A stretch of 64,000 nucleotides of DNA from Breznakiella homolactica (GTDB lineage Bacteria > Spirochaetota > Spirochaetia > Treponematales > Breznakiellaceae). The notes below the pieces were generated by a model. It did not search any database, had not been told where the DNA came from, and was given only the letters and a program-made list of their open reading frames with translations. Position numbers and translations under genes: made by a program. Positions 1-64,000 of the stretch are shown piece after piece; within the stretch, counting starts at the first letter, position 1, and the number at the start of each line of letters is the position of its first letter. Where the stretch lies: positions 4,526,001 through 4,590,000 of the forward strand of contig NZ_CP067089.2 of the NCBI RefSeq assembly GCF_016616095.2, read 5' to 3'.

Positions 1-1614
1 CTGCGCGAAACGGTAGAGTGTGTCGGTCCGTTCCAGGTATGACTGGCCCTGGGACAGGGTGGTACCGCCGGTGATGGGATGTTCAATGATAAGCCGTTTC
101 GCTTCCCCGGCGGCATTGCGGATGCTGTATTTCCGTTCATAGCTTACCTTCCGGATGATGCTCATGACACCGCCGCTCACGGTCACACTGGTAACTACCC
201 GGGATTGGGACTGGCTCGCGCTGCCGGTTACCGAGAGGTCATCGCCGAATGAAATGAGGCGTTTTTCGTTCTCCGGGAAAAACTCTATCAGCGCGTCCCC
301 GCCATAGGTTCCTCCGTCGAATACCGTAATCGGACCGGCGGGAAGCTTCATACCCGTGCTGTTGGTCAGTTCCGCGCTGATGGCGGGGTTGATCATCCCG
401 CCCCGCGCCGCCTGGGCTCCGGAAAATACCAGAACCTTTTCGGCTTTGACCGCGGACTCGACTAAAGGCACCATGGCGCTCTGCTGGCGGGGAAGGGTCA
501 CCGGGGTTTTTAGGGTGAATTCAAACTGATCTCCCGCGGCTCTGCCTGCCGCGGTGGTCACGGTTCCGCCGGAAACACTACCCGGTGCCGGGGCTGCCGG
601 AGCGTATACTGAGGATTCGGACATTACCGCCGACTTCTGCGAGAGCCTCGCGTAATCGTCGTACGCCATATCCTTAGATTCTTCGGGGTAATCATTCCGG
701 CCGTATCCGGAATCGTAGGTCCTTGCCTCGGCGATTCCCGCGATGGCCAGCGGAAGGGTTGGCCTGGACAGATAATAGGGCTGATACAGATTCTGGATAA
801 ACGAAACCGGCTTTCCGGTAACCAGGGAAAGCTGCACGTTTTCCCAGTCCATGTCACTGTCGTTGTCGATGATTGCCCACCCCTGGAGCAGGGGTTTATC
901 CTGGTTCAGGTCGAGCCGGTAGGAAACCTTCCAGATCGGCGCTGGAATAACGTAGCTCAGGCTCACATTCCGTGCCCCGGTCCCGGGGAGCATGACGGAA
1001 AGATTCCTGCTTTCCGAAGCGTTGGACGCGGCGATAAGGTCCAGGGCCCGGTTAAAGTCGCTTTGTACTGCCGGATCCATAAAGGAAAATGAGGAAATAT
1101 CCCTGAGAGCGATTACCTCCATTCCCTTGGAGCTCAGGATGGAAACATAGGGTTCCGCAGCTCCGGAATCCTTCATGGCCCGGTATTCCACACCGATTAT
1201 TCTTCCGCTGACGGGACTCGGTGTGTACACCTGGATTTCACTTCCCTTAAGATTTTCCAGAATCTCGACTGTACCGGGATTGCCGGACAGGTCTATTTTC
1301 AGGCTCTTCAGTGTGCGGTACAGGGTCGTTTCCGAAGCGTACCGCACCGAGGGGGAGGACGAACCGGGATCGTTGATTACCAGTGACTTTAAGGCGTCAT
1401 TGAGGGCCGCTTTGTTAAACGGCAGCAGCACCTCTCCGTTCCCGGAAATATTTCCGGTGTGCTCGAAAAATGCCACCCCGGAAGAAAAAACCGACAGCCT
1501 CCGGAGGGGAAGATCCTGGCTCTGACCGGTCTGAGCCGCCGCCCGCATGCCGGGAAACAGCGATAATACGATTATTGCTGAAAAAAAACCGAAATACCGT
1601 GCTCTGCAATTCAT
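1..1614 (-). CDS. Exported DUF4139-domain protein (partial, C-terminus beyond window)
   Basis: An open frame of 538 codons runs from an ATG at 1614 to the window edge without a stop, so the C-terminus is missing. AGGAA lies about 8 nt upstream of this ATG. The N-terminus (MNCRARYFGFFSAIIVLSLF) is a signal peptide. An N-terminal DUF4140-like beta region is followed by a stretch reading DNDSDMDWENVQLSLVTGKP and then PYYLSRP, which is the hallmark of DUF4139. That family is related to mucoidy inhibitor A and has no established biochemical role. The protein probably sits in the periplasm or outer envelope. It diverges from ftsH, leaving a 260-bp gap for both promoters. Confidence 0.8.
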   Translation of the reverse strand, partial: MNCRARYFGFFSAIIVLSLFPGMRAAAQTGQSQDLPLRRLSVFSSGVAFFEHTGNISGNGEVLLPFNKAALNDALKSLVINDPGSSSPSVRYASETTLYRTLKSLKIDLSGNPGTVEILENLKGSEIQVYTPSPVSGRIIGVEYRAMKDSGAAEPYVSILSSKGMEVIALRDISSFSFMDPAVQSDFNRALDLIAASNASESRNLSVMLPGTGARNVSLSYVIPAPIWKVSYRLDLNQDKPLLQGWAIIDNDSDMDWENVQLSLVTGKPVSFIQNLYQPYYLSRPTLPLAIAGIAEARTYDSGYGRNDYPEESKDMAYDDYARLSQKSAVMSESSVYAPAAPAPGSVSGGTVTTAAGRAAGDQFEFTLKTPVTLPRQQSAMVPLVESAVKAEKVLVFSGAQAARGGMINPAISAELTNSTGMKLPAGPITVFDGGTYGGDALIEFFPENEKRLISFGDDLSVTGSASQSQSRVVTSVTVSGGVMSIIRKVSYERKYSIRNAAGEAKRLIIEHPITGGTTLSQGQSYLERTDTLYRFAQ

Positions 1615-1811
1615 ACATTGTTTCCTTTTTTTCGTTCTGAATTTACCATAATTCTACTCCCTTTCGTAATAATTGAGAAGGGAACCTATGGTACAGCCTC
1701 TCCCTCAATATAACAAAAATTTATCCCCCGAAGTTTCAGAAAACAGCCACATTAGGCTTTTTTTTTGTATATTAATAGTAGAAAGGAGATACAATCCGGG
1801 TTTCCGGAAAA

Positions 1812-1853
1812 GGGACGCATAGGTCCCATGGAAAAGCCTGAGCGGTTTTCCAT
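1812..1853 (+). promoter_or_regulatory. Tandem hairpins in the ftsH leader
   Basis: Two adjacent inverted repeats lie 20-60 nt before the ftsH start. GGGAC (1812-1816) pairs with GTCCC (1823-1827), and ATGGAAAA (1828-1835) pairs with TTTTCCAT (1846-1853). The second hairpin coincides with an 11-codon frame including stop (ATG 1828, TAA 1858-1860) that ends before the ftsH Shine-Dalgarno AAGGAG. A leader-type control such as a temperature- or translation-sensitive element is possible, but nothing here matches a known class. Confidence 0.35.
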
Positions 1854-1874
1854 AAAATAAGGAGCGGAATAGGT

Positions 1875-3845
1875 ATGGATAACAATCAGATTGACAATAA
1901 CGACAGGAAACAAACGCCTGAAAGACATAGCCCCAACATATTTAATTTTCTGATCATCGGATTAATTCTTACGTTTGCATTGAATATTATGGTTTCCAAC
2001 CGTATGGCGAACCAGAAAGTACAGATAGAATACAGCCAGTTCATCCAGCTGGTGGAAAGCGATACGGTAAAACAGGTACAGATTGAAACGGACCAGATAG
2101 CCCTGACCCTCAAACCCGAAGCGGACCGCGCGGAAGTGCAGCGGATCCTCGGGACAGAGGAAAATACCGCTGAACCCGCGCCGCAGAACCGGTTTCAGCA
2201 GATGGCCGAACAGGCCCGGCAGAACCAGGTGTACTACACCGGCCGGATCGAAGACCCGGGCCTGACCGAACGGCTCCTGGCCCACGACGTGGCCTTCTAC
2301 CGCCCCATCGTCCAGAACAACCCCATCATGAGCTTCATCACCAGCTGGATCTTCCCGATTGTGATCTTCTACGTGATCTACTACTTCCTGATGCGGAGCC
2401 TGTCCAAGCGGATGGGCGGCGCCGGCGGCATGGGCGGCCTGATGAATGTGGGGAAATCGAAAGCCAAGTTCTACGATATGGAAAAGAACACCGGCGTGAC
2501 CTTCAACGATGTGGCCGGCCAGGATGAGGCGAAGGAAAGTCTGACGGAAATGGTGGACTTCCTGCACAGCCCCGAGAAGTACCAGGAGATCGGCGCGGTG
2601 CAGCCCAAGGGCGCGCTGCTGGTGGGTCCCCCGGGAACGGGCAAGACCCTGCTGGCGAAGGCGGTGGCCGGGGAAGCGAAGGTGCCCTTCTTCTCGATAT
2701 CGGGCTCCGAGTTTGTGGAAATGTACGTGGGTGTTGGCGCGAGCCGGGTGCGGGACCTGTTTGAGCAGGCGAAGAAGCAGGCGCCGTGTATCATCTTTAT
2801 TGACGAGATAGACGCGATCGGGAAGAGCCGAGACAACCAGCTGGGGAGCAACGACGAACGGGAACAGACCCTGAACCAGCTGCTGAGCGAGATGGACGGG
2901 TTTGATTCGTCCAAGGGCATCCTGATACTGGCTGCGACGAACCGGCCGGAGGTACTGGACAAGGCATTGCTGCGGCCCGGGCGGTTTGACCGGCGGGTGA
3001 TTGTGGAGAAACCCGATCTTCCGGGACGGGAAGCGATATTGGCGGTGCACGCGAAGAAGGTGACCCTTGGTGCTGACGTGAATCTGCGTGACATAGCGCT
3101 GGCGACCAGCGGGGCCGCGGGAGCGGACCTGGCGAACATGGTGAACGAGGCGGCGGTGCGTGCGGTGCGGCTTGGACGGAAGGAAGTGCTGCAGGAAGAC
3201 CTGATGGAAGCGGTGGAAGTGGTGATTGCGGGCAAGGAGAAGAAGGACCGGATCATGAACGCGAAGGAGAAGCGGATGGTTGCGTTCCATGAGGTGGGCC
3301 ACGCGCTGGCGAGCGCTTTGCAGAAGAACAGCCAGCCGGTACAGAAGATCACGATCGTGCCGCGGACCATGGGGAGTCTTGGCTATACGATGAACATGCC
3401 CGAGGAGGAACGGTATCTTCTGACGAAGGGCGAGTTGCTGGCGCGGATAACGACGCTGCTGGCGGGGAGAGCCGCTGAGGAAGTAGAGTTCGGAGAGATG
3501 AGCACGGGAGCGTCGAATGACATAGAGCGGGCGACGAAGCTTGCGCGGACCATGGTGACGCAGTACGGGATGAGCGACAAGTTCGGGATGATGGGACTTG
3601 AGAGTACCCAGAACCAGTATCTTGACGGACGGAATGTGTTTACGGGATCTGAGAGTACGGGAGCTGCGGTGGACGGAGAGGTATCGAAGATCATCGATGG
3701 GTGTCATGATGAGGCGCTGAAGCTGCTTCGTGAGAACAAGGATAAGCTGGTTGAGATAGCTGAGTTCCTGGTGGAGAAGGAGACTATTACCGGCGAACAG
3801 TTCATGGAGATACTTAACCGAAACAAGAACGCGGCCATCGCCTGA
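1875..3845 (+). CDS. ftsH: ATP-dependent zinc metalloprotease FtsH
   Basis: A membrane-bound AAA+ protease that extracts and degrades misfolded or short-lived membrane and cytosolic proteins; it works as a hexamer. The 656 residues show TM1 (about 23-40), a periplasmic domain, TM2 (about 152-172), Walker A GPPGTGKT (251-258), Walker B IIFIDE (306-311), the SRH region around RPGRFDRR and the zinc site HEVGH (472-476, usually HEAGH). Length fits the family. AAGGAG sits 9 nt before the ATG. The gene stands alone, ended by a strong terminator. From about codon 200 on, Ala is mostly GCG, Val GTG and Glu often GAG, unlike the AT-richer first part and unlike neighbouring genes. Confidence 0.97.
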
Positions 3846-3861
3846 TAAATAGAAAACATAT

Positions 3862-3896
3862 AAAAAAGCCGTATAGTATTCCTATACGGCTTTTTT
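3862..3896. terminator. Bidirectional intrinsic terminator between ftsH and pfp
   Basis: The stem GCCGTATAG (3868-3876) pairs perfectly with CTATACGGC (3882-3890) over a 5-nt loop. It is flanked by A6 on the left and T6 on the right, so it can end both ftsH and the convergent pfp. Confidence 0.9.
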
Positions 3897-3946
3897 ATTC
3901 TCAGATCCCGTTTAGCACCGCGGATTGCCGCGGCTTATAATAAAGT

Positions 3947-5599
3947 TTAATGTTCCAGCTGCAGGGTTTTCGTCGGCTGGTCGCAAACTTCCGCGGGGCC
4001 GTAATACTGGATCGCTCCGGGGAAGAGGAAGCTCGTTTCCACCGCCCAGGTGCCGCGCTTGGAAGCGAAGGTTTTGAAGGGCTTGCCTTCGAGTTCGACC
4101 AGGGCTTTTCTGATGACCGGTTTTTTCGATCCGTGGCGCTGTTCCATGTTCATCATCATCGTAAGGGGAACGCCGCCGGCGATCCATTTATCCGCGGGTG
4201 CCACCAGGTTCCTGACACTGGAGATATATCCGGTCAGGCCCGACGCGATCAGCACAAAGGCGCTGAATCCCAGGGAGTAGCAGTAATCGGCGTCAAAGTT
4301 CGAGGGAAACGCGCACCGGCCTTCATACCCGAAGAAATGTCCCAGGGCGCTGAATTTCCCGTCGTATTTGCCGGCTTTCTTAAGTTCCGCCAGTTTTTTC
4401 TCCGTCATGCCGATGAGAAGCTTTTCGGTTTCGATCCGGGATACCTGGACATTGCCGTGGGGGTCCCGGTCCATGAGGAGCTGCTTCGCGATATCCTGGG
4501 GAAGGCTGGCGAAGAGCGCGGATGATTCCGCCGAAAGTTTGCTTCCGAGCCATGCGCTCTGGTCCTCAAAGGAGGGCAGGGCCAAAAATTCATCCGCGTT
4601 AATAGCCATGATGTCATTGAGTTCCGCGATGAGTTTTTTCATTTCGGGAATGAATTCCACAAGACCCTCAGGGATGAGGACTACACCGTAGTTCTGCTTT
4701 TTGGCGGCCCGCTGAACCACGGAATCACAGATCTGGTCCACCACCTGGCCCAGGGACATTTTTTTCGCTTCCACTTCTTCGGAAATAAGGCAGATGTTCG
4801 GCTGGGTCTGGAGCGCGCATTCCAGGGCAATATGGCTGGCGGACCGGCCCATCAGTTTTATAAAATGCCAGTATTTTTTCGCGCTGTTTGAATCCCGTTC
4901 AATATTTCCGATGAGCTCGCTGTAGGTTTTAACCGCAGTGTCAAAACCGAAGGACGCCTCGATATGTTCATTCTTGAGATCCCCGTCAATGGTTTTCGGA
5001 CATCCGATAACCTGGGTGGGTGATCCTTTGTCCAGGAAATATTCCGCCAGAAGAGCGGCGTTTGTATTGGAATCGTCGCCGCCGATTATTACCACCGCCT
5101 GGAGATCCAGTTTCTTCGCCGTTTCCAGGGACGCGGCGAACTGTTCCGGTGTTTCAATCTTGGTCCGGCCGGAACCGATCATGTCGAAGCCGCCGGTGTT
5201 CCGGTATTCATCCATCATGGAATCGGTGATTTCCACGGTTTTATTATCCGTGAGGCCGCTGGGTCCTCCGAGGAATCCGTACAGCTTTGATTCTTTGTTG
5301 CCTTTTTTAAGGCCGTCATACAGTCCGGCGATAACATTGTGACCCCCCGGGGCCTGGCCGCCGGACAGGATAACGCCGACATTCAGCTTCCTGCGTATTT
5401 TGTCGTTGCTGCCGGAGGCGAATTTAACAATAGGTTTTCCGTAGCTGTGTTTGAAAAGGGACTTCAGTTCCGCCTGGTCCGCGATGGATTCGGTGGGATC
5501 TCCGAATTCCAGGGCAATATTGTCCACCGGCTGGGATAAACTTGCAGGAAGTTTCGGGTTATACGCGTAACGGGCTTTCTGCAGGGCTGATAATTCCAT
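3947..5599 (-). CDS. pfp: Pyrophosphate-dependent 6-phosphofructokinase (long type)
   Basis: Transfers phosphate between pyrophosphate and fructose 6-phosphate, a reversible glycolytic step that spares ATP; typical of spirochaetes and other anaerobes. The 550-aa length matches the long PFP class. Visible motifs are the N-terminal phosphate loop [15 protein letters not shown] (from about residue 74), GGDDSN (173-178), whose second Asp marks PPi rather than ATP use, PKTIDGD (201-207) carrying the catalytic Asp, and [22 protein letters not shown] precedes the ATG. It is downstream of the CoA-binding gene on the same strand, but a 146-bp gap with a candidate promoter suggests its own transcript. 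It complements gap, pgk and tpiA at the other end of the window. Confidence 0.96.
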
Positions 5600-5693
5600 G
5601 ACTTTCTCCTTGACGGTTGCGCTGTGATCTACCGCACCGTAATGCGGAATCCTGCGCTTCAGCAGGGCCGGCGGTGCTGTTCATGATAGCACT

Positions 5694-5723
5694 ATACTAC
5701 CGAAAAAAGCGGCCTAATTACAA
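5694..5723 (-). promoter_or_regulatory. Candidate sigma-70-type promoter for pfp
   Basis: On the minus strand TTGTAA (5723-5718) is followed after 18 nt by TAGTAT (5699-5694). It lies in the gap upstream of pfp. This is a pattern match only. Confidence 0.4.
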
Positions 5724-5745
5724 GGATCGAAGGGCGAAAACCGGA

Positions 5746-6123
5746 TTAAAACTGGCCGGTGCCGAGCAGCACCAGAGTGCACGCGTGGAGCCATGGAATC
5801 CCCGATGCATCCAAAGCCTTCTCGAGTTCGGGGTTCTCGGCTCCGGGGTTGAGAATTACCCGGGATGGTTTTACGCGGATGATATCCGGTATTAAGGGAG
5901 TTGACCGTTTCGCTGAGAGATAGACCGTGACCGTATCCAGGGGAACCGGTATCTTTGAAAGATCCGGAACCGCGGAAATACCCAGTACGGAAACGAGTTC
6001 CGGGTGGACAGGGTACACAGTGTACCCGTCTCCCTTGAGCCGTTCCACGGCTTTATAGGCGTACCGTTCCGGGTTGCCGCTTGCCCCCAATACCGCTACG
6101 GTACGGACATTGTTTTTTTTCAT
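5746..6123 (-). CDS. CoA-binding (Rossmann-fold) domain protein
   Basis: A 125-residue single-domain protein of the CoA_binding_2 (YccU-like) family. The glycine-rich nucleotide loop VAVLGASGNPERYAYK is at residues 9-24, followed by YPVHP (about 37) and the NPGAE segment (about 92) common in this family. Such small proteins bind CoA in structures, but their cellular role is unsettled. GGAG lies about 10 nt before the ATG. It follows the UMP kinase gene by 46 nt on the same strand, so co-transcription is likely. Confidence 0.85.
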   Translation of the reverse strand: MKKNNVRTVAVLGASGNPERYAYKAVERLKGDGYTVYPVHPELVSVLGISAVPDLSKIPVPLDTVTVYLSAKRSTPLIPDIIRVKPSRVILNPGAENPELEKALDASGIPWLHACTLVLLGTGQF

Positions 6124-6169
6124 TTTTTAATACTCCGTTTTTTAAATCTATTGACTGCTCCGCCGGCTA

Positions 6170-6853
6170 TTAGCCGATGGTGGTACCCACAAAGGGTTCT
6201 CCGCTGAATAATTTTTTGAGATTCGGCAGGTCTTTTCCCGCAGCGCAGATAACCTGGATACCGATTTTTGCCGCGTGTCTGCTCGCGATGGGATCAAAGG
6301 GAACATTCTTCCCGGGGACCCATTCATCACCTACCATGGCGCGGAAATCCGCCCAGGAAATGGTATCAATGGGTTTCGCGTCGGGGTTCTTTTTCGGGTC
6401 ATCGGTATATACCCGTTCAATATTTGAAAGGTTTATGACCCGGTCCGCCTGGAACCGTTCCGCCAGCAGAACCGCGTCGTAATCCGAGGAAAAACCGGGC
6501 TTCCATCCGGCGGCGACCAGAACCCGTCCCACAAGGGGCCCCACTTGGGTTGGGTCAATAACCACATCCTGGGTGCACCAGTCTCCCATGACGGCCTTAA
6601 CCAGCTGAGCGTTGAGCCGGGTCGCCATGACGCCGATCCAGTCCGCCTGCTCATCGATACCGCCGCCGGTCACAGCGCGGTACGCCTTCTGCCACGTCCG
6701 CGCCGGTCCGCCGCCGCCGATTACGAAAATAAACCGCCGTTTTTCGTCCTGCTCGAATATTTCCCCGATCAGCGCTACAAAATTGCGGAGAAATTCTTCA
6801 TCAACGGAATCCGGCGCGACGATGGATCCTCCCAGGGATATAACAGTAACCAT
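6170..6853 (-). CDS. pyrH: Amino-acid-kinase-family UMP kinase, archaeal type
   Basis: Phosphorylates UMP to UDP for pyrimidine nucleotide supply. The 227-aa chain is an amino acid kinase fold with N-terminal phosphate loop SLGGSIV (6-12), FVIGGGGPAR (about 43-52) and the NLSNIERVYTDDPKKNPDAK segment that binds ATP. Short length and the PGFSSDYDAVLLAE segment resemble archaeal UMP kinases (pyrH_arch) more than the roughly 240-aa bacterial enzyme. It is not next to rpsB, tsf or frr, the usual bacterial setting. GAGGAGG precedes the ATG. UMP kinase function is from family resemblance; another substrate cannot be excluded. Confidence 0.82.
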   Translation of the reverse strand: MVTVISLGGSIVAPDSVDEEFLRNFVALIGEIFEQDEKRRFIFVIGGGGPARTWQKAYRAVTGGGIDEQADWIGVMATRLNAQLVKAVMGDWCTQDVVIDPTQVGPLVGRVLVAAGWKPGFSSDYDAVLLAERFQADRVINLSNIERVYTDDPKKNPDAKPIDTISWADFRAMVGDEWVPGKNVPFDPIASRHAAKIGIQVICAAGKDLPNLKKLFSGEPFVGTTIG

Positions 6854-6914
6854 ACAACCTCCTCATGGCCGCGGATAAACCCTCAGTGAACTCACGCGTT
6901 ATTGCGGTCACCGG

Positions 6915-8555
6915 TTAGTGAGCGTACACACCGGTAATTATAATATCACTCCACAGGGATGAATAGGACTCCAGGGAGCCAACCGCTTCTTCCCATACAT
7001 TCTGCAGCGCGTAACCCCGGTCGCGGCTGACGGTCCTTCCCCGGGAATCCATCTGGGAAAGCTGCGCCTGTCCGCGGGAGAAGGTTATGCGCTGGCTGTC
7101 AATATTTCCGAAATAATACGCGGCCCGGTCCTGGCGGGTATTCATCACATCGGAAAAAGCTCCCGATCCAAGGGCGGGGTCCACCGGAATCCAGCCGAGG
7201 CCGTCGATCCAGAATTCTGCCCAGTAATGGCGTCCGATGGCCCGGGACCTGTCTACCAGGATCCCCGAAACGGGCAGGGCGGGGATGCCCGACGCCCTGG
7301 CAAGGGAGCAGAAGAGAAGCGCTCCCTGGTACGCGTCCGCCTGGCCGCTGGCCAGAGCTTCCAGGGCGCCGCCCTCCAGGGGTTCTCTCTGAATTTCCAT
7401 ATCCTTTATAAGCCAGTCGTATATTCTTTGGGCTTTCAGGTAGGGGTTGCGTTCCCTGCCGGTTATCCTGGCAGACTGTTCCGTAATTTCCGGATCATTT
7501 GAAGGAATCAGCGGCGCCGCCGCCGTGTAGGCCGTATGCAGCGCCGAATTGCCGGTTTGGCGTATGGACTGGGGCCGGATGTCGGTTTCCACCGCGTACA
7601 CTTCAACAAGGTATGAAAGGGTCACACGGGCTGCGGCTTCGTTCTGGAGATTGGAAAACCGGAACAGTGCCGAACCCTGATGGTTTTCAATAAAAGGTTC
7701 CATACTCCTGGCAAGGAGCTGGGCTTCCTTCTGGGAAGCGGATGTTTCCGGGAGCGGCATCCAGAGGTACAGGCTGTTCTGGCCTGAGGATTCCTGGACT
7801 TTAATATCCACGGAATAGGAAATGGCGTAACTCCGTTTGTCCTTGAAGGTTTTTGAGCCGGGCTTGCCGGAAACATCAAAGAACACGGGCATACTGTTTC
7901 CCCGGGGGGTTTTTATCTCCACATTGCCGCTTATTGCCCCGTCGGGAACCCTGATGCGGATTTCCCGTTCATTCCATAATTCATAGCCGAAATCTGTTTC
8001 TGATACCGCGACCTGGGACGGCCGGGCAACCTCAGCCGGCGCCGCGGGCCCGGCTTCCGCGTCCCAGGCAAAAAAGATACGGCTTCCCTCCCGGGATGAT
8101 CCGAAATTCTGCCCCAGGATGGTTACCGCGGAACCTATGGCGCCGGCGGACGGTTCAATCGAAAGAATCCGCGGGCCGATCCCCACGGCGGGGCCCCGTA
8201 CCGAGTGGGGCATAGTCGCCCGGTTCGAAAAAAGGGCGGCGTTGCTTTTTTCCTTGCCGGTATACACGTACACCAGCCCGGAATCCCCGAATTCCGGAAC
8301 CCGCACGGATATCCGGTTATCGCTCCATTCAATGTATGAAGAAGCCGTGGGCGGTGCGCCGGCGATAGTGACGTAGGATTCATCCCGGTCTTCGCCGAAG
8401 TTTTCTCCGTGGATTGTGAGAACTTCCCCCATCATACCGATTCTCGGATCGATGGCGGTGATAACCGGGGTCTGTTTCGTACAGGAACTCCAGCACGGAA
8501 ACATACACAGAAACAGGAAAAACCGAAGAGTGATCACCGCCGGAGATTTTTTCAT
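6915..8555 (-). CDS. Lipoprotein with two IPT/TIG domains and a transglutaminase-like domain lacking the catalytic Cys
   Basis: The 546-residue protein starts with a signal peptide whose lipobox leads to Cys25 (WSSC). Two IPT/TIG immunoglobulin-like domains follow (about 30-115 and 128-228), then a linker beta region and a transglutaminase-like core (about 365-470). His443 (RHYWAEFW) and Asp459 (PVDP) of the usual Cys-His-Asp triad are present. The Cys position, four residues before the conserved Ala of this helix, is Ala408 (ADAYQGA). A Cys exists at 416 but not in the catalytic register. I infer a binding or scaffolding role in the envelope. It is the last gene of the ECF sigma operon, 8 nt after its neighbour. 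Confidence 0.82.
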   Translation of the reverse strand: MKKSPAVITLRFFLFLCMFPCWSSCTKQTPVITAIDPRIGMMGEVLTIHGENFGEDRDESYVTIAGAPPTASSYIEWSDNRISVRVPEFGDSGLVYVYTGKEKSNAALFSNRATMPHSVRGPAVGIGPRILSIEPSAGAIGSAVTILGQNFGSSREGSRIFFAWDAEAGPAAPAEVARPSQVAVSETDFGYELWNEREIRIRVPDGAISGNVEIKTPRGNSMPVFFDVSGKPGSKTFKDKRSYAISYSVDIKVQESSGQNSLYLWMPLPETSASQKEAQLLARSMEPFIENHQGSALFRFSNLQNEAAARVTLSYLVEVYAVETDIRPQSIRQTGNSALHTAYTAAAPLIPSNDPEITEQSARITGRERNPYLKAQRIYDWLIKDMEIQREPLEGGALEALASGQADAYQGALLFCSLARASGIPALPVSGILVDRSRAIGRHYWAEFWIDGLGWIPVDPALGSGAFSDVMNTRQDRAAYYFGNIDSQRITFSRGQAQLSQMDSRGRTVSRDRGYALQNVWEEAVGSLESYSSLWSDIIITGVYAH

Positions 8556-8563
8556 GGGAAAAA

Positions 8564-9130
8564 TTATTCCTTTGTCAGAGTCTGTGTTTGGGAGCTGTTA
8601 TCCTTCGGGGGATTCCCGGAAAGTCCCGCTGACGGCCGGGCAGAGGATTGGGAATAGGGATTCAGTTCAAGCTGAATGACTATCTGGGCGTTGTTTTTGT
8701 CTTTTTCCGGTCCCAGGGGGAAGAAATAGATCTTCTCTCCGAAATCCAGGGGAATGGTCTGTATGTTGGTATTGTACCGGACCCCGCCTTCATTGGGGAG
8801 TTCGATCCAAACCTGCCCCTGGGCAACCATCAGGGTGCTGTTGCCGTGTCCGAGATACGGGGTGAACTGGGCGACAACGACGATATTCTGTCCGACAACC
8901 TGTATGGAAACCGGCCGGCCGGGGGTCGTTGTTTTTGAGATGTCGGAATTCCAGACAACTTCCTGGTTCTGCTCGACAATCCCGGCGGAAATATCCAGGA
9001 CCAAAATCTGGTCCTGCGTATCCAGAGCCGGCTTGTCCGGCATGGACTCCTGGGCATAAACCGACGTCAGGGTCAGGAGGAATAACCCGCTGACGGCACC
9101 GATGTTTTTAACAATCCAGCGGAGCATCAT
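8564..9130 (-). CDS. Exported protein of unknown function in the ECF sigma operon
   Basis: 188 residues with a clear signal peptide ending near VYAQ (about 27). The rest is mostly predicted beta structure with a hydrophilic Ser/Gln/Thr-rich tail, and no motif I recognise. The start overlaps the anti-sigma stop as ATGA, so translation is coupled. The position between the anti-sigma factor and the TIG lipoprotein suggests a periplasmic target or sensor of the sigma system. That is inference from context only. Confidence 0.7.
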   Translation of the reverse strand: MMLRWIVKNIGAVSGLFLLTLTSVYAQESMPDKPALDTQDQILVLDISAGIVEQNQEVVWNSDISKTTTPGRPVSIQVVGQNIVVVAQFTPYLGHGNSTLMVAQGQVWIELPNEGGVRYNTNIQTIPLDFGEKIYFFPLGPEKDKNNAQIVIQLELNPYSQSSARPSAGLSGNPPKDNSSQTQTLTKE

Positions 9131-9702
9131 GGAGTTATGGTTCTCCCAGAATAATCGGCCGCGCGGATAAGGGTAGGTTCCCCGTAACTCATAAAATTAC
9201 GGCTTTCCGGAAGCCGGATAATTACGATATCCGTCCCGGATTCCTGGGTTTCCAGGTACTGGAGCACCCCCGCCATACTGGACGCCGGGATTATTCCCGG
9301 TGCGTCGGCGCTGACGCTGGCCATGGCCGCGTTGGCGTCAGGAATCTGCCGGGCCCGGGCGGGCCCTCCGGCCATAACGGCTATAAAGGCGATAACGAGC
9401 ATCGCCGCCACCGCGGCGGGAAGCGGAATGGAACGCTGCCATACCGGGACATGGCGCCGCTCTTCGGTGCGGGCGGCAGTTTCCATGCGGCTGAGGTTTT
9501 CCCACACCCGGGCTTTGGCTGCCTCCATGGCGGCATCATTTTCAGCGGCGCCGCATGAGACCGGCCGGGACAGTTTGGCATACGTCTCAAGCCGCGCCGC
9601 GCACGCGGGGCAGCCTGAAATGTGCTGTTCCATTTTTTCTTTCCAGGGGGAGGGGAGCTCCGCATCAAGGTATACGGAAAGAATCTGGCGATCAGGACAC
9701 AT
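9127..9702 (-). CDS. Anti-sigma factor with zf-HC2 zinc finger
   Basis: A single-pass membrane anti-sigma factor that would hold the upstream ECF sigma factor inactive. The N-terminal zinc-binding motif HISGCPAC (H-x3-C-x2-C) is followed by a cytoplasmic helix region, a TM segment (PAAVAAMLVIAFIAVMAGG) and a periplasmic tail. I chose the ATG at 9702 because AAAGGA lies 8 nt upstream; a TTG at 9720 and an ATG at 9711 are in frame. The gene overlaps the sigma stop by 11 nt and the next start by 4 nt, so the three are translationally coupled. Confidence 0.85.
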   Translation of the reverse strand: MCPDRQILSVYLDAELPSPWKEKMEQHISGCPACAARLETYAKLSRPVSCGAAENDAAMEAAKARVWENLSRMETAARTEERRHVPVWQRSIPLPAAVAAMLVIAFIAVMAGGPARARQIPDANAAMASVSADAPGIIPASSMAGVLQYLETQESGTDIVIIRLPESRNFMSYGEPTLIRAADYSGRTITP

Positions 9703-10228
9703 GACTACCATCCTTTGCAATCAAATTGGCTAATCGTTCCCGGGCTCTGAAGACCCGGACTTTTACATTCCCTTCGCTGATGCCAAGGGCCCGTCCTATC
9801 TCTTTGTAATTCAGTTCACCGTATTCTTTCAATATCAGTACCATCCGCAGATTTTCAGGCAGTTTTTCCAGGGCTTCCTTTACTTCCTGGCGGGTTTCCA
9901 TTTTAAGGAATTCACCTTCGCCGGTTTCCTGTACCCGGGTGTCTTCCTTAAATGCCTTCTGATACGCCTTGCGCTCCCGGTCTTTCCGTTTTGCATAGTT
10001 TAAGGATGCATTCTTTACCACCCGGATAAGCCAGTATTTGGCATCGTCCTGGGTCGGAAAAACCATATTTTTTTCATGCAGACGGAAGAACGCTTCCTGG
10101 CAGAGATCCTCCGCCGCTTCCTCGCTGCTGGTTATGCGATAGGCTATCCTGAACAGGATTGGAAATACCGTATCGTACAACCGGCGGAATTCCGCCATTG
10201 ACATCTTTCCATCTATTTTTGAAAACAA
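9692..10228 (-). CDS. ECF-family RNA polymerase sigma factor (RpoE-like)
   Basis: 178 residues with region 2 (FPILFRIAYRITSSEEAAED, then QEAFFRLH) and region 4 (LPENLRMVLILKEYGELNYK followed by a helix-turn-helix GRALGISEGNVKVRVFRARE). These direct polymerase to stress promoters. The likely start is TTG 10228 with GAGGGA about 6 nt upstream; in-frame ATGs at 10204 and 10198 are alternatives. It heads the operon with its anti-sigma factor and two exported proteins. Autoregulation is typical for such operons, but I could not identify the cognate promoter. From memory a similar sigma gene lies next to cysS in T. pallidum. Confidence 0.92.
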   Translation of the reverse strand: MFSKIDGKMSMAEFRRLYDTVFPILFRIAYRITSSEEAAEDLCQEAFFRLHEKNMVFPTQDDAKYWLIRVVKNASLNYAKRKDRERKAYQKAFKEDTRVQETGEGEFLKMETRQEVKEALEKLPENLRMVLILKEYGELNYKEIGRALGISEGNVKVRVFRARERLANLIAKDGSHVS

Positions 10229-10281
10229 TGTTTTCCCTCAATTGTTACAATAATATACACAAGTATTATTCCCGGATGCGG

Positions 10282-11736
10282 TTATCCGCGTTTCCAGGTA
10301 GTTCCCTGGGGACCATCCTCCAGAATAATGCCCCGGGCCTTTAGTTCATCCCGGATACGGTCCGCCGCGGCAAAATCCTTTGCCTTTTTCGCCCCGGCCC
10401 GTTCGGCGATGAGCGCCTCTATTTCGCTGATAAATTCCTGGTCTTCGCCGGGCTTATCCCGGTGGTCCGCCGCGGTTTTTTCGATGTCCAGGGCCAGGAT
10501 GCGGTCCATATCAAAAGCCGCCGCCAGAGCTTCCTCCGGCGGTACCGTGCTGTCCCGGAGTACGCCCCAGAGTTCCGCTAATGCCCGTGGGGTCGAAAGG
10601 TCGTCTTCCATGGCTTTGCTGAAATTCTCAAGATAGGTCCGGGCTTTTTCTCCCAGATTGTTTTTTATATCCCCGTTTCCGGGAAAATCCGGAAGAGCCC
10701 CGGCTTTGTCGGCCAGGGTTCTGATGCGGTCGTTCAGGGAACGCCGGGCATTCCGGGCGCCCTCCAGGGCGTCGTAGGAAAACTGGACCTGGCTCCGGTA
10801 ATGGGCGCCCATGAGGAAATACCGGTAGTCCAGGGGATCGTATCCCGCGTCCACCAGGGTCTGCAGCGTCAAAAAGCCCCCGGAAGATTTCGACATCTTC
10901 CCTTTGTCCATGACCAGGAATTCATTATGAACCCAGTACTTTACCCAGGGGTGTTTGCCCGTGGCGGCCTCGCTCTGGGCGATCTCATTGGTATGGTGAA
11001 TGGGAATATGGTCGATGCCGCCGGCGTGGATATCAAACTGTTCTCCCAGGTATTTTATGCTCATGGCGGAGCATTCAATATGCCATCCGGGATATCCCCG
11101 TCCCCAGGGGCTGTCCCACACCAGCGCCTGATTTTCAAATTTGCTTTTCGTAAACCAAAGGACAAAGTCCTGGGGATTGCGTTTGTTTTCGTCAACCTCG
11201 GTGCGGGCTCCGGCTTTCTGTTCATCCAGCTTAAGCTGGGCGAGCTCTCCGTAGGCGGGGAATTTCGCGATATCGAAGTATAGGTTTCCGCCGGAGGAGT
11301 AGGTGAAACCGTTGGCTTCGATTTTCCTGATCAGTTCGATCATTTCATTGATATGCTCGGTCGCCCGGGCAACCGTGGTAGGCTTCAATATATTAAGCCG
11401 ATCGGTATCGTTAAAAAACGCCTGGGTGTAGAAATCCGCGATTTCCAGGACGCTTTTCCCCCGTTCCTCGGCGGTTTTTACCATCTTGTCGTCGCCGCTG
11501 TCGTCATCCCCGGTAAGGTGGCCCACGTCGGTGACATTCATCACATGGTCCACGGTGTATCCGAGCCGCCGGAGGGTCCTGACCAGGATATCGTGGGTAA
11601 CGTACGCCCTGAGGTTGCCTATGTGCGCGTAGTTGTACACCGTGGGACCGCAGCCGTAAAATCCGGCCTTCCCCGATGTACGGGGAATGAATTCCTGCAA
11701 TTCCCGCCCTAAGGTGTTGTATAGTGTCAGCGCCAT
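10282..11736 (-). CDS. cysS: Cysteinyl-tRNA synthetase
   Basis: Class I aminoacyl-tRNA synthetase charging tRNA-Cys. Motifs: the HIGH box in [13 protein letters not shown], zinc ligands including Cys in [10 protein letters not shown] and the WHIECSAM segment, [14 protein letters not shown], and KMSKSSG. The C-terminal anticodon-binding DALR-type region ends in the WKR-type tail. The reading frame extends to 11763, but GGAGG sits just upstream of the ATG at 11736 (MALTLYN), giving 484 aa, normal for the family. It diverges from murB with only 38 nt between starts, so the two promoters must overlap. Confidence 0.97.
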
Positions 11737-11774
11737 GGAACCTCCGGTCAGAACCTGATACAATTATAACGGAT

Positions 11775-12710
11775 ATGGTAAACCTACGTAAATTAACCGA
11801 AAAAATCAATATAGAATACCCTTTTACCGGAGAACTTTCATTTGATGAACCCATGGCCCGGCATACGACCTTTAAAGTCGGCGGGCTGGCGGATCTCTGG
11901 ATCCGCCCGGGGAGGGATGGCTTTCCGGAATACACCGGATGCCTGCTCAGGGCTGCCAGAGACGCGGGAGTTCCCGTGTTTATCCTCGGCGGCGGGGCCA
12001 ATATCGTGGTATCCGACCGGGGAATCCGCGGCATTGTACTGGATACCGGGGCGTGGACCGGCTGTTCTTACGATGACAGGGGAGTCAGAATTCTTTCCGG
12101 AACCCCGGCGGACGCCGCGGCGGAAGAAACCGCGGGAAAAAACCTTGGCGGACTGGAATTCCTCGCGGGAATGCCCGGTTCCATTGGCGGGGCGGTCTGG
12201 ATGAACGCCCGGTGCTACGAAAAATCCGTATCGGATATTCTCACGGAAACTGAAATTCTCGGCGGCGATTACCTTCCCCGGTGGGTTACGGCCAATCCCG
12301 GTGATTTTGCCTATAAATTGAGCCCCTTCCAGCGGATGGATACCGTCATCCTTTCGGCGCGGTTCGCCCTGGAAAAACAGTCCGGAGAATTGCTCCGGGA
12401 AACCGCCGCCGCCCGGCGGGCTGACCGGGAGTCCAAGGGGCAGTACCGGTTTCCGTCGGCGGGATCGGCGTTCAAGAACAACCGGGATTTCGGAAAACCC
12501 ACGGGTAAAATAGTGGATGAACTGGGACTCAAGGGGCTCCGCCGGGGCGGCGCCCAGGTCGCCCCCTGGCACGGAAATTTTATCATCAATACCGGCGGCG
12601 CCACCGCCGCGGATATCCGGGGGTTGGTGGAGGAAATCCGGGAAAAAACAGCCGCCGCAGCGGGATTTATCCTGGAGCCGGAAATTCTTTTTGTGGGAGA
12701 TTGGGGATAG
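11775..12710 (+). CDS. murB: UDP-N-acetylenolpyruvoylglucosamine reductase
   Basis: FAD enzyme that reduces UDP-GlcNAc-enolpyruvate to UDP-MurNAc, the second committed step of peptidoglycan precursor synthesis in the cytoplasm. Visible: ARHTTFKVGG, FAD-binding LGGGANIVVSD, GSIGGAVWMNARCYEKSV, the catalytic-Ser motif PSAGSAFKN and the terminal EPEI with the active-site Glu. 311 aa from the ATG at 11775; an in-frame upstream ATG at 11724 would overlap cysS and was not used. The ribosome site is weak (GGAT). Confidence 0.96.
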   Translation: MVNLRKLTEKINIEYPFTGELSFDEPMARHTTFKVGGLADLWIRPGRDGFPEYTGCLLRAARDAGVPVFILGGGANIVVSDRGIRGIVLDTGAWTGCSYDDRGVRILSGTPADAAAEETAGKNLGGLEFLAGMPGSIGGAVWMNARCYEKSVSDILTETEILGGDYLPRWVTANPGDFAYKLSPFQRMDTVILSARFALEKQSGELLRETAAARRADRESKGQYRFPSAGSAFKNNRDFGKPTGKIVDELGLKGLRRGGAQVAPWHGNFIINTGGATAADIRGLVEEIREKTAAAAGFILEPEILFVGDWG

Positions 12711-12852
12711 CGGCTGCCTTGTAAATAACCATGCTTCTGTGCCGCTGTTCCCCGGATAAGGCAGACGCTCTGCCCCGGGAAGGGGTGCCGGGTATGGCGG
12801 ATGTTTCGGGGTGATCGGTTCCGGCGATACGGTATTCGCCGGGAAATAGAAA

Positions 12853-13132
12853 TATACCTAACGGTAGGTATATTATGGAGTCACAGATTCGGACATATAC
12901 CGACCGCACACGCGGGAACCAGGAGTGGGGGTGATGGAAGCCCCCGGAGCGAAAAAACCGAAGGTTTTGCCGTGAGGAGGCTGGAAGCAGGGGGAGCAGC
13001 CCGCGCGACCGGGCAGCACCCAGCCGGTTAAGCCGGAAAGTACCCGGGCCGTAATGGTTACGCCGGGGGCGCAGAACCCGCGGCGCCGGAAAACACGGGT
13101 GCTTTCCGGATTTAAAGAGCCTGTGCTCCCCC
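12853..13132 (+). repeat. Dispersed structured intergenic repeat, copy A (full)
   Basis: Within the 480-bp gap between murB and the cyclic-nucleotide gene. It begins with TATACCTA-ACGG-TAGGTATA (12853-12872), continues with a part shared with copy D (ATTCGGAC, then GCGGGAACCAG and TGGGGGT), and ends with a branched core. The closing arms are GGGGGAGC (12990-12997) and GCTCCCCC (13125-13132). P2 is GCCCG (12999-13003) with CGGGC (13010-13014). A long P3 hairpin pairs 13033-13046 with 13096-13109, with one T-G pair. Bases 12711-12852 before it hold only short hairpins and no gene. Confidence 0.8.
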
Positions 13133-13140
13133 ATTAACCG

Positions 13141-13170
13141 TTGACAAAGCCCGGAAAGGGTCCCTATACT
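13141..13170 (+). promoter_or_regulatory. Sigma-70-type promoter directly after repeat copy A
   Basis: TTGACA (13141-13146), 18-bp spacer, TATACT (13165-13170), starting 8 bp after the repeat ends. It is placed to transcribe the cyclic-nucleotide-domain gene at 13191. Confidence 0.65.
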
Positions 13171-13190
13171 TTTAAGAGGAATTTTCCGGA

Positions 13191-14435
13191 TTGGGGATGG
13201 GGATGGCCGGTCAGCTGCAGCTCACGTTTGTTAATTTTAAGAAAGACTCATATATAGTGGTTGAAGGCAAGCAGAATGCCGACCGTTTTTTTATTATCCG
13301 CCAGGGTAAAGTCCGTATATCGAAAGAAGTCGAAGTTGTTGAGGAAGAAGGCGGCAACATCCTCGGTCCCGGCGATTTTTTCGGCGTCGTTTCCACTATG
13401 TCCATGCACAGCCACATCGAAACCGCCCAGGCCATCACCGATGTAACCTTGATTTCCGTTGCCAAGGATCAGTACGGTCAGCTTATACAGAATAACACCC
13501 CCGTGGCGATGAAGATTATTCTCCAGTTCTCACGGCGGATGCGGTATCTCGATGAAGCCCTTACACGGCTGACCCTCAAAAATACCGCGGAAAACGACCC
13601 GTCCCATCTGTTCAAAGTAGCGGAATATTACGCGAAGCAGAGCCAGTACAACCAGGCCTATTACGCGTACCACCAATATGTCAAATACTGCCCCCAGGGC
13701 CAGAACGTAAACCTGGCCCGGGAGCGGATGATGAAGATAGCGCCCTACGCCAGCGCGGTCAAACTCAAACACGGCGCCGATGAATTCAACCGGACCTATC
13801 CCAAGGATTCCATGCTTTTTTCCGAGGGGGAGCCCGGGGATGAGCTGTACATCATCCAGAAAGGGTCGGTAAAAATTACCAAAATCGTGGACAATAACGA
13901 AGTGCTCCTGGCGGTTCTCAAAACCGGGGATATTTTCGGGGAAATGGCCCTCCTGGAATCGAAACCCCGTTCCGCCAGCGCCGTGGCCTATGAGGATACC
14001 ATGGTTCTCGCGGTAAACCGGGCCAATTTCGAGCGCATGGTCGGGACCCAGCCGCAGATTATTGCCCGGCTCACCCAGCTTTTGTCCGAACGGATCTGGT
14101 TTATTTACAAGCAGCTCGCCAATACCCTGATTACCGATCCTCTGGGCAGAATGTACGACGCGCTGCTTATCCAGCTTGAAAAGAACCGGGTGGATACCCT
14201 TTCCCACGCGGGTTATACCTTTGACTTCGGCCCCAAAGAACTGGTCAACATGGTCGGACTTCCCCAGGGCGACGGTACCCTGGTACTCCGAAAGCTCCTG
14301 GAAAACTCGAAAATCCGGGTTGTGGGAGAGAAAATAAACCTCGCGGATATTTCGGAAATCGCGAAACAGAGCGAATATTACCGGAAAATGCAGAAAATCG
14401 AAAAAGCCCGCCGGGAATCCACGGTCTGGTCGTAG
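13191..14435 (+). CDS. Protein with two cyclic-nucleotide-binding domains
   Basis: 414 residues. An N-terminal cNMP/Crp-type beta-roll (about 10-110) is followed by a helical TPR-like middle (about 135-195) and a second cNMP domain (about 205-310) with GEPGDELYIIQKGSVKI and GDIFGEMALLESKPRSASAVA, which is close to the phosphate-binding cassette. The C-terminal part (about 310-400) resembles the winged-helix region of Crp regulators but is divergent. It may be a cAMP- or c-di-AMP-type sensor or regulator; the ligand is unknown. The start is uncertain among TTG 13191 (AGAGGA 10 nt upstream), ATG 13197 and ATG 13203. From memory, T. pallidum has a homologue beside murB. Confidence 0.85.
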   Translation: MGMGMAGQLQLTFVNFKKDSYIVVEGKQNADRFFIIRQGKVRISKEVEVVEEEGGNILGPGDFFGVVSTMSMHSHIETAQAITDVTLISVAKDQYGQLIQNNTPVAMKIILQFSRRMRYLDEALTRLTLKNTAENDPSHLFKVAEYYAKQSQYNQAYYAYHQYVKYCPQGQNVNLARERMMKIAPYASAVKLKHGADEFNRTYPKDSMLFSEGEPGDELYIIQKGSVKITKIVDNNEVLLAVLKTGDIFGEMALLESKPRSASAVAYEDTMVLAVNRANFERMVGTQPQIIARLTQLLSERIWFIYKQLANTLITDPLGRMYDALLIQLEKNRVDTLSHAGYTFDFGPKELVNMVGLPQGDGTLVLRKLLENSKIRVVGEKINLADISEIAKQSEYYRKMQKIEKARRESTVWS

Positions 14436-14539
14436 TTCCGCCGCGGCAGAGCCGGGAACGGACGTACAGATCCGGTCCCTCCGTGTCTTTGCGGGGGCTG
14501 TGCCTTGATTTTTGCCTTCCCGGTGTCGATAAATAATAT

Positions 14540-15169
14540 ATGGAGAATCATATCAGCGGAACCGGACTTAAACGGCTGTTTCTGGCGATGGGCTGTATTC
14601 TGCTTGCCGCCGCCGTATACGGCCAGGCCGGAGGGGCCGCCCAGGAAAACAGTACCGGAACGGTATTCTCTCCGGCGCCCGAAAACGGCCGGGACAGTGA
14701 AAACCGGGAACTTCCCCGCAGCTTCAGGGGGATCAGCCTCGGTATGGACCTGGACGCCCTCAAGGACGCCCTTACCCGGGACAGTTACTTCCATTTCCGG
14801 GGCGACCGGGACGTATCGTTTCTGCCCAACCGCGAACAGACCCTGATCGACACCGTGGGATTCTCCTTTATCCGCCGGGCTTATTTTCAGCTCCGGGACG
14901 GGGCGGTGTTTATTATGGCCTTTACCCTGGACCCGAATCTTATTGACCATTATTCGGTATTTACCGCCTTTACGCAGAAATACGGGGAGCCGGAGCAGCT
15001 GGACCCCAAACAGGCTGTGTGGGTTTCGGGAACCACAAGGGTTTCCATAGAACGCCCGTTGACCGTAAAATACATCGATATGCCGGTGTTTAATGATATC
15101 ATTGAGGAATCTTCGGTCCGGGAATCCGGAGAAGTATACCTGCGCCAGGAATTTCTCGATGGTTTTTAG
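14540..15169 (+). CDS. Exported conserved protein of unknown function
   Basis: 209 residues with a signal peptide (hydrophobic stretch about 13-28, cleavage near VYGQ) and a Ser/Glu/Asn-rich linker to about residue 60. The folded domain contains RGISLGMDLDALKDAL, a repeated aromatic pattern and KYGEPEQLDP. Similar short periplasmic domains (a GMs-start helix plus a KYG-x-P motif) occur in many uncharacterised envelope proteins. It overlaps the next start by 11 nt, so the two are probably translated together. Confidence 0.75.
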   Translation: MENHISGTGLKRLFLAMGCILLAAAVYGQAGGAAQENSTGTVFSPAPENGRDSENRELPRSFRGISLGMDLDALKDALTRDSYFHFRGDRDVSFLPNREQTLIDTVGFSFIRRAYFQLRDGAVFIMAFTLDPNLIDHYSVFTAFTQKYGEPEQLDPKQAVWVSGTTRVSIERPLTVKYIDMPVFNDIIEESSVRESGEVYLRQEFLDGF

Positions 15170-15680
15170 CCCGCCCGGAAGGCGGTTTTTCCGCGGAACC
15201 ACGGGTCATACCCGGATACTGCTGTGTCTGTGCTGGGCTGTCCTTCTGCCCGGGCAATCCCTGTTTCCCATGGGCGGGAGTCAGGGCGTGCAGTTTGACA
15301 AGCAGCCCCTCACGATTACCCGGGATAACGGTTCTTCGGTTACAATCGACGCTGAAATCGCCGTAAGCGACGAACAGCGGGCCCAGGGGCTCATGCACCG
15401 CAGGGAACTTGCCGACGGCGCGGGTATGCTTTTTGTGTTCAGCCAGGACCAGATGCTTTCATTCTGGATGAAGAATACCCTGATCCCCCTTTCCATTGCC
15501 TTTATCGCTTCCGACGGCCGTATCCTGGAAATTCACGATATGGAACCGGAAAGCACTATTCCCGTTAAATCGACCCGCTCCGCCCGGTATGCCCTGGAAG
15601 TTCCCCAGGGGTGGTTTACCCGGGCGGAAATAATTCCCGGTGACACTGCCGACCTCCGGAATGTTCCCCGGGGCCGGTAA
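15159..15680 (+). CDS. Exported DUF192 protein
   Basis: 173 residues from the ATG at 15159 (AGGA 9 nt upstream), overlapping the previous gene. After a signal or anchor segment (about 13-40) comes a complete DUF192 domain: TIDAEIAVSDEQRAQGLMHR, then GMLFVF, SFWMKNTLIPLSIAFI, and YALEVPQGWF near the end. DUF192 proteins are small beta-barrels in the periplasm or outside the cell; their function is not established. A longer in-frame start at 15093 lies inside the preceding gene and has no better ribosome site. Confidence 0.85.
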   Translation: MVFSPPGRRFFRGTTGHTRILLCLCWAVLLPGQSLFPMGGSQGVQFDKQPLTITRDNGSSVTIDAEIAVSDEQRAQGLMHRRELADGAGMLFVFSQDQMLSFWMKNTLIPLSIAFIASDGRILEIHDMEPESTIPVKSTRSARYALEVPQGWFTRAEIIPGDTADLRNVPRGR

Positions 15681-15935
15681 AAACCGGTTCATCTGTACTC
15701 TTTTCACCACCCGTAATTCATAGATCCCCGTATTTTTCCCTGTGAGGAAAATATCCTTGATTCTTCATTGTTACTTTTTTGATATGACAAATATGTAAAA
15801 TATCTCCAAATTTACTAATAAATTAATATTTTATAACCGTGGGTACCGATACTATAATGCCGGAATGTTTGTTTAAACCTCCGGGGTTGGTTTTTCTTTG
15901 ACCCCTCAGGGATAGTTCAAACTGATAAGGAGGCA

Positions 15936-16105
15936 GGCGTTTTGATACGGCCGTACAGCGGTTTTTCCGGATCAAATACTAAACGCCGAACGGTGAATAT
16001 TTTGGTAATTAATTGTATTCCGCTGGAATAGTGGTTTTAGCTGTCCGGATGATACCGGTTTGTGCGTCCGCCGTGTCCATTTCTGCCAGGTCATGGGCAC
16101 GGCGG
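15936..16105 (+). promoter_or_regulatory. Structured 5' leader of the seven-repeat lipoprotein gene
   Basis: The 483 bp from 15681 to 16163 contain no convincing gene. The first 200 bp are AT-rich. Two strong inverted repeats follow. GGCGTTT (15936-15942) pairs with AAACGCC (15981-15987), with an inner TTGAT/ATCAA pair. CCGCCGTGTCCAT (16068-16080) pairs with ATGGGCACGGCGG (16093-16105) except for one T-G pair. No riboswitch class was recognised. Confidence 0.4.
15942..16031 (+). CDS. Possible 29-residue leader peptide
   Basis: A TTG start at 15942 lies 8 nt after a perfect AAGGAGG, and the frame runs 29 codons to a TAG at 16029-16031. It starts inside the first leader hairpin. The product has no recognised motif. 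The strong Shine-Dalgarno is the only support, so it may be a leader peptide or chance. Confidence 0.25.
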   Translation: MIRPYSGFSGSNTKRRTVNILVINCIPLE

Positions 16106-16163
16106 TTCTTTGGCTTCATCCAGGCGGCTGAAACGCGGTGTAATTAAAAAAGGAGAATAATTT

Positions 16164-17411
16164 TTGAAAAAAACATTTCATGTAACAATAATATCGGCGG
16201 CGATAGTGCTCGTCTTTATTATTATCGCCTGCAGCAATCCCTCTTCATCGAGTTCTGCTTCCGGCGGGTCCGATGTCTTGGCGGATCTGCCCAAGTCTGA
16301 CGGCAGTACCGGATCAGGGAGCGGCACCGGGACGGGAAATGGTTCCGGATCAGAGGACAATACCGATTCTGAAAACGGTTCCGGGTCTGGGGGGGATTCC
16401 GGGCTGAACGACGGAACACGGTCCTGGCAGCTGGTGGGCAGCACCTTGTCGTTCCCGGTGGCCAACAGCAGCCGCAGCATGCTGGCAATCTGCAGCGGGG
16501 GGACGCCGTATATGGCGTTTAACAACAAAGCGGATGAGGACAATCTGACGGTAAAAAAATATACCGGTTCCGACTGGGTGACCCTGAGCAATTCCGGAGA
16601 CGCCCTTGGATACAGCCAGGATATTTCCGTGGATATTTACAACGATGTGCCGTATATCGCGTATCTTGACAGCGAAAACGCCACCAGGGTTAAGCGTTAC
16701 GAAAACGGTGTATGGGCGGATGTGGGCGATACGAGTTCTTTCGGATGGGGGGTCGATATTAATCTGGTCAACCACCAGGGAACTCCCTATGTTTCTTATA
16801 CCGATGCCGAAACCTACGCTGTTAAGGTAAAAAAATACCAGAACGGGTCCTGGTCCGATGTGGGCGGTTCAATTTCCGACGGATGGGGCTGGTACGCTTC
16901 ATTGTACATAGACAATGGTATCCCCTATGTAGCCTTCCTCAACCAGGAAAGCTCGGGAGTGGTTGTAAAAAAATACACCGGAGCGTCATGGGAAACCGTG
17001 GGCACAGCCTGTTCCAACGGATACGATAAAAACGTTTCGCTGTATGTCGACAACGGAACGCCCTACGTAGCGTACCAGGACTATGACCGCGGCGAAAAAG
17101 CGGTGGTAATGAAATATAGCGGCGGCAGCTGGAACCAGGTGGGCAGTATCGGCTGTTCCTTCGGCAAGGCCGATTATATTTCCCTGGCCGTTGCCAACGG
17201 AACGCCCTACGTAGCTATCTGCGACTTTGACAACGGAAACTCCGCCGCTGTTTCGGCGTACAACGGATCAGAGTGGGTCCTGGTTGGTGAAAACAACTGC
17301 TCATCCCAGTCCGCCGTATATACCACGGTCAGGGTTCATGATAATACACCCTATATAGGATATCAGGATTACAGTACGGGAAAATATACCGTAATGGCCT
17401 ATATGAAATAA
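16164..17411 (+). CDS. Lipoprotein with seven tandem repeats, probable beta-propeller
   Basis: 415 residues from a TTG with AGGAG 8 nt upstream. The lipobox FIIIAC gives a lipidated Cys23, followed by a Ser/Gly/Asp-rich flexible linker to about residue 85. The rest is seven copies of a roughly 47-residue unit: a W-x-x-V-G type strand (SWQLVG, DWVTLS, VWADVG, SWSDVG, SWETVG, SWNQVG, EWVLVG) and a G-T-P-Y-V-A-Y type strand, also seven times. Seven units suggest a seven-bladed propeller displayed on the cell surface or in the periplasm, likely for binding. No catalytic motif is visible. A terminator follows. Confidence 0.8.
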   Translation: MKKTFHVTIISAAIVLVFIIIACSNPSSSSSASGGSDVLADLPKSDGSTGSGSGTGTGNGSGSEDNTDSENGSGSGGDSGLNDGTRSWQLVGSTLSFPVANSSRSMLAICSGGTPYMAFNNKADEDNLTVKKYTGSDWVTLSNSGDALGYSQDISVDIYNDVPYIAYLDSENATRVKRYENGVWADVGDTSSFGWGVDINLVNHQGTPYVSYTDAETYAVKVKKYQNGSWSDVGGSISDGWGWYASLYIDNGIPYVAFLNQESSGVVVKKYTGASWETVGTACSNGYDKNVSLYVDNGTPYVAYQDYDRGEKAVVMKYSGGSWNQVGSIGCSFGKADYISLAVANGTPYVAICDFDNGNSAAVSAYNGSEWVLVGENNCSSQSAVYTTVRVHDNTPYIGYQDYSTGKYTVMAYMK

Positions 17412-17441
17412 AATAAATTCCAGCGGGATACAATAAAATCC

Positions 17442-17475
17442 GGGCCGCGCGGTTTACCGCCGCGGCCCTTTTTTT
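17442..17475 (+). terminator. Intrinsic terminator after the repeat lipoprotein
   Basis: GGGCCGCG-CGG pairs with the CCG-CCGCGGCCC arm over a short loop and is followed by T8. It separates this gene from convergent lhr. Confidence 0.8.
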
Positions 17476-17515
17476 GAAGACCGGTTTAGCCGCCCGCGGG
17501 CGGTTCAGTCCGTAA

Positions 17516-20500
17516 TCACCAGAGAACGAGTTTTCCCCGGTCCTGTTCGAAACCCAGGAGCTTCAGAATCGGAGCGAATTCGCTGGCCGCAGCACCTTTG
17601 CCGTTGATGGTTTCGGTCACCACTTTTCGTTCGGGATGGACCGCCCGGGTTTTGTACGCCGCGGTGAAGGACAGGATTTCCGCAGCCTTGGGGTCATCGG
17701 GAGAAAAGAACAGCTCCAGTTCTCTCCCGCTTCGGTAGGATACGGCTGCCAGCGCGGACCCCCGGAAACAGAGCCGTGTAGAAGCCAGCCGCGGCGGCAG
17801 CCGCGGATCGGATCCCTCAATACCCAGACCCGCGGGGCTTGCGGGATCGGCGGCGTTCATCCAGTATATTCCTTCTTCGGAATCGGCTTTATCCAGATCC
17901 TCAGCGATTGACGGCGCGGCGAACTGGAGGGACGTAATCCCGCTGAAAAACCGGCCCGCCACCAGTTCTCCCGCCAGCTCCAGCCGCCGCATAGCCGGAA
18001 GAAGCCGGCCCCAGCCAAGGGGCCCTCCGGTTTCACGTTCCAGGAACGGCCGGCAGAGTACGCCCCAGCGCCGGACGAGCAGGCGTACCCGGTCGCGGTC
18101 CAGTTCTTCCGTCTCCAGCGGGTCGAATCCTTCATCCTGTTCCGCTGCCAGAGGATACCACCTGCCGGGCAGGGGAGATCCCGAACGCCACCGGTCCCTG
18201 AGGGCCCGAGGGACCCGCCGCGGCCGGCCTCCTGCGGGGGCTTCCGGCAGAAGGTCGGCGCTTTCCCGGGGATTGAATCCGTTTTCGATTCCCCGGCGCA
18301 GGGCTTCCCATGAATCCGACGAAAGCCTGCCGGACCACACTTCCTTCCATAATGCCCTGATAGCCGCCGCCGAATCAAGGCCAAGCGCATCCTTCAGCTC
18401 CCAGAAATCCTTGGGTCTGTCCCAGCTGTTCAGCAAGGAAAAGAAGGGCGGACCCGGCGGAATTCTTTCGGGAAGAACCAGATCGAGATCCTCGGGAAGG
18501 CAGAAACCGGCTTTTTCCCTGCCCTGTCCGTACCAGAGAAGTTCTCCGCCGCCCAGTTCCGCTTCCAGGGTTTCCGGACGGTAGGAGGAATCCCGGGCGG
18601 GGAGCAGTTCGCTTTCCCAGAGTTTTACCGGAGCAGTATAGCAGGCAAGGGTTTCCCAGGGTTTCTGCCTCTGGGCGGCAATGCCCTGGCGGATGGCCAG
18701 GAACGGGGCAATCAGCGAGGGCGGCCGTTCCCGGATCTGAGGGCGGGCTTTTTTCCGTGAAAGCCTGAGGAGCAGTTCCAGGTTATCCCGGTCCGAGATA
18801 AGATCATTTTCCGCTGCCTCCCCGGAGACCGCCACGTGCCGGACGACTTCCCCTTCCTCGGCCAGGGCATCCACCGCGTCGTCGGCTTCACCCGGGGAAA
18901 CGCCGAAGATCCCGGCAATACGGGCAAGGTCCAGGGGCCCCTGGTACCGGAGCCAGGGGCCGAGCTGGGTAAGGGCTTCGTCCTGCCAGGTTTTCTCCCA
19001 TTCCCGGTGCACCACCGACGGGATTTCAGCATTGCCGCGCTGCAGTATCCTGAGCATTCCGCCTAAGGTATGATCCCGCTCCCAGGCGGTTTGCACTTCT
19101 TCCGGAGAAACCGCCATGAGCCGTTCCCATTCATCCAGGGGAATAGCCAGCCGTTCCTTTGCCCATTCGGTGAGGCCCGGTATGTCCTCCGGGGCCCACC
19201 CGGGGAGTTCCCGTTTGAGCCGGGCGGTAAAATCCGACACCAGGGCGGCGGCGAGCGCCGGCCGGGCTTTGGCGTCTCCAAGGGCTTCTTCGATAACCCG
19301 GTCCCCCAGGGAACTGCCCCGGTGTTCGGGCTTTTCGTCGGTATCGTACAGGAACCGGTTGGTTTCTTTCCAGATCATGTCCCGGGAAAAGGGTGTCGGT
19401 TCCTGGGTCCTGAAAAACTGCAGCTTTACGGTTCCGTCCCGGATATCCTGGATCAGCTCATCAAACCCCGGCAGATCGAACTGATCGCAGAGACAGCTCC
19501 GCCACGCTTCGGCAATGGCAGGAAAATCACCGTATCCGGAAACCACCTCAAACAGCCGCCGGGCCCGCTGGCGCATGACCCAGAGGGGCGTCCGCTTCCC
19601 GAAACCCGCCTTGGGAAGCAGCAGGGACCGCTCCGCCGCTTCACGGAAGGCCGCGCCGAAAACCCCGGAGGATTCCAGCCGCCGGCTGAAGTAATCCCTG
19701 CCCTGGTCGTTTTCACCGAGGCCGCGGAGGGCCTCCCGGAGGTAATCCTCGGGGCTTTCCTCAAAAGTCCGGGGCAGTACGATGAGTATGGAATTGTCAT
19801 CCGGTATTGTTTCCACCCGGAGCTGCAGCTCCTCTTCGAGTTTTTCCGCCAGAGCCATGGCCAGCGGATAGTGGACCGCGCCGCCGCGGAATGCGTGGAT
19901 GATTATTGAAAGGGAATCCCCCCGGTTTACCGGATCATCGATAATCTCTATCGGAATGGAATACGTTCCCGGCAGCATACGCCCCTGCTGGGCTTGTTTC
20001 TGGGCCTCAATAAAGTCCCTGAGGCTCCCGGCGGCCCCTTCGGTAAAACCTTTTTTCTTCAGCTCATCCCCGGGGAACATGTTTTCATTGCTTTTATCGA
20101 GAATTGCCAGGATACGGCGGACCAATACGGGGCTGCGGTAAACCGCCTCGGCCCTCCAGAAGGGCACAAAGTCCGCCGGCCGTTCCAGGGGCACCACCTC
20201 CACGGCTTCCGGTCCGATGGATGCTATGCTCCAGGAACGGGTCCCGAAGGAAAAGGTATCGCCGGTTCTCCGTTCCCAGACGAATTCTTCGTCCAGTTCC
20301 CCGATTTTCGTGCCCCCCGAAATCCGCATGGAGTAACTGCCCCGGTTGGGAATAACCCCGCCGGAGGAATACAGTAGCAGGAGGGTTCCGTCGGCGGTCC
20401 GGATGGTTCCGGTCTGGGCATCGAAAAACAGCCGCGGTTTGAGATCCCTTAGGCGTGTCGTTGCGTAGCGTCCGGCAAGCATCTGGACGACCCGGTCATA

Positions 20501-21862
20501 GGACTGCCGGGAAAGGGTTTTAAATGAATAGAATTCCCGCAGCAGTTCATAGAGTTCATCTATATTGCGTTCTTTTTCGGATACCAGGGCAAGAATAGTC
20601 TGGGCCAGGATGTCCAGGGGATTCTCGATGGTTTTGGCTTTTTCGATTTCCCGGCTTTCCACCGCGCCGGAAAGTGCCGCCGCGCAGAGCAGATCCATGC
20701 CGTGGAAGGGAATGATCCGGCCCCGACTCACCATGCCGACCCCGTGGCCGGCCCGGCCGATCCGCTGCAGCGCCGCGGCGGAGCTGCCGGGAGTTCCCGC
20801 GAGGATCACCTCATCCACACTGCCGATATCGATCCCCAGTTCCAGGGAACCGGTGGCCACCACGCAGGGCAGTTCCCCGTCGGCGAGACGCTGCTCCACA
20901 CTGCGGCGGACCTCCCGGGAAAGTGATCCGTGATGGGCAAAAGCCACGGTGGTTTCCGCCCGTTCGTTCAGCAGAAAGGCAATGCGCTCGGCCCTCCGAC
21001 GGGAGTCGGTAAATACCAGGGTGGTCTTATTTTCCCTGATCCGTTCGCTGATGATATCCACCAGCACGGTATACCGCGCCCCGTAGCGGTCGGTTTTCCG
21101 CTGGCGTTCGTTTTTCCGGTCGTATCCGTGCACGGGAATTTCAATAGCCGCCGTGGGATACTCCACGGTCAGGTCTATTTTCTTTTCCGCAGGGGGCGCC
21201 ACAATGGCCACTTCCCGGAATCCTCCCGCGAAAGCGGCGGCTTCCTCGGGTGGGTCCACCGTTGCGGAAAGAGCCACCCGCTGGAATTCCCCGGCCTCCA
21301 GGCGGAGCCGGTCTATCTGGCACGAAAGAAAACTCCCCCGCTTGTTGCCGAGGACCGCGTGGATTTCATCAAGAATAACGTACCGCACCGCGGAAAGAAC
21401 CAGGCGGCCCTTGGGGCTGAGCAGGAGGATGTTGAGGCTTTCCGGGGTCAGGGCCAGGATCGACGGAGGGTGGGAAAGAAAGCGCCGCCGCTCCGACTGG
21501 GGGGTATCCCCGGAACGGGTCTGGACCGTTATATCCGGGAAGGGGACTCCTTCTTTTTCAAACCGGGACCGGAGTCCCGTGAGAGGGTCAAGAAGATTGC
21601 GTTTGATATCCTCGTTGAGGGCTTTAAGGGGAGATACATACAGCACCGACAGTTCACCCGGCGGATATTCTCCGGAGATAAGCCGGGAAAGGGCCACCAG
21701 AAACGCGGTCAGGGTTTTTCCGCTTCCCGTGGGCGCCAGGGCAAGGACGTGTTTCCCCTCGTGAATAAGCGGCCAGGCTTCGGCCTGTACGGGAGTAGGG
21801 GAACCGTAGGTTTCACGGAACCATTTTTCGATTAACGGATGGAAAATACCTGGCACTGTCAT
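17516..21862 (-). CDS. lhr: Lhr-type large ATP-dependent helicase
   Basis: A 1448-residue superfamily 2 helicase, the full length of Lhr proteins that include both the core and the C-terminal extension. Motifs: Q-like TPVQAEAW, Walker A APTGSGKT (43-50), TPESLN, DEIHAVLGNKRG (165-176), SATV, and motif VI QRIGRAGHG after LELGIDIGSVDEVILAG. The core is followed by a winged-helix/Lhr domain and a long C-terminal region (from about 880). Lhr enzymes unwind RNA:DNA hybrids and take part in DNA repair. There is no Shine-Dalgarno before the ATG, and the candidate promoter would start transcription at or near it, so the mRNA may be nearly leaderless. Confidence 0.94.
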   Translation of the reverse strand: MTVPGIFHPLIEKWFRETYGSPTPVQAEAWPLIHEGKHVLALAPTGSGKTLTAFLVALSRLISGEYPPGELSVLYVSPLKALNEDIKRNLLDPLTGLRSRFEKEGVPFPDITVQTRSGDTPQSERRRFLSHPPSILALTPESLNILLLSPKGRLVLSAVRYVILDEIHAVLGNKRGSFLSCQIDRLRLEAGEFQRVALSATVDPPEEAAAFAGGFREVAIVAPPAEKKIDLTVEYPTAAIEIPVHGYDRKNERQRKTDRYGARYTVLVDIISERIRENKTTLVFTDSRRRAERIAFLLNERAETTVAFAHHGSLSREVRRSVEQRLADGELPCVVATGSLELGIDIGSVDEVILAGTPGSSAAALQRIGRAGHGVGMVSRGRIIPFHGMDLLCAAALSGAVESREIEKAKTIENPLDILAQTILALVSEKERNIDELYELLREFYSFKTLSRQSYDRVVQMLAGRYATTRLRDLKPRLFFDAQTGTIRTADGTLLLLYSSGGVIPNRGSYSMRISGGTKIGELDEEFVWERRTGDTFSFGTRSWSIASIGPEAVEVVPLERPADFVPFWRAEAVYRSPVLVRRILAILDKSNENMFPGDELKKKGFTEGAAGSLRDFIEAQKQAQQGRMLPGTYSIPIEIIDDPVNRGDSLSIIIHAFRGGAVHYPLAMALAEKLEEELQLRVETIPDDNSILIVLPRTFEESPEDYLREALRGLGENDQGRDYFSRRLESSGVFGAAFREAAERSLLLPKAGFGKRTPLWVMRQRARRLFEVVSGYGDFPAIAEAWRSCLCDQFDLPGFDELIQDIRDGTVKLQFFRTQEPTPFSRDMIWKETNRFLYDTDEKPEHRGSSLGDRVIEEALGDAKARPALAAALVSDFTARLKRELPGWAPEDIPGLTEWAKERLAIPLDEWERLMAVSPEEVQTAWERDHTLGGMLRILQRGNAEIPSVVHREWEKTWQDEALTQLGPWLRYQGPLDLARIAGIFGVSPGEADDAVDALAEEGEVVRHVAVSGEAAENDLISDRDNLELLLRLSRKKARPQIRERPPSLIAPFLAIRQGIAAQRQKPWETLACYTAPVKLWESELLPARDSSYRPETLEAELGGGELLWYGQGREKAGFCLPEDLDLVLPERIPPGPPFFSLLNSWDRPKDFWELKDALGLDSAAAIRALWKEVWSGRLSSDSWEALRRGIENGFNPRESADLLPEAPAGGRPRRVPRALRDRWRSGSPLPGRWYPLAAEQDEGFDPLETEELDRDRVRLLVRRWGVLCRPFLERETGGPLGWGRLLPAMRRLELAGELVAGRFFSGITSLQFAAPSIAEDLDKADSEEGIYWMNAADPASPAGLGIEGSDPRLPPRLASTRLCFRGSALAAVSYRSGRELELFFSPDDPKAAEILSFTAAYKTRAVHPERKVVTETINGKGAAASEFAPILKLLGFEQDRGKLVLW

Positions 21863-21868
21863 GGTTTT

Positions 21869-21897
21869 ACTATCCGATGCGGGGAAGCCTTTGTCAA
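21869..21897 (-). promoter_or_regulatory. Candidate promoter for lhr directly after repeat copy B
   Basis: On the minus strand TTGACA (21897-21892) is 5 bp beyond the repeat end. After 17-19 bp comes a weak -10 (GATAGT or TAGTAA, about 21874-21867). The lhr ATG is at 21862. Confidence 0.45.
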
Positions 21898-21902
21898 GAA
21901 AT

Positions 21903-22204
21903 GGGGGAGCAGCGAGTCTGGCAAGCCGGAAAGCACCCGGTGAGTACCATCATGGCCGGGTGCTTTCCGGCTTAACCGGCTCGGTGCTGCCCTGAAAAGA
22001 GGGCTGCTCCCCCTCGCTCCAGCCTTGCCGCACTATTTGTGGAGTTTTGCGGAGCAAAACTCCTAAAAGACTTGCCGCTTTTAGCGGTAAGTCTTACGCT
22101 ACCCCCACTTCGGATCCCTGGGGTCTGCTTTACCGGTTTTCCCCCATAATTCACCCATCTCAATAATAGTTTTCTTTAATAAATCCTACCTACCGTTAGG
22201 TATA
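21903..22204 (-). repeat. Dispersed structured intergenic repeat, copy B (full, reversed)
   Basis: Occupies most of the 488-bp gap between lhr and the NfeD-like gene, pointing toward lhr. The head palindrome arms TACCTA/TAGGTA are at 22187-22202. Two extra hairpins lie in the middle: GGAGTTTTGC with GCAAAACTCC, and GACTTGCCGC with GCGGTAAGTC. In the core, P2 is GCCCT/AGGGC (21989-21993 and 22000-22004). P3 is a perfect 18-bp hairpin (21923-21940 with 21956-21973). GGGGGAGC starts at 21903. Bases 22205-22350 hold no gene and lead into the NfeD-like gene. Confidence 0.8.
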
Positions 22205-22350
22205 GATGCTTCCCGGTCATGTCGTCTCAGATCTAAAGCAGGACCCCCGGACCCGGTATCTCTATACTTCTGTGCCGACGGTACGCATACTGGAGATGCC
22301 CGGAAAATTCTCTTGTAATATACCGTTTAATAGGAGATAGTAAAACACGT

Positions 22351-23073
22351 ATGGAAACCCTCTTTATTGTATACGTGGCGCTTTCGGTATTCGGGCTGGG
22401 TGTTACGGTGGTCGACTTTATCGGAATTCTGGATCACGTCGGCGGCGGTTCAGACGGAGCTGACGGATCACAAGGATCCGATGACTACGGCGGTGACGGC
22501 CATGACAGTGACGGGGATTCATCCGATGGTGACGGGCATGATGCCGCTGACCATTCCGGCGGCGACCACTCCCAGGATACAACCTCGGACTCCCATCACG
22601 GTTCCTATATTGCCCCGGGGGATACCGGTGTAAAAGCCGTGACCCGGATCATGGGGATCCTCCGGTTTTTGGTGTATTTTGCCCTTGGCGCGGGACCCAC
22701 AGGACTTTTCGCGCTTCTCACGGGCCATACTTCGGCAGAAAGCCTTGTCTGGGGCGGCGCGGCGGGACTCGCGGTGGCGGTGCTGGCAAAACTTCTGCGG
22801 AAACTTATCCGCAGGGATCTCGATTCATCAATAAAACCTTCGGAATTCCTTATGGAAAAAGCCGAGGTTACCGTCCCGGTGCTTCCGGGAAAAACCGGCA
22901 AGGCGGTGGTCCGCCAGTTCGGAAAGGAAACTGAAATTTACATCCGTTCAAAGGATGCCTCCCGGAGTTTTCCCCGGGGATCCTCCGTACGGATTGTTGA
23001 TTACGATGACAGCTCCTATTGGGTCGAAAGCCCGGATCAGGAATATATTGAATCAAAAGGAGGCAATACATGA
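22351..23073 (+). CDS. NfeD-like membrane protein with Asp/His/Gly-rich insert
   Basis: 240 residues. One TM near the N-terminus (about 5-27) is followed by an unusual stretch (about 31-84) made largely of Asp, Gly, His and Ser. Two more TMs follow (about 104-123 and 128-148), then a C-terminal OB-fold-like domain (about 165-235). This layout matches YqiJ/NfeD-type partners of flotillins. The insert could bind metal ions or be a flexible periplasmic loop. It overlaps the next gene as ATGA and is the first of a three-gene operon with two SPFH proteins. AGGAGA lies upstream of the ATG at a rather long spacing (13 nt). Confidence 0.78.
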   Translation: METLFIVYVALSVFGLGVTVVDFIGILDHVGGGSDGADGSQGSDDYGGDGHDSDGDSSDGDGHDAADHSGGDHSQDTTSDSHHGSYIAPGDTGVKAVTRIMGILRFLVYFALGAGPTGLFALLTGHTSAESLVWGGAAGLAVAVLAKLLRKLIRRDLDSSIKPSEFLMEKAEVTVPVLPGKTGKAVVRQFGKETEIYIRSKDASRSFPRGSSVRIVDYDDSSYWVESPDQEYIESKGGNT

Positions 23074-24383
23074 ATACAGTCAATATTCTGCATGGAGTCG
23101 TCTACGGCGGTCTCGGCCTGGTGGCGTTCCTGCTGCTTATCGGTATTTTGAAATCCACCATCAGGGTCTCCCTGCCGGACCGGATCATGGTGGTTACCGG
23201 ACGCAAGACGAAACGCCACGGCCGGGAATTCGGTTTTTCCGTAAACCGCGGCAGAACTGTCGTGGTCCCGTATTTCCAATCCGTGGGTTTCCTTGATCTT
23301 GATGTGTTTCCCATCAATGTCCGGGTGGAAGGGGTGAACAGCGCCAACGGGATAACCGTCGGGGCGGATGCCACGGCCTGCGTCTGTATCGATGATGACG
23401 ACGAGGCGATGCTGTACAGCGCCGTGGAACGGCTTATGGGCAAGGATATCCAGCAGATACACGACCAGATCCAGCAGACCCTGGTGGGCAACTTCCGGGG
23501 TGCCCTGAACAAAGCCACGCCCCTCCAGGCCATCGGTATGGAAGATGTGGGTGAAAGCGGGGACGACGATTCCATGGGGGAGCGGGCTCAGTTCCGGGCG
23601 GAACTGCTGGCGGATATCAATTCCGACCTCCGGTCCTTCGGTATGAAGGTCGTTTCGGTCTCGCTCCAGAAAATATGGGATACTTCAAACTACATCGCCA
23701 ACCTGGCCCAGAAGACCCTGGCGGAAAAACGGCGCCAGGTTGAAATCGAGGAATCGAGGCTCCGGGCTATCGCGGACCAGGCGGAAAGCGACGCCCGCAA
23801 GCGTATCGAAGTGGCCCGAAACAAGGCTGATGAAGCCATTATCGCGGTCCGTCAGGAACTCGAAGTCTACCGCCGGGAATCGTCGGGGCTTATCAGCGAG
23901 GCCGCGTTTAAGGCGGACCAGGCCATCGCCGAATCGGGCAACAGCGGAGAAGCGTCGGTCCAGGCCATGCTGGTGGAACTCCAGAAACTGAAAAACCTCA
24001 CCGCCGTCACCCTGGAAGCGGGAGCCCGGGAAGAAGAAGCCCGGATCCTCGCCGAGGGCGAACGGAAAGCCGCGGAAATCCAGCTTTCCGCGCGGAACGA
24101 AATACTCAAGGCGAAAACCGAACTCCTGTCCCGGTACGGCGACGAGGGGGCCAGTATCATGTTCCTCCAGCAGAAACTGCCCCTGCTCTTTGAAAAATAC
24201 ATGGCCGCCACGGACGCCGCTTCGGTGGACAGTTACATTGTCATGGATTCGGAGGAAGGGTTTTCCGGCGCGGTCAACCGGGGGCCCCGGTCGTTCGCGG
24301 ATTTCCTTAAAATATTTGCCGACGCCTTCGGCATAGATGTCCGTTCCCTGGCCATGCCCCGTTCCGAAGGAGGTTCGAAATGA
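23070..24383 (+). CDS. SPFH-domain (flotillin-like) protein 1
   Basis: 437 residues: an N-terminal membrane anchor (about 8-27), an SPFH/band-7 domain (about 35-220) and a long charged coiled coil rich in Ala/Glu/Arg (about 225-360), then a short C-terminal helix. Flotillin-family proteins oligomerise on the inner membrane and organise membrane domains. AAAGGAGG precedes the ATG. It is coupled to the NfeD-like gene before it and the second SPFH gene after it by ATGA overlaps, so the three products likely form one complex. A more exact family (YqiK versus others) cannot be fixed by eye. Confidence 0.85.
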   Translation: MNTVNILHGVVYGGLGLVAFLLLIGILKSTIRVSLPDRIMVVTGRKTKRHGREFGFSVNRGRTVVVPYFQSVGFLDLDVFPINVRVEGVNSANGITVGADATACVCIDDDDEAMLYSAVERLMGKDIQQIHDQIQQTLVGNFRGALNKATPLQAIGMEDVGESGDDDSMGERAQFRAELLADINSDLRSFGMKVVSVSLQKIWDTSNYIANLAQKTLAEKRRQVEIEESRLRAIADQAESDARKRIEVARNKADEAIIAVRQELEVYRRESSGLISEAAFKADQAIAESGNSGEASVQAMLVELQKLKNLTAVTLEAGAREEEARILAEGERKAAEIQLSARNEILKAKTELLSRYGDEGASIMFLQQKLPLLFEKYMAATDAASVDSYIVMDSEEGFSGAVNRGPRSFADFLKIFADAFGIDVRSLAMPRSEGGSK

Positions 24384-25648
24384 TTGTATTCGCCGTGGTG
24401 CTCGGCGGTCTGGTGGCCGTAACCATACTTATTCAGCTTATTACCAACATGAAACTCGTGGGCGGGAACGAACTGGGTGTTATTTCCGGCGCCGGAAAAA
24501 CAAAAGGCTTCAGGACCTTTTCCGGCGGACGGGCGTTTATCGTTCCCATCGTGCAGCGGTTCAGCAAATTTGACTTAACCCCAATCACCATCGAAGTGGT
24601 GGTGGACTCCGCCATCGCCGCGGGGATTGTTCCCCTCAATGTCAAAGCCACGGTCTCCTTCGCCATTGCCAGCAATGAGGCGGGCCGGAGCTACGCCGTA
24701 ACGCGGATTCTGGATCTCGCGGCGGACCGAGAAAACCTCGCGAAGATAGCCGGGGATATTATTGAAGGCCACCTCCGGGATTCCATCGCGAGCATGACCC
24801 CGGAGCAGGTCATGAAGGACAAGGACACCCTGGTAGCCAAGATGATCGATGTCTGTAAAAGCGACCTTGAAAATATCGGTCTGGAAATTACCACCATGAA
24901 TATCGCCGATGTGGACGACCACCGGCTGCCTGGGGTTGAGGAGCCGGAGATGTATATCGCCCTGCTCAAACGCATCCAGTCGGCCAACGCCGAGACAAAA
25001 GCCCGGGCCGCCGAAGCCGAAGCCCGGGCCGCCAGCGCCGAGCAGGCGGAAGCCCGCCGGGCGGAAACGGAAGTTAAGAATCTGAAGAACGAACTGGAGC
25101 GGCTCAAGGCCGAGGTCCGGGTCAAGCTTGCCCAGGAGACCCAGCGCCAGCGGGTAGGGGTTGAGCAGGAAAGCGCCAACGCGAAAGCCCGGGTTTCCGG
25201 GGTTACCGCGGAACTCGAAGCGGAGAAGCAGAATATTGAACTCCTCCGGAACCGGTACCAGGCGGAAATCGTGACCCCTGCCCTGGCCGTTAAGGAACGG
25301 ACAATCCTGGAAGCCAAGGCCTCGGTGTCCGGCTGGCAGGAAGTTGCCCGGGCGGAACTCGAGCAGATGGAAGTAACCCTGAAAACCGTTGGTGACGCCC
25401 AGGGGGAAGCCCGCAAAGCCTGGCTCATCGACAATTTCGAACGCATCTTCGACCCCTTCGCTGAGACCCTTTCACAGTATCCGTCGGGGCATGTTTCCGT
25501 AATAACCGGCGCCGGTACCGGCACCGAACCGATTTCCGCGATTCACCCCAACGCCGTGGCGGCCGCGAAAAACGATATCATCGCTTCCGCGTTCGAAGCC
25601 ACCAAAGACCGGCCCAAAGGGCAGAAAGGAGATTCCGGGACAGTGTAA
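24380..25648 (+). CDS. SPFH-domain (flotillin-like) protein 2
   Basis: 422 residues with a TM anchor (about 3-22), an SPFH domain (about 30-200; KLVGGNELGVISGAG opens it) and an Ala/Glu-rich coiled coil (about 205-345). It is similar in plan but not in sequence to the preceding protein, suggesting a hetero-oligomer. The start overlaps the upstream stop as ATGA, with GGAGG just before it. The operon ends at a GC-rich terminator. Confidence 0.86.
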   Translation: MIVFAVVLGGLVAVTILIQLITNMKLVGGNELGVISGAGKTKGFRTFSGGRAFIVPIVQRFSKFDLTPITIEVVVDSAIAAGIVPLNVKATVSFAIASNEAGRSYAVTRILDLAADRENLAKIAGDIIEGHLRDSIASMTPEQVMKDKDTLVAKMIDVCKSDLENIGLEITTMNIADVDDHRLPGVEEPEMYIALLKRIQSANAETKARAAEAEARAASAEQAEARRAETEVKNLKNELERLKAEVRVKLAQETQRQRVGVEQESANAKARVSGVTAELEAEKQNIELLRNRYQAEIVTPALAVKERTILEAKASVSGWQEVARAELEQMEVTLKTVGDAQGEARKAWLIDNFERIFDPFAETLSQYPSGHVSVITGAGTGTEPISAIHPNAVAAAKNDIIASAFEATKDRPKGQKGDSGTV

Positions 25649-25656
25649 GGCCCTCC

Positions 25657-25718
25657 CGGCGGCGACTCTCAGTTTCCCAAAGGGAATCGGGCCGCCGCCG
25701 CTGGGCGGGTTGCTTTTT
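25657..25718 (+). terminator. Probable terminator of the flotillin operon
   Basis: GGCGGCG (from about 25658) pairs with the CCGCCGCC run (25691-25698), with an inner TCCC-aaa-GGGA hairpin, and TTTTT follows about 15 nt later. The rest of the gap to 25968 is AT-rich and holds only the next promoter. Confidence 0.6.
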
Positions 25719-25917
25719 CCTGATTCATTGGTATCTTCCGGCAAATATCAATAGAAATATCTCATAAAATTGCCCCGCCGCTGATGGGTTTACCTTCCGC
25801 GGTATTCTTTGTCGGAAACCTGATGATGATCAGTACCATACTGTTTTGTATGGAAGATTATTGCTTTAAGGCTTTTCGCATAACAAAAAACAAATTGTTG
25901 AATCCGGTAATAAACTA

Positions 25918-25948
25918 TTGTTTGTTTTTTTGAAGACTGTGATATAAT
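25918..25948 (+). promoter_or_regulatory. Candidate promoter of the 331-aa lipoprotein
   Basis: A perfect TATAAT (25943-25948) lies 20 nt before the gene. Upstream are TTGTTT (25918, 19-bp spacer) or GTTTGT (25920, 17-bp spacer). Confidence 0.55.
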
Positions 25949-25968
25949 TCTCTCAGGAGGAGATAAAA

Positions 25969-26964
25969 ATGAAAAGAATCGTATCAATCTGTATATCGAT
26001 AATATTTATTCTGTTCATGGTTACCGCGTGTTCGGACTCATCCGGGTCATACAGCGAACCGGACGCGGTAATCATGGGGTCTTTCAGCCACGGCGCGCAT
26101 AATGTTGTATTTTCCGTGGACAATACTTCCGCCAGAAACAGCAGGGCGTCCGCTTCCGATGGTTACATCCTTGAAGGTAGTCTCCAGCAAGACGGCACGG
26201 TGTACCCGATAAAAGGCGCGTTTATTCCCGCTAAAATGACCTTTTCCATATCCACCGCCTTTGGAGGATTCGTATATCAGATTACGGGTACATTGGCGTC
26301 GGATTATTCAATCCAGGAAGCAACGGTCTATATTAAAATCAGGCAGGGTGATAACGTCTCCTGGAACAATGAAGAAGTGCCGGTAATACCCCAGAATAGC
26401 GTGTCCATCACCGGTACTCCGGGAACCGCCTCGGAAATGTTCCCCGATGAATTCCTCGGCAAATGGAAAGGGGACAAGAAGAATTACGAGCTTGACTATG
26501 ACAGCATTATGGGCCAGTTTCCAGATGATATTGAAGGTTTTCCAACCGATTGGTTCACTATGAGCATTACCTGCAAAGAAACTTACGTAATCGTTTCCCC
26601 CTGTTCCTTTTTTGAACGGGCAGTTCTGAGAATTTCTATGAAGCTTAATATACCTGGCTACCCTTCCGAGAGTCAGACCACTGATATCGATTATGAAGGA
26701 TCGCTGAACATCATTGATCTTGATTTTTCCGATACCGGAAAAACCGCAGGAACCTTTACAGTTCATGTGGCTGAGCCGACTTTTGATATAGATGGGAATT
26801 TGCTTGGTTATGATACCGGATTCTCAAAATACGGGTTCACCAGGAACGGCAGTACCCTTTCCATAACTCTCTACGGCGACCCGGAGGACGTTCCCTATCC
26901 TACAATTGCCGCGATGAACTCCCTTACGCCGAATTCATCCTATGTGCTGAAGTATACCCGGTAA
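25969..26964 (+). CDS. Lipoprotein of unknown function
   Basis: 331 residues with signal peptide and lipobox VTAC (Cys21). The N-terminal half is beta-rich, including YILEGSLQQDGTVYPIKGAF. A middle block, EFLGKWKGDKKNYELDY, is reminiscent of lipocalin-like extracellular domains, but I cannot assign a family. AGGAGGAG gives a strong ribosome site. It is a single-gene unit with its own promoter and a strong terminator. Lower GC than its neighbours could mean recent acquisition or simply relaxed lipoprotein composition. Confidence 0.7.
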   Translation: MKRIVSICISIIFILFMVTACSDSSGSYSEPDAVIMGSFSHGAHNVVFSVDNTSARNSRASASDGYILEGSLQQDGTVYPIKGAFIPAKMTFSISTAFGGFVYQITGTLASDYSIQEATVYIKIRQGDNVSWNNEEVPVIPQNSVSITGTPGTASEMFPDEFLGKWKGDKKNYELDYDSIMGQFPDDIEGFPTDWFTMSITCKETYVIVSPCSFFERAVLRISMKLNIPGYPSESQTTDIDYEGSLNIIDLDFSDTGKTAGTFTVHVAEPTFDIDGNLLGYDTGFSKYGFTRNGSTLSITLYGDPEDVPYPTIAAMNSLTPNSSYVLKYTR

Positions 26965-26979
26965 ACACCGGCCAATACC

Positions 26980-27007
26980 AAAAAACCGCCCTTGGGGGCG
27001 GTTTTTT
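26980..27007. terminator. Bidirectional intrinsic terminator
   Basis: AAAAAACCGCCC (26980-26991) pairs perfectly with GGGCGGTTTTTT (26996-27007). It can serve both the lipoprotein gene and the convergent yej operon. Confidence 0.9.
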
Positions 27008-27048
27008 ATGCTGTGTAAGTGATGCCTGTAATCCGGAGGCCCGGGAAG

Positions 27049-28650
27049 TCATTCCCCGAAGGCGGTCCGCAGCAGTTCCTGGGTGTAAGGCTCCTTGGGG
27101 TTCCGCATGATTTCTTCCGCGGGACCCGCTTCCACCGCCTTCCCGTCTTTCATGATAAGAATGTAGTGGCACAGGGAGCGGACAACCCGCAGGTCGTGGC
27201 TTATAAAGATATAAGAAAGCCCCCGCCGTTCCTGGAGTTCCTTCAGCAGGGAAACAACCTGAAACTGTATTGTACGGTCGAGGCTTGACGTGGGCTCATC
27301 CAGGACGAGCAGCTCCGGTTCGAGAACCAGGCTGCGCGCCAGGGCAATGCGCTGCCGCTGGCCCCCGGAAAATTCGTTGGGGTACCGCGCCAGAAAATCC
27401 TCATCCCCCATGCCGACTTCCCCCAGGGCGGAAATAACCTTTTCCTTCCGCTCTTCCTTTGTCCCGATTCCGTGTATGAGCAGCCCTTCTCCGACAATAT
27501 CTTCCACCGTCATCCGGGGGCTCAGGGAGCCGTAGGGATCCTGGAAGATTATCTGCATCTTGTGCCGCAGGGGCCGGAGTTCCTTTTCCGAAAGGTTCTG
27601 TATTTCCCGGCCGTCGAGGATAATAGTGCCGCTGCTTTTTTCTAGCCTGAGGATCGCCTTGCCGAGGGTCGTCTTGCCGCTGCCGCTTTCCCCCACCAGC
27701 CCCAGGGTCTGTCCTTTCCGGAGGGTAAAATCGACGCCGTCAACCGCTTTTATATAACCGGTAACCCGGCGGAGAAAGCCTTTTTTTACCGGATAGTAGA
27801 CCTTCATGTCCCGGACTTCCGCGAGTACCGGCGCGGAATCATCCGGGACCGGGCTTTCACCGCCGGTATCCGATGAAATAAGGAGTTTGGTATAGGATTC
27901 CCGGGGACTGCGGAATATCTCGCCGGTGGTTCCGGTCTCGATGATGTTTCCGTCCCGCATAACCGCCACCCGGTCGGCCATGGACCGGACTATTCCGAGA
28001 TCGTGGGTGATGAAGAGCACCGCCATGCCGAGTTCCCGCTGCAGTTCCCTGATCAGCGCCAGTATCTGCGCCTGAATGGTCACATCCAGTGCGGTGGTGG
28101 GTTCATCGGCGATCAGAAGCTTGGGCTTATTGATCAGCGCCAGGGCGATCATGACCCGCTGGCGTTCTCCTCCGGACAGTTCATGGGGATAGGCTCCCAG
28201 CCGGCGTTCCGCGTCCCGGAGTCCGACCCGGCTGAGCCAGTCCAGCACCACCGGCCGGGCGGCCGCGGCGGAGAGTCCCTGGTGGAGAAACAGGGATTCG
28301 GCGAGCTGTTTTTCAATGCGGTGGAGGGGATTGAGGGAAGTCATGGGTTCCTGGAAGATCATTCCCATTTCCTTTCCCCGCATGGCTTCCAGTTCGCCGC
28401 TGTTCATGGCAAGTACGTTCCTGCCCTGAAACAGAATTTCGCCTCCGGGATACCGGATCCATTCCTCACTCAGCAGGCGCATCAAAGCCTGGGCGCTGAC
28501 GGTTTTTCCGGAACCGCTTTCCCCGACCAGGGCAAAGGTCTCATGTTCATCAATATGGAAATCGATGCCATGGATGACTTCCCTGGCGGATTCGCCGCTA
28601 CCGAAGGCGGCCCTGAAACCGCGGTATTCCACGAGATGGCCCTGGTTCAT
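27049..28650 (-). CDS. yejF: Peptide ABC transporter, fused double ATPase (YejF type)
   Basis: 533 residues holding two complete ABC ATPases in one chain. Each half has Walker A GESGSGKT, an ABC signature (LSGGERQR in the first, FSGGQRQR in the second) and Walker [11 protein letters not shown] or [10 protein letters not shown]. OppD/OppF-type systems usually use two proteins; the fusion is characteristic of YejF. It powers the importer encoded by the three upstream genes and starts with an ATGA overlap on yejE (CCGGAGGA upstream). It is the last gene of the operon. Confidence 0.93.
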
Positions 28651-29654
28651 ACATTCCTCCGGGGATCAAAGGCGTCACGGACGCCTTCTCCGATAAATAC
28701 CAGGAGACTTAAGGTGAGAGCCAGAATGACAAAAGCCGAAATGCCGAGCCAAGGCGCGTGGAGGTTCGCCTTGCCCTGGGCCAGGAGTTCCCCCAAAGAA
28801 GGCGACCCCACGGGAAGCCCGAATCCCAGGAAGTCCAGGGACGTCAGGGTGGTGATGGATCCTCCCAGGATAAAAGGCAGGTAACTCAGCGCGGAGGTCA
28901 TGGCGTTGGGCAGTATATGGACAAACATGATCCGGCTGTGCTTCATTCCCATGGCCCGGGCGGAGAGGACGTATTCGAAATTTCTGGCCCGGAGGAATTC
29001 CGCCCTGACCACCCCGACGAGGCTCATCCACCCGAACAGCAGGGTTATTCCCAGAAGCCACCAGAAGTTCGGTTCTATCACCGATGAAAGGATGATGAGC
29101 AGAAACAGAGTCGGCATGCCGGACCAGACTTCCATGAACCGCTGGAAGATAATATCAAACCGTCCGCCGTAATACCCCTGGACAGCCCCCAGGGTTATTC
29201 CGATGAGGGATCCGAAGACGGTAAGGGTCAGCCCGAAGAGAACGGAAATCCTGAACCCGTAGAGTACCCGGGCGGCCACATCACGCCCCCGGTCGTCGGT
29301 GCCGAGCCAGTTTTCCCGGGTCGGCGGAGACGGGGCGGGGCTGGGAAGATTATAGTTGATTGTTTTATAGTTGAATTTGACCGGAGTCCGGATCATCCAT
29401 CCTTTTTCCTCAATGAGGGAGATGATAAAGGGATCCCGGTAGTCGGTATAAATGTCGAATTCCCCGCCAAAAACGAGTTCCGAATAGTTTTTAACTATCG
29501 GGAAATAAAACCTGTTGTCGTATCTGACCAGGATAGGCCGGTCATTGGCGATAAATTCGGCGAAAAGGCTTACCGCAAAGAGTACACCGAAAATCCAGAG
29601 GGAAATAAAACTTTTGCGGTTTTTCCGGAACCGCTGCCAACGGTTACGTCTCAT
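28647..29654 (-). CDS. yejE: Peptide ABC transporter permease (YejE type)
   Basis: 335 residues. One N-terminal TM (about 17-35) is followed by a long periplasmic loop containing [15 protein letters not shown], typical of YejE, and then five TMs of the BPD_transp_1 permease domain with the EAA-type loop [20 protein letters not shown]. It pairs with YejB to form the membrane channel. It overlaps yejB and yejF at ATGA junctions. Confidence 0.93.
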
Positions 29655-30742
29655 CGCCGGCCCTCAAAATCGATCCTGGGATCCACAATGGTGTACATGA
29701 GGTCGCTGACCAGGGAAAGCAGCAGTCCTAAAAGGGTGAATATGTACAGTGTGGCGAAGATCACCGGATAATCCCGCTGCATGGTGGATTCAAACCCCAG
29801 AAGCCCCAGTCCTTCCAGGGAAAAAATCACCTCGATCAGGAGGGACCCGGTAAAGAACATGGATATAAAGGCCGAAGGAAATCCGGCGATCACGATGAGC
29901 ATGGCGTTCCTGAATACATGTTTGATGAGGATTCCTTTTTCCGTAAGGCCCTTTGCCCGGGCAGTCATGACATACTGTTTGTGGATTTCATCCAGGAATG
30001 AATTCTTGGTCAGCATGGTCAGGGACGCGAAGCCGCCGATTACCATTGCCAGGATAGGCAGCACCAAGTGCCAGAAATAATCGAGAATCTTCCGCCCGAA
30101 ACTCAGTTCCGCGAAATTGACCGAAACGAGTCCCCGGAGGGGAAATATTTTCAGGAAACTGCCTCCCGCGAAAAGTACCACCAGAAGAACCGCGAACAGG
30201 AACGACGGGATGGCGTTTCCCAGAACCACCGCGGTGCTGGTCCACAGGTCAAACCGGGTGCCGTTTTTTACCGCCTTCCGTATGCCCAGGGGAATGGATA
30301 CCAGGTATATGATGAGGGTGCTCCACAGCCCCAGTGAAATGGATACCGGCAGGCGTTCCGCGATCAGGCTGAGCACGGACCGTCCCCTGAAGAGGCTGTC
30401 CCCGAAATTAAAGGTAACGTAATTTTTGAGCATATCGAGATACCGGACCCAGATGGGCTTGTCGAAGCCGAAGCGTTTTTCAATTTCGGCAATTACCTCA
30501 GGATCGAGTCCCCGGGAGCCGCGGTATCTGGACGAATCCATTCCGCCGCTGTCGGGAACACCGCTCATTCCGCCCCCGGTGATACGCTGCAGCGAAGCGT
30601 TCCCTTCCAGCCCCTGCATTTCCGCAATGGCCTGGTCCACGGGGCCGCCCGGAGCAATCTGGACAATAAAGAAATTGATCGTAATTATCGCCCAGATAGT
30701 GGGGATGACCAGCAGAAGCCGCCGTGCAATATACGCCGCCAT
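29651..30742 (-). CDS. yejB: Peptide ABC transporter permease (YejB type)
   Basis: 363 residues: N-terminal TM ([18 protein letters not shown]), a periplasmic insert of about 90 residues with the [13 protein letters not shown] start characteristic of YejB, then the permease domain with the conserved loop [18 protein letters not shown]. The frame continues upstream to a GTG at 30754, but the ATG at 30742, overlapping the yejA stop as TAATG, matches the usual YejB length and N-terminus. Confidence 0.92.
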
Positions 30743-32526
30743 TATTCTAACCACCAGGTATCGAAGCCCAGGGAATAGGTGGGCGGTATTTCGGGTCTTG
30801 CCAGTTTCTTATTGTAGGCCACCCTGAATTCGGAGGTGTGCCACTGGGGAACGATATAATAATTCCAGGATAAAACCCGGTCCAGGGCTCTGCCCCAGGC
30901 GAGCAGGGCGTCTTCATCTTCCTGGCTCGCAATGATGCCGTCGATAAGGTAATCAATGGCCGGATCCGTAACCCCGGCCATGTTGTAGCTTGATTCAATA
31001 TAATCGGAATGCCAGAACAGCGCCAGGCTGGAGCCGGGATAAATCTGGGCTTCGTATCCCCGGTCGAGCATGTCGTAGTCCCGTGACCGCAGGCGGTTCA
31101 CGTACTGGCTGGAATCCACCATTCTTATTTTCATCTCGATTCCCATACGCTCAAGGTTCCGCTGGAATGGAATGGCAATCCGTTCCGATTCGGAGGTATA
31201 TATCAGCAGCTCAAAACTCATCTGTCTGCCGGTCTCGGCGCTGATAAGCTTTCCGTTTCTAAGTTCCCAGCCCGCTTCCTTCAGGAGGGCCAGTGCCTCC
31301 CGCATCTGCGGCCGGATAAAGCCGGACCCGTCGGTTCGTGAGGGATTGTATTCTTCCGTAAAAACCTCCGGGGGAATGCTGTCCCTGATGGGCTCCAGGA
31401 TTTCAATTTCCTCCCGGGAGGGCAGGCCGGTGGCTTCGTACATAGTATTCGTAAAATAACTTCTCGTTCTGGTATACTGGCTGTAGAATAAATTCTTGTT
31501 TATCCATTCAAAATCCATGGCGTAGTTGATTGCCCGGCGGACCCGCTGGTCCTGAAAAACCGGCCGCTGGGTGTTAATATTAAACCCGATCAGGGGCCGC
31601 GGCATCGTATGGGGGATTACTTCTTTAATTATCGTTCCCGCGTTGAACGCCGGACCGGTATACTGGGTCACCCAGTTCATAAGATTCGATTCACTTCTGA
31701 AATCGTACTCCCCGGACTTGAACGCCTCCAGCGCAATGGTATCATCCCGGTAGTAGTCGTACCGTATCCGGTCAAAATTGTACCGTCCTTTTCTGGAGGG
31801 GAGATCCGCGGCCCAGTAATCCTTAACCCGTTCCAGCGTGACATACTGTCCCATTTTATAATCCCCCACCCGGTACGGCCCGGTCCCAACCGGGGGAATG
31901 ATAAGGGGTTCGGAAAAATCCCTGCTCTCCCAGAACCGCTTCGGGAGAACCGTCAGTCCGCAGAGAGCCATCATAAGTTCTCTGTTTCCCGGTTCAGGCA
32001 GGTCAAAGCGGACCGCGTGGCTCCCGATAACCGTGGCGGTAATATCCTTGTAGTACACCCGGAACTGGGGGACCCCTTTTTCATAAAAAATATTGAATGA
32101 AAACGCCACATCCTCGGCCGTTATGGGGACCCCGTCCTGGTCGGCCGCTTTCGGGTTGATATAAAAAATTATGAATGAATAATCCTCGGGGTATTCGATT
32201 TTTTCCGCGATCAGGGGATACATGGATTCATCTTCATCGTATGAATTAACCATAAGCGTATCGTAGTAATACGTCCATCCCGCGGCCCGGTCTCCCCTGA
32301 GCGCGTAGGCGTGAAAATTATCATAGGTTCCGATGGCGTGAAGTATAACGGTTCCGCCCTTGGGGGCATCGGGATTGACGTATTCAAAATGGGTAAAGCC
32401 TGTTTCGTATTTCGCTTCACCCCGCATGGCAATGTGGTCGGTGACAATGGTTTTTTCGGACTGACCCTGGACCGGCAGTACGGCCAGGATAAACAGCAAA
32501 CCGGCAAATACCTTATTTATTTTCAC
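30742..32526 (-). CDS. yejA: Peptide ABC transporter substrate-binding protein (YejA type)
   Basis: 594 residues with a cleavable signal peptide (about 1-22, no lipobox) and an SBP_bac_5 fold. Family signatures: [12 protein letters not shown] near the start, [13 protein letters not shown], and [20 protein letters not shown]. In gammaproteobacteria Yej proteins import peptides, including microcin C and similar peptidyl-nucleotides. Here the natural ligand is unknown; oligopeptides are the safe inference. The start is GTG with GGGAGG upstream. It heads the yejABEF operon, a complete importer in one unit. Confidence 0.92.
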
Positions 32527-32712
32527 TATACCTCCCGGGTGGGTTAGTTACAGCATAAAAAGAGTCACGCTCCCCGTCAACCGGGAAAAACGCACTTTGT
32601 TTGCCGGGCTCCCTGTTGTGTTTTATTGTAATTTTCTTTTGATATTTTGGATATTCCTTCTTAATACCATTATATTTATTTTAAGATCTTAAAATATCTA
32701 TAAGGATACCCT

Positions 32713-34788
32713 ATGGAGAATGCAAAACTCATTCAGGTTGATGAAGAAAAGTGCAATAATTGTCATTCATGTATTTCCGTATGTCCCGTAAAGACCTGTA
32801 TCGATGGTTCCGGGGACAAAGTTGCGGTCATTGCGGAACGCTGCATCGGCTGCGGCCAGTGCATCCCCGCGTGCAAACAGCAGGCCCGTTCTATCGTGGA
32901 TGATACGGCGGCCTTCTTTAAGGATCTGTCCGAAAATGTTCCCATGGTCGCTATTGTGGCTCCCGCGGTGGCCGCAGTATTTGACGATAGCTGGCTTAAA
33001 CTGAACGGCTATTTAAAATCCATCGGGGTTAAAGCGGTGTTCGATGTATCCTTCGGGGCTGAACTCACCGCAAAATCCTATCTGGACTACGCGAAAAGGG
33101 AAAAACCGAAAACCATCATTGCCCAGCCCTGCGCTGCCCTGGTCAGTTACTGCCAGATGTACAACCCCGAACTGCTCCAGTACCTTGCCCCTGCCCACAG
33201 TCCCATGCTCCATACCGCGGCAATGATACGGGAATTTTTCCCGGAGTATAAGAATTGCCGCATTGCCGCTATTTCACCGTGTACCTCGAAGAAACGTGAA
33301 TTCGAAGAGACCGGCCTTATCCGCTACAACGTTACCATGATCCACCTGAAAGAGGAAATGGAAAAAAGGAAGGTATCCTTAAGTTCATTTTCACCGCTGG
33401 AATACGATGGTCCCCGGGCTGAACGGGCGGTTCTTTTTTCCACCCCCGGCGGGCTTAAGGAAACGGTTATCCGGGATGCTCCGGATATCACCCCGAAAAT
33501 CCGCCGCATCGAGGGACCCGAAATCGTATACGATTATCTCAACGAAATTCCCAGGATGGTGGAAGAAAATGTCGCTCCCTTTATTGTGGACTGCCTCAAC
33601 TGCTCCGCGGGATGCAATGGAGGGCCGGGGACCGGCAATTACAACCAGCCCATTGACCGGCTGGAGGCGCGGGTAGAGAAAAGGAAAAAAGCGGAAATCC
33701 GGGAAAACAAACGGAATCCCCTCAGGAATCCTCTCAAGACATCCCTTAAGAAATTCTGGAAGCCCGGCCTGTACAACCGGAATTACGTGGACCTCAGCGG
33801 CCAGATTGCCTTCAGGACTCCCAATAAAACCGAGCTTGAGGAAATCTACCGGATGATGAAAAAACATTCCCAGGAGGATATGCTCAACTGCTCCGCCTGC
33901 GGGTATTTTACCTGTCAGGGCATGGCCGAGGCCATCTACAACGGGCTTAACCGACCGGAGAACTGCCACCAGTACCTGAAAGTAGACGCCGAGGAAAATC
34001 TGCGGGAAGGCGCGGCCAATCTGGCCAACAGCCTCATTTCGGAGATTGAAAAATCAAAACACATGTTTGAGGAACTCCATACCAAGATGTCCCAGTTCCT
34101 GGAGATCAACGGCCGGCAGGATGACGCCCTGCGGAAATCCAATATGGAAATGGAGGAGCTTATCAGGAACATCCAGGCGGTTAGCTCCCTGACGGAGGAA
34201 AAACGCCGGGATATAGACAATCTGGGCCATGCCGCAATCCAGGTAAAAAAGGATATGCAGGATCTGCTGAAGTCCCTGTCCGATGTGGAGCACGCCACCA
34301 ACAATATTGCGGGTATCGCGGATATTATTGAAGATGTGGCCTCATCGACCAATCTGCTGGCCATGAACGCCGCCATTGAGGCGGCCCACGCGGGTAATTC
34401 CGGACGGGGCTTTGCCGTGGTTGCCAATGAAATCCGCGGTCTTTCCGGAACAACCGGGAAGAATGCGGGCAGCATAACCCAGAACATCAAGGAAATAATC
34501 AGCCAGATCGGAACATCCCTGTCCCTGTCCGGCAAAACCGATACGGTCATGACCGATATGATCAGCAGTGTGGATACGGCGGAAAAAAGCTTTTCCGAAA
34601 TTCTCAAGTCCCATACCGACATCGCGGACCGGACAAAACTGCTTACGTCGGATCTCAACGCCCTGGATGCCACCGCGGAAACCCTGAGAAGTTCCTCCCA
34701 GGCAATTATTGCCGAGCTCGACTCCATGAAAACACTGATAGAAACCCTGGGCACCGCGGCGGACGCGGCAAAGTCACAGCAGCTGTAA
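32713..34788 (+). CDS. [FeFe]-hydrogenase-type sensor fused to a chemoreceptor signalling domain
   Basis: 691 residues, no TM segments. In order: two 4Fe-4S ferredoxin motifs (Cys14-17-20-24 and 44-47-50-54), an H-cluster domain retaining Cys140, 190, 297 and 301, an extra Fe-S domain (Cys393, 396, 401, 418; PF04060 type), then coiled coil and an MCP signalling tip (about 535-580, including [16 protein letters not shown]). The canonical L1 motif TSCCP is AQPCA, so the proton-relay Cys of catalytic enzymes is absent, as in sensory group C hydrogenases. It likely senses H2 or redox state and talks to CheA/CheW in the cytoplasm. AAGGA precedes the ATG. Confidence 0.9.
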
Positions 34789-35385
34789 TCCGGCAGGCTG
34801 TTCACCGCGCTGCAGGCGGCGGATTTTTTCCATAGCCCCGAACATCGCCGGTTCGGGGTTTTTGATCACCGCCTCATCCAGGGTAACCCATTCCGCTCCG
34901 TGGGATTCTGCGCTGATCCGTACGGCGTCGGTATCCGCGGCGAGCAGATACCGGATATCGTAATGCCAATGGAAGGGAACATCCCGCCACGCCGGCACCG
35001 GGAGGACCGCCGCGTCGAAAACCGCGTCTCCCATTACGGATTCCGCGGTGATTCCGGTTTCCTCAGCGCTTTCCCGGAGCGCGGTTTCATACACCGTTTC
35101 CTCCGGATCGCAGTGGCCGCCGGGCTGGACCCACAGCCCGAGTTTTTTGTGGTGCACCAGGAGAACACGGCTGTAATCCCGGCTGGTGATAAAAACCGAC
35201 CCGGTAATATGCCCGCCGGGACACGCCCGGGAGAATACATCCTCCCCGGCGACGGTAAATTCCAGGATTCTGTCCGCGGTTTCTCCGCATTCGGGCCATT
35301 GCCGCCGGTAGCGTTCAAGGCTGGCCAAAAGGTGGTCCCGGGGATTCCGGCGCGTATTTCCGGATGGTCCGTGGAGGCGGTTCAT
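34774..35385 (-). CDS. NUDIX hydrolase
   Basis: 203 residues with a full Nudix box: [20 protein letters not shown] followed by ETG (G-x5-E-x7-R-E-x2-E-E-x-G pattern). The preceding [15 protein letters not shown] is typical of hydrolases of nucleoside-diphosphate-linked compounds. Substrate unknown. Its 3' end overlaps the end of the convergent hydrogenase-sensor gene by 15 nt. It is 9 nt downstream of the cardiolipin synthase gene on the same strand, so likely co-transcribed. Confidence 0.9.
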
Positions 35386-35394
35386 ACTGATCTC

Positions 35395-36936
35395 CTACAT
35401 CAGTGGCGCGAACAAACGCAGGATCGCCCGTCCCATCTTCCGGTACCAGGAAATATTCCGGTGTTCATTGAGGCTGACCTCCCAGCACTTTTCGAGGGTG
35501 GCTAAAAAATCGTCCCTGATCTCCGCGATGCTGGAGGTGCCGTACAGCCAGGCCCCGCATTCGTAATGGAGATACAGACTCCGGAAGTCGAGATTTACCG
35601 TCCCGACGACCCCGCAGGAATCATCAGCCACAAAGGACTTGGCGTGGATAAACCCCGGGATATACTCATATATCCTGACATTGTTTTCCAGGAGGGGGCC
35701 GTAGTAAGCCCTGGTTACCGCATGGACATACCACTTATCCCCAATATGAGGCGTGATGATCCGGACATCCACTCCTGATTGTGCCGCCGCCGACAGGGCG
35801 GTTATGAGCTCATTGTCTATTACCAGATACGGGCTGGTAATGTAAATGTACTTTTCGGCCTTGTAGATCATGTTGAGGTATACATTTTCTCCCGTGGCAA
35901 TATGATCCAGGGGAATATCGAGATAGGGCTGTACGTAACCCTGTTCCCCGGGAACCGGCTCTCCTATTCCCTCGGGCCGGTAATACGTATAATCCCGTTC
36001 TTCACCCCGGGTAAAATCCCACATGGTAAGGAACATCACGGTGAATCCCCACGCGGCATCCCCCCTGAGCAGGATAGCGGTATCTTTCCAGTGGCCGTGT
36101 TTATCTCTGGCATTGATATACTCATCCGCGAGGTTAATGCCGCCGGTAAAACAGACCTTGCCGTCAATGGACACTATTTTCCGGTGGTCCCGGTTGTTGA
36201 ACCGCGATGACAGCACCGGCACAAAGGGGCTGAATACAACGCATTTGATCCCCAGGGATTCAAGTTTTTTATCGTATTTATAGGGAAGGGTAAACATACA
36301 GCCCAGGTCATCGTACATAACCCGCACATCCAGCCCTTCCTTAGCCTTCCTGGCCAGGATTTCCAGGATGCTGTCCCACATCACCCCTTCCTCAATGATG
36401 AAATACTCCATGAAAATATACCGTTCGGCCTTTTCCAGTTCCTCCTTGAGGCGGCTGAACATCAGCTCCCCCAGGGAAAGGTATTCCGAAGCGGTGCAGT
36501 CAAAGGCCGGCATTTTACAGCAGTTTTCGATATACCGTACCTGGTTGGCGGCGGCGGGGCTCTTTTTATCGATCTCTTCCAGGACCCGGGCAGTGCCGCC
36601 GCCGTATACCGCCGCGATTTGTTTTTCCCTGATACGGATATACCGTTCCTTGTCGGATTTTTTAACCCGGTTGAGCCCGAACAGGAGGTAAAAAAGCCCC
36701 CCGAAAATCGGCACCAGGAGCAATGGAATGATCCATGCCAGTTTATATTCGGGATTGTTGCTGCTGTTTATGATCTGAAGAAGCAGAATCGTGCCGATAA
36801 CGTAACAAATTGCGTAAAAATACACAAAATACTGGTTAAACCGCCATATCATCCCCACCAGAAGCAGGATTTGGATGATCATGAGCAAAATAATAATGAT
36901 AATTCGGTGAAAAAGCAGCTGAAACAGCTTCTTCAT
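35395..36936 (-). CDS. cls: Cardiolipin synthase (phospholipase D family)
   Basis: 513 residues. Two N-terminal TMs (about 7-30 and 36-58), then two PLD catalytic motifs, HRKIVSIDGKVCFTGG and HAKSFVADDSCGVVGTVN, each H-x-K-x4-D. The enzyme joins two phosphatidylglycerols into cardiolipin at the inner membrane. The start at 36936 places GAGGAGGA 6 nt upstream; the ATG at 36942 directly abuts that site and is less likely. The region upstream is an AT-rich divergent promoter area shared with cheY. Confidence 0.93.
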   Translation of the reverse strand: MKKLFQLLFHRIIIIILLMIIQILLLVGMIWRFNQYFVYFYAICYVIGTILLLQIINSSNNPEYKLAWIIPLLLVPIFGGLFYLLFGLNRVKKSDKERYIRIREKQIAAVYGGGTARVLEEIDKKSPAAANQVRYIENCCKMPAFDCTASEYLSLGELMFSRLKEELEKAERYIFMEYFIIEEGVMWDSILEILARKAKEGLDVRVMYDDLGCMFTLPYKYDKKLESLGIKCVVFSPFVPVLSSRFNNRDHRKIVSIDGKVCFTGGINLADEYINARDKHGHWKDTAILLRGDAAWGFTVMFLTMWDFTRGEERDYTYYRPEGIGEPVPGEQGYVQPYLDIPLDHIATGENVYLNMIYKAEKYIYITSPYLVIDNELITALSAAAQSGVDVRIITPHIGDKWYVHAVTRAYYGPLLENNVRIYEYIPGFIHAKSFVADDSCGVVGTVNLDFRSLYLHYECGAWLYGTSSIAEIRDDFLATLEKCWEVSLNEHRNISWYRKMGRAILRLFAPLM

Positions 36937-37130
36937 AGTCATTCCTCCTCAAAAACTGACTATAGTTTACTATTTCTGTGGCCTTTATGGGGCGGAGAAT
37001 ATAACTTTTTGTTGTATTTGGTTGCTTTTTTTTATCTCCTGGATATATTATGCATAGTTTATCAATTAAGAAAACAAGCATAAAATAGTTTTTCAGGAGA
37101 TTACTACATTTTACAAGGAACTGGTACACC

Positions 37131-37499
37131 ATGAAAATTCTAGTTTGTGACGACGCCGATGTGATGAGGAGAATACATATAAATATTCTTATGGAGCATG
37201 GTATCAATCCTAATGATATTATCCAGGCCGGCAACGGAAAAGAGGCCCTGGAAAAAATTGAAGGAAACACCATCCGCCTCTTCCTAATTGACTGGAATAT
37301 GCCAAACCTCAACGGATTCGAGCTGGTTCAGAAAATCCGTACTATGGATCAGTATAAAACAACCCCTATCGTAATGGTAACCGCAGAAGGCGGACGGTAC
37401 AATGTGATGGAAGCCATTGAGGCGGGGGTAACGAATTACGTTCTAAAGCCCATAAAAGCCGATATTCTCTGGTCCAAGATAAAACCGTATTTGGAATAA
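37131..37499 (+). CDS. cheY: CheY-type response regulator
   Basis: 122 residues, a receiver domain only. The acidic pair Asp7-Asp8, phospho-acceptor Asp54 (LIDWNMP), Thr84 and Lys106 (VLKPIK) are all present. Without an output domain it acts by binding a partner such as a flagellar switch, or as a phosphate shuttle. It heads an operon with a CheX phosphatase and a membrane CheA-like kinase, so it is probably their dedicated receiver. AAGGA lies upstream. An inverted repeat (ATCTCCTG at 37034-37041, CAGGAGAT at 37094-37101) sits in the leader region. Confidence 0.93.
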   Translation: MKILVCDDADVMRRIHINILMEHGINPNDIIQAGNGKEALEKIEGNTIRLFLIDWNMPNLNGFELVQKIRTMDQYKTTPIVMVTAEGGRYNVMEAIEAGVTNYVLKPIKADILWSKIKPYLE

Positions 37500-37553
37500 G
37501 CGGATCCCCGCGGCCCGTCCTGCTGATATGCATAAACACCATGGAGAAATAAT

Positions 37554-38006
37554 GTGAAAGTTGATTATATTAATCCGTTTATCAAGTCGTCCTTAAATTT
37601 TTTCAAAGATTACCTTGAAATTGATATCGAATCCCATAAAGCGTATATCGAAAAAAATCCCGAGGAGATCACCGGAATCTCCGCGATCATTGGTTTGGCC
37701 GGGGAAATAAAAGGCCAGGTGGTCCTCAATTTCTCCCGGGAAACGGCCATATCCCTGGCCTCTATTTTCGGCGGCACCCAGTACCGGGCTGTTTCAAAGG
37801 ACGTGGTGGATGTGGTCGGGGAAATGGTTAATATTATCGCGGGAGCCGCGAAACAATACCTGGAGCAGCGGATAGAAATATCCCTTCCCGGGGTTGTGTT
37901 CGGGGATTCCTACCGATTTGCCTGGGGCGGGACTGTTCCTGTAATCGCCATTCCTTTTACAACCCAGTACGGCCGCATCACGATCTACGTGTCAATTAAG
38001 GAATAA
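37554..38006 (+). CDS. cheX: CheX-type CheY-P phosphatase
   Basis: 150 residues of the CheX/CheC fold, which removes phosphate from CheY-P. The helix carrying the catalytic Glu and Asn is seen at VVGEMVNIIAGAAKQYLE (E-x2-N motif, about residues 89-106). Start is GTG with GGAG 8-9 nt upstream. It lies 54 nt after cheY and 3 nt before the kinase gene. CheX is the usual phosphatase of spirochaetes, which often lack CheZ. Confidence 0.88.
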   Translation: MKVDYINPFIKSSLNFFKDYLEIDIESHKAYIEKNPEEITGISAIIGLAGEIKGQVVLNFSRETAISLASIFGGTQYRAVSKDVVDVVGEMVNIIAGAAKQYLEQRIEISLPGVVFGDSYRFAWGGTVPVIAIPFTTQYGRITIYVSIKE

Positions 38007-38009
38007 TAA

Positions 38010-40169
38010 ATGGAAACGGACAATATCATAACCGGCGGCGCCTTTGACCGGGCGTATAAAAACAGAACCTGGGAGGCCGAAAAGCAGCTCACGGTTATCC
38101 GTGGTTTCGCGATCCTGCTTGGGTTTGTCTTGTGGTGCATCGATTACTTCTGGATAACCCGGAAGTTCTCAGATCCCGTAAAGCTGACCCTTATCCTGCT
38201 GTCCGTGGCGTCCCTGCAGTCGCTTATCAGTTATTATGTGGTGATTATCCGCAACCGGTATACTCCGGCGGTAAAATACTTCAACCAGTTTCTGGATATA
38301 ATCACCGTTACCGGGCTTATTTACGTTTACAAACTCGGCAACTACAACGACTACGCCCAGGTATATATTTCCGCCCGAAACTTTCTCTATTACATTGTTA
38401 TCGTTTTTGCCGCCATCCGTATCGATCCCAAACTGGTTATCGGCAGCGGTATCCTTTCGATACTATTGTATTCGGGCTTTATAATTTACGGAAACGAAGT
38501 TAACGGCCTTGTTTTTTCGTCCTCCGTATGGGGCCAGCGGGCGCTGTACCTGCTCAATATTTCCATTCTCGAAATCGCCCTCCGGGTCGTGTTCCTGGCC
38601 ATGTTTACCGCGGTAACCTGGTTCCAGGTCCAGAACCAGCTCCGTTTTTTGCGGGAAGCTGTTTCCAGCGAACTTGAGAGCCAGGAACTTAAGCGGAAAA
38701 ATGAGCTCATCGACAAAATCAACCAGGAAAACCGCAAATATCTGGACAACATCGATGAAGGCCTGCTCATAATCAATGAGGATCTCAACGTAGGGGACCT
38801 GTATTCCGAAGCGGTCAAGTCAATTTTCGGGACCTCCATCATCAGCGGCCGGCCCCTGGTATCTCTCTTTTATCCCGATGACGAAAGCAGCGAAAGCAAG
38901 GAACTCCGCAAATTCCTGAGCCTGCTGATAAAAAACATACACAGCGATATTTCCATGTTTGAGGATGTAAATCCCCTTAAATCCGCGAAAATAACGGTTC
39001 CCAGCAAGACCTCCGGCACCGGATATGAGGAAAAATACCTTTCCGTCACCTTCAAGCAGATTAAAACCCTGGAGGGGGATACCAATATTATCGCGCTCAT
39101 ATCGGATCAGACCGAGACCCGCCAGCTGCAGGAACAGATTGAGCAGGAAAATACCCGCCACCAGCGGGAAATAGAAATTATTGCCAGCCTTCTCGAAACC
39201 GATCCGGCGGAGATACAGGAATTTATTCAGGATTCTGAAAAAAACATAGCCGAAATTCTTGCCGCCGCGGAAAAGCCGGATTTCACCGCGGAAACCGACG
39301 AGTACAACAAAATTTTCAGCAGGCTCCATTCAATGAAAGGCCTCAGCGGTTCCCTGGAACTCAGGTCGGTTTCCTGGCTCGTCCATGAAGCCGAGTCGAG
39401 CCTCAAACAGCACCACGAAAACATGGTTATCGCCTATTATATTCCCACGGAAGACAGAAGTACCGATGAAACAAAACGGCAGTTTATCGGAAAGCTCGAC
39501 GGCCTGACGGCGGAATTCCGCCGGATCAGGGATCTCCGGGACCGGCTGGTTAATTACGTCAGCAAAACCTACGCCGGCAGCGGTCCCGCTCCTCAGAGTT
39601 CCGTAGAACGGATCCGCCGGCTTCTGGAAAAAACAATCCTGCGGAACGCCGAAACCCTGGGAAAGGAAGCCCGGCTTGATTTTACCTGCGGGGAGGAAAT
39701 TCCCGAAAACGCGCCGATTCTCAAGGATATAAAGGAAGCCCTTGTCCACCTGGTCAACAACAGTCTCGACCACGGCGTAGAAGAGCCCATGGAGCGCATG
39801 CTCCATGGCAAGCCGGAAGCCGGAACAATCTCCGTATCCCTCAGGGCCGGCGATAATACAATCATCGTATCCGTTTCCGATGACGGCCGCGGTCTCGATA
39901 CCGGAAAAATCAGGGACAAAATGCGTAAGGACGGCCTCATCGACGGTGATCCGGGCCAAAACATCGATGACGCGGTGCTGCTGAAAAATATTTTTAAACC
40001 GGGATACAGTTCCAAGGATGATGTCTCAATGATCAGCGGCCGCGGGGTGGGGCTTTCGGCGGTGGCGGATGTGCTGGCAAAATACAGGGGAAAAATAAAT
40101 GTCAAAAACAAACCCGGCCACGGCTTGTCTTTTACCATGGTTTTTCCCCTCGGAACAGAGGCGTTCTGA
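38010..40169 (+). CDS. Membrane-bound CheA-like hybrid kinase (HPt plus HATPase, no CheW domain)
   Basis: 719 residues. About six N-terminal TMs (25-205) form a MASE-like sensor region. A PAS-like segment (about 240-370) and coiled coil follow, then an HPt domain with His440 in RLHSMKGLSGSLEL, and a CheA-type ATPase (LVHLVNNSLDHG with DDGRGLD and GRGVGLSAV). The chain ends right after the ATPase, so the P5/CheW-like coupling domain of CheA is absent. The signal is therefore probably read by its own membrane part, not by chemoreceptor arrays. Likely partner: the CheY encoded first in this operon. Confidence 0.86.
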   Translation: METDNIITGGAFDRAYKNRTWEAEKQLTVIRGFAILLGFVLWCIDYFWITRKFSDPVKLTLILLSVASLQSLISYYVVIIRNRYTPAVKYFNQFLDIITVTGLIYVYKLGNYNDYAQVYISARNFLYYIVIVFAAIRIDPKLVIGSGILSILLYSGFIIYGNEVNGLVFSSSVWGQRALYLLNISILEIALRVVFLAMFTAVTWFQVQNQLRFLREAVSSELESQELKRKNELIDKINQENRKYLDNIDEGLLIINEDLNVGDLYSEAVKSIFGTSIISGRPLVSLFYPDDESSESKELRKFLSLLIKNIHSDISMFEDVNPLKSAKITVPSKTSGTGYEEKYLSVTFKQIKTLEGDTNIIALISDQTETRQLQEQIEQENTRHQREIEIIASLLETDPAEIQEFIQDSEKNIAEILAAAEKPDFTAETDEYNKIFSRLHSMKGLSGSLELRSVSWLVHEAESSLKQHHENMVIAYYIPTEDRSTDETKRQFIGKLDGLTAEFRRIRDLRDRLVNYVSKTYAGSGPAPQSSVERIRRLLEKTILRNAETLGKEARLDFTCGEEIPENAPILKDIKEALVHLVNNSLDHGVEEPMERMLHGKPEAGTISVSLRAGDNTIIVSVSDDGRGLDTGKIRDKMRKDGLIDGDPGQNIDDAVLLKNIFKPGYSSKDDVSMISGRGVGLSAVADVLAKYRGKINVKNKPGHGLSFTMVFPLGTEAF

Positions 40170-40220
40170 CTCTTTACGGCGTAGATACCGGATTATTACA
40201 TAGCAGCAAGGAGTTTATCC

Positions 40221-41522
40221 GTGAAAAAATTCATTCTTCCTGTACTGTTCGCGATTCCGCTTTTTGCGGGGATATTCTTTTTTATATACGAAGGGGTGAC
40301 GAAGGAATCGATTAACCTTGGCGGACGGACCGTCGTTACGGCCATCACCTACGGCGAACCGGATAACGCGGAAGGTCTGATGTGGATACGGATAGTGGAG
40401 GCTTTTGAGGCGGAACACCCCGACATTGATATTCAGTATGAAATGCTTTTCGATGAAGCGTACCATGACCAGCTCAGTCTGTACCTGGCCACCGGGAACA
40501 TTCCCGATATGGCGTATATGGGCGCCGATGCCCGATGGGGATCGATCTGGCGGGCGGCGGACCAGTTCTGGGACCATCAGAATTTTATCGACAAGGATTT
40601 TTTCGATATAACCCTTATCCCCGAAATGGGAGACATGGGCGAAGCTTATTATATCCCATTGAGTACATCGAATATCTGTACCGTCCTGTATATGAACGAG
40701 GAACTGGTGGCTTCTCTGGGATTCTCAAAGCCGCGGCGCTACGAGGACCTCGTGGCCATGGTGCCCGCGGCAAGAGCCGCCGGGCTCGATGTGGTTTCCT
40801 TTGACGGCTCCAACGGCTGGTCCTGGAATTCCTGCCTCATGTCCATGCTCATTGCCCGGGTTTCGGGTAATCCCCGCTGGATCTCCGGGGCTTTGGAGGG
40901 AGACCATAAATTCACCGACAAGGAATTTCTCGATGCCCTCAGCTGGATAGAGCGGCTTGTCCGTGACGGCGTTCTTTCCGCGGATGTGCTTGCCGTCAGC
41001 TACGATGAGAATATCTCCCGGTTTAATAACCGGGAGGCCCTTTTTATGGTTCAGGGCCAATGGGTCGCGAGCCAGATTACCAACCCTCTGGTTTCGGAAA
41101 ACATGGCGCTTATGGCCTGGCCGGATTTCCCCGGGCAAAGCGCCGCGGTCCGTGATTCGGTGGCAGCTTCATGGTCCGTCGGGTACGGGGTCACGAAATC
41201 CGGTTCCCGGAAACCGGCGGTCCGGGACGCGGCGCTTCTGTTTATTGAATACTACAACAACGCGGCGGAGGTCGGAAACCGGCTCCGGGACGGCCAGATT
41301 ACCGGCCCTATCCTGAAGGATTTTCAGATACCGGAGGATCTGCCTTCCTATGTTTCCCAGAAGCTCGAACTGGCCCGGCTGTCCCCGGAAACCGACGTGA
41401 TCGACTCGTTCCTGTCCGGCGCCCCGAACGAGGCCCTCAACATGGGGATGCGGATGATTGCCGAAGGAACGGCGACCCCCTATGAGGTTGCCGCCCAGGT
41501 TGAGTCTTTGCTGAGAAATTAA
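40221..41522 (+). CDS. Extracellular solute-binding protein, family 1 (orphan)
   Basis: 433 residues with an N-terminal signal or uncleaved anchor (about 4-24) without lipobox, and an SBP_bac_1 fold (VVTAITYGEPDNAEGLMW, LYLATGNIPDMAYMGA). Such proteins bind sugars or oligosaccharides in the periplasm. No permease or ATPase gene is next to it. It follows the CheA-like kinase by 51 nt on the same strand, so it may deliver a ligand signal to that kinase, or serve a transporter encoded elsewhere. GTG start with AAGGAG 8 nt upstream. Confidence 0.85.
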   Translation: MKKFILPVLFAIPLFAGIFFFIYEGVTKESINLGGRTVVTAITYGEPDNAEGLMWIRIVEAFEAEHPDIDIQYEMLFDEAYHDQLSLYLATGNIPDMAYMGADARWGSIWRAADQFWDHQNFIDKDFFDITLIPEMGDMGEAYYIPLSTSNICTVLYMNEELVASLGFSKPRRYEDLVAMVPAARAAGLDVVSFDGSNGWSWNSCLMSMLIARVSGNPRWISGALEGDHKFTDKEFLDALSWIERLVRDGVLSADVLAVSYDENISRFNNREALFMVQGQWVASQITNPLVSENMALMAWPDFPGQSAAVRDSVAASWSVGYGVTKSGSRKPAVRDAALLFIEYYNNAAEVGNRLRDGQITGPILKDFQIPEDLPSYVSQKLELARLSPETDVIDSFLSGAPNEALNMGMRMIAEGTATPYEVAAQVESLLRN

Positions 41523-41539
41523 CCGAAACCGGAAACAGG

Positions 41540-42433
41540 TTAGTCTTTGAGCGGGCTCCGCAGGGCACTGTCGCTGAGGACAAAGGCGACCTTGCCTTCC
41601 CTGAGCAGCCGGCGGTTTTCCTCGGATGAAATGATCAGCAGGGCGTCATCCCGGTCTATCACCGGATCGGTCAGCAGTACGCCGAATACCCCCCGGGCGA
41701 GGATACGCAGAGGATTGGAGCCCACCCTGGCCGTCAGGGTGTCATCCAGGCCGGACGGATTGGCCCGGAAAACTCCCGCGGCCCCGGTGTACAGGATAAT
41801 TCCCTGGTCCCGGGCAATCCGGGGCTCCACCATATTGCGTTCATAAATAAGGTTCATTTCAGAATCCCATATCTTCGGGAAAAGGCAGGGCAGGGGGGCT
41901 GCCCGTAAATTCCTCCCGTGAATGGGAACCTCCGTATCGGCGAAAATGATTATTCCGGTATAGGAAGCGCTCGGCACGGGTAAAAGGGTTCTGGGGGTAT
42001 CCGCCGCCTGGCGGTGGCGGACCAGGGCCGCGGATATGGTTTTCAGATCGATGGTATAGGCGGCGGTCATCAGCGCCAGATCCGGAGAAAATGCCGGCGG
42101 AAAACGCCGTGCGGACAGGGCCAGTTCGCCGATGCTGTGGAGGGATAATTCTCCCCGGTTTATAAGATCCTCAATGGTACTGGAAGAATCCGCGGGGATT
42201 GCCAGGAGGGACGGCTGGATAAGCCTGGGGAATTCCGCACTGATGGCTTCCTCCGCCTGGGACCGTCCGGTGGGGAGTTTCAGTCCCGCGGCGGATACAT
42301 TGAGTGTTGCGGTGGCGTGGATTTCCATCAGATCCCAGGATACGCTTCCTCCCAGGCCGATCGCCGTGTCAAGGGAAAACCCCGGGAAAATGAATAGTAA
42401 AAGGCAGATGCCTATTCCTGCGGTCCGTTTCAT
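41540..42433 (-). CDS. Exported protein of unknown function
   Basis: 297 residues with a signal peptide (about 1-20, cleavage near FSLD). The N-terminal half mixes short helices. The C-terminal half contains IIIFADTEVPIHGR, PLPCLFPKIWD and repeated LLTDP/LLIISS strands. I do not recognise the family; the look is of a spirochaete-type periplasmic protein. It is the last of three same-strand genes after the TPR lipoprotein and mltD (19-nt gap), so it may work with peptidoglycan remodelling. Confidence 0.68.
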   Translation of the reverse strand: MKRTAGIGICLLLFIFPGFSLDTAIGLGGSVSWDLMEIHATATLNVSAAGLKLPTGRSQAEEAISAEFPRLIQPSLLAIPADSSSTIEDLINRGELSLHSIGELALSARRFPPAFSPDLALMTAAYTIDLKTISAALVRHRQAADTPRTLLPVPSASYTGIIIFADTEVPIHGRNLRAAPLPCLFPKIWDSEMNLIYERNMVEPRIARDQGIILYTGAAGVFRANPSGLDDTLTARVGSNPLRILARGVFGVLLTDPVIDRDDALLIISSEENRRLLREGKVAFVLSDSALRSPLKD

Positions 42434-42452
42434 GTATATGAATCTTCCATAA

Positions 42453-43805
42453 TTACTTTATCGGCGTTTTTAGGCTTCTTCCTTCACGAAGGGTATCGCT
42501 TAAATTCATTCCGTTGGCTTCCGCCAGGATTTCGGGATCGATATCATAGGCCAGGGCAATGGACCAGAGGGTTTCTCCCCGTTTTACCAGGTGATTCCCC
42601 TCGAAAACCAGGGACTGATCCCGGGTTTTTACGGGCTCGTAGGGGCCCGTGTCGATAAGGGCGGGGACCATAATCCTGTCCCCGATCCTGAGAAACCGGG
42701 GCTGGATACCCGGGTTTGACTGGAGTATCTGGTCCGCCGATACCCCGTAATGCCTTCCCACCGCCGACAGGGTATCCCCGGAACGGATAGTGTGAATGTA
42801 ATACCGGAGCAGCGTTGTTTCCGGGTTTTCCAGAACCGCCCGGAGCGCCTCGGATTCCTCCGCCCGCGCCTTTAAATGGTAATTCCCCGACGGAGGGGTA
42901 ACTCCGTAGTGCAGTTCCCGGTTTGCCGCCTTCAGGGCGTGTTCGTCAATTCCCGCTTCCTTGGCCAGAAGCCCCAGGTCAACGCTTTTTCCCGCGGGAA
43001 TCCGGGTCCATTCCACATCCTCATGCCACCCCAGATCGAGACCGTACCGTCCCGCCCGGGAAAGCACGTGGGCCGCCGCCAGGAATTTCGGTACATATTG
43101 AATTGTTTCGGTCCGCAGGGCTTTTTTTTCGCACAGAACCCAGTAATCCTTGGTTCCGTTCTGGTCGCAGGCCCGTTTTACCGCCCCCAGCCCCGCGTTA
43201 TACGCCGCCAGGGCCAGGGCCCAGTCCCCGAAATAATTGTAATTTTCTTCCAATTTGGCCAGGGCGCCCTGGGTGGCTTTCCAGAAATCCTTGCGTTCAT
43301 CCATCCAGTCCGTGACATGGATATCAAAGGGAGCAATGCTGTTCGTCATAAACTGCCACAGCCCCACGGCGCCGGATTTGCTCACCGCGGTGGACAGGTA
43401 CGCCGATTCAATCACCGGGAGATAGATGAGTTCCGGCGGCAGGCCCCGGGCTTCTATTTCCCGGCGGATGAATCCCAGGTAGAGTTCTCCGCGGTCCATA
43501 ACCGTTTTGAGCCAATCCAGCCCTCCCTTGGTGGAATACTGGCGGATATAATACTGAGTCAGTTCCCGGTGGGTTCCTTCGATTTCCAGGACCGGCTCAT
43601 CCGTTCCGTGCCAGGCAAACCGCTGGGGAACGGCAAACCGCCGCTGCCGCAGCGGCCGGTCCGGCAGGGGACGGGATTCGCCGCGGATCTGTTCCGCCGG
43701 GGCCGAAACCGCCGCGGCGGATTCCGCGGACAAACCGGCCGCGCACAAAAACAGGCAGATACAGGGAAAAACAAAACCGGCAAAAAAGGGGCGGCCATTC
43801 ACCAT
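42453..43805 (-). CDS. mltD: Membrane-bound lytic murein transglycosylase D-like, two LysM domains
   Basis: Cleaves the glycan strands of peptidoglycan to 1,6-anhydro products in the periplasm. 450 residues from the ATG at 43805 (GGGGA about 8 nt upstream): signal peptide (1-28), an SLT/GH23 catalytic domain with Glu133 in LIYLPVIESAYLSTAVSKSG and AAYNAGLGAV, then two LysM peptidoglycan-binding repeats (YIHTIRSGDTLSAVGRHYGV and HLVKRGETLWSIALAYDIDP). The frame continues upstream to 44096 inside the TPR gene, but that part has no start support and would displace the signal peptide. 25 nt separate it from the TPR lipoprotein gene. Confidence 0.92.
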   Translation of the reverse strand: MVNGRPFFAGFVFPCICLFLCAAGLSAESAAAVSAPAEQIRGESRPLPDRPLRQRRFAVPQRFAWHGTDEPVLEIEGTHRELTQYYIRQYSTKGGLDWLKTVMDRGELYLGFIRREIEARGLPPELIYLPVIESAYLSTAVSKSGAVGLWQFMTNSIAPFDIHVTDWMDERKDFWKATQGALAKLEENYNYFGDWALALAAYNAGLGAVKRACDQNGTKDYWVLCEKKALRTETIQYVPKFLAAAHVLSRAGRYGLDLGWHEDVEWTRIPAGKSVDLGLLAKEAGIDEHALKAANRELHYGVTPPSGNYHLKARAEESEALRAVLENPETTLLRYYIHTIRSGDTLSAVGRHYGVSADQILQSNPGIQPRFLRIGDRIMVPALIDTGPYEPVKTRDQSLVFEGNHLVKRGETLWSIALAYDIDPEILAEANGMNLSDTLREGRSLKTPIK

Positions 43806-43830
43806 GGCCGTATTCCCCGCAGTAAAGGGA

Positions 43831-44925
43831 TCAGAATTTTTCTCCGTAATAAACCCCGGCCCATTCCCACCGTCCATGGATTTCGGGGTCCGAGGGAAAA
43901 TAAATTTTCCTGAAGTAAAGGTACCAGATGGAAATACGCTGTGACCAGCCCCAGGTCCGCAGATAGGCTTCGTTGGCGTTGGAACTTTCATCCAGATCGT
44001 CGGCGTAGCGGATGCGGTTGCCCCGCATAAAATCCGAAAGGTTGAATTCCGCCATCCCGGAATTGTCCTCATCTTCCTGCTCCCAGGAACGGGCAAAGAA
44101 ATTGACCTTGGCCATAGTCCGTTCCAGCCGGGTGCTGCTGCCGGAATTAACCGCTGATTTTATCGCCGTTACCAGGGCGCTGAGGCTCTCGAAGGTCCAG
44201 TCCTTGGGGGAATTGTTGAAATCCACCAGCTGCTTCGCGTAACCGAATGCGTCGGGAAAGCCGGGTATCTGGGTATGGTAGTAGGGCAGGAATTTAGTAT
44301 AGTTCTGAATGGCCGCATCCCAGTCGCCGACAGCCTCATAGGCCTGGGCCAGCATAAAATACGCGGTTCCCAGGTCGATGTTATCGGAAAACCGGGAAAT
44401 CAGTTCCTGGTAATACCACACCCGCTGGTCGGGTTTGTTCCCCAGTTCGATCAGCTGTTTGAGGCAGGCCAGGTGTATGGATTCCCCCCGGATACTGAGG
44501 TCGGGGTAGTTTTTAATAATCAGGTCAAAATACAGCGCCGCCACGGGGTACGCTTCCTGCTGCATGTACGCGTAGGCGATCATAAACAGATGGTAGGCGT
44601 TGTAGGGATCGTCGGGGTGTTTTTCCACCCAATAGGACAGGAAATTGACCAGCTTGCCGTACTCGCCGATCCGTGCGTACTCGTTGGCTATTTCCCGGAC
44701 AATGGAAAACTGTTCCTCACCGTAGGAAACTTCCGAAGATAACAGTTCAAAGAGGTCCGTAAAAATTTCCTGGTAACGTTTGTCCTGTACAATATAATAG
44801 TCGTCCGTGGTTTCATGCTCCCCTGAAACGGCGGGAGCACCGCAGGTACACAAAAAAAACGGCAGTCCCAGGCAGAAAATCAGAAAAAGTCCGTTTTCAA
44901 TACCGGATTTCACAATATTCTTCAC
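43831..44925 (-). CDS. TPR lipoprotein
   Basis: 364 residues with a lipoprotein signal peptide (FFLCTC, Cys26 or Cys28) and at least four TPR-like helical hairpins (about 65-215), for example GTAYFMLAQAYEAVGDWDAA. The C-terminal part is rich in aromatic residues. It probably acts as a periplasmic scaffold; the operon with mltD suggests a role around the murein hydrolase. The reason for pairing with mltD is inference from position only. Confidence 0.75.
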   Translation of the reverse strand: MKNIVKSGIENGLFLIFCLGLPFFLCTCGAPAVSGEHETTDDYYIVQDKRYQEIFTDLFELLSSEVSYGEEQFSIVREIANEYARIGEYGKLVNFLSYWVEKHPDDPYNAYHLFMIAYAYMQQEAYPVAALYFDLIIKNYPDLSIRGESIHLACLKQLIELGNKPDQRVWYYQELISRFSDNIDLGTAYFMLAQAYEAVGDWDAAIQNYTKFLPYYHTQIPGFPDAFGYAKQLVDFNNSPKDWTFESLSALVTAIKSAVNSGSSTRLERTMAKVNFFARSWEQEDEDNSGMAEFNLSDFMRGNRIRYADDLDESSNANEAYLRTWGWSQRISIWYLYFRKIYFPSDPEIHGRWEWAGVYYGEKF

Positions 44926-44953
44926 AGCAGAATCCTAACACAGGCCTTTCCCA

Positions 44954-44983
44954 TTGGCAAGGCAAGCATACTATTGCTATACT
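44954..44983 (+). promoter_or_regulatory. Candidate promoter giving a leaderless transcript
   Basis: TTGGCA (44954-44959), 18-bp spacer, TATACT (44978-44983). Only 7 nt separate the -10 from the ATG at 44991, and no Shine-Dalgarno lies between. Confidence 0.5.
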
Positions 44984-44990
44984 TAACTAT

Positions 44991-45551
44991 ATGTATCCTG
45001 ATCCCAAACGAAGAATCGCCGCTAAATTTGTTTTTATCATCGGACTCTTCCTCATGCTTCTGGGAAGCGCCGCGATTTTAGGAACCATGTCAGGTACATC
45101 CCGGGTTTCGGTGTTTACGGCATTCATCTTTGTTATTATCGGCGCCGTGTGCGCGGTTTTTGCAATAAAGCTGAACCGGCGGTCCCTGTATCTGTTTTTT
45201 GCTGCATTTTTCATACAGGTTGGCTTTTTCCTTTTTCTCATTGCCCTGGGGATTATCGCGATTCCTTTTTCCGAATTGTGGCCTCTGATTTCCGTTTTTG
45301 CGGGATTGGCGCTGATTCCCGCGGGCTGGCACCGGTACCACCGGCTGCGGAGCCGGTATGTTGTTCCGGCCCTTGCGTTTGTAATCCTTGGCTGTGTGCT
45401 GATGCTGTTTTCCCTCAAGATGGTGCCGTTTTCATTCTCCCAGTTCATAATTAACTGGTGGCCCCTTCTTATTGCCCTGGCAGGGTTAGTCCTGGTGCTG
45501 ATTGCCCTCAGTACCAGCAACGGCGGAAAATCGGGAGATCCCCATCCGTGA
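44991..45551 (+). CDS. Small integral membrane protein, about six TM segments
   Basis: 186 residues, almost entirely hydrophobic: TMs at about 11-33, 40-58, 65-88, 92-108, 122-142 and 148-168, separated by short basic loops. A repeating pattern such as WPLLIALAGLVLVL resembles DUF5668-like membrane proteins, but I cannot assign a function. It diverges from the TPR lipoprotein gene and overlaps the following gene by 4 nt (GTGA). The start has no Shine-Dalgarno; see the promoter at 44954. Confidence 0.7.
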   Translation: MYPDPKRRIAAKFVFIIGLFLMLLGSAAILGTMSGTSRVSVFTAFIFVIIGAVCAVFAIKLNRRSLYLFFAAFFIQVGFFLFLIALGIIAIPFSELWPLISVFAGLALIPAGWHRYHRLRSRYVVPALAFVILGCVLMLFSLKMVPFSFSQFIINWWPLLIALAGLVLVLIALSTSNGGKSGDPHP

Positions 45552-47311
45552 GTGCGTTACCATGCCTCGGCGGCCGGGCGGCCCTTCCCGGGCTCGTTTT
45601 TTTTCTCTGCGCTGCGGGTCTGCTGCTGGTGTTTTCCGCGCTTTCCTCCTGTGCCGGCGGGGGGGAAACAATCCAGGAAACGCCCATTCCCGTCCAGAAT
45701 CCCGCGCCGGAAACACCGCCGGCGGTCCGGGGCAACGGGGGCGGTATCGCCGATGAAATCCGGAAATTAGTTGAGGAAGGGACACCGCCGAGCATTCTCA
45801 GGGCTTTGGATCTGATCCGGAGCCGGGATTTGGGCAGTTCCGAATACGGCAGAATTATGAACGCGGTCTCCATTACCCTGATACAGAAAATTTATCCCGA
45901 TATTCAGACGGTGCTTCCTCTTTTCGATCCTCCCCAGACCCATGTGTATACCCGTATAATCCGTGAGGCAGAACGGGGTAACTATACCCCGGCTCCGTCA
46001 AGCTCCCAGGATTACCTGGAATACGTGCTCCCTTTTCTGGCGTTCCTCAATGAAAACAGGCCGGAACGGCTTATGAGCGCTGTCCCGGATCTTACCCGGG
46101 CCAAGGAACTCAACCGGGAATCGGTCCTGGCGCCCTTTTTCCTCGGGCTGATCTATGAACGGTCGGGGCGGATGGATGAGGCTGAGGCGGAATTTACCCG
46201 GGCGTATGAAATTTCCCGGGAGTGCTATCCCGCGGTATTGGGACTCGCCAGGGTAATGGTTGCCCGGGGGAATCTTGCCGACGCTATCCGCCTGCTTTCG
46301 GATCTCGTAACCCGGTATCCCGACAATATGACCATTAAACGGCAGCTTGCCATTGCCTATTACCAGAACAGAGACTGGTCCCGGGCCGAACCGGCGGTGG
46401 CGGAGATCCTCCAGCGGGACCCCCGGGACGGGCAGTTTATCCTGATGCGGGCCCATATTATGGTTGAACAGGGGCAGTTTCTCCAGGCCCAGGCGCCCCT
46501 GGATCTGTACGCCACCATTGATTCCAATAACAGGCTGTATCTTTTCCTCCGGGCGAGGGTTCAGGCCGAAGGATACCGGAACAGGGATTCGGCTCTGAAC
46601 TATCTCAGATCCATACTCCGATCAGACCCCAATGACGAGGAAGCCTCGGTGTACGCGGCCCGCCTGCTCATGGAATCCCACCGGCCCGAAGACCAGTCCG
46701 AAGGCCGGGCAATTCTGCAGCGCCTCCTGGGGGCCGGCAATCCCTCTCCCCTGGTCATGGACCTGGCGCTCCAGGACGCAATCCGGCGGGAAGCCTGGCA
46801 GGAATCCCAGGGATATCTCGATACTCTGCTGAATGAACGCAGGTCTTCCCAGGACCTGCTCAATGCCTACACCGTCAACCACGGTCTGGGCAACAATGCC
46901 GCCGCCCTGTCATTCGCCCGGGAACTGTACGAACGGGACCCTTCCAACGAAGACGGCGCCATTGCCTATATTTCCGCCCTGATTGACACGGGCCGGCGGG
47001 ATGAGGCAAGCCGGATGATAGAATCCCGGCTGGCTTCGCTCCCCGGGGGAACTCTCAAAAGCAAATACTACTACCTCCGGAGCCGTATCAGGACGGGGGA
47101 AGAGTCCATCATGAACGATCTCCGGTCGAGCCTGTTTGAGGATCCCCGCAATCTTGACGCCCTGATAGCCATGTTTGAGATCTACCACCGCCGCCGGGAC
47201 GAACGCAGGGCCGTGTACTACCTGAAACAGGCGCTGGCCCTGGCGCCGGACAATCCGCTGCTCCAGCGGTACCAGAATGAATACGCCTCCGCCCTGGGAA
47301 GCACCTTCTGA
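45548..47311 (+). CDS. TPR-repeat lipoprotein
   Basis: 587 residues from a GTG at 45548 that overlaps the upstream stop (GTGA), with GGAGA 9 nt upstream. The frame extends further upstream to 45458, but this start puts the lipobox LSSC (Cys35) after a clean signal peptide. A Pro/Gly-rich linker is followed by TPR-like helices over most of the chain (from about 170), e.g. [20 protein letters not shown] and [16 protein letters not shown]. It likely scaffolds an envelope complex together with the membrane protein before it. Confidence 0.8.
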
Positions 47312-47471
47312 CCGGCGCCGGCGGCAATTTACGCTTCCCGATCCGATTTTCCTTGAATTTCGCCCCCAAAGAGATAAATATTATATAAGTAGGCTCCGCG
47401 ATAATACTGGTATTCCGTACTCGGGAAAGCCGGCGCGGGGTTTTATATTTTGCTTTAGGAAGGAGAGCACC

Positions 47472-48047
47472 ATGGCAAGTATCAAAGGAACCCAAACCGA
47501 AAAAAATCTGCTGATAGCCTTTGCCGGAGAATCCCAGGCCCGCAACCGGTATACGTATTTTGCCAGTACGGCGAAAAAGGAAGGATACGTACAAATCTCC
47601 CAAATTTTTACCGAAACCGCCGATCAGGAAAAGGAACACGCCAAACGGCTTTTTAAATTCCTCGAAGGAGGGGAGGTTACTATCCAGGCTGCGTATCCCG
47701 CGGGCGTAATCGGAACCACCAGCGAGAACCTCGCGGAAGCCATGGGCGGCGAGAATTACGAATGGCAGGAAATGTATCCCGGATTCGCCAAAGTCGCCCG
47801 AGATGAGGGGTTTCCGGTCATTGCCGCTGTCTTTGAGGCCATTGCGGTGGCGGAAAAGCAGCACGCGAAACGCTATGAAAAACTTAAAGCCAATGTGGAT
47901 TCACAGAAGGTCTTCAGGAAGGACAGTACCGTCATGTGGCGCTGTATAAACTGCGGCTATATCCATGAGGGCCCCGAAGCGCCCAAAGCGTGCCCCGCCT
48001 GCGCCCATCCCCAGGATTATTTTGAACTTCTGGCTGAGAATTGGTAA
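47472..48047 (+). CDS. rbr: Rubrerythrin
   Basis: Non-haem di-iron NADH-linked peroxidase that detoxifies hydrogen peroxide in anaerobes. 191 residues: ferritin-like four-helix domain with the diiron Glu/His ligands ([25 protein letters not shown]) and a C-terminal rubredoxin-like Fe site ([14 protein letters not shown]). The frame begins at 47277, but AAGGAGAG before the ATG at 47472 and family alignment fix the start. A TTGAAT/TAAATA pair near 47353 is a possible promoter. It starts the oxygen-defence cluster. Confidence 0.95.
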
Positions 48048-48165
48048 ACAGACAGGAGCCATCCCGCGTCCGCGGGATGCTTCCGCCAATACAATACGGC
48101 AGCGGCTGTCCGGTACGGGCGGGCGCTGAAATTAAAAATCAATTGAAAGGAATGAGGAGGATTAC

Positions 48166-48540
48166 ATGGCAAAACGTCTGGAAATTTACAAATGCGAGGT
48201 GTGCGGCAATATCGTCCAAGTGCTTCATGAGGGAGCGGGGGACCTTGTCTGCTGCGGACAGCCCATGAAGAAATTTACCGAAAATACGGTGGACGCGGCC
48301 AAGGAAAAACACGTTCCGGTAATTGAAAAAACCGCGGACGGATATAAGATATCCGTCGGAGCTGTTCCGCATCCCATGGAAGCCGCCCATTACATTGAAT
48401 GGATCGAACTGATCGCCGACGGCGTAAGCTACCGGAAATTCCTCAACCCCGGGGACAAGCCCGAGGCCGAATTCTGTGTAACCGCTTCACAGATTACCGC
48501 CCGGGAATACTGCAATCTCCACGGGCTCTGGAAAGCCTAG
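48166..48540 (+). CDS. dfx: Desulfoferrodoxin / superoxide reductase
   Basis: Reduces superoxide to hydrogen peroxide without making oxygen. 124 residues with both iron centres of the two-iron class: the desulforedoxin site (Cys10, Cys13, Cys29, Cys30) and the catalytic Fe(His)4Cys site (His49, His69, His75, His119, Cys116) with the EKHVP motif holding the active Lys48. GAGGAGG precedes the ATG. It follows rbr, which removes the peroxide it makes, and precedes rubredoxin, its electron donor. Confidence 0.96.
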
Positions 48541-48605
48541 GTTCCAGTTCGCATAAATCCGCCCGGCATCGTCCGGGACGGACAGAAAATACATAAGGAG
48601 AATTT

Positions 48606-48767
48606 ATGAAAAAATACATCTGTGACGCCTGCGGGTATATTTACGATCCCGCCGAAGGAGACTCGGACGGCAATATTCCTGCGGGAACCGCATTTGAAGA
48701 TCTTCCCTCCGACTGGGTCTGTCCGGTCTGCGGAGTAGGCAAGGATTCTTTCTCGCCTGCTGATTAA
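48606..48767 (+). CDS. rub: Rubredoxin
   Basis: A 53-residue gene. One Fe is bound by Cys6-x2-Cys9 ([11 protein letters not shown]) and Cys39-x2-Cys42 ([10 protein letters not shown]). It carries electrons to superoxide reductase and rubrerythrin, whose genes are just upstream. AAGGAGAATTT lies before the ATG. A strong terminator follows 11 nt after the stop. Confidence 0.95.
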
Positions 48768-48778
48768 GCTGTACGGAT

Positions 48779-48808
48779 ATCCCCGGGGCTTTTGCCCCGG
48801 GGATTTTT
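48779..48808 (+). terminator. Intrinsic terminator of the oxygen-defence operon
   Basis: ATCCCCGGGGC and GCCCCGGGGAT pair perfectly over a TTTT loop and are followed by T7. Confidence 0.9.
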
Positions 48809-48877
48809 TTGCTATGCTGTAATCCCGGAAGCAACCGGCTGGAAGCAGCCGGAAAAAATACGGCCCAAGGACAGGCA

Positions 48878-49171
48878 ATGATTTCACGGCAGGATTTTAT
48901 TTTTACAATCGGGTATGACGGACCGGCGGCGGTGGTAGACGGCCAGGCAAAACGGCGCTACGGCAGTCTTTCCGCGGCGGAATTAGCCGAAAAAGGACTT
49001 TTCCGGCCTGCGTATTCGGCGGCGGTATATTCACAGGACCCCAAGGACATGGAAGCCGTTATCTCCGCGTACAACCGGCTCGCGGGAACCGCCTACACTC
49101 CCGGAAACCTCCCGGACCGGCTTCTGGGAGTCTTCCGTATGGAAGATATTAAACGGGTAATTATTATCTGA
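48878..49171 (+). CDS. Small conserved-looking protein of unknown function
   Basis: 97 residues from the ATG at 48878, with AAGGACAG upstream. The frame is open to 48809, but that part has no ribosome site. No TM or signal peptide. FTIGYDGPAAVVDGQAKRRY near the start and GNLPDRLLGVFRMEDIKRVI at the end are the most structured parts. I do not recognise it. Good codon structure and ribosome site make it a likely real gene. Confidence 0.6.
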   Translation: MISRQDFIFTIGYDGPAAVVDGQAKRRYGSLSAAELAEKGLFRPAYSAAVYSQDPKDMEAVISAYNRLAGTAYTPGNLPDRLLGVFRMEDIKRVIII

Positions 49172-49310
49172 CAGGGCACCCGCAGTATGCGGCATCCCTG
49201 GTACAGAAACATGTGGATACCATATCCGGGGGGCCTGTCTGGGGATAGGGCGTCTGGCGCGTGTCCGAAGGACGACATGGAGCCATACCCTTTTGTATCT
49301 GATGGGACCC

Positions 49311-49363
49311 GCGGCACCGGTAAAACCGGGTGCTTTCCGGCTTGCCAGACCCTGTGCTCCCCC
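49311..49363 (+). repeat. Dispersed structured intergenic repeat, copy C (truncated to the promoter-side end)
   Basis: This part matches the end of copies B and A: GGGTGCTTTCCGG, then CTTGCCAGAC, then GTGCTCCCCC (to 49363). The head palindrome and the left core arm are not seen in 49172-49310, which holds only small hairpins such as CCGCA-gta-TGCGG. A short local hairpin GCACCGG/CCGGGTGC replaces the long P3. No gene is visible in the gap 49172-49434. Confidence 0.65.
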
Positions 49364-49370
49364 TCCTTAC

Positions 49371-49399
49371 TTGACCGAGCCCTTCCCCTGTGGTAATTT
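49371..49399 (+). promoter_or_regulatory. Sigma-70-type promoter of yajC, just after repeat copy C
   Basis: TTGACC (49371-49376), exactly 17 bp, TAATTT (49394-49399), beginning 7 bp after the repeat. The same -10 hexamer occurs before gap. Confidence 0.6.
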
Positions 49400-49434
49400 A
49401 GCAAAAGTCTAATTATTCGTAAGGAAGTTATGGT

Positions 49435-49857
49435 ATGAACTCATTTATGCTTTCCCTGCTTATGGGAATGCCCGATGGAAGCGGCGGGGCCGCTTCGGGG
49501 TCTTTTATTTCAACGCTTATCCCCTTTGCGCTGATTATTCTTATCTTTTATTTTTTGATCATCAGGCCTCAGAATAAGAAACAGAAAGAGACCCAGCGCA
49601 TGCTGGATGCCCTTAAAAAGGGTGATAAAATCGTTACCATCGGCGGTATCCACGGCGTGGTCCAGTCCGTCAAGGATGGTTCGGTCATTGTTAAGGTAGA
49701 CGAAAGCACCAAAATGGAATTTTCCCGCAGTGCTATTTCTTCGGTAAACGCTCCCAGCGCGCCGAAGGCGGAAAAAGAAGACAAAAAAGCCGACAAGTCC
49801 GAAAAAATTGAAGACAAAGACGGCGATAGCACCGAAGATTCCGACGACAGCAAATAA
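49435..49857 (+). CDS. yajC: Preprotein translocase subunit YajC
   Basis: 140 residues: one TM (about 24-42, LIPFALIILIFYFLIIRPQN), the conserved RPQNKKQKE followed by the small cytoplasmic domain with GDKIVTIGGIHGVV, and an unusually long acidic/lysine tail (Glu/Asp/Lys/Ser, about 105-140). YajC binds SecDF and assists Sec export. AAGGAAG lies upstream of the ATG. A hairpin terminator separates it from secD, so the three genes are neighbours but possibly not one transcript. Confidence 0.93.
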   Translation: MNSFMLSLLMGMPDGSGGAASGSFISTLIPFALIILIFYFLIIRPQNKKQKETQRMLDALKKGDKIVTIGGIHGVVQSVKDGSVIVKVDESTKMEFSRSAISSVNAPSAPKAEKEDKKADKSEKIEDKDGDSTEDSDDSK

Positions 49858-49868
49858 GTAAGTCCATA

Positions 49869-49922
49869 GACAGAGAATTCCCTGGATAATATTGTACTAA
49901 ATAAGGATTCTCTGTCATTTTT
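49869..49922 (+). terminator. Terminator or attenuator between yajC and secD
   Basis: GACAGAGAATtCC (49869-49882) pairs with GGATTCTCTGTC (49905-49916) around a 22-nt AT-rich loop, followed by ATTTTTA. A second inverted repeat (TAAGGTT 49988-49994 with AACCTTA 50018-50024) lies before secD. Confidence 0.6.
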
Positions 49923-50059
49923 AAATTGTTTGTATCCGGGGCAGCCCTTGCAGCGACTGCCAGGTCCTGTCCCTTTGCTGAAATCCTTAAGGTTTTGTAA
50001 AACACCCCCTGTTTTTGAACCTTAGTACGGCAGAAACCTGAAAAATTTGGAGCATAGGC

Positions 50060-51787
50060 ATGAGTAAACGGTATCGCTTCTTCATCGTCCTAGCGGTGAT
50101 TGGGGTGTGTTTTGTTTTTCTGTTTCCCACCCTGCGCTGGTATTTTATGGTTCCCAAGGAAGACCAGGCCCTGGCGCTGGCCTCCCGGGAACAGATAAAA
50201 ATTTATTCCTCCCGGACAGCCCAGGCTGATCTGCAGGAACTTGTCCGGCTTGCCAGAGCCGGCGCCGATTTGCCGGATAATCTTTCCTATATGGTCGATC
50301 TTGCGAAGAACTACAATAAACGGAATAAGCAGCCCAACCCCAAACAATGGGATGCCCGCTCCGTGCTTGCGGTTTTTCCCAATGAGCGGGAAGCCCTGGA
50401 TACTATTGAGAGCAAGTTCCGGGACGAGATATTAAAGCTCAAGGATCTGCAGAAGAACGCCGTTCAGCTCGGCTTGGACCTCTCCGGCGGTATGAGTATC
50501 GTGCTCCAGGCGGACATGGACGCCCTCCAGGAACGGCTCGGCCGTCCTCTGACCGACGCCGACCGGGAGGACGCGGTAAACCGGGCCTTGGAAGTCCTGA
50601 ACAGCCGCATCGACCGGTTCGGCCTTACGGAACCGGTCATCCGCCGCCAGGGAACGGACCAGATTTACGTTGAAATTCCCGGCGCCGCGGACCCTGAACG
50701 GATCAATTCCATAATCATGGGCAGGGGCCGGCTGGCATTCCATATTGTCGACTCCGAAGCTACCAATGCATTTTACCAGTATTACAGCACCCATCCCACA
50801 ACTACCTTTGACGGCCAGGGCAACCTGATTGACGAAAGTATAATTCCGGCGGATACGGTTATCCGCGGCGCATATACCAAGGACCGGTACGGCTTGGATG
50901 AGTTTACCGGATATGTGGCGATTAAGCGTGAAGTAGGCCTCGACGGCAACCATGTGGAGAACGCCACGGTGGACCGGGACAGTATGGACGGAAGCGTCCG
51001 GGTCAGCTTCCAGCTTGATTCTGAAGGGGGCGATATATTTTACGAGCTCACTTCCGCAAATATCGGGAAACCCCTGGCGATTGTTCTCGATGACCGGGTC
51101 AAGTCCCAGGCTACCATCCAGGGCGCGATCCGCGATTCGGTGCAGCTCAGCGGCGGCGGCATCGGAATTGACGAGGCCAACACCATCGCCATGATGCTCC
51201 GCACCGCGGCGCTTCCCGTGGAACTCGAAGTCGTAAACCAGCAGGCCATCGGCGCGTCCATGGGTGAAGATACCATCCGGCAGGGGCTGTATGCCTTGTT
51301 GGGCGGTCTTTTTGCGGTAATGGTCTTTATGCTTCTGTACTACAAAGGCGCGGGCATTAACGCGGTGATCGCCCAGGTTCTCAACATCTATCTTATGTTC
51401 AGCGTGCTGTCGGCGTTCAACTTTACCCTGACCCTTCCCAGTATCGCCGGGTTTATCCTCACCATCGGTATGGCCGTAGACGCCAACGTAATTATCTTCG
51501 AACGGATAAAGGAAGAACTTAAACTCGGCAAGGGCCGCAAGGCCGCGGTGGATGCCGGATTCAATAAGGCCTTCTGGGCCGTTATGGACTCGAATATCAC
51601 CACCTTTATCGCGGCGCTCTTCCTGTCCCAGCTCGGCTCCGGACCCATCCAGGGATTCGCAGTCAGCTTGGCCATCGGTGTGTTTTCTTCGGTATTCACG
51701 GCGCTGTTTGTCTCCCGGCTTATATTTGACTTCGGGACCGATGTGCTTAAGCAGGAGAAAATCTCCATCAGCTGGAGGATCAAATAA
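50060..51787 (+). CDS. secD: Protein translocase subunit SecD
   Basis: 575 residues: N-terminal TM (about 7-25), a large periplasmic part with GLDLSGGMSIVLQ and DRFGLTEPVIRRQG, and five C-terminal TMs (from about 410) with GMAVDANVIIFERIKEELK. SecDF uses the proton motive force to complete protein export. TTTGGAG precedes the ATG. The stop overlaps the secF start by one base (TAATG). Confidence 0.96.
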   Translation: MSKRYRFFIVLAVIGVCFVFLFPTLRWYFMVPKEDQALALASREQIKIYSSRTAQADLQELVRLARAGADLPDNLSYMVDLAKNYNKRNKQPNPKQWDARSVLAVFPNEREALDTIESKFRDEILKLKDLQKNAVQLGLDLSGGMSIVLQADMDALQERLGRPLTDADREDAVNRALEVLNSRIDRFGLTEPVIRRQGTDQIYVEIPGAADPERINSIIMGRGRLAFHIVDSEATNAFYQYYSTHPTTTFDGQGNLIDESIIPADTVIRGAYTKDRYGLDEFTGYVAIKREVGLDGNHVENATVDRDSMDGSVRVSFQLDSEGGDIFYELTSANIGKPLAIVLDDRVKSQATIQGAIRDSVQLSGGGIGIDEANTIAMMLRTAALPVELEVVNQQAIGASMGEDTIRQGLYALLGGLFAVMVFMLLYYKGAGINAVIAQVLNIYLMFSVLSAFNFTLTLPSIAGFILTIGMAVDANVIIFERIKEELKLGKGRKAAVDAGFNKAFWAVMDSNITTFIAALFLSQLGSGPIQGFAVSLAIGVFSSVFTALFVSRLIFDFGTDVLKQEKISISWRIK

Positions 51788-53019
51788 TGAAGCGTATACT
51801 TCCCTTTTCAAAGTTTTTTCTTCCCGCGGCCATTCTTTCTATTGCCCTGATCGCCGCGGGGCTTATCGGATACGTGGTTAAAGGCGGATTCAACCTCGGG
51901 GTTGACTTCCAGGCGGGTCTCATTCAGCAGGTCCAGTTCGCGCCCACGGCGTTCGGTGTTTCCTATAACGGGCTGGGCAACGCGTCGATTTCGATTGACC
52001 GGAACAGGATTGATATCATCATTTCCGGCGCCGGTGTTGAGGGTGCGACGTATTCCTTCGCCTACGCGTCCTACGGAACCATGGATGCCCTTACTTCAGC
52101 CTTATCCGCAATTAACGGCATTCAGGTCCGGAGCAATGTTCCGGGAAATGTTTCATCCCAGTGGATTATTCAAAGCGCCCAGGGCAATCCTCAGCTTGGC
52201 TCGGAACCTTATGTGGTGCATTACCTCAGCCCCAACGCGGCGCCCATAGCCATCGAGGATGTCAGAACCGCGCTCCTGCCCCTGGGTACGGTTTCGGTTC
52301 AGGTCCTGGGCCGGCCTGAGGAACGCAGGTTTATGATCCGTATGGAGGATTCCGAAATTGAAGGGTCCGGAATCGCGGCTGAACAGATTATCGCAAGCCT
52401 GGAGCGGAGCTTCGGCGCCGGTGAGGTCGCGGTTACTAAGTCGGATTACGTGGGCTCCCGTTTCTCCAAACATCTTACGGACCAGGCCGGCCTCCTTATG
52501 GGGCTGACCCTCCTGCTGATACTGGTGTACGCTTCCATCCGGTTTAAACCGAAGTTTGCCTTCGGCGCGGTCATTGCCATTGCCCACGACGCCCTCATCA
52601 TGGTGGCTTTTATTGTGTGGAGCAGGATGGAATTCAACACCACCACCATCGCCGCAATCCTGACCATCCTGGGGTATTCGATAAACGATACCATCGTTAT
52701 CTTTGACCGTATCCGGGAAACCACCAAGCTCTTCCCGGATGACAGTTTTGAGCATACCTTAAACCGGGCGCTTTCCGACTGTCTCGGCCGGACCGTCATA
52801 ACCACGGTCACCACCATGCTGGCGGTCCTTTCGCTCTTTATATTCACCACCGGATCAATGAAGGACTTCGCGCTGGCCCTTATGATCGGTATGGTTTCCG
52901 GTGTTTATTCAACCCTGTTTATCGCTTCGGGATTCGTGAACTTCTGGGACAAACAGGCGCGGAAGCGGAATAAAAAGAAACCCGCCGGCGGCTCTGTTCC
53001 CGCTCCTACGCAGGCATAG
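51787..53019 (+). CDS. secF: Protein translocase subunit SecF
   Basis: 410 residues: N-terminal TM (about 10-32), FNLGVDFQAGLIQQV, a periplasmic domain longer than in E. coli SecF, then five TMs with LGYSINDTIVIFDRIRE. The C-terminus is Lys/Pro-rich and cytoplasmic. Forms the complex with SecD, from whose stop it restarts translation. Confidence 0.96.
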   Translation: MKRILPFSKFFLPAAILSIALIAAGLIGYVVKGGFNLGVDFQAGLIQQVQFAPTAFGVSYNGLGNASISIDRNRIDIIISGAGVEGATYSFAYASYGTMDALTSALSAINGIQVRSNVPGNVSSQWIIQSAQGNPQLGSEPYVVHYLSPNAAPIAIEDVRTALLPLGTVSVQVLGRPEERRFMIRMEDSEIEGSGIAAEQIIASLERSFGAGEVAVTKSDYVGSRFSKHLTDQAGLLMGLTLLLILVYASIRFKPKFAFGAVIAIAHDALIMVAFIVWSRMEFNTTTIAAILTILGYSINDTIVIFDRIRETTKLFPDDSFEHTLNRALSDCLGRTVITTVTTMLAVLSLFIFTTGSMKDFALALMIGMVSGVYSTLFIASGFVNFWDKQARKRNKKKPAGGSVPAPTQA

Positions 53020-53046
53020 GAGCAAAACCGCTGTATGTTCTGAATT

Positions 53047-53079
53047 GGGCGCCGGAGTTTTCCGGGCGCCCGTTTTTTT
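53047..53079 (+). terminator. Strong terminator 13 nt upstream of ispH
   Basis: GGGCGCCGG and CCGGGCGCCC form a long GC stem, and G-T7 follows. It ends the sec transcript but also lies just before the ispH start, so any ispH mRNA from upstream must read through. Confidence 0.85.
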
Positions 53080-53092
53080 AGGTTGGTGTTCC

Positions 53093-53953
53093 ATGAAAAT
53101 TATCAAAGCGAAAGTTCTGGGATACTGTATGGGGGTCCGCCGGGCAGTGGAAATCGCCGGCAGAGAAGCCGCCGGCGCCGGGACCTCCGGTGTTTTTACC
53201 ATTGGGCCTTTGATACACAATCCGCAGGTTCTCGAATCACTCCGGAAAAAAGGTGTGGATGTCCTTAATGAAGACCGGGTCCCAGATGATCTCGGCGGCC
53301 ATACGCTTATTATCAGAGCCCACGGGATAAGCCCTGATCTGGAAACGTCCCTGCGGAACTGCGGAGCCCGGCTCGTGGATGCCACCTGCCCCAAGGTTCA
53401 CGCCAGTCAGATGAAAGCCAGGTCGCTCTCCGCGGAGGGCTGCCGTATTTTCCTTGCGGGCGAACAGCACCACGGGGAAGTAATTGGGATCCAGGGTTAC
53501 GCGCCGGATTGCATTGTGGTTGCTGATCCCGGAGAAGCCGGAAAAGCGGCGGAAGCGCTCCGGGCGGAAGCGCCCGATACGCGGTGCGCGCTTCTGGGGC
53601 AGACCACGATTTCCCGGGATGAATTTGAAGAAATCGGAAATACCCTGAAGGAATATTTCCCCGGAATAAAAATTATCGATACCATCTGCGGCGCAACCCG
53701 GGACCGCCAGGAAGCCCTCCGGGAACTCTGCTCCGCGGTCGACGCCGTTATAATCATCGGAGGCAAGGCGTCATCCAATACCCGCCGGCTGCTGGCCATT
53801 GCCGAAAAACTGGGAAAACCCGCCTGGCTTGCGGAAACTAAGGACGACCTTCCCCCGGATATCGGAAAATACGGAACCGTGGGCCTCAGCGCGGGCGCCT
53901 CAACCCCGGGGTACATAATTGATGAAATCGAAGAAGCCCTGAAAAAACTCTGA
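53093..53953 (+). CDS. ispH: 4-hydroxy-3-methylbut-2-enyl diphosphate reductase
   Basis: Last enzyme of the MEP (non-mevalonate) isoprenoid pathway, making IPP and DMAPP with a 4Fe-4S cluster. 286 residues from the ATG at 53093 with the three cluster Cys residues: Cys12 (LGYCMGVRRA), Cys99 (DATCPKVH) and Cys199 (DTICGATRDRQEA), plus GEQHHGEV and the SSNTRRL substrate loop. An in-frame ATG at 53045 falls in the terminator and is unlikely. The ribosome site is a modest AGG. Confidence 0.96.
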   Translation: MKIIKAKVLGYCMGVRRAVEIAGREAAGAGTSGVFTIGPLIHNPQVLESLRKKGVDVLNEDRVPDDLGGHTLIIRAHGISPDLETSLRNCGARLVDATCPKVHASQMKARSLSAEGCRIFLAGEQHHGEVIGIQGYAPDCIVVADPGEAGKAAEALRAEAPDTRCALLGQTTISRDEFEEIGNTLKEYFPGIKIIDTICGATRDRQEALRELCSAVDAVIIIGGKASSNTRRLLAIAEKLGKPAWLAETKDDLPPDIGKYGTVGLSAGASTPGYIIDEIEEALKKL

Positions 53954-53976
53954 GCCGGATTTTCGCCGGCAGTTTT

Positions 53977-54275
53977 TATACCTAACGGTAGGTATAATGG
54001 ATGTAAAACATTCGGACCCGCACCCGCCATTACCCGGGAACCAGCAATGGGGGTAGGACGGGATACGGACTAATGTCCGTGTTCTGTAAAGAATAGTTTA
54101 TATAATCGCTTACGCGATTTGCAAATCGCCGCGCCCGTTGGATAATATACCAGTACGGGCTCTGTGAGACCGCACAGCAGTAACGGTACAGCGGGTGAGG
54201 AAGCCCGTCCGCAGGGGGAGCCGCCCTCCTGACAGGGCAGCATAGAGCCGGCTTGTCAGTCTCGGTGCTCCCCCC
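53977..54275 (+). repeat. Dispersed structured intergenic repeat, copy D (full head, shortened core)
   Basis: Fills most of the 450-bp gap between ispH and valS. The head TATACCTA-ACGG-TAGGTATA (53977-53996) and the ATTCGGAC/CGGGAACCAG/TGGGGGT segment match copy A. Middle hairpins include ACGGAC-taat-GTCCGT and the palindrome GCGATTTGCAAATCGC. The core starts GGGGGAG (54214) with P2 GCCCT/AGGGC (54223-54227 and 54234-54238) and ends GCTCCCCC, but the long P3 hairpin of copies A and B is deleted. Confidence 0.8.
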
Positions 54276-54278
54276 GCA

Positions 54279-54307
54279 TTGAATACTTTTTTTCTATGTA
54301 TTACTAT
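54279..54307 (+). promoter_or_regulatory. Candidate promoter of valS directly after repeat copy D
   Basis: TTGAAT (54279-54284), 17 bp, TACTAT (54302-54307), starting 3 bp after the repeat. It predicts a leader of about 90 nt. Confidence 0.5.
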
Positions 54308-54334
54308 TAGACATACGGTAAATCGTATAAACGC

Positions 54335-54398
54335 CTCCTGGGATAGTTCCGGGGGTGTGGTGTTTCGAAAATCCCGGACAACGGACCGGACCCAGGAG
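54335..54398 (+). promoter_or_regulatory. valS leader with ribosome-site-sequestering helix
   Basis: CTCCTGGG (54335-54342) is the exact complement of CCCAGGAG (54391-54398), which contains the AGGAG Shine-Dalgarno 6 nt before the valS ATG. Inside the loop TCCGGG (54348-54353) pairs with CCCGGA (54373-54378). Folding would block translation. No T-box sequence is present. Confidence 0.5.
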
Positions 54399-54403
54399 TA
54401 CCG

Positions 54404-57061
54404 ATGAAGGCGATAGAACTGGAAAAAGCCTACGACCCGAAAAGCTTTGAGGACCGCATTTACTCCCAGTGGAAGGAAAGCGGCGCCTTTCAGCCGGAAA
54501 AGCCGAAGGACCCAAGCGAAAAACCCTACGTAATTGTCATACCGCCTCCCAATGTAACCGGAATGCTGCACCTGGGACACGGCCTCAATATTTCCCTCCA
54601 GGATATAGTAATCCGTTTTCACCGTATGCGGGGTGAACCCACCCTCTGGGTGCCCGGGACCGACCACGCGGGAATCGCCACCCAGAACGTGGTGGAAAAA
54701 AAACTCAAGGCCAGAGGAACGAGCCGCCGCGAACTTGGGCGTGAAAAATTTTTGGAAGAAACCTGGAAGGTCAAACAGGAACACCATGAAATAATCACCC
54801 GCCAGCTGTCCCGGCTGGGAGCCAGTGTGGACTGGTCCCGGGAACGGTTTACCCTGGATGAGGGCCTTTCCCGGGCGGTGCGGGATGTGTTTGTCACCCT
54901 CTATGAACGGGATCTGCTCTACAAAGGCAACTATCTGGTGAACTGGTGTTCATCCTGCGGTACAGCCCTGTCGGATGACGAGGTTGAACACGAGGAAACC
55001 TCAGGAAAGATGTACCACATCCGGTATCCTTACGAAGACGGGACCGGGTTCGTGGAACTTGCCACCACCCGGCCGGAGACTCTCCTGGGTGATACCGCCG
55101 TGGCGGTCAATCCCGATGATGAGCGGTACAAGCATCTCATCGGCAAAACGGTTATCCTGCCCCTGGCGAACCGGCCCATCCCGGTGATCGCCGATGCTTA
55201 TGTTGAAAAAGATTTCGGTACCGGGGTGGTTAAAATTACCCCCGCCCACGACCCGAATGACTGGGATGTGGGGAAACGCCACGACCTTCCGGTGATCAAT
55301 ATCCTTACCCCCGACGGCCGGCTCAACGATTCGGTTCCGGAAAAATACCGCGGCATGACGGTCAAAGAGGCGCGCAAGGCTGTGCTGGAGGATCTCACCG
55401 AGGCGGGGTTCTTCATCAAGGATGAGGATATTACCCACGCGGTGGGCCACTGCTACCGCTGCAACACCGTGATCGAACCCTTCCTGTCGGAGCAGTGGTT
55501 TGTGCGGATGAAGCCTCTGGCCGAAAAAGCCCTGGCCGCCTGGCGGAAGGGTGACGTCATCTTCTATCCGAAAAAATGGGAAAACACCTACCAGCACTGG
55601 CTGGAAAACATCCGGGACTGGTGCATCAGCCGCCAGCTCTGGTGGGGCCACCGTATTCCCGCCTGGTACTGTGAAACTTGCGGAAAAACCACCGTCGCCC
55701 GGGAGAATCCGGACCGCTGCGCCCACTGCGGGTCAGCGCAAATCGAGCAGGACCCGGATGTGCTGGATACCTGGTTTTCCAGCTGGCTCTGGCCTTTCAG
55801 TACCCTGGGCTGGCCTGAGGAAACCGACGATTACAAAACCTATTATCCCACCACGGCTCTGGTAACGGCCTACGATATTATTTTCTTCTGGGTTTCCCGG
55901 ATGATTATGGCGGGGCTGGAATTTACCGGGCAGGTACCCTTCAGGGATATTTACATCCACGGACTGCTCCGGGACAAACAGGGCCGCAAAATGAGCAAGA
56001 GCCTCGGAAACGGCCTGGACCCTCTGGAGCTGGTGGATGAATACGGCGCCGACTCGGTCAAATTTACTCTGGCATTCATGTGTGCCCAGGGCCAGGATCT
56101 GCTGGTGGATAAGGAATCCTTCAAGCTGGGATCGAAATTCGCCAATAAAATCTGGAACGCCAGCCGCTATATACTGATGAATCTGGAAGGCCGGAACATG
56201 ACGGAAAACCCTCCGCTCCTTCCGGTGGATACCTGGATTTACGGCCGCCTCAACGGCGCGGCGCGGGCCATGAACGATGCCTTAACCTCATACCGGTACA
56301 ATGACGCGGCTCTGACAGCCTATGAGTATTTCTGGAACGATTTCTGCGACTGGTACGTGGAGGCCACGAAACTGTCCATGCGTTCCGGGGATGACGCGGA
56401 AAAGGACCGGGCTACCACGGTGCTCCTGGATGTGCTCGCGGAATCCCTGCGGCTTATCCACCCGCTGCTGCCCTTTGTCACCGAGGAAATTTACGAAAAA
56501 CTGCCCAATACAAAGGGCCTGCTCATCACCGCCCGGTACCCGGAATACCGTGAAGACCGGACAAATCCCCGGATAGACGGTGAGTTTTCCTTTCTCCAGG
56601 AACTCATCCGCATGATCCGTACCCTCCGGAGCGAGTGCACCATCACCCCGGACAAGAAAGTCCGGGTCCTTATCCGGCTGAGCGGGGGTTTTGCCCACGG
56701 AAAATTCCTCCAGGACAATACGGATCTGGCGAAACTTCTCGCGGGAATCGGCGAACTTGAAATCACCGATGCCGGCGGGGAAGGGTTCTCCCGGCCGGAA
56801 GGTTCCATCGGCCTGGTGGGAAATGGTTTCGAAGCCTTTGTCTATATCGCCGACGCCGCGGACATGGTCTTCCTTAAGCAGAAATTTACCAAGGACCTGG
56901 AAAAGGACCGGAAATTTATGACTTCTCTCCAGTCGAAACTGGCCAATGGTAATTTTACCAGAAACGCCCCGGCAGAACTGGTGGAAGGGGAGAAGCGGAA
57001 ACTTGAGGACGCCCTTAAACGGACGGAAAAACTGGAATCCTATATCAGGGATATGGCATAG
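54404..57061 (+). CDS. valS: Valyl-tRNA synthetase
   Basis: Class I synthetase charging tRNA-Val, with an editing domain. 885 residues: PPPNVTGMLHLGHGLN (HIGH box as HLGH), GTDHAGIATQNVVEKKL, the CP1 editing region with TTRPETLLGDTAVAVNP, CYRCNTVIEP, SRQLWWGHRIPAWYC, GRKMSKSLGNGLDP and a C-terminal coiled-coil arm. AGGAG lies 6 nt before the ATG. It is the first gene of a pair with the HD protein. Expression is probably controlled through the leader helix. Confidence 0.97.
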   Translation: MKAIELEKAYDPKSFEDRIYSQWKESGAFQPEKPKDPSEKPYVIVIPPPNVTGMLHLGHGLNISLQDIVIRFHRMRGEPTLWVPGTDHAGIATQNVVEKKLKARGTSRRELGREKFLEETWKVKQEHHEIITRQLSRLGASVDWSRERFTLDEGLSRAVRDVFVTLYERDLLYKGNYLVNWCSSCGTALSDDEVEHEETSGKMYHIRYPYEDGTGFVELATTRPETLLGDTAVAVNPDDERYKHLIGKTVILPLANRPIPVIADAYVEKDFGTGVVKITPAHDPNDWDVGKRHDLPVINILTPDGRLNDSVPEKYRGMTVKEARKAVLEDLTEAGFFIKDEDITHAVGHCYRCNTVIEPFLSEQWFVRMKPLAEKALAAWRKGDVIFYPKKWENTYQHWLENIRDWCISRQLWWGHRIPAWYCETCGKTTVARENPDRCAHCGSAQIEQDPDVLDTWFSSWLWPFSTLGWPEETDDYKTYYPTTALVTAYDIIFFWVSRMIMAGLEFTGQVPFRDIYIHGLLRDKQGRKMSKSLGNGLDPLELVDEYGADSVKFTLAFMCAQGQDLLVDKESFKLGSKFANKIWNASRYILMNLEGRNMTENPPLLPVDTWIYGRLNGAARAMNDALTSYRYNDAALTAYEYFWNDFCDWYVEATKLSMRSGDDAEKDRATTVLLDVLAESLRLIHPLLPFVTEEIYEKLPNTKGLLITARYPEYREDRTNPRIDGEFSFLQELIRMIRTLRSECTITPDKKVRVLIRLSGGFAHGKFLQDNTDLAKLLAGIGELEITDAGGEGFSRPEGSIGLVGNGFEAFVYIADAADMVFLKQKFTKDLEKDRKFMTSLQSKLANGNFTRNAPAELVEGEKRKLEDALKRTEKLESYIRDMA

Positions 57062-57085
57062 GAACAGCCAGTATAAGGAGCAGCC

Positions 57086-57637
57086 ATGACAACCGAAGAG
57101 ATGCTGCGTTTAAAAGGAATGCACCTTGCCCCCTATATGCAGCTTGCCACTGCCCTGATCGGAAAGGTCAGGGAAGGGGGCGGGAACATGTTCCGGCATC
57201 AGATCGATACCATGGCGACACTCATCGATTACGGGTATATCGATTCCGTGCTGCTCAAGGCTTCGGTGGTGCATGATCTCATAGAGGATGTCCCGGATTT
57301 TAACCATAACCTGCTTATTTCAATCGATTACGAAAGTCCGGCGGTGTATGATCTCGTCCTGGAGGTCACCCGTTTTCCCGAAGAAAGCAAACCCGAATTC
57401 CTCACCCGTATCCGGGAAAGCGGTTCCTTTCACGCCAAGGTCCTGAAAGTCGCGGACCGCATCTCCAATATGATTTCCCTGGGATTTGTGATCAACACGG
57501 AATTTATAAGCCGCTATACTGAAGAAACCGTACAGTATATTCTCCCCATAGCGGAGGAAGTCGATAAGTCCATGCTGGCGGAGCTGCAGTCCCTGGTGGA
57601 ATCCCGGAGAAAATACGTTTCCGTGTTCCCGGTGTAG
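57086..57637 (+). CDS. Small RelA/SpoT-type HD-domain phosphohydrolase
   Basis: 183 residues consisting of a single HD domain like the hydrolase half of RelA/SpoT: His38 (FRHQI), His63-Asp64 with Glu67-Asp68 (VVHDLIED) and Asp124 (LKVADRISNM). No synthetase, TGS or ACT domain follows. Such stand-alone proteins (small alarmone hydrolases) cleave (p)ppGpp; other nucleotides are possible. AAGGAG precedes the ATG, 24 nt after valS, so it is probably in the valS transcript. Confidence 0.83.
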   Translation: MTTEEMLRLKGMHLAPYMQLATALIGKVREGGGNMFRHQIDTMATLIDYGYIDSVLLKASVVHDLIEDVPDFNHNLLISIDYESPAVYDLVLEVTRFPEESKPEFLTRIRESGSFHAKVLKVADRISNMISLGFVINTEFISRYTEETVQYILPIAEEVDKSMLAELQSLVESRRKYVSVFPV

Positions 57638-57649
57638 AAAAACCGCGGC

Positions 57650-58915
57650 TCAGCCGGCGGTCCCGGGGCTTTCCTCCCCGTCATGGGATTGTCTCCGGAT
57701 AATATACCCCGGCCGCAGGGGCGCCGCGGTCTCAAAGGTGTACAGTTTTCCGTGATCCGCTTCGGCGGCGGGCAGGCCCGCCTCATCACGGATGGTGTAG
57801 TCGTTTAATTTCAGAACGGTTATATCCGGCCCGATAAACTCCAGTTCTTCCCCGGCGATTATTTTATTTTTCGGCTCCAGCCGGAACCGGCGCGTCCCTG
57901 ATTCTCCCGGGGTTTGCCCGCCGGCGCCGGCATCTTCTTCTCCGAGAAAACCAAGAAACATGTGGCTCTGGAGGTAACTCCGCAAGGTGGGCATCTCCAC
58001 TTCGTCCCTGCCGAAGTAAAACCCCGTGGAAAATTCCCGGTGGCTCACCTTCAAAAGTTCCTCCCGGAAAAATGCCAGGTCCTCCGGGGACGGGCCGCTG
58101 TCTGTTTCCAGCGCGTCGAGATGCTTCCGGTACGCCCGGGTTACCACCGCGGTGTAATAGGGGGATTTTATTCTTCCCTCAATCTTAACCGAATCGACCC
58201 CGGCGTCCCTGAGTTCCCGGAGATACTCGATCATGCAGAGATCCTTGGAGGAAAGAATCGTCGTAAATCCGTCACCTTCTTCCACGGGGAAATATTCCCC
58301 CGGTCTTTTGCGCTCCTCCAGGATCCGGTATTCCCAGCGGCAGGAATGGGAGCAGTCACCCTGGTTGCCCGACCGTCCGGCCATATAGCGGCTGAGAAAA
58401 CACCGTCCCGAATAGGCAAGGCACATGGCGCCGTGGACAAAACATTCAAGTTCAATCTCCGGAACGGCCCGGCGGATTTCCGCGATATCCCGCAGAGGTG
58501 TTTCCCGTCCCAGGATAATCCGGGAAAAGCCCATGTCCCGGTATATTTTCGCCGCTCCGCTGTTGATGCAGTTCGCCTGGGTGGAAAGGTGAAGCGGCAC
58601 CCCGGGGAAATTTTTTTGGAGCAGCGGCACAATTCCCAGGTCCGTGACAATGAACCCGTCCAGGGGATACTGCCGGATATAATCCAGGGCGGACTCGAGC
58701 CGCCTGAGGTCTTCCTGGTGGAAATATATATTCAGCGCGCCGTACAGTTTTTTCGTTCCCTTGATTTTTTTGATTTCCGCATATTCATCACCGGAAAAAT
58801 TATCCGCCTTCCGGCGGAGAGAAAAATCGAGGATCCCCGTATACGCGGCGTCGGCGCCGTAGCGGTAGGCGGTTTTTAATTTTTCCAGATTTCCCGCGGG
58901 GGCTAACAGTTCCAT
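57650..58915 (-). CDS. Peptidase U32 family protein
   Basis: 421 residues from the ATG at 58915 (MELLAPAGN, the usual family start); an in-frame ATG at 58951 is the alternative, and neither has a strong ribosome site. The U32 signature is intact: ECFVHGAMCLAYSGRCFLSR, then GRSGNQGDCSHSCRWEY with the Fe-S-type Cys residues. E. coli relatives (TrhP, RlhA) act in prephenate- and Fe-S-dependent RNA hydroxylation, so tRNA or rRNA modification is as likely as peptidase activity. Convergent with the HD gene, 12 nt apart. Confidence 0.88.
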   Translation of the reverse strand: MELLAPAGNLEKLKTAYRYGADAAYTGILDFSLRRKADNFSGDEYAEIKKIKGTKKLYGALNIYFHQEDLRRLESALDYIRQYPLDGFIVTDLGIVPLLQKNFPGVPLHLSTQANCINSGAAKIYRDMGFSRIILGRETPLRDIAEIRRAVPEIELECFVHGAMCLAYSGRCFLSRYMAGRSGNQGDCSHSCRWEYRILEERKRPGEYFPVEEGDGFTTILSSKDLCMIEYLRELRDAGVDSVKIEGRIKSPYYTAVVTRAYRKHLDALETDSGPSPEDLAFFREELLKVSHREFSTGFYFGRDEVEMPTLRSYLQSHMFLGFLGEEDAGAGGQTPGESGTRRFRLEPKNKIIAGEELEFIGPDITVLKLNDYTIRDEAGLPAAEADHGKLYTFETAAPLRPGYIIRRQSHDGEESPGTAG

Positions 58916-59008
58916 ATCCCGCACTATACCATTGAAAAGGCAGGTTTTCATAGTGAAGCGGCGGCCCGGAGTGCGGCCGCCGCGGATGATTTTATTTCAA
59001 TCCGTTGT

Positions 59009-61102
59009 TTATGCCTTGAACCGGCCGATGGTCCCTTCCATGCGTTCCACCAGCTCCCCGTTCTGGGACGCTACTCCGGTGATTTCCTTGGCCATGGATT
59101 CAACATCCTCCACCACCGTCGCTATCTGCTGGGAACTTTCATGGATCTGTTTTGACGCATTGGCCAGTTTTTCCATGGCGCTCACCACAACTTTGTTTCC
59201 TTCGCTCATTTCGCCGGAGCTGGACCGCACTTTGACGGTGATATCGTTCATGCTTCTGATAGCTTCCAGTATCTGCCGGGATCCTTCGTTCTGTTCGACC
59301 ATGGCGGATTTTACTTCCCCTACCATGGTGTCGGTAAGATCGATCCGGCTGTGAAGTTCCTCAAAGGCCTTGGCGGAATCCGCCGAAGACTTAACCACCG
59401 CGGAGATGGTTTCCTGGATGGATTTGAGGTTTGCCCCGATGGTCCGTGACTGCTGGCTGGAAGAATCCGCCAGCCGTCTGATCTCATCGGCCACCACGGC
59501 AAATCCCTTGCCCGCGTCCCCGGCGTGGGCCGCTTCTATGGCGGCGTTCATGGCCAGCAGATTGGTCTGGGCGGCAATGGCGCCGATGGCGGTATTGGCC
59601 TCCATCAGACTCGCGGACTGTTCCGAAATCTCGGTGATCCTCGCCTGGGCCGCGTTTTGTGTTTCCAGCCCATCCTGGGAAGCGTTCAGGAGTCCCTGGA
59701 ATTCCGCGGCGATCCGTTCAGTGGAGCCGGACACTGATCCGATATTGCCCACCATTTCCTCAATCGACGCGGACGCCTCCGAGATGCTGGCCGCCTGATC
59801 GGCAATCAGATCATCCAGTTTTACGATTCCCCGGGCGGTCTGGTTTACCGCGGCGGAGGAATTGTCGATATCCGAAGCCTGCTGTTCCAGTTCATGCTGA
59901 ATAGTCGAAATCAGGAGTCCGATCCGTTCTATCCCGGCGCCGGCGCTGTCCACTTCCGTATTCAGTTTCTGGCCGCTGGCTTTTACTTCTCCCTGGGCTG
60001 TTTTCATATCCCGGATAATTACCGACAGTTTTTCCAGGAAAACGTTGAAGTCCCGGACTAGGTGGCCTATTTCGTCGTTCCGGCGGATATCCAGCCGTTT
60101 GGTAAGATCCGCTTCGCCTTCGGCGAGGTCCTGGAAATGGAGGGCCACTTTCTTTATCGGATTGGCGATCCATCGCCCCAGGAAAATGGAAAGAACAATG
60201 GAAACGGCCAAAGCCGCGATGATTACCGCCATGATTATTGCGGCCAGCTGGTTTTTCGTGCTGTTCAGGGCTTTCGCTGTAATAATAATTCCCATGCGCC
60301 AGTTGTAAATTTGTGACACCTCCGAGGCGAAGAGGTAGTATTCCTCTCCCTGGGCGTCGCGGTAGGTCCCGTAGGGTCTGTTGGTGCTGAAAACGTGGTT
60401 TGCCAGACTGCTCAGTCCCCGGTATCCCGCTTCGGCGTCGGCTTTGTAAATATTGAAATTCATGATCAGGTCCCGGTTCTTCGACGCGATAACCATCCCG
60501 GTGCTGTCCAGGACCCATGCCCGGCTGGTTTCTCCTATATCGATTTCATCCACCACTTCATTTAATTTGTCCAGGGAAAGCTCGAAGGCCAGGAGCGCCC
60601 GTTTGCTGCCGTCGGGATTCTTAATTGCCTCCGCCAGTATTGAAGCGGCGGTGCTGGCCCGGCGGGTCGTCAGGGGATCCGAAACGTAGCTGTCAAAACC
60701 CTGCTGGAAAATTCCCCGGTAATAGGACCGGTCCAGCACGGTAACATAGGAACCCGGGGTTGTGGTGGCCCGGCCGTCGGGCCATACGACATAGACATTT
60801 TTTATTTCATCGCCGACTTTTCCCACCAGGCCCGCGGCGTATTCCTCCAGTTCCCGGTCGGTCAGTTCATCGGTGTTTCCCAGGGTTATCGCAACCCGCA
60901 GGAGCTGCTGGAACTGCAGAATCAGGGTATCCACCTGGTCCGCCCGGGCTTCCGCGATCTGCAGGCTCGATGACCGTACCTGTTCGTTAAAGGCATGTTC
61001 CACTCTGAATTCTACAATAAAAAAGATCGCTACCAGTATGACCGCGACCATGGACGCCACAGCGGCTGTTACCCGGCCTTTTATCATGAGTACGTGTTTC
61101 AA
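59009..61102 (-). CDS. Methyl-accepting chemotaxis protein (dCache type)
   Basis: 697 residues from a TTG with GAGGAG 9 nt upstream. TM1 (about 10-31), a periplasmic dCache sensor (about 40-275, with [13 protein letters not shown]), TM2 (about 285-310), HAMP (about 312-365) and a long cytoplasmic methylation/signalling rod whose tip reads [20 protein letters not shown]. It detects a small ligand outside the cell and controls CheA. The ligand is unknown; dCache domains often bind amino acids. Divergent from gap. Confidence 0.95.
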
Positions 61103-61237
61103 GGGTAAAACTCCTCAATATGGTATTATTTTACAATCTTTTGTTCTATATTCAGAAATATACCACAGGACCGTAATCTTTCATACCTTTTGAGTACGTT
61201 ATTCCAAGAATATGCAGCGATTCTATGGCTTTCTACA

Positions 61238-62370
<1,133 letters not shown>

Positions 62371-62428
62371 GACATATACCGGACGGTTCGCGCCGTCCCC
62401 GGAAAAACGGCCTACTATAAAGGTTGAA

Positions 62429-62461
62429 AGGCTCCGTCCCTTATAGGCCGGGGCCTTTTTT
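62429..62461 (+). terminator. Intrinsic terminator after gap
   Basis: AGGCTCCG pairs with CGGGGCCT, and T6 follows. A wider imperfect repeat, GGCCTACTATAA with TTATAGGCC, overlaps it, so alternative folding is possible. Confidence 0.6.
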
Positions 62462-62569
62462 GTCGGCTTGTCCGGTTTGCTGCCGGACAGGTCATGCAAA
62501 TAGTGCAGATTTTGCTGTTCTTACGAAGGACTGCTTCAAAGTGTTAAAAAAACAAGCTGGAGGTACTGA

Positions 62570-63832
62570 ATGATTAAGACCGTGAAGGATGTGGATCTGA
62601 AGGGAAAACGGGTTATCATGCGGGTGGATTTTAATGTGCCCATGAAAGACGGGGTAGTGCAGGATGATACCCGTATAATGGCCGCGCTGCCGACCATCAA
62701 GTATATCCTCGACCAGGGGGCTAAAAGCCTTACCCTGATGAGCCATCTCGGGGATCCCGCCAAGGATATGAAAAAGGCCAAGGAAAAGGCCGAAAAGGAC
62801 GGGAAGTCCTTTGACGAGGCCGCGTATATCAAGGGTAAACACCGCATGGCCCCGGTGGCGGCGTATCTTGAGAAAAAACTGGGCAAACCCGTTATTTTCG
62901 CCGGAGAAGACGGGGATTACGGGAAAAAGGCCTTTATTGAGTCCCAGCCCGACGGCTCGGTGATCATGCTGGAAAACACCCGGTTCCATCCGGAAGAAAC
63001 CAGCAAAGACGCCGCCGAACGGGATAAACTGGCCAAGGAACTGGCTTCCTACGGCGACATATTCGTCAACGACGCCTTCGGAACCGCCCACCGGGACCAC
63101 GCGTCCACCGCTTCCATCGCCAAGTTCGTTCCCGTTTCGGTGGCGGGTTTCCTCATGGAAAAGGAAGTCAATTACCTGGAACCCATCGTAACCAATCCCC
63201 AGAAACCCCTGGTAGCCATTATCGGCGGCGCCAAGGTTTCCTCCAAGATCGCGGTTCTGGAAAGCCTGCTCAAAAACGCCTCCGCCCTGATCATCGGCGG
63301 CGGTATGGCGTATACCTTCCTCAAAGCCCAGGGGCATACGGTGGGTAAGTCCCTGGTTGAGGACGATCAGATCGACACGGCGAAAAGTATCCTCGCGGCG
63401 GCGGACAAAGCCGGTGCGGAGATCGTGCTTCCCGTGGACCACGTCTGCTCCGAAACCTTCGACTCTGCTGCTGCGGCGGTTCCCATTGATGGTGTGGATA
63501 TCCCCGACAACCTTATGGGTATGGATGTGGGGCCCAAAACGCTGGCAAAATACAAGGACGTCCTCGCCAAGGCCAAAACCATTGTGTGGAACGGTCCTGT
63601 GGGGGTCTTTGAGTTTGAGAATTTTGCCAAAGGAACCGGCGAAGTCGCCAAAATGGTAGCGGAGGCCACCGGACGGGGCGCCGTCACCGTGGTGGGCGGC
63701 GGCGATTCCGTGGCGGCGGTCAACAAATTCGGCCTGGCTTCGAAGATGAGCCACGTGTCCACCGGCGGCGGGGCTTCCCTGGAACTGCTGGAAGGCAAAA
63801 AGCTCCCCGGTATCGAAGTCACCCGAAGCTAA
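62570..63832 (+). CDS. pgk: Phosphoglycerate kinase
   Basis: Makes ATP and 3-phosphoglycerate from 1,3-bisphosphoglycerate. 420 residues: [11 protein letters not shown] (from about 20), substrate motif [26 protein letters not shown] and the C-terminal [10 protein letters not shown] loop with [18 protein letters not shown] lies 6 nt before the ATG. It lies 200 bp after gap with a terminator between, and 100 bp before tpiA. No promoter was clear in the 62371-62569 gap. Confidence 0.97.
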
Positions 63833-63864
63833 TTCAAATCTTAAAAAGGTTTGAATGAGTTTCT

Positions 63865-63900
63865 CGGAGTTTGTCTTTTATGCATAAAAGGCAAACTCCG
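63865..63900. other. 15-bp hairpin between pgk and tpiA
   Basis: CGGAGTTTGTCTTTT (63865-63879) pairs with AAAAGGCAAACTCCG (63886-63900) with one T-G pair and the loop ATGCAT. Only a weak T-run follows (ATTTTT), so it may be a partial terminator or an RNA processing or stability element. Confidence 0.6.
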
Positions 63901-63932
63901 CATCTAAATTTTTGACAAGACATGGAGAAAAC

Positions 63933-64000
63933 ATGAGAGATTATTTTATCGCCGGAAACTGGAAAATGCATAAAACCCGGGCGGAAGCCGCGGACCTGGC
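63933..64000 (+). CDS. tpiA: Triosephosphate isomerase (partial, 5' end only)
   Basis: The window ends after 22 full codons. MRDYFIAGNWKMHKT carries the family's N-terminal GNWKMHK with the active-site Asn and Lys. GGAG lies about 7 nt upstream of the ATG. It continues the gap-pgk-tpiA glycolytic cluster. Confidence 0.93.
   Translation, partial: MRDYFIAGNWKMHKTRAEAADL

Follow-up and report, generated by a model that had tools for sequence, protein, structure and literature searches.

The genome of Breznakiella homolactica harbors approximately 170 copies of a palindromic intergenic repeat, and most of the copies that face a gene start end within a few base pairs of the -35 box of a predicted sigma-70 promoter, in a fixed orientation relative to that promoter. 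Dispersed bacterial repeats are usually described by their copy number and as “intergenic”, but in this genome the members of one family are placed and oriented so exactly that they mark upstream promoter edges almost to the base pair. We give about even odds to the view that this is a high-copy palindromic repeat of the BIME/MITE type that has been placed one-way just upstream of pre-existing sigma-70 promoters, with purifying selection acting elsewhere.

Repeat copies in the 64-kb window

The window is a 64-kb stretch (positions 4526001-4590000) of the single-contig 4.65 Mb genome, which is the sole member of its genus among the genomes searched. Four copies of the repeat (A to D; Table 1) were located at the positions given in a first-pass annotation of the window, and the genes 3' of A, B, C, and D encode cNMP-binding, Lhr, YajC, and ValS proteins, respectively, based on Pfam. 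The annotation held that each copy adjoins the promoter of the next gene in the same orientation, and this is so for all four. Counting from GCTCCCCC to the -35 box, its gaps for A, B, and C were confirmed, while the 3 bp that it gave for copy D came to 4 bp on recount. The 8-mer GCTCCCCC is not significant by itself (10 occurrences in the window compared to 5.8 expected); what it marks is the visible tail end of a large repeat.

Table 1. Repeat modules, promoters, and adjoining features in the window, in window coordinates
Feature	Position	Strand	Details
Module I remnant, 5' of copy A	12711..12790 (end approximate)	+	CCATGCTTCTGTGCCGC..., right behind murB stop
Module II near-palindrome, copy A	about 12855..12878	+	TACCTAACGGTAGGTA
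Copy A, Module III	12914..13132	+	5' GGGAACCAGGAGTGGGGG ... GGGGGAGC (12990) ... terminal GTGCTCCCCC, last base 13132
cNMP-binding gene promoter (predicted)	13141..13170	+	TTGACA 13141-13146, N18, TATACT 13165-13170; copy A gap 8 bp
cNMP-binding-domain gene, 3' of copy A	13197..14435	+	Pfam
lhr promoter (predicted)	21869..21897	-	TTGACA 21897-21892, N17, GATAGT 21874-21869; copy B gap 5 bp
Copy B, Module III, short inner form	21903..22116	-	Terminal arms 111 bp apart
Module II, copy B	22187..22203	-	
Copy C, composite	49172..49363	+	Module I outer end CAGGGCACCCGCAGTAT, flush with TGA of upstream ORF, to Module III GTGCTCCCCC; Module III without its 5' part
yajC promoter (predicted)	49371..49399	+	TTGACC 49371-49376, N17, TAATTT 49394-49399; copy C gap 7 bp
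Intrinsic-terminator-like hairpin, 3' of ispH	53956..53979	+	Copy D lies between hairpin and valS promoter
Copy D, Module III	54036..54274	+	5' GGGAACCAGCAATGGGGG
valS promoter (predicted)	54279..54307	+	TTGAAT 54279-54284, N17, TACTAT 54302-54307; copy D gap 4 bp

Structure and copy number

The unit that underlies these copies is a nested, hairpin-forming palindrome of 110-320 bp. Its copy number was estimated using BLAST with copies A and B together with a 30-base pattern of the 3' end, which at up to three mismatches had 167 matches genome-wide (91 + 76) and none when the pattern was reversed as a control; a few matches come from the palindrome's other arm, and these were dropped from the read sample by hand-made rules. 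Module III begins with GGGAACCNGRAGTGGGGGTAGCG, continues through one or two short hairpins to GAGGGGGAGC and a nested palindrome, whose stem varies but remains self-complementary and whose inner loop is AGCGACTTTCGAGGCCGCAGGCCGACGAGGAGCC; the module closes with GGTGCTCCCCC. Many Module III copies are preceded on the 5' side by Module II (TACCTAACGGTAGGTA) and by the palindromic Module I (GAAGCATGG...CCATGCTTC), which has the same inner loop as Module III in inverse orientation. Arms of GGGGGAGC and GCTCCCCC exist, and GGGGGAGC lies inside the 5' boundary. In the window, near-palindromes of the TACCTAACGGTAGGTA type at 12860-12877, 22187-22203, and 53968-53994 lie ~45-70 bp 5' of the GTGGGGG start of several copies, and they look like either a dyad operator or another mobile end.

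The stem arms are distinct in 34 of 37 copies, with a mean of 12.5 of 14 positions paired. This pairing can have been kept by selection or can result from template switching, which in palindromes can yield paired arms without selection. Identity between full-length copies has a mean of 0.78 and a maximum of 0.91, so no very recent copies are seen. All 17 copies found via their 5' end keep an intact terminal sequence (GCGCCCCC in one of them), and in three of 51 aligned copies (elements 1291767, 3172688, and 4405711) the inner hairpin has the opposite orientation to that in the rest. A search of Rfam 15 returned no family at the gathering threshold, with eukaryotic miRNA hairpins as the sole sub-threshold matches, and we therefore rejected a known structured RNA family as an identity for the repeat.

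The exact 3' boundary could be read twice, directly after GCAT, using paralogous RHS fragments. Beside the copies at 3947272 and 3949484 are two orphan RHS fragments that align with intact paralogs from the fifth base past CCCCC, and the 3' end of the element at these sites is therefore ...GCTCCCCCGCAT. A C-run followed by GCAT or TCAT was found in 40 of 129 copies, and GCAT continuing directly into AATGA was read at both RHS junctions and at a nested copy (L015). No target-site duplication was seen at the RHS junctions. Within 3946997-3958444, copies of the repeat split truncated RHS-core fragments from C-terminal or orphan ORFs.

Docking at predicted promoters

We read 129 of the ~170 ends, sampled by pattern and by stretch, using gene calls from a home-made caller and promoters predicted as matches to the sigma-70 consensus. 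A gene start was faced by 110 of these ends, and in 86 of the 110 a sigma-70-like promoter (score of at least 8) was found with its -35 box at 0-12 bp. The 129 consist of 109 ends and a further twenty copies, nearly all of which were picked up by their 5' end and not their 3' end; these twenty dock likewise. The docked promoters include that of a tRNA (4457436). For the 59 best promoters (score of at least 9), the gap between the element end and the -35 box has a median of 6 bp (IQR 5-6). In the 109 ends, which were chosen by element sequence alone, promoters scoring at least 9 of 12 were present at 0-10 bp in 52, compared to 3.3 in shuffles, and 23 had a score of at least 10, compared to 0.4 in shuffles; windows further downstream of the same ends gave 0-4 promoters scoring at least 9 of 12. 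The -10 box is independently enriched at a spacing of 17, where 42 of 90 have at least four of six matches (about 7 at most other spacings), and -10 matches peak sharply at spacings 17 and 18. Past position +8 of the element end, sequence information is near zero, and the genes downstream of the examined copies have no common function.

This is a compact genome: the median spacer without an element is about 70 bp between co-directional genes, 140 bp between divergent genes, and 43 bp between convergent genes. These spacers served for a null model in which insertion was uniform from the preceding gene to the -35 box; it placed 28.6 of 94 ends within 10 bp of the -35 box, with a maximum of 46 in 20,000 trials, compared to the 76 of 94 observed. 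Compactness explains part of the closeness, but neither the 5-6 bp mode nor the orientation, and the docking is not reproduced by random insertion, shuffles, or unselected windows. The claim of the first-pass annotation that such tight spacing is unlikely by random insertion thus extends from four copies to the genome.

The same is true of its claim that orientation follows the promoter. In co-directional gaps, the 3' end of the repeat points toward the gene start in 54 cases and toward the preceding stop in 8 (p about 2e-9), and there are 52 divergent sites versus 9 convergent ones. The further question that it raised, whether all copies genome-wide sit upstream of -35 boxes, is answered yes for most start-facing ends but no for every copy: 18 of the 129 ends face a gene end instead. 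Thirteen of these 18 stop 0-4 bp from the stop codon, and no promoter was found at the 3' end of the copies that face gene ends. This abutment was missed by the first-pass annotation, and any promoter-only model must explain it. A few other copies are located within RHS fragments or nested in another repeat; in one such case, L015, the second repeat lacks its left part. The occurrence of divergent copies in unrelated flanks, together with this nested copy, indicates that the element has dispersed.

Two other observations concern these sites. Docked promoters (in L014, L028, L029, L047, and others) often have an ATG a few bases from the expected transcription start, which suggests that many of the docked genes may be leaderless or have very short 5' leaders. 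The outer ends of Module I (e.g., at 1852520, 77383, and 2619671) also sometimes abut a -35 box, with 6 of 38 scoring at least 9 compared to 0.9 in shuffles, although two of these six flanks look paralogous.

Promoter ancestry and related elements

To order the promoter and the repeat in time, the yajC region was compared across relatives (18 loci). Here, the yajC promoter lies at -64, about 60 bp ahead of the ATG. TTGACC with a -10-like box occurs at about -60 to -64 of yajC in at least five other genera in which the repeat is absent, and several order-level relatives carry TTGACG or TTGACT at the -35 position. As the same promoter is kept in repeat-free genera, the yajC promoter is older than the repeat. 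The spacer 5' of the -35 box is 31-140 bp in several relatives and 7 bp here, and the native spacer has gone rather than been split. The case of valS is weaker because the promoter-to-ATG distance differs; in several relatives ispH is its direct neighbor, with TTGAA-type promoters and no repeat. Across the genome, the flanks of the most similar copies are as alike as those of random pairs (0.263 vs 0.263).

A DNA search of 120 genomes of the family, together with a 22-base pattern run on 15 of them, found the 5' module in at least 12 other genomes, with up to 26 copies each. The related elements in other genera have the form GGGGGTAGCG...CTTCCCCC and share the 5' module (GGGGGTAGCGTAAGACTTGCCGC hairpin) and the C-run 3' end, while their inner part differs. 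We read 55 of these copies, of which 28 face gene starts and 21 face gene ends; there was no promoter enrichment at their 3' ends and no orientation bias, and stop codons often lie 17-30 bp from their ends. The element family is therefore old and widespread, and promoter docking is a feature of the variant found here. A single longer-form copy in another genus stops 7 bp short of a TTGTCG that has a TATGCT-like -10 box downstream. In other genera of the family, the wider GGGGGTAGCG...CTTCCCCC / AACAGGCCCCCC family is often found behind GCGGGGGCGTTGCGGGGG...CCCCCGCAGA and is not promoter-docked. In two genera, a convergent gene with a gyrB-like C-terminus is followed at 24-26 bp by a related element, which may reflect one old insertion common to both or a site used more than once.

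The exact inner motif had one match in about 85,000 species genomes, a set from which the source genome is possibly absent, and we judged this match to be due to chance because it lies inside a topoisomerase-like coding sequence. The exact 3'-end pattern had no match in viral contigs, and in 58 relatives the 3'-end pattern had scattered three-mismatch chance matches only. Our literature search found no paper on such repeats in spirochetes.

Possible origins of the docking

How might a repeat come to occupy these positions? In the reading to which we give about even odds, copies would be spread by a putative enzyme acting in trans, insertion would be favored at exposed DNA just 5' of the -35 box, insertions elsewhere in transcribed or coding DNA would be lost through selection, and those facing the 3' end of a gene would be kept only if the stop codon stayed intact. 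Any effect of the repeat on transcription would then possibly be secondary. Against this, no transposase is linked to the repeat, insertion guided by RNA polymerase does not predict abutment at stop codons, the homologous 5'-module elements of relatives lack promoter docking, and the loci compared showed neither a target-site duplication nor a fully intact empty site. A stricter form, which we consider unlikely, has the insertion machinery itself recognize promoters (e.g., sigma-70 RNA polymerase bound to the -35 box, at its upstream edge), so that at well over 100 sites the element points the same way and its 3' end stops 5-6 bp short. If true, this would make the repeat a bacterial mobile DNA counterpart of the promoter-targeted retroelements of yeast. 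Of the options offered by the first-pass annotation, that of an element inserting at -35 boxes is supported; a part in promoter function, as an activator site or supercoil-sensitive cruciform, would be a putative one. A further option, that it carries an outward -35 box or a whole promoter, as Correia elements can, would explain the near-constant distance, but we consider this extremely improbable: we ruled out a carried -35 box based on the ancestral yajC promoter, the unrelated flanks of similar copies with near-zero information past +8, and the promoterless copies at gene ends, and the RHS junctions also place the end of the element ahead of any -35 box.

It is also conceivable, though on the doubtful side, that the repeat has been domesticated as a boundary or regulatory element, with copies held 5-6 bp from the -35 box as promoter insulators. 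Such copies may stop read-through, shield 3' ends, take up supercoiling by forming a cruciform, or be bound by a protein beside the -35 box. The very uniform spacing and orientation fit this, as do the intact terminal sequence in 17 of 17 copies and the inner arms that vary but remain paired, and no separate terminator was recognized behind 54 of the 64 upstream co-directional genes. However, the downstream genes examined share no function, there are copies that abut stop codons or are embedded in RHS fragments or another repeat, a few have their inner hairpin inverted, and template switching alone can make paired arms. Trimming, in which varied intergenic insertions were followed by deletion of dispensable DNA up to the -35 box or stop codon, where selection halts the loss, seems quite improbable to us. 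It accounts for abutment at both kinds of site and is in line with the shortened yajC spacer and with the second repeat in L015 that lacks its left part, but it predicts a broad spread of gaps with intermediates, whereas the observed IQR is 5-6 bp and few copies are beyond 12 bp, and the orientation bias and one-sided loss are not accounted for. Uniform spacing favors targeted insertion or a functional boundary, and stop-codon abutment favors trimming. The docking is either a way of choosing targets that is new for mobile DNA in bacteria, or the recruitment of a repeat to serve as the usual boundary of promoters; in both cases it offers a sequence landmark from which many of the genome's transcription starts should be predictable.

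Comparison with known repeat families

REP units are about 20-40 nt in length. The docking repeat resembles REP/BIME elements (PMC2817692) in having more than 100 intergenic palindromic copies that are mosaics of inverted units and usually non-coding, and the high-copy palindromes in alternating orientation that typify REP/BIME are present (167 ends, with Module I an inverted relative of Module III). Hairpins of the GGGGTAG-CG and GGGGAGC kind are found (cf. the GTAG/GGAG foot of REP), but within a 110-320 bp unit of nested hairpins that sits at -35 boxes and has no linked RAYT. REP/BIME elements are mobilized by RAYT (Y1) transposases (PMC2817692), and the sole gene for a Y1 transposase of the REP-associated type found in this genome (2483369-2483677) is single-copy and bordered by GGGACAGAGT inverted repeats unrelated to the docking repeat. 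As this gene is not flanked by the docking repeat, we rejected a RAYT as the mobilizer. Among the 17 copies found by their 5' end, none was an autonomous, ORF-bearing copy of the kind expected for a MITE family, and the 3' end lay within about 130-320 bp in all of them.

The BOX elements of Streptococcus pneumoniae are modular, hairpin-forming, intergenic, and of high copy number, and the docking repeat shares each of these features; BOX elements are not known for a fixed docking distance to -35 boxes. The Ty3 and Ty1 elements of yeast and Tf1 of fission yeast are retrotransposons with integrases that insert at a defined distance from promoters, and the docking repeat, which is not a member of those elements, looks like them in its placement and may work in a similar way. 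Correia repeat enclosed elements (CREEs) of Neisseria can create a promoter at their ends (PMC2649163). The docking repeat is similar to CREEs as a MITE-like dispersed repeat near genes, and CREEs can affect transcription, but it adjoins a pre-existing promoter and has no recognized simple terminal-repeat/TA structure. A terminal repeat that supplies a promoter, as in CREEs, was not found, given the ancestral yajC promoter and the lack of conservation past +8. Because a linked RAYT and a promoter of its own, the defining features tested, are absent, the docking repeat is a member of neither the REP/RAYT nor the Correia elements, and it works like REP/BIME, MITE, and BOX repeats.
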